Shown piece after piece: positions 1 through 35,268 of a stretch of DNA of 35,268 nucleotides. This DNA is from Chthoniobacter flavus (GTDB lineage: Bacteria > Verrucomicrobiota > Verrucomicrobiia > Chthoniobacterales > CAKUMP01). Location of the stretch: assembly GCA_020718605.1 (NCBI GenBank), contig DYRR01000004.1, forward strand, positions 1 through 35,268, read 5' to 3'. A model generated the notes under the pieces. It was not told where the DNA came from, did not search any database, and saw only the letters and a program-made list of their open reading frames with translations. The position numbers and the translations under genes were made by a program. Numbering within the stretch: the stretch's first letter is position 1; the number at the start of each line of letters is the position of its first letter.

Positions 1-2
1 CC

Positions 3-92
3 TACATCCGCGCCTTCCACAGGATTTTCCGCTGTCCGCCCCAGGAATACCGCAGGGCACGCCTCGACGAGACCGGTAAACGCGAAAGATAA
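3..92 (+). CDS. C-terminal end of an AraC-family transcriptional regulator (truncated by window edge)
   Basis: Frame from base 3 reads YIRAFHRIFRCPPQEYRRARLDETGKRER*, resembling the AraC HTH C-terminal signature (F.R.F....G.SP.EYR). Confidence 0.55.
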   Translation, partial: YIRAFHRIFRCPPQEYRRARLDETGKRER

Positions 93-155
93 AAGGTGCC
101 GGGCCTGCAATCCCCCTCTCCCTCCCGCGCGAGAGGGCGAGGAAAAGTTCTCCAT

Positions 156-862
156 ATGAAAAAGATCAACCAATCCGAAATCAACGACGTCGCGTGGCGC
201 GCCTGCGACACTTTCCGGGGCGTCGTCGATGCCGAAAATTATCGGAACTACATCCTCGTGATGCTCTTCTGGAAATACATGTCCGACTGGCAAAGCTGCT
301 CGCGCCGAAGAAGGCTCAGACCATCTGCGACCCCTCCTGCGGCTCCGGCTCCTTGCTCATCAAAGTCGGCCGTCAGGCCGATGAGCGGGACTTCGCCCTC
401 TTCGGCCAGGAGATGAATGGCACCACCCATGCCCTCTGCCGCATGAACATGTTCCTGCACGGCATGGACAACTTCCGCATCGAGTGGGGAGACACCCTGC
501 GGAATCCCCGCCTCACCGAGCACGACCAGATCATGAGGAAAATTTACTGGAGGCCGTCATCGGCCTGTCGGCCAATCTCTTCTTCGGCACCGGCATCCCC
601 GCCGCCATTCTGATCTTCAATAAAGCCCGGACCACGGGCGATGTTCTCTTCATCGACGCCTCCCGTGAGTATAGGGAGGCCAAGAACCAGAACATCCTCA
701 CCGACGAGCACGTCCAGAAGATCGTGAGCACCTACGCGGCCTTCCAGATCGTGGAAAAATACGCCTACCGCGCCATCCCGCAGGAGATCGCCGACAACGA
801 CTTCAACCTCAATATCCCCCGCTACGTCGATACCTTCGAAGAAGAGGCCGAGATTGACCTGA
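156..862 (+). pseudogene. hsdM: Type I restriction-modification DNA methyltransferase HsdM, decayed by internal deletions
   Basis: MKKINQSEINDVAWRACDTFRGVVDAENYRNYILVMLFWKYMSDW (frame 3), then KLLAPKKAQTICDPSCGSGSLLIKV...FALFGQEMNGTTHALCRMNMFLHGMDNFRIEWGDTL (frame 2), then ENLLEAVIGLSANLFFGTGIPAAILIFNKAR...DNDFNLNIPRYVDTFEEEAEIDL (frame 1). The segment between N-terminus and motif I, and the NPPF segment, are missing. Confidence 0.88.
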
Positions 863-1287
863 TTTCATCTCCTTCGAACGTCTTCGAAAAACTCAAGCGT
901 GTAAACGAACACGGCTCTGAAACATGGTCTGCCCGTGAGTTGGCAAAAATCCTCGAATACTCGGAATTCCGCCACTTCCTGCCTGTCATCGCCAAAGCCA
1001 GGGAAGCCTGTGAGAAGAGCGGACACAAGATCCAGGACCATTTCGAGGAAATGCTCGATATGGTCGAAATCGGCTCCGGTGCCCAGCGCCCGGTGGAGAA
1101 CTGGCTCCTCTCCCGCTACGCCTGCTACCTTGTCATTCAGAATGCGGACCCGTCAAAACCACTCGTTGCTTTGGGGCAGACCTACTTTGCTGTTCAGACC
1201 CGCCGCCAGGAGCTGACCGATGCCGATGCCGTCAAGGAGGAAAAGATGCGCCTCCTGCTGCGGGATGAGATGCTGGGACAAGCGTGA
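863..1287 (+). pseudogene. dinD: DinD (DNA damage-inducible protein D) domain, fused in frame to the HsdM remnant and C-terminally truncated
   Basis: FEKLKRVNEHGSETWSARELAKILEYSEFRHFLPVIAKAREACEKSGHKIQDHFEEMLDMVEIGSGAQRPVENWLLSRYACYLVIQNADPSKPLVALGQTYFAVQTRRQEL is DinD-like; ORF 484-1287 reads through from HsdM. Confidence 0.8.
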
Positions 1288-1807
1288 CAGGAATCGACCG
1301 GCCAGCCGCAACCCACGAAGTTGGCGTGCTGAAGGTGAGTGCCATTTCACAGGGAAAGTTTAAGAAGTTCGAGCCGGTGTCCGAGGGTGCCCGTCGTCCG
1401 GTGACGCGGTACCTGAGCCGTGCCCTGCTAAAGAGCATCCGCCATACCGAGTTGCACGACTTGCGGAATCCGTTCCCAGAGGTCCTGAACGATTTGTCCT
1501 GTGACGACTACTACGGCGTGGTGGCCGAGCTGCACGATGCGCTGGAGCTTTACAGCAGCCTCGAAGGCAAGTTCGACGCTGAAGATCTGGAAGACACGAT
1601 TAATCGCCCACATCCTTTTATGAGGCGGTTTTCAACGACAGCGTCCTGAACAATCCGTTTGTGCCGGCCGGCGTGGCCCCTGTGGACGCGCAGCACCTGC
1701 GCGAGGTGGCCCACGCGACGCCGGTCCAGCAGGGCCGGGGCGGCAACATCATCCACGTCAACTTTTCCGACGAAAAGGAGCCCGCCGCAAAGGCGGTCGG
1801 AGAATAG
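1284..1807 (+). pseudogene. HsdS fragment (HEVGVLKVSAISQGKF) joined to an unidentified remnant, frameshifted near 1610
   Basis: HEVGVLKVSAISQGKFKKFEP resembles the start of an HsdS TRD. Downstream ...ELHDALELYSSLEGKFDAEDLEDTIN continues only in another frame as SFYEAVFNDSVLNNPFVPAGVAPVDAQHLREVAHATPVQQGRGGNIIHVNFSDEKEPAAKAVGE*, implying a frameshift. Confidence 0.5.
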
Positions 1808-1819
1808 CGGATACCCCTG

Positions 1820-2425
1820 TCAGGCCAGGGCCTTCAAGGCCAGGCGGACGAGGTCTTCGCTGGCGACGGTCGGGTCGGCCTGTGCGGCGGCGGATTTTAC
1901 GGCTTTGTGTGCTTCCACCTGTTTGTAGCCCAGGGAGATGAGCGCCAGTACGGCGTCGTTGATGTGCCGGTCGGCTTCACTCGGGGCATGGGCGGCACTG
2001 GCGGCCTCCCACGCGGCGGCCACCCCCACTTTGTCCTTGAGCTCCAGCACGACGCGTTCTGCGGTCTTTTTTCCGAGCCCGCTTATTTTGGAAAGGGACG
2101 CGACATCGGAATCCACCACGCATCCTTTGAAGCGGGTGACGGTCATGCCGCTGAGCACGGCCAGGGCGAGTTTGGGACCGACGCCGCTCACATGGTTGAC
2201 GAGCAGGCGGAACAGGTCGCGTTCCTCGGTCGAGGCAAATCCGTAGAGGATGTGGGCGTCCTCGCGCACGGCGAGATGGGTGAGGAGCTTGACCTGGCCG
2301 CCCGGCGCGGGCAGTTTGTCGAACGTGGAAAGCGGGATCAGCACCCGATAACCGATGCCGCCGACCTGCACCACCACCTGGGTGGGCCATGCTTCCGCCA
2401 GAATACCGTCGAGAAACGCGATCAT
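1820..2425 (-). CDS. ruvA: Holliday junction branch migration protein RuvA
   Basis: MIAFLDGILAEAWPTQVVVQVGGIGYRVLIP...LLTHLAVREDAHILYGFASTEERDLFRLLVNHVSGVGPKLALAVLSGM...ISGLGKKTAERVVLELKDKV; HhH motifs and RuvA C-terminal domain; 201 aa from ATG at 2425. Confidence 0.95.
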   Translation of the reverse strand: MIAFLDGILAEAWPTQVVVQVGGIGYRVLIPLSTFDKLPAPGGQVKLLTHLAVREDAHILYGFASTEERDLFRLLVNHVSGVGPKLALAVLSGMTVTRFKGCVVDSDVASLSKISGLGKKTAERVVLELKDKVGVAAAWEAASAAHAPSEADRHINDAVLALISLGYKQVEAHKAVKSAAAQADPTVASEDLVRLALKALA

Positions 2426-2435
2426 TTGACGCACC

Positions 2436-3116
2436 ATGTCCGAAACAATAAAAAACATCAATCGCGCAGTGCGCCCCTCGGGGCGGCTTCGGGCACGTCT
2501 CCTTGTTGCCTGTGTTCTGCTGGTTGTGCGCATGGATGCGCGGGCCCAGCAACCCAGGGTGGAAATCCCAACCTGGCTGGACCCCGACCGCTGGTGTCTG
2601 CAAATGCAGCCCGGATTCCTGCGCCCGCCGGTCTTTCGAAAAATCCCCGGCGCCAAAACCACGGTGGTCGCGGCCGGCACCCTGGGAAGTGAAGGCGGGC
2701 CGCGGGACCTTGCGGCGGCGGAGTTCCGCACTCTTGGAGTGGATTGGGCCGGTTTTTCAGCGCGGGCGGGTGTCAATGCCGATGCGTTGCTGGCACAGAT
2801 CGAGCCGGAATTTTTCCGGGACAAACACGGTTCCATCACGCACGCCCGGCTCCAATCCGACAAACCCTTTGCGGCATTGGTGGTGTTTGCGCCCGGATTC
2901 GGCCGGCGGTTTGAGGACACTCTGGGTCCCGATCCGCTCGTGGCGGTGCCCAACCGGTCCACCGTGTTTGTGTTTCCCAGGCTTGCGGGACCGCACGAGG
3001 CATTCGGGGAGACCGTACTGTCGTTGTATAAAAACTCGGCCTATCCGGCCAGCCTGGAAATTTTCGAATGGCAACCAGAAGGCTTGCGGGCGATGGGCAC
3101 TTATGGCGATGATTGA
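2436..3116 (+). CDS. Conserved hypothetical secreted protein
   Basis: 226 aa ORF with hydrophobic N-terminal segment (RLLVACVLLVVRMDARAQ), 6 nt upstream of the alkaline phosphatase gene; N-terminus overlaps the ruvA start head to head. Confidence 0.6.
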   Translation: MSETIKNINRAVRPSGRLRARLLVACVLLVVRMDARAQQPRVEIPTWLDPDRWCLQMQPGFLRPPVFRKIPGAKTTVVAAGTLGSEGGPRDLAAAEFRTLGVDWAGFSARAGVNADALLAQIEPEFFRDKHGSITHARLQSDKPFAALVVFAPGFGRRFEDTLGPDPLVAVPNRSTVFVFPRLAGPHEAFGETVLSLYKNSAYPASLEIFEWQPEGLRAMGTYGDD

Positions 3117-3122
3117 GGCTCC

Positions 3123-4421
3123 ATGAAATTTCTATTGTCCGCTCTGGTCCTTCTCGCCACCTGTCCCCTGTGCGCCGGGGCACCGCCCGCCCCGGGCAGC
3201 GTGATTTTCATCCATCCCGACGGAAGCGGTCTGGGAATGTGGAACGCCCTGCGCATCCATCGCCATGGACCGGATGGCATGACCGAATGGGACAAACTCC
3301 CCCGCACCGCCTTCTATCGCGGACATCTCCGGGACAGCCTCGGGGCCACCTCCCATGCCGGCGCCACCATTCATGCCTACGGCGTGAAAGTTCAGCGCGA
3401 TTCCTTCGGCAAGGACGGCAAAAAATCCCTTCAAAGTGCTTCCGGGTTCGACGGAAGTCTCATGCACGAAGCCATCGCGCGCGGTCTGCCGGTGGGCATG
3501 GTGCAGAGCGGGCACCTTGCCGAGCCCGGCACGGCGGCATTCCTGGCCCGGGTGGACCAGCGCAAGGAGGAGCAGGAGATCGTGCGCCAACTCATCGAGA
3601 GCGGGGCCGATGTGATCCTCGGCGGGGGCGAAGTGCTGTTTCTTCCCGAAGGCGTGCCGGGCCGCCATGGAAAACCCGGGGTGCGCGGGGACGGACTCGA
3701 TCTGTTTGCCAGGGCGCGCGAACTCGGATACCGGGTGGTTTTCAACAGGGATGAGCTTGCCGCCCTTCCCGACGATGCCGGCAAAGTGCTGGGCGTCTTC
3801 GCTTCCGGGCACACCTTCAACGACGTTTCCGAGGAGGAACTCGTCCGCTGCGGGCAAGTTCCCTACCCGGCGGAAATGCCCACACTGGCGGAGATGACAA
3901 CCGCCGCGCTGCGGTTGCTGGCCGCCCGGAACAAGCCGTTTTTTCTCGTGGTCGAGGAGGAGGGAACCGACAACTTTGCAAACACCCAGAATGCATCGGG
4001 CACGCTCGAAGCGCTGGCCCGGGCCGATGCCGCCATCGGAGTGGCCCGCGCGTTTGTGGAAAAGCATCCGCGCACCCTCATGGCCACCGCAGCGGACAGC
4101 GACGCCTCGGGTTTCTGTCTTCTCGACGCGGCGTCCTGGCTTGGGACCGCGAAAAAACTTGGCCAGCCGGAAGTGTTGCCCGCCGTCACGGATCTCGGCG
4201 CCCCGTTCGATGGCAGGGCGGGAGCGGGTGGCGAACCGTTCGTATCCGGTCCCGACAAGAACGGGCGGACCTTCCCCTTTGGCATCGCGTGGACGACCGG
4301 ACTGGACAACTTCGGCGCGGTCGTTTCACGCGCCGGGGGTTACCGTTCGGAGGAATGGCCCGTCCATCTCGACAACACCGCCCTGTTCGGCATTTTTCGC
4401 GCGACCCTTTTTGGGGAGTGA
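3123..4421 (+). CDS. Alkaline phosphatase superfamily protein (divergent PhoA-like), secreted
   Basis: Signal peptide MKFLLSALVLLATCPLCAGAPP; VIFIHPDGSGLGMWNALR metal-site Asp motif; ATSHAGATIHAYGVKV nucleophile region; ADVILGGG; VEEEGTDNFANTQNASGTLEALARAD; C-terminal WPVHLDNTALFGI. Confidence 0.8.
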   Translation: MKFLLSALVLLATCPLCAGAPPAPGSVIFIHPDGSGLGMWNALRIHRHGPDGMTEWDKLPRTAFYRGHLRDSLGATSHAGATIHAYGVKVQRDSFGKDGKKSLQSASGFDGSLMHEAIARGLPVGMVQSGHLAEPGTAAFLARVDQRKEEQEIVRQLIESGADVILGGGEVLFLPEGVPGRHGKPGVRGDGLDLFARARELGYRVVFNRDELAALPDDAGKVLGVFASGHTFNDVSEEELVRCGQVPYPAEMPTLAEMTTAALRLLAARNKPFFLVVEEEGTDNFANTQNASGTLEALARADAAIGVARAFVEKHPRTLMATAADSDASGFCLLDAASWLGTAKKLGQPEVLPAVTDLGAPFDGRAGAGGEPFVSGPDKNGRTFPFGIAWTTGLDNFGAVVSRAGGYRSEEWPVHLDNTALFGIFRATLFGE

Positions 4422-4487
4422 CTTGGCCGCTCCCGCCGTTCCATCTGCGGCGTCTTCCGACACAAACCCCGGATTTTATTCATCAAA

Positions 4488-5453
4488 GTGGCCCCGCTCA
4501 CCCTGCTTTGGATCCTGTTTGCCGTGATTGTCGTCGTGGTGTCGGCCCTCGATCTTTTCGTGATCACCCACCGGCACTCACCGGTCGGGGTGGCATCGGC
4601 GCTGCGATGGACCGGGTTGTGGGTGACAGTGGCGCTGGGTTTCGGGGCGCTCGTCTATCTGCTCCATCCGCGCGGACACGAACTGGCCATGCTCTATGTC
4701 GCGGGCTACCTCACGGAATACTCCCTGTCGGTGGACAACCTTTTCGTGTTCATTCTCATTTTCTCGCTCATGGGAGTTCACGAAGAGGCCCAACCCAAAC
4801 TCATCAAACTCGGGATCTATCTCTCCATTGTCCTGCGCATCCTTTTTATTCTGTTCGGCATCGCGCTCATTCACCAGTTCCACTGGCTGATCTATCTTTT
4901 CGGTCTGCTGCTCATCTGGACCGCCTGGAAAATGCTCGTGGCGGATGAAAACGAGCAGGTCAGGCCCGAGAACAATATTTTCCACAAACTGGCGTCGAAA
5001 TTTCTCCCGATCCACGAAGTCCCACCGGAGAGCCGCCGCCTGGCCATCCGGCACGGGGGCCGCTGGTACGTCACCCCGCTCTTTCTGGTCTTTCTTGTCA
5101 TCGGCAGCACCGACATTCTTTTCGCCCTCGACTCGATCCCGGCGATCATGGGCATCAGTCAGGATCCTTTTGTGGTCCTCACGTCCAACATCTTTGCGGT
5201 GCTCGGGCTCAACTCGTTGTTTTTCGCGCTCCGGGGGGTCATGGGCATGTTCAAGTTCCTCAAGCACGGGGTCAGCGTGATCCTGTTCTTCATCGGGGCA
5301 AAAATGATTGCCGGGGCCTGCCATCCCGTTGAAGAATGGTTCAAGCAGCACGCGTTTGTTTCACTCGTCGTTATTGCAACCGTGCTGATTGTTTCCATCA
5401 TCCTTTCCATCTGGCACACCCGCACCTATCCCACCCCTCCCAATCATGAATAA
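4488..5453 (+). CDS. TerC family integral membrane protein
   Basis: Polytopic 321 aa; YLTEYSLSVDNLFVFILIF, VFLVIGSTDILFALDSIPAIMGISQDPFVVLTSNIFAVLGLNSLFFAL are TerC signatures; GTG start. Confidence 0.93.
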   Translation: MAPLTLLWILFAVIVVVVSALDLFVITHRHSPVGVASALRWTGLWVTVALGFGALVYLLHPRGHELAMLYVAGYLTEYSLSVDNLFVFILIFSLMGVHEEAQPKLIKLGIYLSIVLRILFILFGIALIHQFHWLIYLFGLLLIWTAWKMLVADENEQVRPENNIFHKLASKFLPIHEVPPESRRLAIRHGGRWYVTPLFLVFLVIGSTDILFALDSIPAIMGISQDPFVVLTSNIFAVLGLNSLFFALRGVMGMFKFLKHGVSVILFFIGAKMIAGACHPVEEWFKQHAFVSLVVIATVLIVSIILSIWHTRTYPTPPNHE

Positions 5454-5589
5454 CCTTACATTTGGCCTCACCATGCTGGTCGTCGGCATGGGCGGCACCC
5501 TGGCCACTCTGCTTTTGATCACGGTTTTGATCCGTGTGCTGGTGGCGTGTTTTCCGGTCCGCCCCGAACATCCGGATGGCGGAAAATGA
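5446..5589 (+). CDS. oadG: Minimal OadG-like gamma subunit of a sodium-translocating decarboxylase (47 aa)
   Basis: MNNLTFGLTMLVVGMGGTLATLLLITVLIRVLVACF, single TM OadG-like; overlaps terC stop and oadB start. Confidence 0.68.
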   Translation: MNNLTFGLTMLVVGMGGTLATLLLITVLIRVLVACFPVRPEHPDGGK

Positions 5590-6752
5590 TCGAGACAATG
5601 CTGCAAGCGATGGAGTCCCTGTTTGAGGGCGTCCGGTTTCTGGGCACGCAGGGTCTTCCCAATGTGATCATGATCGCCGTGGCCGGAATCATGTTCTGGC
5701 TCGCGGCCGGAAAGGGCGTCGAGCCGCTTCTCCTGCTGCCGATCGCCTTCGGCTGTCTGCTGGTGAATCTTCCGCTCAGCGAGGTGATGGCCGCCGATGG
5801 CGTGTTGAAAACGCTCTACGATTTCGGGATCGGCAATGAGCTGTTCCCCCTGCTGATTTTTGTCGGCATCGGGTCGATGACCGATTTTACCCCACTCCTG
5901 GCCAACCCGCGCCTGCTGCTGTTCGGCGCGGCCGGTCAGCTCGGGATCTTCATCACGCTCATGCTGGCCCTGGCGCTGGGCTTTTCCAAGGAAGAGGCGG
6001 TATCCGTGGCGGCGATCGGCGCCTGTGACGGGCCGACCGTCATTTACGTGTCCAACATGTTCGCCGGCCTGGACAAAATTCCGACCGCAATGGTCGGGGC
6101 GCTGGCCGTGGCCGCATACTCCTACATGGCACTCGTGCCCGTGATCCAGCCGCCCATCATGCGGCTGCTCACCACGCGCAGGGAGAGGGAGGTGAAGATG
6201 CCCAGCCCGAAGGGTCAGATCTCCCGAACGGCACTCATCGCGTTCCCCATTGTGGTGACGATTCTCACCGGTATCGTGGCTCCCAAGGGGCTTCCTTTGA
6301 TGGGGATGATCATGCTCGGCAACTTCATGAAAATGACCGGGGTGGTTCCCCGGCTCTCGCACGCCGCCGAGAATGAGATCGCCAACATCGCCACCCTTTT
6401 CCTGGGACTGGCCATCGGTGGCACCATGGCGGGGTCGCAGTTTTTGACGCGCGAAACGCTGATGGTGTTCGGGTTGGGGCTGGTCGCGATCACCATCGAC
6501 ACTGTGGGGGGCGTCCTGCTTGGAAAAATCTGGTATCTTCTTTCGGGAGGAAAAGTGAACCCGCTGGTGGGGGCGTCCGGCATTTCGGCATATCCGATGG
6601 CGGCCCGGCTCGTGCAAAGCGAGGGGCAGCGCTGGAACAAGCAGAACTTCCTGCTCATGCACGCCATGGCCGCCAATACCGGCGGCCAGATCGGCTCGGT
6701 GATGGCCGCCGCCATCATGCTTTCGATCCTCAAGGGAATGGGAATCATCTGA
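5586..6752 (+). CDS. oadB: Sodium ion-translocating decarboxylase subunit beta (OadB family)
   Basis: [90 protein letters not shown]. Confidence 0.93.
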
Positions 6753-6846
6753 GCGCACCCCGCACGGAACACAGGGCCTCCAAAAAAGTCCGGTGCGACT
6801 TCGGCTTTTCAAACACGTTTTTCTCTGGTTCAATGCGGGTTCTCTC

Positions 6847-8634
6847 ATGAAAAAGAAACCGGCAGCACCCAAACAATCCCCCAAGAAAATCAACCCGGCT
6901 CCCGCCGCCTGGCGCGAGTTTTCCTCGCCCATTGTGGACGGCCCCGACCGGGCGCCCAGCCGGGCAATGCTGTATCCCGTGGGGTTCAACCGGGCCGATT
7001 TCAAAAAACCGCAGGTCGGTATCGCCTCGACCTGGAGCATGGTGACCCCCTGCAACATGCATATCGACAAGCTCGCGCTGGAAAGTGCGGCGGGGGCGGA
7101 TGGGGCCGGCGGCAAGGCGGTGATCTTCAACACGATCACGGTGTCGGACGGCATCTCGATGGGCACGGAAGGCATGAAATACTCGCTCGTCTCGCGCGAG
7201 GTCATCGCGGACTCCATCGAGACGGTGGCCGGTGGCGAGGGATTCGACGGATTGGTCGCCATCGGCGGGTGTGACAAGAATATGCCGGGCAGTCTCATGG
7301 CCATCGCCCGCCTCAACCGCCCCGCAGTGTTTGTCTATGGCGGCACGATTCTTCCGGGCTGTCTTACCGGAGTGATTGCGGGCCAAAAACTCGCAAAAGA
7401 AAAAGAGGACGCACTCCGCAAACGCAAGCTGGACATTGTGTCGGTGTTCGAGGCGGTGGGCGCCCATGCCGCCGGAAAAATCGGCGATGCCGAACTCGCC
7501 GTGATTGAGGAAAACTCCATCCCGGGCGCGGGTTCCTGCGGCGGCATGTACACCGCCAACACCATGGCATCCGCCATTGAGGCGATGGGCATGAGCCTGC
7601 CCGGATCTTCGGCACAGAACGCCATCTCGCCCGAGAAACATGAGGACGCGCGCCGGGCCGGCAGGGCCGTGCTCGCCCTGCTCAAGAAGGGCATCCATCC
7701 GCGGGACATCATGACCCGCGAGGCATTTGAAAACGCCATCACGGTGGTGATTGCCCTGGGCGGATCGACCAACGCCGTGCTGCATTTGCTGGCCATCGCC
7801 CATGCGGCGGAGGTGAGGCTCTCCATCGACGACTTCACCCGGATCGGCCGCCGCGTTCCGGTGTTGTGCGACTTGAAACCCAGCGGACGTTTTTTCATGT
7901 CGGAGATGGTGTCCATCGGCGGGATCCAGCCGCTCATGAAAACCCTGCTCGCCGAAGGGTTGCTGCACGGCGACTGCCTCACCGTGACGGGACGCACGCT
8001 CCGGCAGAATCTCGTCCGGGTGAAACCCTACCCCGCCGGACAGGAAATCGTGCGCCCCTTCCGTGACCCGATCAAGGCCGACAGCCATCTGGTGATTCTC
8101 AAGGGCAACCTGGCTCCGGAAGGTGCCGTGGCAAAAATCTCCGGCAAAGAGGGGCTGCGCTTCCGCGGCAAAGCCCGGGTGTTCAATTCCGAGGAGCTTG
8201 CGATGAAGGCCATTCTCGACGGGATCGTGGTCAAGGGCGACGTGATCGTAATCCGCTACGAGGGCCCCGAAGGCGGTCCCGGCATGCGGGAAATGCTGGG
8301 ACCCACCTCCGCCGTGATGGGCAAAGGCCTCGGCAAGGACGTCGCGCTCATCACCGACGGACGATTCTCGGGCGGCAGCCACGGATTTGTGGTGGGACAC
8401 ATCACCCCCGAGGCATTCTGCGGCGGATTGTTGGCACTCGTGAAAAACGGCGATCCCATCACGATCGACGCGAGCCGGCGCCGCATCGATTTGGATCTGC
8501 CCGCCACCGAGATAAAGAAACGCGCCGCCGCATGGAAGCGACCCGCTCCGCGCTACCGCCGGGGCGTGCTCGCAAAGTTTGCAAAACTCACGCGGTCCGC
8601 CTCCGAGGGCGCCGTCACCGACGCCGGGCTTTGA
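6847..8634 (+). CDS. ilvD: Dihydroxy-acid dehydratase
   Basis: [121 protein letters not shown]. Confidence 0.96.
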
Positions 8635-8655
8635 GAATTCCCACGGTGCGCGGGT

Positions 8656-8684
8656 TTGACAGACCCCGCAGCATTCACTAGCCT
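8656..8684 (+). promoter_or_regulatory. Predicted promoter TTGACA-N17-TAGCCT upstream of the first GspE/PilB ATPase
   Basis: TTGACA at 8656-8661, 17 nt spacer, TAGCCT at 8679-8684; intergenic, 60 nt ahead of GTG 8745. Confidence 0.5.
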
Positions 8685-8744
8685 GCCGTCCCACAGTCGT
8701 CCCGCCCGACTGCACCGCTTCTCCCCACCTCCCTCCTTCATACC

Positions 8745-10451
8745 GTGGCCCACAACGACGACTACATTTTAGATATCCTGCTGGATGCGGGACTGGCAAC
8801 CCGCTCGCAAATCGAACACGCCCGCGCGGGTGCCACCGCCAACCACCGGAGTGCGGTGGAGCAGATCGTGGTGGATGGCGTGCTCTCCCAGGAGGATGTT
8901 TCCCGGACGCTCGCCGCGCATTCGAGCATGGATTTTGTGGATCTCTCGCAGGTGAGCGTCTCCCCCGAGATCATCGCCACGATGCCCGTCGAGTTCGCGC
9001 GGCGATACCGGGTGGTCCCCGTCGCCAACACCGAGGCGGGGTTGGTGGTCGCAATCAGCGATCCGCTCAACTTCGAAACGCTCGACAGTCTCCGATTCCT
9101 GCTCAAACGCGAAGTGGAGCTGGTCTGCGCCACCGAGGATCAGATCAAGGCCGCCCTCATCAAGTACTACGGGTCTGCGGACGACGCCGCCGACGAGTTG
9201 ATGAAGCAGCTCGGCGGGGACATCGATCTCGGCAGCGTCCATTTGGGTGCGGAGGGACAGGCCGAGGGAGACTCCGCCGACGCACCCATCATCAAGATGG
9301 TGTCCTCCATGATCCTCGAAGCGCACCGGCTCCGGGCGAGTGACATCCACATCGAACCGCTCGAGAACCGGTTGCGCGTCCGGTTCCGCATCGACGGTGT
9401 GATGCAGGAAATGCAGAACCCTCCCAAGAAACTGCAGTCCGCCATCGTGAGCCGCATCAAGATCATGACCGGCTCGATGTCGATCGCCGAAAAGCGCCTG
9501 CCCCAGGACGGACGCATCCAGGTGAAGATGGGCAAGAACGCGGTCGATCTGCGTGTCTCCACCATTCCGTGCACGCACGGCGAGAGCGTGGTGATGCGTA
9601 TCCTCGACAAGACTTCTCTCATGATCGGCATGTCGGAGCTGGGATTCCTGAGCGATGACCAGGAGATTTTCGAACGGCTGGTGGCGCTGCCCGACGGCAT
9701 CCTGCTGGTCACCGGCCCCACCGGCTCGGGCAAGACCACCACGCTCTACGCCTGCCTCAATTACATCAACAAACCCGACCGCAAAATCATCACGGTGGAG
9801 GATCCCGTGGAATATCAGATGACCGGCATCAACCAGGTGCAGGTGCTCCCCGAAATCGGCATGGATTTCCCGCGCGCCCTGCGGTCCATCCTGCGCCAGG
9901 CGCCCAACATCATCATGATCGGTGAAATCCGCGATGCAGAGACGGCGAACATCGCCATCAACGCCAGTCTCACCGGTCACCTTGTGCTGAGCACCCTCCA
10001 CACCAACGACGCCCCGAGCGCCGTGGCCCGCCTCGTGGACATCGGGGTGCAGCCCTTCCTGGTCTCCAGCTCGATCCGCGCGATCATGGCCCAGCGTCTC
10101 GTCCGCAAAAACTGCGCGAACTGCCGCGCACCGCACGAGATGAACGAAAGCGAACTATCCGCGCTCAACATCGATCCCTCCCAGACCCAGCTCGTGAATG
10201 TGATGAAGGGAACCGGATGCGAACTGTGCCGACGCACCGGATACAAGGGACGCATGGGTATTTTCGAGATATTCCTGGTGGACGACGAGGTGCGGCGCAT
10301 GGTCAATGAGCGCTCCTCCACAATTCAGCTCCGCGAGCGCGCCCGCCAGCTTGGCATGCGCACTCTGCGGGAGGACGGCGTCCGCAAAGTTCTCTCGGGA
10401 CTTACCACACCGGATGAAGTGATCACCTCCACGATGTCCGACGCCAACTGA
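8745..10451 (+). CDS. Type II secretion / type IV pilus assembly ATPase (GspE/PilB family), copy 1
   Basis: Walker A GPTGSGKTTTLYAC; Asp box ITVEDPVEYQMTGINQVQV; Walker B IIMIGEIRDAETA; His box LSTLHTNDAPSA; CANC...CELC zinc motif; N-terminal T2SSE_N-like domain. Confidence 0.95.
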   Translation: MAHNDDYILDILLDAGLATRSQIEHARAGATANHRSAVEQIVVDGVLSQEDVSRTLAAHSSMDFVDLSQVSVSPEIIATMPVEFARRYRVVPVANTEAGLVVAISDPLNFETLDSLRFLLKREVELVCATEDQIKAALIKYYGSADDAADELMKQLGGDIDLGSVHLGAEGQAEGDSADAPIIKMVSSMILEAHRLRASDIHIEPLENRLRVRFRIDGVMQEMQNPPKKLQSAIVSRIKIMTGSMSIAEKRLPQDGRIQVKMGKNAVDLRVSTIPCTHGESVVMRILDKTSLMIGMSELGFLSDDQEIFERLVALPDGILLVTGPTGSGKTTTLYACLNYINKPDRKIITVEDPVEYQMTGINQVQVLPEIGMDFPRALRSILRQAPNIIMIGEIRDAETANIAINASLTGHLVLSTLHTNDAPSAVARLVDIGVQPFLVSSSIRAIMAQRLVRKNCANCRAPHEMNESELSALNIDPSQTQLVNVMKGTGCELCRRTGYKGRMGIFEIFLVDDEVRRMVNERSSTIQLRERARQLGMRTLREDGVRKVLSGLTTPDEVITSTMSDAN

Positions 10452-10456
10452 TCCCT

Positions 10457-12142
10457 ATGAACGCAAAACAAGTGCTAGATCTTTTCGTGGACCAGGGGAT
10501 CGTTCACCCCGATCAGGTGGACGACATCCAGCAGGAGATGAGCAACACCGGCAAGAGCATCGTCCAGGTGCTCATCGATTTCGAGTTCATCACCGAGGAC
10601 CAGTTCTATCATGTGATCGCGCAGGCACTCGCCTCCGAGGTGATCGACATCCGCGAGTTCGAGCCGTCCGCCGAGCTGCTCAAGGAGATTCCCGGCGGTC
10701 TGGCCCGGCTGCATCAGGCACTTCCGATCGGATCCGTGGATGGCGTCCTGCAGATCGCGCTCGCGGATCCGCTCAATCCGCAGACCGCCGAGGACCTGAG
10801 GTTTGCGCTGGGCAAGGACATTCAGGTGCTCATCGCTCCGACCTATCAGGTTGAAGAGGCCGTGGGCAAATACTACGGAGCCGACACCACCAGCATGGAC
10901 GACATCCTCGCCCAGCTTGGGGGCGCGGAACTCGAATTCGGAGGGGGCGACCAGAGCGACACGCAGAATGTCGAGGCCGAGGCCAATGCGACCCCCATTG
11001 TCCGGTTTGTCGATCTCATCCTCTACCAGGCCATCCAGGACCGCGCGAGTGACATCCATTTCGAGCCGTTTGAGAATGAGTTCAAAATCCGCTACCGGGT
11101 CGATGGCGCGCTCTACGAGATGGCGCCCCCCCCGCGGCATCTCGCGCTGCCGGTGATCTCGCGCGTGAAGGTGATGAGCAATCTGAACATCGCCGAGCGC
11201 CGCCTGCCCCAGGACGGGCGCATCCAGAAAGTCATTGCCGGGCGTCCGGTGGACCTTCGTGTCTCCACGCTGCCCACGCAGTTCGGCGAGAGCGTGGTGC
11301 TGCGCGTGCTCGATCGTTCCACGGTGAATCTCGATCTCGAAACGCTCGGGATGCCGGAGTACATCTACAGCTACATCCTGCACACCATCGAGAAACCCAA
11401 CGGCATCTTCATCGTCACGGGCCCCACGGGATCGGGAAAGACCACCACGCTCTACTCCTGTCTGCGCAAGATCAACACGATCGATTCCAAGCTTCTCACC
11501 GCCGAAGACCCGGTCGAATACGACATCGAGGGCATCATGCAGGTGCCGGTCAACGACGCCATCGGGCTCACGTTCGGCCGGGCTCTGCGCGCCTTCCTGC
11601 GCCAGGACCCCGACCGGATCATGGTGGGGGAAACACGCGACCTCGAAACGGCGCAGATTTCCATCCAGGCATCGCTCACCGGCCATCTGGTCTTCACCAC
11701 GCTCCACACCAACGACGCCCCCGGTGCGGTGACCCGCCTCATCGACATGGGCACCGAACCGTTCCTGATCTCCGCCGCCCTCGAAGCCGTGCTTGGCCAG
11801 CGGCTCATCCGCAAGATCTGCGACAACTGCCGCACCGCCTACGAGCCCAGCGAGGCGCTGCTCTCGCAGCTCGGGCTTTCCCCGCACGAGATCGGAGAGA
11901 AACATTTCTACTACGGCAAAGGCTGCGACGCCTGCAACCATACGGGATACAAGGGGCGCAAGGGCATTTACGAACTGCTGGACATCACCGACCCCCTGCG
12001 CGAACTCATCAACCAGCGCGCACCCTCTCTGGTGCTCCGCCAGAAAGCCATTGAGCTCGGCATGGTGACCCTGCGCGACGACGGCCTGCGCAATATCTAC
12101 GAGGGTGACACCACGATCGAGGAAGTGCTCAAATATACCTGA
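10457..12142 (+). CDS. Type II secretion / type IV pilus assembly ATPase (GspE/PilB family), copy 2
   Basis: GPTGSGKTTTLYSC; AEDPVEYDIEGIMQVPV; RIMVGETRDLETAQISIQASLTGHLVFTTLHTNDAPGA; CDNC...CDAC. Confidence 0.95.
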   Translation: MNAKQVLDLFVDQGIVHPDQVDDIQQEMSNTGKSIVQVLIDFEFITEDQFYHVIAQALASEVIDIREFEPSAELLKEIPGGLARLHQALPIGSVDGVLQIALADPLNPQTAEDLRFALGKDIQVLIAPTYQVEEAVGKYYGADTTSMDDILAQLGGAELEFGGGDQSDTQNVEAEANATPIVRFVDLILYQAIQDRASDIHFEPFENEFKIRYRVDGALYEMAPPPRHLALPVISRVKVMSNLNIAERRLPQDGRIQKVIAGRPVDLRVSTLPTQFGESVVLRVLDRSTVNLDLETLGMPEYIYSYILHTIEKPNGIFIVTGPTGSGKTTTLYSCLRKINTIDSKLLTAEDPVEYDIEGIMQVPVNDAIGLTFGRALRAFLRQDPDRIMVGETRDLETAQISIQASLTGHLVFTTLHTNDAPGAVTRLIDMGTEPFLISAALEAVLGQRLIRKICDNCRTAYEPSEALLSQLGLSPHEIGEKHFYYGKGCDACNHTGYKGRKGIYELLDITDPLRELINQRAPSLVLRQKAIELGMVTLRDDGLRNIYEGDTTIEEVLKYT

Positions 12143-12173
12143 GCGCTCCAGCCACCCCAGGTTGCGGGTGCGC

Positions 12174-12202
12174 TTGCATATTCTCACGGGGAAAGCTTTA
12201 CT
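12174..12202 (+). promoter_or_regulatory. Predicted promoter TTGCAT-N17-TTTACT upstream of exbB-like gene
   Basis: TTGCAT 12174-12179, 17 nt spacer, TTTACT 12197-12202; predicted start favours ATG 12220. Confidence 0.4.
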
Positions 12203-12219
12203 GTGTGATCCATCGAGTC

Positions 12220-13047
12220 ATGAAAAAAATATTGCCTTTGCTTGCAATCCTCGCACCCATGGTTCTGTCCGCCCAGGAGCCGGGACCAAAACCCGCGGGA
12301 GACCTCCCTCCTTTCACCACCGTCTGGGAAATTATCCTGTCGGGCGGCTGGGTGATGATTCCACTCGGGGGGTTGTCCTTTATCGCGGTCACGCTCATCC
12401 TGGTGTACCTTTTCACGCTCCGTCGCAGTGCGGCGGTGACCTCCCACTACAAACACACCGCCGAGACCCTGCTTCGCAAAGGGGATTTCGCCGGGCTCAT
12501 CGCCATTTCCAACCGCCACGGCGAGGCCCTGGCGCGCGTGGTGCAGCGGACCCTGGAGTTTTTGCAGCACAATCCCCGGACCAACTTCCGCCTGCTGCGC
12601 GAGATCGCCGAGACCGAGGGGGCGCGGCGCGCCGCAGGATTTCATCAGCAGATCACCTATCTGGCCGATGTGGGGTCCATCGCGCCGATGGTCGGGCTTT
12701 TTGGCACGGTGGTGGGTATGATCCAAAGCTTCTCGGTGCTGGCCGGCGATGTGGCGGCCAGTCGGCCCATGATGCTGGCCGAGGGTGTGTCGGTGGCGCT
12801 CATCACCACGGCGGCGGGTCTTCTCATCGGCATTCCTTCGCTGGCCTTCCACGCCTACTTCCGGGGGCGCGTGGGCACGCTCATCTCCGATCTCGAATCC
12901 GCTTCCACCGACATGCTGGCGCTCATTGCGCTGCATTTTCAGGATGCCGGTGCGACCGCCCCAGAGCCGGGGCGTGCCACGGGGAATGAGCGCGGGAAGG
13001 CTTCGTCGGTGAGGGTGTCCTCCCCGCTTTTTGACGATGATTTTTGA
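12220..13047 (+). CDS. exbB: MotA/TolQ/ExbB proton channel family protein
   Basis: Signal-like N-terminus MKKILPLLAILAPMVLSAQ; GGWVMIPLGGLSFIAVTLILVYLF; LADVGSIAPMVGLFGTVVGMIQSF...EGVSVALITTAAGLLIGIPSLAFHAYF. Confidence 0.92.
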   Translation: MKKILPLLAILAPMVLSAQEPGPKPAGDLPPFTTVWEIILSGGWVMIPLGGLSFIAVTLILVYLFTLRRSAAVTSHYKHTAETLLRKGDFAGLIAISNRHGEALARVVQRTLEFLQHNPRTNFRLLREIAETEGARRAAGFHQQITYLADVGSIAPMVGLFGTVVGMIQSFSVLAGDVAASRPMMLAEGVSVALITTAAGLLIGIPSLAFHAYFRGRVGTLISDLESASTDMLALIALHFQDAGATAPEPGRATGNERGKASSVRVSSPLFDDDF

Positions 13048-13056
13048 GGCCGGTCT

Positions 13057-13482
13057 ATGAACTTCACCCGGCACATCAAATCCCACACCGCCGAGCTGCC
13101 CATCGCTCCGATGATCGATGTGGTGTTTCTGCTGCTTATTTTCTTTATTGTCACCTGGAACTTCGCGCGCTGGGAGACCGAGTTGGACGTGACGGTGCCC
13201 GCCGCAAAAGAAGGCAAGGAAAGCCGGCACTCCGTGGGGGAGATTATCGTGAATGTGAAATCCGACGGCGCCATCGTGGTGAACCGGCAAACCCTCTCCG
13301 ACGCGCAGCTTCTGGATAAACTCATCAGCATCGCCAAACTTTATCCCGACCAGGCGGTCATCCTGCGCGGGGATGAAAACGTCGGCTACAGCCATATCGT
13401 GGGCGTGCTGGATATCTGTCGGCAGGCCAATATCTGGAACATTCTCTTCGCCACCGCCCGCCCCGAAGACGTTCACCGATGA
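13057..13482 (+). CDS. exbD: ExbD/TolR family biopolymer transport protein
   Basis: ELPIAPMIDVVFLLLIFFIVTWNF and YPDQAVILRGDENVGYSHIVGVLDICRQANI. Confidence 0.92.
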   Translation: MNFTRHIKSHTAELPIAPMIDVVFLLLIFFIVTWNFARWETELDVTVPAAKEGKESRHSVGEIIVNVKSDGAIVVNRQTLSDAQLLDKLISIAKLYPDQAVILRGDENVGYSHIVGVLDICRQANIWNILFATARPEDVHR

Positions 13483-16022
13483 ATTGCCCCCGTCGCGTCC
13501 TCGCGCTTCTATTCTGCGGTCTTCCTCTGGTTCCCGTTTTTTTGTCCGGGCAGATCCCCGCCGGAGCGGAGCCCGAGGTGCGGCGCGCAATTCCAGTGGA
13601 GCCTCCCATGGCCCCCGCTGTGGCCGTTCTCCCCGCAGCCACACCCAGCCCCACTCCGGAGGGCCCCCGCACGGCGCCGGCGGTTCCTTTCGACGCACCG
13701 ATTCCGGCACCCCCGCCGGGGTCCGCAGCCGCGCAGGGCGAGCCCGCCGATCCCGGAATCCGGATGGCTCCCGGTGCCGGCGTTTCCATGACCCCGGAGC
13801 AGGCGCAGTTTGAAAGCGCCAACCGGCAGTATGCCCGCAAGGCGTTTGAGTTTGCCGCTTCGGAGTACGAAGCCTATCTGCAAATGTTCCGCGCCGGGGC
13901 TTATCGCCAGGCCGCGCTGTTCCGTCTGGGGGAGTGCTTCCGCGCCATGGGGAACACCAACAACGCCCGCCAAATTTATGAGAGGCTGCTGGCAGAATTT
14001 CAGACCGGCGAGTTTGTGGGGCCCACCGCCTACCGCCTTGCCGAGATGTATTTCTCCACGGCCAACTATCGCGCGGCCCTGCCGCTCTACGAAACCGCCT
14101 CCCGCCGGTTGACGGACCCCGCCGTCCGTCTTGCCTGCACCTATCGCGAGGCGCGCTGTCTGGAACTCCTGGATCGCCCGGAATCCGCCCGGGCGGCCTA
14201 CCGCGCCGTGCTGGCTGAGAAAGGCGACAATCCCTATCGAGACGCCTCGCTGCTTTCCATGGCCGGGATTTCGGAAAAAACGGACCGTCCGCGCGAAGCG
14301 CTTGAAGCCTATGTGAGCCTTGCCAACTCGGGCAACAAGCCGGCACTGCGCTGCGAAGCTGCGGTGAAGGGTGGGGTGGTGGCCGCCAAGCTCGGGAATA
14401 CGGACCGCGCCCGGTCTCTGTATTCCATGGCGCTGGGATTCAAGGAGGCCGGGGCCTGGGCCGGCCTGGCCAGGCTGGGATTGCTGCGCCTCTCCTACGA
14501 GGAAGGCGACTACCAGAAAGTGCTCGATGCCTTCGGCGAAACGGTGGACGCCTTTCCGGAAGACGCCCGGGCCGAGGCCCTGCTCATCGCGGCAAACACT
14601 CGGCGGCAGCTCGGCAAGCACACCGAGGCCGGCGCGGACTACGACGCCATCATCACCCGCTATCCCGGATCGCCCCAGGCGGAGGAAGCGGCCTTTCAGA
14701 GGTTGGTGAGCCTTTACAGCCTGGGCGGAACCGATATTCCCACGCGAATAGACGAGTTCCTGGCCGGGAATCCGCCCGCCCGCCAGGCCGACCAGGCGCG
14801 TCTGCTCAAGGCCGAGTATTTCTACAAAGAAGGCCAGTTCGGCCCCGCTGCGGATGTCTATGAGACACTCCCCGAGTCGTCGCTTTCGGCCCCGTTCAAA
14901 GCCGACGCTCTCTTCAAGCTGGGCTGGTGCCGGGGACAGACGGGACAGAACGACAAGGCGATCGCCGCGTTCACCGCGTTCCTGGACAAACATTCCGTTC
15001 ACCCGCTGGCAGCATCCGCGCTGGCCCGGCGCGGACTCGCCTCCCAGCAGTCCGGAGATTTTGCCTCAGCGCTCGCGGATTTCAGCACCGTGATAGAGAA
15101 ACATCCCAAGGCCAAGGAACGCGAAATCGCGCTCCAGCAAAAAGCACTCATCCTCGGCCAGCGCAAGGATAACGCGGGCATGGCGGATACCTTTGCCAGA
15201 CTGCTGGCGGACTATCCCAAATCCGCCGCCGCCGCCCAGGCCAACTATTGGATCGGCTGGGTGCGCTTTGAGGACAAGAAATATCGGGACGCCGTCCCGC
15301 CTCTCACGAAAGCCCGCACGGCCGATGAAGCCGGATATTTTGACCGCGCCACCCTGCGCATCACGCTGGCGCTTTATTATCTCGAGGACCGGGACGCCTG
15401 TGCCCGGGAAGCCGATCTTTATCTCTCCCGCAAAACTCCGATCGCCCTTCCCTCCGACATTCTCCACTGGCTCGGGGCGGAATACCTCGGCGCTGGGCAG
15501 TATGCCGCCGCCGGCAAATATCTCACCGTTCTGGCGGAGCGAGAAAATCCCTCCCCTCCGCCGGAGGATACCTGGCTGTTGCTGGGCCGGGCGCGGATCG
15601 GCCTGTCGCAATGGGAGGATGCGTTCGCGGCATTAAAAACCTATCTTGGCAAAGCCCAATCTCCACAGGATCAGGCATCCGGCTATCTCGTCCTGGCCCA
15701 GGCCCAGATCGAAGCCGGGCGGTTCGGGGACGCCGAAGCCTCCGTCGAGACACTGCTTCGGCTGCGTCCGGAAGGCAGACTGAATGCGGAGGGCCGACTT
15801 CTCAACGGTGAGATTCTCTTTGCCCGTGGCCGGTATGAGGATGCCGCCAAGGCATTCCTGAGCGTGTCGGTGCTTCACGACGATCCGAAGATCACCCCGC
15901 GCGCCATCGAACGGGCTGTCGCCGCGTACACAAAGTCCGGCGATACCGCCGAGGCCGCCAAACTTTTCAACCAACTGCGCACCCGCTTTCCAGAATACAA
16001 ATTCTCCGTTGTGGCTCCGTGA
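13479..16022 (+). CDS. Large secreted TPR-repeat protein linked to ExbBD
   Basis: 847 aa; signal peptide; Pro/Ala-rich N-terminus; many TPR-like repeats (e.g. AALFRLGECFRAMGNTNNARQIYERLLAEF, ALFKLGWCRGQTGQNDKAIAAFTAFLDKH); 4 nt overlap with exbD. Confidence 0.85.
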   Translation: MNCPRRVLALLFCGLPLVPVFLSGQIPAGAEPEVRRAIPVEPPMAPAVAVLPAATPSPTPEGPRTAPAVPFDAPIPAPPPGSAAAQGEPADPGIRMAPGAGVSMTPEQAQFESANRQYARKAFEFAASEYEAYLQMFRAGAYRQAALFRLGECFRAMGNTNNARQIYERLLAEFQTGEFVGPTAYRLAEMYFSTANYRAALPLYETASRRLTDPAVRLACTYREARCLELLDRPESARAAYRAVLAEKGDNPYRDASLLSMAGISEKTDRPREALEAYVSLANSGNKPALRCEAAVKGGVVAAKLGNTDRARSLYSMALGFKEAGAWAGLARLGLLRLSYEEGDYQKVLDAFGETVDAFPEDARAEALLIAANTRRQLGKHTEAGADYDAIITRYPGSPQAEEAAFQRLVSLYSLGGTDIPTRIDEFLAGNPPARQADQARLLKAEYFYKEGQFGPAADVYETLPESSLSAPFKADALFKLGWCRGQTGQNDKAIAAFTAFLDKHSVHPLAASALARRGLASQQSGDFASALADFSTVIEKHPKAKEREIALQQKALILGQRKDNAGMADTFARLLADYPKSAAAAQANYWIGWVRFEDKKYRDAVPPLTKARTADEAGYFDRATLRITLALYYLEDRDACAREADLYLSRKTPIALPSDILHWLGAEYLGAGQYAAAGKYLTVLAERENPSPPPEDTWLLLGRARIGLSQWEDAFAALKTYLGKAQSPQDQASGYLVLAQAQIEAGRFGDAEASVETLLRLRPEGRLNAEGRLLNGEILFARGRYEDAAKAFLSVSVLHDDPKITPRAIERAVAAYTKSGDTAEAAKLFNQLRTRFPEYKFSVVAP

Positions 16023-16061
16023 GGCGTTGCAGCGGGGGCGCCGCTTCGAATCCGGGTGGTG

Positions 16062-17744
16062 TCACAAGGCTTCTATTTTATACAAGGCGGCTTTCGGGAC
16101 GCGTTTCCACAGGGTTTCCCCGTATGCCCAGGGGCGGGTGCTTTCGGGATAGAGGGCCGTTTCGCGCTCCCCCCAGAAAACATGGGTTGCGCCAAGCCTC
16201 CGCGCCGCCTGACCCCATCCCTCCCGGCCGTTCATGAGTGTGTCGAGGTCGCGAGTGGGTGCCGCATAGGGCAGGCCATGTCCCAACAAATGGCCGTTGT
16301 ATGCCATGGCCATCTTTCTGCCCAGCAGATAGGCCGGGTGATCATGCACCGGTGCCGTGGCAAGACGGGTTTCGCGCGGCAATTTTGCGAGCAGATGGCG
16401 GGCCTCGTCCAGTTCCTGGCGGTTGGCAATCGTGACGGCCGGAGCCCGCAATCCGCCAAAAAGCGACACGGCACCGGAGAAAAACAGCGCGATCAGCACC
16501 GCGCTCCTCCAGGCGGGATGCCATCCGGCCAGTGTCGTTCCCAGCACGGGAAGAATCCCGAGCCATGCCCAGATCATGAGTTTGGTGTTGTCCCAAAGCC
16601 ACGGGGCAAATCCGAAAAAGCAGCACGCCAGAAACAACAGCGCACAGGGCCAAACCCACGCGCGGGCTTCCGCATCGCGGCGTGTGGACCAGACCAACCA
16701 GGTGCCGAGAGGCAGCGAGATTCCGAAGTTCACCGTCCAAAACCAAAACACATTCTCCTCCGTCCGCATCCAGCCCGGAGCCCAGCGGACCGCGCCCGCC
16801 CCCGAGAATCCGTCGGTGACCAGCCAGAACAGCCCCACCATCGGAGGCAGCGCCGGCAGGAGCGAGCGGGCGATTTCTTTTCGTTTCCCGGCGGGGCCGA
16901 AACACAGCCAGGACCCCGCCAATCCGACCAGAAACAGAACCGAGTGTCCGTGAAACAGCGGCATGGCGACCAGCAGCAGCACTTCGACCCATCGTGGGAG
17001 CGGTCGTGTCGTGGGTGCGCCGCCCGGGCGAAGGCGTTCCCTCCACGAGCACAGGAGAAGCAGACCGGCGGGCAGCGCGAACAACAAACCGCGCTGGGTG
17101 ACGACCATGGAGAGAAATAGATTTTTCCAAGCCACAGCCCCCTGAAAATCCCGCAGGCCTATGCCGGAGAAAATGGCGAATCCCGCCAGACCACCCGCGA
17201 ACAACAATCCGGCCAGCCCGAGTGCTCCCGCCCACCGCAGCAAGGTCTGGTGAAGGCAGAACATCGCGAGGAGTCCCACCCATATCAGGGGTCGCTCCAA
17301 TCCGGCTCCCGCAAGCAGCAGGGCCGTATTGAGAAGATCCGAGCCGAACGGGTAATGGATGCCGCCCCCGGCGAGCAGGGGGTTGTCGGGCCAGAACGCG
17401 CCGCCGGCGAGATGCCGGATATAATTCATGTGCTTGGGAAGATCCCCGAGATTGTTGGCCGACTGCACCTTGATTGCGGTGCCCGATGTGAAGACCAGAA
17501 AAAAGAAACTCCGCCAAACCGCGAATGCGAACACGGCGGACATTCCCCATTGCCAGGGACCACGCGGGATCGTGAGCCAGGGTTCATGTCGCCAAGTTGA
17601 GGCGGGCAGTGCCGATACCATCGCGCCGACGGCAAGTGAAGCCCACGCCACGGGAGCGGAAAAAACTCCGGCGGCAAGGCCCAGCCCGGTTGCTGCAAGT
17701 CCAAACGCGGCGGTGCCGACGGTGAGAGAGGCGGCGAGTCTCAT
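16062..17744 (-). CDS. Polytopic membrane protein, possible glycosyltransferase-like or O-antigen-type membrane protein
   Basis: ~560 aa, about 10+ hydrophobic segments, HMNYIRHLAGGAFWPDNPLLAGGGIHYPFGSDLLNTALL, C-terminal soluble part; convergent with the TPR gene. Confidence 0.7.
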   Translation of the reverse strand: MRLAASLTVGTAAFGLAATGLGLAAGVFSAPVAWASLAVGAMVSALPASTWRHEPWLTIPRGPWQWGMSAVFAFAVWRSFFFLVFTSGTAIKVQSANNLGDLPKHMNYIRHLAGGAFWPDNPLLAGGGIHYPFGSDLLNTALLLAGAGLERPLIWVGLLAMFCLHQTLLRWAGALGLAGLLFAGGLAGFAIFSGIGLRDFQGAVAWKNLFLSMVVTQRGLLFALPAGLLLLCSWRERLRPGGAPTTRPLPRWVEVLLLVAMPLFHGHSVLFLVGLAGSWLCFGPAGKRKEIARSLLPALPPMVGLFWLVTDGFSGAGAVRWAPGWMRTEENVFWFWTVNFGISLPLGTWLVWSTRRDAEARAWVWPCALLFLACCFFGFAPWLWDNTKLMIWAWLGILPVLGTTLAGWHPAWRSAVLIALFFSGAVSLFGGLRAPAVTIANRQELDEARHLLAKLPRETRLATAPVHDHPAYLLGRKMAMAYNGHLLGHGLPYAAPTRDLDTLMNGREGWGQAARRLGATHVFWGERETALYPESTRPWAYGETLWKRVPKAALYKIEAL

Positions 17745-17757
17745 TCTGGAGGGGGAT

Positions 17758-19116
17758 TCACTCCAGTTCCGCCTCGAGGGTGTCGAGGTATTGGGAGATC
17801 GGATCGTTGCGCGGCGCGGCGCGGCGGGCATCGGCCTTCCTGGCGGTTTGCATATAGGTGTCGAACGCCCCGCTGCGAACCCCCACCTGGGTGGCTTCGA
17901 CCCAGTTCATGTGATCCACGATATGCTCCGAGAGTCCGTCGATTTGTTTGCGGAGCTGTTCCGCTTCCCGCATTTTTTTGACCGCAGGCCGGTCTTTGCC
18001 CGCTGCGAGCTGGCGCACCGCATCCATGTAGGCATCGGTCACCGGGCGGTAAATGGGATTGGCATTGAGTCCCAGCCTGGCGAATCCCGAGGCGACTCCC
18101 TCCAGTGCCTCCGCGCGTCCGGCCGACTTGGTCTGACCCGGAAGTCCGGCGAGTTCCATCTCCCGGGTGCCGCCGTCCGCCTGGGGTATCCGGAGCATCA
18201 GCAACTCCTCCAGTGCCTTGCGGGTGCGGTCGATGGAAAGCATTCCGCCCACATCCGCAGAGGCGAGTTTGGCGAGCGCGAGGGACCACCATTTCTCGAT
18301 CCCGTCCGGGCCGCCGGAGGAGGGAAAGGCGGTTTCGAGCGCCGGAAGATCCTGCGTGGCGGGATCGAGCCGGGCCGTGACATAGCGGGGAATTCCAGAC
18401 TGACCCCCGGGCAGGTCGAGCAGGGCCCGGACCAGGGCCGCCGCGTACGCACACCGGATTCGATGGGACATGCCTTCAAGGAACCAGGCGGGAGTTTCCA
18501 GAAATGCCGCCAATGGAGGCATGGACCCCGCGCGGAGGAGGCTCTCAAAAACGTCGGATTTTTCCCTGCCCTGTTCCAGATCATACAGGGTCGCCAACCC
18601 GGTCACCAGCCAGGCGGGCGGCTGGCCATACGGGGCACCGGCGAGGATTTGGGGCGAGTCGCGCAAGGCCATTTCCAGAAGCACGGCGCGGAGGACTTCC
18701 TCCGAGACCGAGACGGGGCGGTCGGTCTTGCCTGCGATCAAGTCGAGTTGGATCTTGGCTCCGGCCTCGGTGGTGAACAGCATGAGGCGGGCGGGTTCCT
18801 GCCGGGGGTGCGCGGTGGATGCAGGCTGAACCTGGATCACCACGGGCGTCCTCCATCGGTCGGGCATCCGCAGTTTTCCGAGCAGCCATTGCTTGGTCTC
18901 GTCGGCAACCGATGCGATCGCGCCGCGCCACTGGGGATCGGTCCCGTACACCACAAATTGTTTCGAGGAACTCACCGTTTTGTCGCCCAGACCCGGCGCG
19001 GCGGTTGCAACACCCGCACAAAGGAGCACGGCCGGGACTATTCCGGCGGAAATGAGACGCCGGTATAAAGTCCTGATCTTCACGCCGGTGGAATCAGCGT
19101 GCGGTGTGGAATTCAA
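17758..19116 (-). CDS. Hypothetical exported protein
   Basis: 452 aa; N-terminal hydrophobic segment ISAGIVPAVLLCAGVATAAP; sits 13 nt upstream of the membrane protein gene and overlaps the end of the zinc-ribbon gene. Confidence 0.65.
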   Translation of the reverse strand: MNSTPHADSTGVKIRTLYRRLISAGIVPAVLLCAGVATAAPGLGDKTVSSSKQFVVYGTDPQWRGAIASVADETKQWLLGKLRMPDRWRTPVVIQVQPASTAHPRQEPARLMLFTTEAGAKIQLDLIAGKTDRPVSVSEEVLRAVLLEMALRDSPQILAGAPYGQPPAWLVTGLATLYDLEQGREKSDVFESLLRAGSMPPLAAFLETPAWFLEGMSHRIRCAYAAALVRALLDLPGGQSGIPRYVTARLDPATQDLPALETAFPSSGGPDGIEKWWSLALAKLASADVGGMLSIDRTRKALEELLMLRIPQADGGTREMELAGLPGQTKSAGRAEALEGVASGFARLGLNANPIYRPVTDAYMDAVRQLAAGKDRPAVKKMREAEQLRKQIDGLSEHIVDHMNWVEATQVGVRSGAFDTYMQTARKADARRAAPRNDPISQYLDTLEAELE

Positions 19117-19876
19117 CGGAAACAGCGCCCTTTTCCACAGTGAGGCGGGATGCCTCCTTGAGCACCTTTTTATCCTGCTCCAGCGCGGTCCATACCCGGG
19201 AAAAGACGATGCGCAGATATTTCATCACGGGTCCGGGCACGTGGAGGCGCCCGAAGTTGCCCCCCAGGACCTCCACATCTTTTTTAAGAAGGGTGAACGT
19301 GGGTTCCATATCGATGCCCGCATGGAGCGCGTACCCAAAGACCGACTGGGCCACTCCCATGTGAACTTCGCCCGGATTGAGCCGGGCATAGATCCGCTCG
19401 AATTTGGTGACACTGGAGAGGGAACTCTTGTTCTCTTTCTTGGCCCGGATTGCATTCTTCAAATATCCGTTCACCTGCGACTCGGTATAAACCAGGCGGA
19501 CCGGTTTGGGCTGTGCGGCGGCGTCCTGCATGTCCACCACGATCATGGGGGCCGTGAGCACCGCGTCCTCCGTGAGTTCCGGAACATCCGGGGGCGGACG
19601 CACCGCCTGGACCAATGCGCCGGCAAAACAGGAATAGATGAGAATTTTGAACGCCTCGGAAAGCAGCTTGGTGGGATGCCAGGGGCTTTTCGGCGCCAGC
19701 TTGTTCACCGGCGGACGCCGCCGCGTATCGCCCGTGTCCGGAGCGGCGGCGGCGGGCAGTGAGGAGCGGTCAAGCTTGACCCCGCAGTTGTGGCAGTAAA
19801 CGCGCTCGACTTCGTTCGCGTGGCCGCAGTCCTGACAAGCCAGTGTTGCCGGAACGGGTGGAGGAATGGATTTCAC
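19094..19876 (-). CDS. Zinc-ribbon hypothetical membrane-anchored protein
   Basis: CQDCGHANEVERVYCHNCGVKL double CxxC ribbon; one TM-like segment; overlaps fmdB stop by 4 nt. Confidence 0.7.
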   Translation of the reverse strand: MKSIPPPVPATLACQDCGHANEVERVYCHNCGVKLDRSSLPAAAAPDTGDTRRRPPVNKLAPKSPWHPTKLLSEAFKILIYSCFAGALVQAVRPPPDVPELTEDAVLTAPMIVVDMQDAAAQPKPVRLVYTESQVNGYLKNAIRAKKENKSSLSSVTKFERIYARLNPGEVHMGVAQSVFGYALHAGIDMEPTFTLLKKDVEVLGGNFGRLHVPGPVMKYLRIVFSRVWTALEQDKKVLKEASRLTVEKGAVSVEFHTAR

Positions 19877-20199
19877 GATGATTTTTTTGGCGGTTTCTTA
19901 CTCTCCGCTTTCGGGGCGGCGGGCTTGGATTCGGATTTGGTTTCCTTCTTGTGGGCTTCCCCGGATTCCTTTTTGGCGGCGGTGTGATAGCCTTCGCTGC
20001 GGTAGTCGGTGATATAAAAGCCCGATCCCTTGAAGAGAAACCCCGCTCCGGATCCCAGGAGGCGTTTTACCCGTCCGTGTCCCCATTTTTTTTGGCGGCA
20101 CAGATCCTCGGGGCACGTCTCAAGCGTTTTGTCCTTCATTGACTGGTAAACGTCGAAGGTCTTCTTGCACTTCTCGCACTGGTATTCGTAGGTGGGCAT
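19873..20199 (-). CDS. FmdB-family zinc ribbon protein
   Basis: MPTYEYQCEKCKKTFDVYQSMKDKTLETCPEDLCRQKKWGHGRVKRLLGSGAGFLFKGSGFYITDYR is the FmdB signature; Lys-rich tail. Confidence 0.92.
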   Translation of the reverse strand: MPTYEYQCEKCKKTFDVYQSMKDKTLETCPEDLCRQKKWGHGRVKRLLGSGAGFLFKGSGFYITDYRSEGYHTAAKKESGEAHKKETKSESKPAAPKAESKKPPKKSS

Positions 20200-20290
20200 G
20201 GAAAGCGGGACGTTCTGCGTGTGGCAGACGGGGACAACTACCAGAAGACCCGCCCGCCCGCAACGGGTTTCCTGAGGAAGAGTGGTCGGT

Positions 20291-20398
20291 GGGCGCATCT
20301 CTTGAGGATAGGAGCGCGGGCATCCTGCCCGCTTATTGAAGAATGCGGGCAGGATGCCCGATCCATTAAACAACGTCTTTGCCATCGGAGATGCGCCC
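20291..20398. mobile_element. MITE-like nested palindromic element, copy A
   Basis: Terminal inverted repeats GGGCGCATCT (20291-20300) / AGATGCGCCC (20389-20398); inner hairpin GCGGGCATCCTGCCCGC ... GCGGGCAGGATGCCCG; flanked by direct repeat GTGGTCGG (20282-20289 and 20399-20406). Confidence 0.75.
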
Positions 20399-20508
20399 GT
20401 GGTCGGCAATCCTCCATCACAAGTCGCATTGGAAGCGGGTCCGATGCGCTTTGGAGGGAGACGCTGGAGTGCCGGAATCTGCCGGATTGAGTGGGGAAAT
20501 GCGGTGGA

Positions 20509-21573
20509 TCAGACTTCGCCCCGGGCCTGTTTGGCGCGGTGTTTTTCCACGAAATATTTCATCGTGTGAAGGATGGTCGAACGCATGTCGTGTTTGCTGG
20601 TCCAACCGAGGCCGCGTGCCTTGGTGACCACCGGGATCCGGCGGTCGCAATCCTCGTAGCCGGGGCCGTAGAATTCTTCGCCCGTGACACTGACAATCTC
20701 CGGGGTGGGATCGCCGGGCTGGCGGAATTCCGTGTTGAAGACCTCCACGCAAATATCGCAGAACTCCTTGATCGTCACCTCGTTGTCGGGGGTGCCGATG
20801 TTGATGATCTGATTCTTGCACTTCTCGGGATTCTCGATGATGCGCACCATGCAATCGACGGCGTCGTCGATGTAGGTGTAGGCACGGTAGGCGGTGCCGC
20901 CGTCCACCAGTTTGAGCGGGGTGCCGTAGAGCAGGCCGTTCATGAAATGGCTGAACACACGCGGATTGCCCTGAGCCTCGCTCGGCAGGAAATCGATGCG
21001 GGGCCCGATGAAATTGAAGGGGCGGATCACGGTCCACTCCAGGGATCCCCGGAGTCCGTATCCGTGGAGCACGCGCTCAAGAAGCTGCTTGGCGCAGGCA
21101 TAGATCCACCGCTGATTCTTCACGGGGCCCATGATGAGCGGGGTCTCGTCCTCGCTGAAGGGCATCGGATGGGTGCGGGAGTCGAGCCCCATGGCCTTGG
21201 CGGCCGTGATGCCATAGACCTCGCAGGTCGAGAACTGGATGAGGCGCTTTTTGTGGCGGATGCACTGCTGCACCACCTTCATGTTCTGGGTGAAGTTCAG
21301 ATCGAACACACCGACCGGATCTTCCACGTAGAGGGAGGGATTGGCAAACGCCACCAGATCGACCACCACATCGGAGGCTGCCACCAGTTTGTCCACCTCG
21401 GCTTCGTCCTTGGAAATGTCGAGATGGAGAAAATGAAGGTCCGTATCCAGCAGTTCGGAAATTTTTTCGTCCTGAATGTCCACCGCCGTGACTTCGTGAA
21501 CACCATCTTTCATCAGACGCTCCGTGAGGTTTACGCCGATGAATCCGCCAGCACCCAGTAATAGTATTTTCAT
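20509..21573 (-). CDS. NAD-dependent epimerase/dehydratase, similar to the ArnA C-terminal (UDP-glucuronate decarboxylase) domain
   Basis: MKILLLGAGGFIGVNLTERLM Rossmann motif; FSTCEVYG; RWIYACAKQLLERVLHGYG (YxxxK); RPFNFIGPRIDFLPSE; NIGTPDNEVTIKEF. Confidence 0.88.
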   Translation of the reverse strand: MKILLLGAGGFIGVNLTERLMKDGVHEVTAVDIQDEKISELLDTDLHFLHLDISKDEAEVDKLVAASDVVVDLVAFANPSLYVEDPVGVFDLNFTQNMKVVQQCIRHKKRLIQFSTCEVYGITAAKAMGLDSRTHPMPFSEDETPLIMGPVKNQRWIYACAKQLLERVLHGYGLRGSLEWTVIRPFNFIGPRIDFLPSEAQGNPRVFSHFMNGLLYGTPLKLVDGGTAYRAYTYIDDAVDCMVRIIENPEKCKNQIINIGTPDNEVTIKEFCDICVEVFNTEFRQPGDPTPEIVSVTGEEFYGPGYEDCDRRIPVVTKARGLGWTSKHDMRSTILHTMKYFVEKHRAKQARGEV

Positions 21574-21669
21574 GAGAAGTTGTCTTTTTCTGTTTGAGCC
21601 CGGTTCAAGTCAAATACTTTATTGTATTGCGCTCCCCCGGAGGGGGGGAGGGTGGACTCAAGGGGGGCG

Positions 21670-21698
21670 ACCCTAGTACCCCGCGCGATCCAATGCAA
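21670..21698 (-). promoter_or_regulatory. Predicted promoter TTGCAT-N17-TAGGGT for the epimerase gene
   Basis: Minus strand TTGCAT (21698-21693), spacer 17, TAGGGT (21675-21670), about 100 nt upstream of ATG 21573. Confidence 0.45.
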
Positions 21699-21759
21699 GA
21701 GGAAGATGATAATTTTTTACTGGTATTAGAATAACTTGGCGGTGGAGTCGTCCGCAGGC

Positions 21760-21880
21760 GGGCGTATCTCTGAAAGTTGCAAATCAAAGGAGCGCGGGCA
21801 TCCTGCCCGCTTGGTGGAGAAAGCGGGCGAGACGCCCACGCTCCCTTCACGAAGCGTCTTTGCAACTTTCGGAGATGCGC
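21760..21880. mobile_element. MITE-like nested palindromic element, copy B
   Basis: Outer arms GGCGTATCTCTGAAAGTTGCAAA (21761-21783) and TTTGCAACTTTCGGAGATGCGCT (21859-21881) pair at 20 of 23 positions; inner GGAGCGCGGGCATCCTGCCCGC / GCGGGCGAGACGCCCACGCTCC; flanked by direct repeat TCCGCAGGC (21751-21759, 21881-21889). Confidence 0.78.
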
Positions 21881-21928
21881 TCCGCAGGCTGTCTCTGTGT
21901 CCGGATCCGGGTTCTGATGTCGTTCTGT

Positions 21929-22825
21929 TCAGTCTTCCGGTAGATTATGGAGTTGGCGGCAGGCTTTTAGGGTGTTGGCCATGAGCATGGCGATGGTCAT
22001 GGGTCCCACGCCTCCCGGCACGGGCGTGATGGCGGAGCAGCGCGGGGCGACTTCCCCGAACGCCACGTCCCCGACGAGGCGATAGCCTTTTTCCGAGGCG
22101 GGATCCCCGACGCGGTTGATGCCCACATCGATCACCACCGCGCCTTCGCGGACGTGTTCCGCGCGCACATACTCCGCGCGTCCGATCGCGGCGATGAGGA
22201 TGTCGGCCCGCCGGGTCACTTCGGGCAGGTCGCGGGTGCGGGAGTGGGCGACCGTGACGGTGGCGTCGCCCCCTGCGCCTTTGCGCATCAGGAGGAGAGC
22301 CAGGGGTTTGCCCACGATCATGCTGCGCCCGAGAATGACGACATTTTTTCCGCCGGTCGGGATGCCGGAAGCCTCGAGCAGCCGCACGCAGCCCAACGGG
22401 GTGCAGGGAACGAATCCCCGCGGATCGTCCATGGCGAGCCGGGCGACGTTGAGAGCATGGAATCCGTCCACATCCTTGCGCGGATCGATGGCGTCGATCA
22501 CGGCGGCCTCGTCGATATGTGCCGGCGGGGGGGACTGGACGAGGATGCCGTGGATGGAGGGGTTTGCGTTGAGGGAACGGACGAGGGCGAGAAGTTCGCC
22601 CTGCGGCGTGTCGGCGGAGAGTTCAAATTTCTCCGAGTAAAATCCGAGTTCCCGGCAGGTGCGGTCTTTGGAGCGCACATAGGCGCGGGAAGCGGGATCG
22701 TCGCCCACCAGCACGACCGCAAGGCCGGGAGTGAGTTCGCGGGCCTTGAGCCGGTCTGTGGCCAGGCGGGTTTCTTCGAGTGATGCGCGGGCGATCGCTT
22801 TGCCGTCGATGAGTTTGGGTGCCAT
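21929..22825 (-). CDS. folD: Bifunctional methylenetetrahydrofolate dehydrogenase / methenyltetrahydrofolate cyclohydrolase
   Basis: [108 protein letters not shown]. Confidence 0.97.
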
Positions 22826-22835
22826 GGGAGCCCCC

Positions 22836-22864
22836 ATTAAACCGCGATCCGATGGAAAGTTCAA
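22836..22864 (-). promoter_or_regulatory. Predicted promoter TTGAAC-N17-TTTAAT for folD
   Basis: Minus strand TTGAAC (22864-22859), 17 nt spacer, TTTAAT (22841-22836); ATG 22825 lies 10 nt past the -10. Confidence 0.6.
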
Positions 22865-22968
22865 TCCCGATGCGGGCAATCCCCGCTCCATTCCATTCGA
22901 TGCTTCCCCGCAACGAGGGCGTGAGGGTTGCACTTCAGAAATGCACCCCATTGGCACGCCCTGAAAAA

Positions 22969-22997
22969 TTGACATGCCTGCATGGTTGTGTTTCAAT
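22969..22997 (+). promoter_or_regulatory. Predicted vapBC promoter TTGACA-N17-TTCAAT
   Basis: TTGACA 22969-22974; TTCAAT 22992-22997; predicted +1 coincides with ATG at 23004. Confidence 0.5.
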
Positions 22998-23006
22998 GCA
23001 GGCATG
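22973..23006 (+). promoter_or_regulatory. Perfect 10-bp inverted repeat, putative operator of the TA module
   Basis: CATGCCTGCA (22973-22982) N14 TGCAGGCATG (22997-23006) overlaps the promoter and the start codon. Confidence 0.65.
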
Positions 23007-23270
23007 AAAAAAAGGCAATCTGTCCAATACACCGTTCGTGATATTCCCCACACCGCCGACCTGCGCCTGCGCGAGACGGCCGCTTTGGAAAAAATCAGTC
23101 TCAATCAAGCGGTGCTCCGGGCTTTGGTGCGCGGTCTTGGCATGGCCGGCGAGCCTGTGCCCCGCCGGTCGCTGCGCCACATTGTGCGCCCGGGGGACGC
23201 TCCCGACCGGGAGGCATGGGCGGCGACGCTGGCATGGATGAACACAGTGAATCCCGCCGAATGGACATGA
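23004..23270 (+). CDS. VapB-like antitoxin
   Basis: 88 aa, RHH-like helix pattern ([26 protein letters not shown]), immediately upstream of and overlapping a PIN-domain gene. Confidence 0.72.
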
Positions 23271-23653
23271 GGCTCTTGATTGATTCCAATCGGTTCATCG
23301 ATTTCTGCGCGGGAGATCCGGTGGTGACGGATGTCTTTGAACGCGCGTCCCTGCTGGTCGTTCCGTTTGTCGTGCTGGCGGAAATCCGCTGCGGAGGGCT
23401 CTTGGTGAAGCGCGGGGAGGCACAGGTCCGGGTTCTCAACGAGTTGTTGCAGCAGGAGGGCGTGCGGGTTGCCCACAGCACCGACGTCACCGCCCACCAC
23501 TACGCAACGATCTACGCGACACTGCGGCGGTCGGGCACGCCGATTCCGGTGAATGACCTGTGGATCGCGGCCATTGCCATGGAGCACAACCTGGTCCTTT
23601 ACACCGGGGATGCCCACTTCGATCACATCACGAGCATTCCCAAGTTGGGCTGA
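23267..23653 (+). CDS. PIN-domain toxin, VapC family
   Basis: [17 protein letters not shown] (PIN Asp), VPFVVLAEIRCGG (Glu), NDLWIAAIAMEHNLVLYTGDAHFDHI (Asp pair); 4 nt overlap with antitoxin. Confidence 0.88.
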   Translation: MRLLIDSNRFIDFCAGDPVVTDVFERASLLVVPFVVLAEIRCGGLLVKRGEAQVRVLNELLQQEGVRVAHSTDVTAHHYATIYATLRRSGTPIPVNDLWIAAIAMEHNLVLYTGDAHFDHITSIPKLG

Positions 23654-23659
23654 AGCTCC

Positions 23660-25006
23660 TCAGTGCGTGCTTGGCACCGCCTGCCACACCCGAAGGCAGG
23701 CCAAAAATCCTGGTGCAAAATCTTCCGGACGGTTGCGAATCCACCGGTGAACGACGGCGATGGGGAAGAATAGTCCGCTCTCAATCTCTGCGGGTGCGAG
23801 CCGGAACGGTCCTTCGTGTTCTGCGGTATAGAGCCGTAGAAACTCCTGCCCGGTTTCCTCGCACGCATCGATCCGGCCGATCTCCCGCACGGAGGCTGTG
23901 ATCCCGAGCTCCTCCCGGAGTTCCCGTTCCGCAGCGGCGGGATAGTCGTCGCCCGAGTCCACATGACCCGATGCGGAGGAATCCCAGCGGCCCGGAAAAT
24001 GGTCCTTCCAGGGGGATCGCTTCTGCAAAAACAACTCTCCCAGTGAGTTGAACACGAAGAGATGCACCGCCCTATGGCGCAACTTGTTCACATGAACGGT
24101 TCGCCGGGTTTCCCTTCCGGTGACACGATTTCGGGCATCGACGACATCGAACCATTCGCCGTCAAGCTTCTGCCCTTCCCCGGGGATTTCCGCCGCGGTC
24201 CGGCGGGCCACTTCTGTCCACTCTTCCAGAGAGAGCGCTTCGGCGCGGATTCCGGGCTCGTGACCCAGATCCCGGAGCACATCGGCAATGTCCGGCGCGA
24301 AGGGACGCAGCAGCTTGTGAAGTTGCTTGCGGCGCTGCGCAAATCCGGCGCGCACCAACCGCTCAAACCACCCGGCATCGCAGGGAGGCAGCGAGGTCAC
24401 GGGACGCCGGTCCATGCGCACCACGGCGGACTCGACCGAGGGTGCGGGATAAAACACATCCGGCGGCACGGTGCGCAGCATGCGGGTGTGCCATCGGCGC
24501 CCCATCACCACGGTGAGCGCGCCATACTCGGGGGTGGAGGGGGAGGCACCGAGACGGGCGGCAACCTCCCGCTGAACCATGATCAGCACTTGATTTGCGG
24601 GCGACGACTCCCCGGCGAACCGCTCCAGCACGGGACTCGTGACGTAGTAGGGCAGATTCCCGATCACGGCCAGCGGTCCATCGGCAAAAAGCGGTCTGGC
24701 GTCGTAGCGCGCCGCGTCTGCCTCCTCAAATTCTGCGGTGGTTCCGGCGAAGCGTTCCCGCAGATAGCCGACCATCCGCGCATCCTTGTCGATGGCCAGC
24801 AGCCGGGCACCCCGCTCCAGCAGCGGACCCGTGAGCGCACCCAGCCCCGGCCCGATCTCCAACACCCGGTCACCCGGCCCAAAATCGAGCTGTCCCGCAA
24901 TCCAGCGCGCCAGGTTGGCGTCGAAGAGGAAATTCTGACCCAGACTGCGGGAAGGCACCGTCTCCATGCGCCCAAGAGCGGCGCGTATTTCCTGCAGGGG
25001 GGTCAT
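23660..25006 (-). CDS. rsmA: Fusion: 16S rRNA dimethyladenosine transferase (RsmA/KsgA) + C-terminal NUDIX hydrolase domain
   Basis: SLGQNFLFDANLARWIAGQL, VLEIGPGLGALTGPLLERG, GNLPYYVTSPVLERF; then FDVVDARNRVTGRETRRTVHVNKLRHRAVHLFVFNSLGELFLQKRSPWKDHFPGRWDSSASGHVDSGDDYPAAAERELREELGI (NUDIX box), one uninterrupted 448 aa ORF. Confidence 0.92.
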   Translation of the reverse strand: MTPLQEIRAALGRMETVPSRSLGQNFLFDANLARWIAGQLDFGPGDRVLEIGPGLGALTGPLLERGARLLAIDKDARMVGYLRERFAGTTAEFEEADAARYDARPLFADGPLAVIGNLPYYVTSPVLERFAGESSPANQVLIMVQREVAARLGASPSTPEYGALTVVMGRRWHTRMLRTVPPDVFYPAPSVESAVVRMDRRPVTSLPPCDAGWFERLVRAGFAQRRKQLHKLLRPFAPDIADVLRDLGHEPGIRAEALSLEEWTEVARRTAAEIPGEGQKLDGEWFDVVDARNRVTGRETRRTVHVNKLRHRAVHLFVFNSLGELFLQKRSPWKDHFPGRWDSSASGHVDSGDDYPAAAERELREELGITASVREIGRIDACEETGQEFLRLYTAEHEGPFRLAPAEIESGLFFPIAVVHRWIRNRPEDFAPGFLACLRVWQAVPSTH

Positions 25007-25108
25007 GAATAAAAATTTCCTTTCGGGAAGCCGTTCAGAAATCTTATGCCTGTGTGTTGATGAGAGAGAAAAACTGCTTTTTCACAAGTTATTCACAGGA
25101 ATTTTCCG

Positions 25109-26254
25109 CTATTTTCTGCTTGCATCGTCATTCCCGGGTGCGGGTAGTGCCGGATTTGCTGGATTGGCGGGTGGGCGGCTTCCCAGGCGCACCAATTTGC
25201 GGGCCTGCCCGATGCCGGCACCCTCGATGAAGTAGCCGATCGCGGCCCGACCGACAGCCCAGGTGCCTGTGCCGGCGATGAATCCCGAGACGGCATTTCC
25301 CCAGCCCGGCAGGAACCGCAGGAGGACGCGGGAAGTCTCGCGCAGAACCACGCCCGCACCGAAGTTCACGCCGAGGGCACCCAGAAATTCCGCCACCGTG
25401 CGGGGGCCAAGCGGGCGTCCCGACACATAGACGATTCCGGCCACCATGGCGGATTGCAGCGCGGTGAGAAACGGCAAATCGGCCAATGGGATGGGCTGGG
25501 CGCCCAGCGCGGTGCAGATGGCGGTGTTCGAGCGGACGAGTGTGAGCGCGATGCGTTTCTGTGCCTCGCGTTCTCCGGTGAGCCGCGCGGTCTCCAGTTG
25601 GGCGCAAAAGGGCAGATGTTCATTGAGCGCCAGGGCCAGGGCTCGGCGTCCGTCGGGAGCGGAAAGATCGGCGATCACCGTGGTGGCCACCAGCGGAGCC
25701 AGGGCGGGTTTGGTGAGCAGACTGGCATGCAGATCCATACGGGCGTCCTCCGCCGGGAAATCACCGGCAATCTGCATTCCCAAAACCCGGGGGGACGCCC
25801 CGGCGGGGGACATCCATGACGGTTGGATTTCCAGAGCGTGCCCCATCGCGGCGGCGAGTTCCCCTTCGATTTGTCCGCTGCTTCTCACGAACAACACCAC
25901 ATCCGGAGCCCGTGCCTTCAACCCGGCTCGCATGAGATCCGCAGCCGCCCCATCGTGCCGCCGGGCGTCCAGGAGATGCAGGCGTCCGCGATGCGGCAGC
26001 GAGTATTCCATCCAGCCTCCGGGCGCTTCCCCGTCGATGCGGCCCCCGACAGGTTCGCCGAAGAGAAATGCCGCGACTTGATCGGCCGACAACGCGCGTT
26101 CACCCACCAGCGCGATCCGGGCCGGACGCTGGAGCAGGAAAAGTTCCTTGAGCGGTGTGAGTTCGCGCAGGATCGGCTTTTGCAGCCCGCTGGGAAGACG
26201 CCCGAGCAGGGACTCCATTTTCTCGAAATAGGGAAGAAATTTTTGGGGATTCAT
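25109..26254 (-). CDS. DUF697/YcjF-like protein with degenerate N-terminal GTPase-like domain
   Basis: RIALVGERALSADQVAAFLFGEPVGG (no GKS P-loop), C-terminal ADLPFLTALQSAMVAGIVYVSGRPLGPRTVAEFLGALGVNFGAGVVLRETSRVLLRFLPGWGNAVSGFIAGTGTWAVGRAAIGYF (DUF697). Confidence 0.7.
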   Translation of the reverse strand: MNPQKFLPYFEKMESLLGRLPSGLQKPILRELTPLKELFLLQRPARIALVGERALSADQVAAFLFGEPVGGRIDGEAPGGWMEYSLPHRGRLHLLDARRHDGAAADLMRAGLKARAPDVVLFVRSSGQIEGELAAAMGHALEIQPSWMSPAGASPRVLGMQIAGDFPAEDARMDLHASLLTKPALAPLVATTVIADLSAPDGRRALALALNEHLPFCAQLETARLTGEREAQKRIALTLVRSNTAICTALGAQPIPLADLPFLTALQSAMVAGIVYVSGRPLGPRTVAEFLGALGVNFGAGVVLRETSRVLLRFLPGWGNAVSGFIAGTGTWAVGRAAIGYFIEGAGIGQARKLVRLGSRPPANPANPALPAPGNDDASRK

Positions 26255-26356
26255 GGGAATTGGAGGAAACAATGGCCGCCTTCAGCATTCGCACGGCGGC
26301 GGGCCACGTCCAGCACATTTGAGAACCCCCGACCCGACAGTGCCTCGGGGGGTAGC

Positions 26357-26393
26357 GCACGCGTCCCGCGTGCTGTTTCGGGCGTCCCGCCCG
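26357..26393. repeat. Tandem hairpin repeat (REP-like)
   Basis: GCACGCGTCCCGCGTGC (26357-26373) then CGGGCGTCCCGCCCG (26379-26393); the second 15-mer also occurs in the 28784-28846 palindrome. Confidence 0.65.
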
Positions 26394-26416
26394 GAACCCT
26401 TAGTTATGCGCCCGTT

Positions 26417-26812
26417 TTAGTCCCGCAGATAAATCCGCACCTCGACGTTCAGCCAGTCACCCTGCCACCGCTTCGATTCGAGCCGCGCAAAGAGCAGCTT
26501 GCCCGCGTCCATCAATCGGGCGAGTGCCTCGTTCTTGGCGCGTGGGACGTAGCCGAGGTGATGCCCGGCCTCGTCGAAGATCATGATTGCGAGGACGTCG
26601 TGGGGATTCGACGCTTCGCGCTTGAGCACCAACAGCGTGCCGGGAACAAGCGACGGTTCGACGTCCTGAATATCGCGGTAACTGGTCCCCGCGACGTGCG
26701 CTTCCACGAGCATGATCTCTCGTGCAAACGGCATCAGTGCGCCGTCTTTGCCGAATGAGCCGTGTATCAGCGCGAGCAGCGCCGGGTCAATTGGAACCAA
26801 AGATTTGTCCAT
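26417..26812 (-). CDS. HIRAN domain protein
   Basis: EIMLVEAHVAGTSYRDIQDVEPSLVPGTLLVLKREASNPHDVLAIMIFDEAGHHLGYVPRAKNEALARLMDAGKLLFARL is a HIRAN signature. Confidence 0.88.
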   Translation of the reverse strand: MDKSLVPIDPALLALIHGSFGKDGALMPFAREIMLVEAHVAGTSYRDIQDVEPSLVPGTLLVLKREASNPHDVLAIMIFDEAGHHLGYVPRAKNEALARLMDAGKLLFARLESKRWQGDWLNVEVRIYLRD

Positions 26813-27620
26813 GGCCGTGATGGTTTATCATGACTTGCAGCCGTGCGTCGAGCGCGGCCCAAAGCCTGTCGTGCTCCGCGATTCGTGTGTGAATTTCCCT
26901 GGTTTGTGCGGAGACCCATGCCTCGTCCGCAAGTTGGGCCCGCATGGTGAAGGGCGGCTGGCTTTCCACCTTCCCGATGCGCCGGAGCATCTCTGCGGTC
27001 TGCCGTTCAAAAATATCGCGCTGCCGCCGCAACTCCTCCAGTCCGGTCGCGCCGGGTGTTGCAGTGGAAGACTTCTCCGCGAGCAGGTTCAAGGCGCACA
27101 ACTCGTCCATGTCGCTGCCTTCGTAGGCGGCTTGCACGCGCAGCCATAGCCGCTTCCGGCCCTCATCCGGCTCGGGGTTGAGGTCGGGGTGCAGTTTTTT
27201 CACCAGTGCATGGTAGAGTTTCTTGATCTCGCGATTCGCCGCCGGAGAAAGGAGGTTCTGGAGGCGCGCCTCAGCGTCGGTGATCTGCTGCGCCGCCTCC
27301 TTGACCTTCTGCTGCCACGCGAGAAATTCGAGTTCGAGCATCCCCTCGATCTGCGCCCAGTCCGGCGCGTGGCCCTGGTTCAACGCCGCCTGCGCCAGTT
27401 CGAGTTTGCGCCGTGTCCGCGATGCCCGCACCTGCGCCCGCAGACATTCCAGTTCCCACCGGCCGATCTTCTTCTGGTAGAGCGCAAGCAGGTTCGGCTT
27501 GATGATGTGCAACAAGTCGTGCTCCTCGGTGAGCAGTTGCGCCAGCTCCTCGCGCAGCAGTGAGATCTCGTCGAGCAGCACCCGGCAGTCGGGGTGGATT
27601 TCAAGAGGTTGGTCGCTCAT
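26787..27620 (-). CDS. Coiled-coil protein with a DnaJ (J) domain
   Basis: REIKKLYHALVKKLHPDLNPEPDEGRKRLWLRVQAAYEGSDMDELCAL contains the HPD motif; flanking coiled coil; overlaps the HIRAN gene by 26 nt. Confidence 0.8.
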   Translation of the reverse strand: MSDQPLEIHPDCRVLLDEISLLREELAQLLTEEHDLLHIIKPNLLALYQKKIGRWELECLRAQVRASRTRRKLELAQAALNQGHAPDWAQIEGMLELEFLAWQQKVKEAAQQITDAEARLQNLLSPAANREIKKLYHALVKKLHPDLNPEPDEGRKRLWLRVQAAYEGSDMDELCALNLLAEKSSTATPGATGLEELRRQRDIFERQTAEMLRRIGKVESQPPFTMRAQLADEAWVSAQTREIHTRIAEHDRLWAALDARLQVMINHHGHGQIFGSN

Positions 27621-27698
27621 TTCCAGAAATAGCAGGTTGCGAGCATTCGGGGGTCTGACGAAGTGTGGGTGGGTTTGGTGGATTGCCGCACGGGCCGC

Positions 27699-30600
27699 TC
27701 AGCCCTGGGTGGCGTTGCGTTCGAGGAGACGGGCGGTGAGGGTTTTGGCGGGAAGGTCGGGCGGGAAACCGTAGGCTTCGGCGACCGCGGCGTCGAGGGC
27801 GGCATGCGCGGCGGCAAGCCATGCGGGACGGGTGTTGTAGAGCTTGGTGAGTGTGCGTTCCGCAAGCCGGGTCGCACACTCCGCATCGCGGGGCACAAGT
27901 CTCGGGTAACGCGCCATGCCGCCGGTCACATAACGCGCCCATGGACCATCGATGGAGGCCGGGAACTCCAGCACTTCCTCACGGGTCCACTCGGGCGGAT
28001 TGAGCCAGCGCCGCCGCAAGGTGTCCAGTTCCAGCGCCGCCGCCGAGATCCGCCCATGCTGCGCCTGCTGCCCGGACGTGAGTTCATCCGGCGGCATCCG
28101 GTGATCCCAAGGAAACGGGAAGGTCTCGAAACAGGTGGTGGGCGTGTAGCGAAAGCCGGATTCCTTTTCGCGCAACTGCGTGCCTTGCGCGAGCGACCAT
28201 GCTTCGTGGATGCGCGAATGCAGGACGCCGAAAAAGAAATCGTCGGAGCGGGCGAAGACGACCGTTTGGTCATCCGTGATCAGTGGCCAAGTGAACCATG
28301 AAAAAATGCGGTGTTTGGCGACTCGTGGCGTCGCAATAAAGCGGGGAAGATTGGAAATAGAAGCTCTCAACTCCGGGCGAATCCGCTGAAGCTTCCACCA
28401 GTTTTCTTTGAGCCATTTATTCCGGTTGGAATCCCGTGCGGGTTTCACCCTTGAGATGATAATTTCAAAAGGCTTTTCAAACATCTGCGCTTCCGCCCGG
28501 GTCATATCTGAATTATCGACCAGCCATCTTGGTTCACCGCGTCTCAAAATATCCATGCCGTTGCAGATCGGCTTGATGACATCGCTGTTGGGGAGTCCGT
28601 TGGGATTACCGGCCGAGGCCAACATCGCGCGGCCTTCCTCATCGGTGATGTCGAAACTTCCACCCTTGGTTACGCCGATAAAGCCAATACCGGAATTCCC
28701 CGGAAGGACGTTGGCGGTGGCGATATTTGCCGCCGCCGAAAGATTGGCATGGATTTCCCCGACCGGCACTCCATCGAGGACACAAAGGAGCGCGGGCGTC
28801 CCGCCCGCTTCGTTATCCAAATCGGGCGGGACGCCCGCGCTCCTTTGGGGAGCATTCCATTCCTTGCTGCAGAATCCGACCATCGAGATGTGGACGTTTG
28901 CGCCGTCGAGAATCCAATCGCGGTCGCTGACCGCAAAGAAGATGTCCCCCGATTCCTTGATGCGCTTGAGCACCTCGCGGTTTGCGCCGCCCCGGATGCC
29001 CTGGGTGGCGAGCAATCCGGCGCGCTTCACTTTGTCGTCCGCAATGAGTGCGCGGGTTTTCTCGAACCAATAGCAGCAGAGATCCGATTGCCCAGGAAGT
29101 CGGCCATGGAAAACCTTGCGAAGCGATTCCACGTAGTCATCGCCCAATTCACGCCGCATCATTTTGTCGCCCAGAAACGGCGGGTTTCCCACGACCACCA
29201 CCTCATGATCCGCACGGAACGTCGGCCACTGGCGTTCCTTTGGGTTGGCCGGATCGCTCAGGTCCAGCAGGGCGTCCATGAAATGGAAGTTCTCCAATTT
29301 TTTCAGCAGCGGGGTGGTGGTGAGCGGGTAGCCATTGCCCCGATGCCATTGCAGATAGCCGATCCAAAGCGTCATCTGCGCGAGTTCGAACGCGTAGGGA
29401 TTGATCTCGATGCCGTGGAATTGCCACGGGCCGATGCCGGGAAAAAAGCCGGTCTCCAGTCCGTCGCCGCCGCCGAAGAGGATGACTTCCTTTTCCAGAT
29501 CCTTGAGTTTTTGCAGGGCGATGTAGAGGAAATTGCCGGAGCCGCAGGCGGGATCGAGCACGTGCACGCGGGAGAGCCGGAGGAGAAAGGCGTGCTTGAG
29601 GCGTGCGCCTTCTTCGAGCGCCTTGCGCAGGGCGGGACCGGCGGGCGGCTTTGCAAAATCGGCGGGCTTGGGTGTCTTCTTTCCGGTGCGCAGCAGATGG
29701 GTGAGCGTGATTTTCAAAGACTCCCACTCGTGGCGCAGTGGCGCGAGCAGAACGGGGTCGATGAGATCCTCGATGTCGCGGCGTCCGGTGTATTCCGCTC
29801 CGAGCGCGGCGCGGGTGGCGGGATCGAGTCCGCGCTGGAAGAGCGTCCCAAAGATCGAAGCGTCCACCGCGCCCCAGTCGAGCCCGCAGGCGGCATGGAC
29901 AATGTCGAGTTCCGCCGGGGCAAGTTCAAGCACCGTGACATCGGAAAAGAGGCCGCCATTGAAGTGTCGGATTTTTTCGTATTGGAACTCGCCGCCGTCC
30001 GCCATGGCGCGGAACAATTCCCCGGCATACCGCGCGAAACGTTCGGGCTCGCCGCGGGTCTGGCCGACCAGCCGCGAGAACATGTCGGCGGGAAGCAGCC
30101 CGACATCCTCGGCAAACAGGCAGAAAATCATGCGGTCCAGGAAGCGGGCGACGGGTTCGGCGGGCTGACCGCGTCCGCGCAGGCTGCCGGCGAGTCCGGC
30201 GAGCGCGGAGGCCGCGTTGCGGGTCACCGTTTCGGACGTGATGCCCGGGCGGAGTTTGCCGGGGTTGTGAAACAGGGCGTGCAGGGTTTCGAGATTGCGG
30301 GGCTCGGCGAGACCGGCGGAGGTGATGCGCAGGACCCGTTCTGCCGTGCCAGTGAAGTTCGTGTGAATCTCGATGACATCCGTGTCGCAGACCACAAGCA
30401 GCGGCGGGTTTTCCAGCGAGGCGCGGTAGCGGAGCAGTTGATCGTAGGCTTTGGCGAGATTGGCATGGCGGCCTTTGTACTCGAAGGCAAAGGCGCCTTT
30501 TTTCCAGACATCCGCCCAACCGTCGCCGCCCCCGTGCTTTTCGACACCTTTCTCGAAGCAGAAGGATTCGCCGGTCGGGTCCAGTGCGGCGGGAGCGGGA

Positions 30601-30707
30601 TGGCCGGTCAGTGCGCAGAGATCGAGAAAATGCTGCTGGTAGGACGCCCGCTCCGAAAGATCGGTCTTTGCCCATTTCGCGATAAAATCCGCCACGGAAA
30701 GTGCCAT
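27699..30707 (-). CDS. MmeI-like Type IIL restriction-modification enzyme (N6-adenine methyltransferase with N-terminal nuclease)
   Basis: GWADVWKKGAFAFEYKG (PD-ExK-like), FLDRMIFCLFAEDVGLLP, HVLDPACGSGNFLYIALQ (motif I), FHGIEINPYAFELAQMTLWIGYLQW, VVVGNPPFLGDKMM (motif IV), YTPTTCFETFPFPW. Confidence 0.9.
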   Translation of the reverse strand: MALSVADFIAKWAKTDLSERASYQQHFLDLCALTGHPAPAALDPTGESFCFEKGVEKHGGGDGWADVWKKGAFAFEYKGRHANLAKAYDQLLRYRASLENPPLLVVCDTDVIEIHTNFTGTAERVLRITSAGLAEPRNLETLHALFHNPGKLRPGITSETVTRNAASALAGLAGSLRGRGQPAEPVARFLDRMIFCLFAEDVGLLPADMFSRLVGQTRGEPERFARYAGELFRAMADGGEFQYEKIRHFNGGLFSDVTVLELAPAELDIVHAACGLDWGAVDASIFGTLFQRGLDPATRAALGAEYTGRRDIEDLIDPVLLAPLRHEWESLKITLTHLLRTGKKTPKPADFAKPPAGPALRKALEEGARLKHAFLLRLSRVHVLDPACGSGNFLYIALQKLKDLEKEVILFGGGDGLETGFFPGIGPWQFHGIEINPYAFELAQMTLWIGYLQWHRGNGYPLTTTPLLKKLENFHFMDALLDLSDPANPKERQWPTFRADHEVVVVGNPPFLGDKMMRRELGDDYVESLRKVFHGRLPGQSDLCCYWFEKTRALIADDKVKRAGLLATQGIRGGANREVLKRIKESGDIFFAVSDRDWILDGANVHISMVGFCSKEWNAPQRSAGVPPDLDNEAGGTPALLCVLDGVPVGEIHANLSAAANIATANVLPGNSGIGFIGVTKGGSFDITDEEGRAMLASAGNPNGLPNSDVIKPICNGMDILRRGEPRWLVDNSDMTRAEAQMFEKPFEIIISRVKPARDSNRNKWLKENWWKLQRIRPELRASISNLPRFIATPRVAKHRIFSWFTWPLITDDQTVVFARSDDFFFGVLHSRIHEAWSLAQGTQLREKESGFRYTPTTCFETFPFPWDHRMPPDELTSGQQAQHGRISAAALELDTLRRRWLNPPEWTREEVLEFPASIDGPWARYVTGGMARYPRLVPRDAECATRLAERTLTKLYNTRPAWLAAAHAALDAAVAEAYGFPPDLPAKTLTARLLERNATQG
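28784..28846. repeat. 63-bp perfect palindromic element inside the MmeI-like CDS (21 codons, in frame)
   Basis: AAAGGAGCGCGGGCGTCCCGCCCG (28784-28807) N15 CGGGCGGGACGCCCGCGCTCCTTT (28823-28846): 24-bp arms, perfect. Encodes roughly QRSAGVPPDLDNEAGGTPALL. Confidence 0.85.
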
Positions 30708-30712
30708 GCCGC

Positions 30713-30742
30713 AGGCTATCCGTGGTTGGGCGGCGGATTCAA
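30713..30742 (-). promoter_or_regulatory. Predicted promoter TTGAAT-N18-TAGCCT for the MmeI-like gene
   Basis: Minus strand TTGAAT (30742-30737), 18 nt spacer, TAGCCT (30718-30713); ATG at 30707 only 5 nt past the -10. Confidence 0.5.
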
Positions 30743-30797
30743 GCCCGCAGAGCATCCGACGCGACGCCTGTGCCCGTGGTGGCGGGATGGTCGGGCT

Positions 30798-32333
30798 TCA
30801 ATGCCGGTCCGGGACGAATCGGCCCTGCCTTTTTGGCAGGGCGGCGGATAAAATGCGTTTCTCCGGTTTGTGTGCGGAAGCGAACGGTCGCAGAAGGGCG
30901 GGCAGTTCGCGGCGTCCGGCCCGCTCAAAATCGGCGGCGAGCGTCGTGCCCGCCTGTTCGCCGGAGATGCCTGTGATTTCGGTCAGATAAACATAGAGCC
31001 GCTCCGCCAGGGTGCCGAGGCTGATGCTGTCGGTGCGGCGCAGTTGGGCGAAAAGCCAGTCGGCGAATCCCATCAGGCAGACAAAAGGCGACGCTCCCGG
31101 AGTGCTCCAGAGCAGGGGAGTGCCGGCGAGGAAATTGCCGCTGTTGCCCACCAGATCCCAATAGCGGACAAACCGCCGCAACCGTTGCATCGTCGGGAAA
31201 TCGATGAGGCGGTTTTTCAGGATTTCGTAAGGCGGGTCCGGCGACCACACCATGGCCCACTCCGCATCGTGCCGGGCGATGGGCACTCCGCGCAGGCGCT
31301 TGAGAATGCCGACCTGGATCTCCTGCGGTCCGAGCCCGATAAGCCGGTCGAATCCGCGCCCGAAACTCTCCATGTCCTCACCGGGCAACCCGACGATGAG
31401 ATCGGCATGCACATGAACTCCTGTCCGTTCCCGCAGAAACCGGAAGTTGTCCTCCAGGCGGTCCATGTTCTGCCTGCGGCTGATCCGTTGAGCCGACGCT
31501 TCGTTGAATGTCTGAATGCCGACTTCGAACTGCAGCGAGCCGGGCGGAAATTTCGCGATCATTTCGCGCAATGCCTCCGGCAGGCGGTCGGGGACCATCT
31601 CGAAATGCACAAACAATCCCGGGGTGAACCGGGCATGAAAAAATTCCAGAATCGCGCGGCCGGTGGCGATTTGCAGATTGAAGGTGCGATCCACAAACTT
31701 GAACTGCCGCCCCCCCCTCGCGAGCAGGGTTTCCATGGAGGCCAGAAACGGATCGAGCGCAAATTGCCGCACCGGGATATCGAGCGAGGACAGGCAGAAC
31801 TCGCAGGAAAACGGACATCCCCGCGACGCTTCCACGTAAAGAATCCGGTGGGCGATGTCCTCGTCGGTGTAATACGCGTAGGGTGTCTCCAGCCTGGCCA
31901 CGTCGGGAAGCTCCGAAGCGATGATTTTTTCCGGAAGCGGATCCCCGCGGAGCAGGTGTGCGCAGATTTCCGCAAATTTCAGATCGGCCTCGCCGGTGAT
32001 CACGTGATCCGCCAGGGCCGTGATGCGCTGTTGTTCCGTCTCGAAGCTCACTTCCGGGCCGCCCAGAATCACGGGGAGATCGGGCCGGATGCGTTTGAGC
32101 AGGCCCACAAGCTCCGTCGTCGGCCCGACGTTCCAGATATACACCCCAAGACCCACGATCCGGGGTTGGAGCGCCAGGATGGCTTCGGCGATTTCCAGCG
32201 GACGCTGTTTTATCTCAAATTCGACGATGCGGGCGGAATCGCGCAGCGGTCCCAGATTGGCGTAGAGATAGCGGAGCCCGAACGAGGCATGGATATAACG
32301 GGCGTTGAGCGTGGCGAGAACGATGTCGGGCAT
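30798..32333 (-). CDS. B12-binding domain radical SAM protein
   Basis: N-terminal B12-binding-like domain ([39 protein letters not shown]), [18 protein letters not shown] (CxxxCxxC), [19 protein letters not shown]. Confidence 0.92.
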
Positions 32334-32345
32334 GGTGGGGGTGCC

Positions 32346-33467
32346 TTATGTGTAAAGGCGGGTTACCCGCTGCTGGATGCCGGTGAAGATTTCCCAGGGA
32401 ACCGTTTCGGCCCGGTGCGCCAGTTCCCAGGCCGGAATGCACTCGTCGCCCTGCCGCCCGAGCAGCACCGCGCTGTCGCCCGCCCTCACTCCGGGCACCG
32501 CCGAGACATCCACCACGATCTGATCCATCGTGATCCGTCCCAGCACCGCGCACCGTCTGCCCCCGAGCAGAACCACGGAACCGCGCCCGGAGAGAATGCG
32601 CGGGTATCCGTCGGCATACCCGGCCGCCAGCGTGGCCACCCGCATCGGTTGCCCGGACACAAAGGTTCGTCCGTAGCTGATCCCCTGTCCGGCCTGGATA
32701 TCCCGCACCAGACCGACACGGGTCTGCCACTCCAGCGCGGGCTGCAGCATGTCTTGGAATTCCGGCAACGGCGACACACCGTACAGCGCGAGGCCCGCGC
32801 GGATCAGATCCGGGGCATGGTCGGGAAAAACCAGCGCCCCGGCGCTGTTGAGTGCGTGGGACATCCGGATCGAGGGACAGGCGTTCCGCACGGCGGCCGA
32901 TAAACCGGAAAATTGCGCGAGTTGGGCGGCGGTGAACTCCGCGTCTTCATCGGCGGAGGGCAGGTGGGTCGCAAATCCCGTGATCCGCAGGCCCGGCAGC
33001 GCGGCGGCGGCTCTTGCGAATTCCACCGCATCGCCGGGTGTGATCCCGGCGCGTCCCATACCGGTATCCACCGCAAGATGCGCTTCCATCCCGCTCGATC
33101 CGGCGAGCACGGAAAACGCCCGGGCCTCCCCGATGTCGGAGAGCACCGGAATAAATCCCGCCGCAGCGACTGCGGCGCGCTCATCCGGCATCACGGGACT
33201 CAGGACAAATACCGGTGTATTCACATGACAGTCCCGCAGTTGCAGGCCCTCTGCGAGATTGGCCACGCCGAACATGGCCACTTCGCCGCAAAGGGCATTG
33301 GCAACCCCGGCCAGACCGTGTCCGTAGGCGTCCGCTTTCACCACCGCCATCACCTGCGCACGGCCGCCCGTGCGCCGCTTGAGCGCGGCCAGATTGTGCC
33401 GGAGTGCCTGTGTGTCGATCACGGCACAACAACGCGGGGCGGGCAACGGCGGAGTGGGATTTGTCAC
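32346..33467 (-). CDS. alr: Alanine racemase
   Basis: VMAVVKADAYGHG (PLP Lys), FATHLPSADE, YGVSPLPEF, GQGISYGRTFVSGQPMRVATLAAGYADGYPR, VLGRITMDQIVVDVS; GTG start. Confidence 0.96.
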   Translation of the reverse strand: MTNPTPPLPAPRCCAVIDTQALRHNLAALKRRTGGRAQVMAVVKADAYGHGLAGVANALCGEVAMFGVANLAEGLQLRDCHVNTPVFVLSPVMPDERAAVAAAGFIPVLSDIGEARAFSVLAGSSGMEAHLAVDTGMGRAGITPGDAVEFARAAAALPGLRITGFATHLPSADEDAEFTAAQLAQFSGLSAAVRNACPSIRMSHALNSAGALVFPDHAPDLIRAGLALYGVSPLPEFQDMLQPALEWQTRVGLVRDIQAGQGISYGRTFVSGQPMRVATLAAGYADGYPRILSGRGSVVLLGGRRCAVLGRITMDQIVVDVSAVPGVRAGDSAVLLGRQGDECIPAWELAHRAETVPWEIFTGIQQRVTRLYT

Positions 33468-33889
33468 AAACGGCTTTTCCTTTCGAGCCGCAATAAGGAC
33501 ACGGTCAGGGTCAAAAGCGCAAGCGCGCGCATCAGGGCGATGCCGGTTCCCGTGTCGCCATACCGTCCGAAACACCCGCACTCCACATCCAGCCCGCGCA
33601 GCAGAGCCGAGGCGAGGGCCAGCGAGAAGAGGGCAAACATCGCGCAGGCAATGCGCACGGCACCCGCACGCATCGGTCGCGCCCAGAGCACCCCCGCCGT
33701 CACAATCTCCAGCCACGGAAGATACAGCGCACCGGCTGCGGCAACCGGCCATGGCACGAGATGAAACGCAAAGATGCTCCGCGCAAACATCGCGGGATCG
33801 GCAACCTTCATCAGTCCGGCAACAAGCAGCGCGGCGGAGAGGATCGCCCGCGCAACGAATGCGGCGGTCAATGGGAAAGAGCGTGCCAT
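33464..33889 (-). CDS. MauE/DoxX-like membrane protein
   Basis: Four hydrophobic segments, LMKVADPAMFARSIFAFHLVP and ECGCFGRYGDTG motif; 4 nt overlap with alr. Confidence 0.8.
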   Translation of the reverse strand: MARSFPLTAAFVARAILSAALLVAGLMKVADPAMFARSIFAFHLVPWPVAAAGALYLPWLEIVTAGVLWARPMRAGAVRIACAMFALFSLALASALLRGLDVECGCFGRYGDTGTGIALMRALALLTLTVSLLRLERKSRL

Positions 33890-34314
33890 GCGTCGATGCC
33901 TCCGTGCAGAATGTGAATCTCCCCAAGATCGGAGGACCCGGCCCGCAGTCGCCGGGCGACGCTGCGGCTGGCATCGCACCCGCCCCCGCCGCAATAGACC
34001 ACCACACGCATCCCGGGCTGCCATGCGTCCAGAAAACCGTCGAGAAGATCCTCCCACTGTTCCTCATTCAACAACACCGCACCGGGAATGTGGCTCCGGT
34101 CGAACTCCGCCCGGGACCGGGCATCCACCCACAGCACGGGACCGGACCATGCGGCAATCTGTGACGCCGTCACCTCATCCGCCCGGGGTGCGGGCCGCGT
34201 CCAATCGGGCCGCGACGGATGCACCCAGGTGCTCACCACGGCCGGCAACAGTGCCAGAACGCACAACCGGACCGCCTGTTCCCACGGATGCCATGCCGGG
34301 CGGGGCTCTTTCAT
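33868..34314 (-). CDS. Membrane-anchored rhodanese-like protein
   Basis: PVLWVDARSRAEFDRSHIPGAVLLNEEQWEDLL and VVVYCGGGGCDASRSVARRLRA...ILHGGIDAWHA; N-terminal TM. Confidence 0.88.
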   Translation of the reverse strand: MKEPRPAWHPWEQAVRLCVLALLPAVVSTWVHPSRPDWTRPAPRADEVTASQIAAWSGPVLWVDARSRAEFDRSHIPGAVLLNEEQWEDLLDGFLDAWQPGMRVVVYCGGGGCDASRSVARRLRAGSSDLGEIHILHGGIDAWHALSH

Positions 34315-34958
34315 TTCACCCGGGCCCGCACTTTGAAGACCATGGGCGTGCCGGAAGAAGCATCGGAGAACAACGTGATCGTGGCCCGCCCTTTCTTCAA
34401 TGGAGCGGAGGGAGTTACCGTGACCTCGTATTCACGGCCCGGTTCGATCGGGGCAAGTTCGGCGCGGAACGCCGGATCGGAACTCTCCACACGCACGATG
34501 CGGAGGGGTTCCGCGCGGATGACCTTGAGGCGCGTTTTTTGTGCGGAGGCGGGCTCGTCCGACTTCCAGAGCAGGATGGAGCGGTCCAGATCCGCGACGT
34601 CTTCGATACTCACATAAAGCGGGACGAGATATTTGGCGGGTTCGTCCGTGCGGATCTCGATCGCCTTGCGCTGGAGACCGCGCCGGTCGCCGACGTTGAA
34701 CACCACGGAGAGCCGCGCGGTCCCGCCTGCCTGGAGAACATCCGGCTCCAGTCTGGACGAGGTGCAGCCGCAGGAGTTCAGCAAATGACGCACGGTCACG
34801 GGGGTGGTGCCCGCGTTCCGGACCTCGACAACGCCCTCCACGGTGTCATCCCCGGACTGGGCCGCGAGTTCGAGAACCGCAGGGCTCCACTCCAGGCCCG
34901 CGCGCAGGGGCGTGGCAATCCCAGCGGGCAGGAGGCAGAAAATCAGAATGCGGAACAT
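34311..34958 (-). CDS. DUF1573 domain secreted protein
   Basis: Signal peptide; EGVVEVRNAGTTPVTVRHLLNSCGCTSSRLEPDVLQAGGTARLSVVFNVGDRRGLQRKAIEIRTDEP. Confidence 0.85.
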   Translation of the reverse strand: MFRILIFCLLPAGIATPLRAGLEWSPAVLELAAQSGDDTVEGVVEVRNAGTTPVTVRHLLNSCGCTSSRLEPDVLQAGGTARLSVVFNVGDRRGLQRKAIEIRTDEPAKYLVPLYVSIEDVADLDRSILLWKSDEPASAQKTRLKVIRAEPLRIVRVESSDPAFRAELAPIEPGREYEVTVTPSAPLKKGRATITLFSDASSGTPMVFKVRARVK

Positions 34959-35268
34959 GGCGGGGCATTCTTTAACAGCACCGACAACGGCAGGCAATCT
35001 GTTACCGGCGATGATCTGATCGTAAATTCCGCTGTATTCGGGCCGTTCTTGCAGTGTCTTCTGAGAGGCACTTTCCGATGAGTGAGGTGGGGCAGCGCGG
35101 TGGAAGTTGCGGTTCAGCACGTTTTTTTGCAAAAGCTCCGTCAAGCCGGAGCAATCCAAAGCGGGCTTCGCCCGCGAAATTTACCACTATGAAAATGATT
35201 TTTCTTCGATTCGGGATAGGGGTCAGTCCGAGCATTTGATCATTTTTGCTTTGAGTGCTCTTGTTTCC

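Follow-up and report, generated by a model that had tools for sequence, protein, structure and literature searches.

Elements of the ISKra4 and related (p-MULT) groups have inverted repeats of 18-39 bp and direct repeats of 8-9 bp; circular intermediates occur in several Mutator-like families, and some ISKra4 elements carry an extra passenger ORF (PMC3942029). In a survey, ISKra4 elements were found to prefer sites 50-250 bp from genes (PMC9208149). Classical bacterial MITEs are non-coding, hairpin-forming elements of 70-300 bp with terminal inverted repeats (TIRs) of 15-30 bp, and often lie near genes (PMC3733652). In this study, we describe a 121-bp non-coding nested palindrome, copy B, at 21760-21880 of the window, the 35,268-nt stretch analysed here, which is contig C258 of the Chthoniobacter flavus host assembly (2.46 Mb, 284 contigs). 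The element is very probably a non-autonomous MITE of the ISKra4 group, whose transposases are prokaryotic Mutator-like DDE enzymes. The features of the window are as follows.

21751..21759, no strand: left 9-bp target-site duplication TCCGCAGGC, read from the sequence and covered by the flank statistics
21760..21783, + strand: left TIR GGGCGTATCTCTGAAAGTTGCAAA of copy B, with 2 mismatches to the ISKra4-type TIR GGGCGCATCTCCGAAAGTTGCAAA
21789..21844, no strand: inner REP-type hairpin GGAGCGCGGGCATCCTGCCCGCTTGGTGGAGAAAGCGGGCGAGACGCCCACGCTCC of copy B, found alone across the class and flanking Y1 (RAYT-type) transposases in G243
21859..21880, - strand: right TIR TTTGCAACTTTCGGAGATGCGC of copy B, lacking the terminal CC of other copies
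21881..21889, no strand: right 9-bp target-site duplication TCCGCAGGC, read from the sequence
20291..20398, + strand: copy A, 108 bp, same family and more diverged, with flanks GTGGTCGGT / GTGGTCGGC matching at 8/9 and ends GGGCGCATCTC...GAGATGCGCCC
28783..28848, no strand: inner REP hairpin standing alone, lacking the TIR shell, within a long ORF at 27699-30755 (- strand)

Copy B has two neighbours on the - strand, folD, whose stop lies near 21929, and an NAD-dependent epimerase-like gene at 20509-21573, both named by inspecting the translations. It lies at the folD 3' end and 187 bp upstream of the epimerase-like gene start, and copy A lies 92 bp upstream of the start of an FmdB-like gene; both distances fall within the 50-250 bp preference of ISKra4 elements. 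At the start of the window (96-1287), a type I methyltransferase-like gene appears split into overlapping frames. The family TIR is 24 bp long, GGGCGCATCTCCGAAAGTTGCAAA, and is common to the copies. The right end of the other copies reads ...GATGCGCCC; its terminal CC has been lost from copy B. The first-pass annotation, made from the sequence alone, had described a nested palindrome in a 121-bp intergenic block with outer arms pairing over about 20 of 23 positions and a perfect 9-bp repeat on both sides. All three descriptions hold: an inner palindrome of ~56 bp (about 21789-21844) lies inside outer arms of 22 nt (21762-21783 / 21859-21880) that are 91% complementary, and TCCGCAGGC stands at both flanks. 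The reading of the nested palindrome needs one qualification: it is composite, its inner hairpin being a REP-type repeat in its own right that lies outside the mobility ends of the MITE.

The predicted RNA fold of copy B is very stable on both strands (-73.8 and -77.6 kcal/mol, z -8.7 and -10.1), and 0 of 200 shuffled sequences were as stable. Together with the position 3' of folD, this would suit an ordinary intergenic stem-loop, a terminator or mRNA stabiliser repeated by happenstance. No Rfam match was obtained, and the terminator and promoter scan returned nothing, a terminator-type T-tract being absent. The 9-bp duplications, and a TIR held in common with a transposase gene, are also unexpected in a terminator family. 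We therefore regard this explanation as extremely improbable; as an account of origin it is refuted by the duplication data, and a secondary role is possible. If transcribed, the whole element would form one long hairpin at the folD 3' end, upstream of the epimerase gene.

A total of 43 BLAST matches were obtained in the host assembly, a number that counts in matches on both strands and to the inner hairpin alone. Seven copies are complete, two of them on C258 and the others on C178, C56, C251, C180 and C19. Partial copies number about 10. Copies on C63, C127, C108, C190, C21 and C67 are cut by contig ends, where two pieces may in some cases be halves of a single copy, and C192, C39 and C116 hold fragments of the element. 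Both ends and the hairpin core are common to the aligned copies, and copy A is a second, older insertion of the family. The expectation of identical TIR ends at different sites was thus borne out; that of dozens of copies was not, the host having about 7 complete and about 10 partial ones. A MITE is short, non-coding and multi-copy with TIRs, and here the unit is 121 bp long, has 24-bp TIRs and is present in 7 complete plus partial copies.

Target-site duplications were scored by scanning the fetched loci for all inverted GGGCGCATCTC-like end pairs 60-400 bp apart and comparing the adjacent 9-mers. This gave 18 elements from the host and related genomes, including copy B, which was added manually, as its truncated right end is two bases out of the scan register; with the right boundary set at 21880 its flanks match at 9/9. 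The flank matches over the 18 elements were 9, 9, 9, 9, 8, 8, 8, 8, 8, 8, 8, 7, 7, 6, 5, 3, 3 and 2 out of 9 (mean 6.9/9). Among individual elements, copy B and C251 scored 9/9, and C178, C56, C180 and copy A 8/9. In 306 mismatched pairings of left and right flanks from different elements the mean was 2.65/9 and the maximum 6. Flanks of at least 8/9 accompanied 11 of the 28 inverted pairs of the real 11-mer end and 0 of the 296 pairs of 30 shuffled 11-mers, so the 9-bp duplication is a property of this end sequence. Chance is excluded as the source of the matching flanks. The predicted 8-9 bp duplications at variable flanks were recovered at different sites, and most copies have the duplication expected of a MITE (9 bp; at least 8/9 in 11 of the 18 elements; controls 0/296). 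The insertion on C251 (L033) adjoins another repeated, palindromic-looking sequence, GGTCAGGACTGGAGTCTGACCCTCC, and its 9/9 flank match could therefore partly reflect a pre-existing repeat. The empty-site comparison, made with genomes from outside the host's family, gave no base-exact empty site: at the G243-family locus of the relative's copy, the downstream coding part alone aligned and the flanks could not be aligned to the junction.

When GTDB contigs were searched for the TIR pattern, a putative cognate element was identified on L054, a contig binned as Solirubrobacterales. Two perfect inverted 24-bp TIRs, identical to the MITE consensus at 24/24 positions on both ends, bound 2171 bp (L054:185-2355) encoding a DruA-domain ORF (Pfam PF14236, 1.3e-22) and a 411-aa transposase ORF. 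The latter matches the NCBIfam ISKra4 profile (NF033572) with an E value of 1.3e-55 over residues 6-403 of 411, its 189.3 bits falling just under the curated cut-off of 205, and Pfam UPF0236 above the cut-off. Its candidate catalytic D-D-E positions are conserved with two relatives. These results place the cognate transposase in the ISKra4 family, and the repeat lengths agree with that group (inverted repeats of 24 bp within 18-39 bp, duplications of 9 bp within 8-9 bp), as measured on the MITEs; L054, the one complete copy of the IS, lacks matching 9-bp flanks. Outside this setting, DruA is known as a component of Druantia, a defence system. A passenger ORF with a DruA domain, like DruA of Druantia, was observed upstream in ISKra4-type elements, at L054:256-1098, on host contig C12 (L128) and at L083:602-1486; a DruA and ISKra4 pair of similar kind is present in G495. 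PADLOC gave no match to the DruA-like ORF.

The left end of the L054-type element was found on three further Verrucomicrobiota contigs. In the host, C12:1-814 has 79% DNA identity to the first 814 bases of the L054 element and a TIR matching at 21/24, with the DruA-like frame open up to the contig end, and C34:9687-9729 is another left end. No complete L054-type element was found in the fragmented host assembly, where the two left ends are cut by contig ends, and the transposase half of the DruA-carrying element is absent from this assembly. The anticipated transposase with the same ends was located, the MITE sharing its ends with a transposase-bearing element (24/24 at both L054 ends) and with the host partial copies (21/24). 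By this identity of ends, the transposase of the DruA-carrying lineage appears linked to the MITE. The sole ISKra4-like transposase found in the host, on C86, is a full-length, 438-aa open frame with 40% identity, and might instead be the enzyme that mobilises an ISKra4-group MITE of this kind; one of its ends, GGGCGCATCCCTGAC, matches the first 9 bases of the MITE. That match extends no further than GGGCGCATC, against 21-24 of 24 bases for the DruA-carrying elements, and mobilisation by the C86 relative is accordingly judged improbable.

Internal-deletion derivatives of the cognate with both TIRs were observed at L138:1445-1723 (G243 C104, 279 bp) and L130:1444-1837 (G435 C70, 394 bp); neither has matching 9-bp flanks. 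Short elements can thus arise by deletion, but this is not demonstrated for the present MITE. A simple internal deletion of the cognate was considered as its origin, and the TIRs are the only part that the two have in common.

The core of the inner palindrome, GGAGCGCGGGCATCCTGCCCGC...GCGGGC..GACGCCC..GCTCC, is also found outside the shell. The stand-alone hairpin at 28783-28848 lies in frame in a DNA-methyltransferase-like ORF, where it encodes the peptide RSAGVPPDLDNEAGGTPALL and leaves the frame unbroken. The hairpin occurs many times in G243 and in other genomes of the class, and the matches mostly cover query positions 30-86, exactly the hairpin. On G243 contigs C330 and C15 it flanks Y1 tyrosine (RAYT-type) transposase genes, as a RAYT-associated REP does. 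Since it occurs alone and beside Y1 genes, the inner palindrome is best read as a REP, a separate and class-wide hairpin distinct from the mobility ends of the MITE.

These observations, and the presence of Y1 transposase genes in the host, would also agree with mobilisation of a REP/BIME-type repeat by a RAYT (HUH Y1) transposase, in which case the outer arms would simply belong to the palindrome. The repeated boundaries and 9-bp duplications are located at the outer TIRs and not at the REP, the TIRs are identical to those of a DDE element, and a REP was not seen next to the Y1 genes of the host itself. Moreover, target duplications are not known from IS200/IS605-type transposases. Mobilisation by a RAYT is thus very improbable. 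The reading as an ISKra4-group MITE is supported by the common TIR ends, the 9-bp duplications and the transposase-bearing element with identical ends.

A 99% identical unit of shell and REP was found in G243, a genome of the same order and a different family, with flanks GCCAGATAC matching at 9/9. Because this unit recurs with a perfect duplication, the composite appears to be mobile as one unit. Related shells with other palindromes are present on L081, L053 and L045; the one at L081:1227-1366 (G066) has related ends GGGCGCATCT, a duplication of 8/9 and a different palindrome, TGTAGCCGCGAGC... In the mechanism that we propose for the ISKra4-group MITE, the transposase would bind the common TIRs in trans, and the 121-bp unit would be excised or copied, probably by way of a circular intermediate, which has been reported for related families. 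A 9-bp staggered cut at insertion would then leave TCCGCAGGC on both sides. The interior would be a captured REP hairpin, of a type found elsewhere at the flanks of RAYT (Y1 tyrosine) transposases, and the MITE may thus carry a second mobile repeat. We also put forward a broader and rather doubtful proposal of a two-tier mobile repeat, in which the ISKra4-type MITE shell is a vehicle spreading REP hairpins, and the same or related shells carry different palindromic cargos across Verrucomicrobiota (the GGAGCGCGGGC REP here, the TGTAGCCGCGAGC hairpin in G066, other interiors in Chthoniobacter); the DruA-like gene of the cognate may assist or regulate transposition.

A MITE family is hereby defined for Verrucomicrobiota, together with its probable transposase. 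The results suggest that REP hairpins can spread without a RAYT of their own by riding in a DDE-transposon shell, and the repeated pairing of ISKra4 transposase and DruA domain raises a testable question on the role of DruA-like proteins in transposons. Our literature search for ISKra4 MITEs, DruA with ISKra4 and nested REP-MITE elements found no earlier description, which does not prove absence. The novelty is moderate: the MITE family is new and of an already known kind, and its nested cargo is unusual. Two mobile-DNA systems are nested here, a REP inside an ISKra4-type MITE shell, in an arrangement that is uncommon but understandable.

Among known systems, the ISKra4 group (p-MULT 4) and its derived MITEs share with this family the long TIRs, the 9-bp duplications, a cognate transposase matching the ISKra4 profile and a passenger ORF. 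Here, however, the MITE and its cognate have the TIRs alone in common, the passenger is a DruA-domain protein and the interior is a REP hairpin. REP/REPtron systems (RAYT, Y1) resemble it in the inner palindrome, a high-copy REP that in a related genome flanks Y1 transposase genes, but the complete 121-bp unit, unlike REPs, appears to use its outer TIRs for movement and to duplicate its target. Classical MITEs (RUP, Correia/NEMIS, Nezha, EFAR) are alike in size, TIRs, lack of coding capacity, hairpin formation and frequent location near genes, and differ from this family in its ISKra4-type ends, 9-bp duplication and nested second palindrome.
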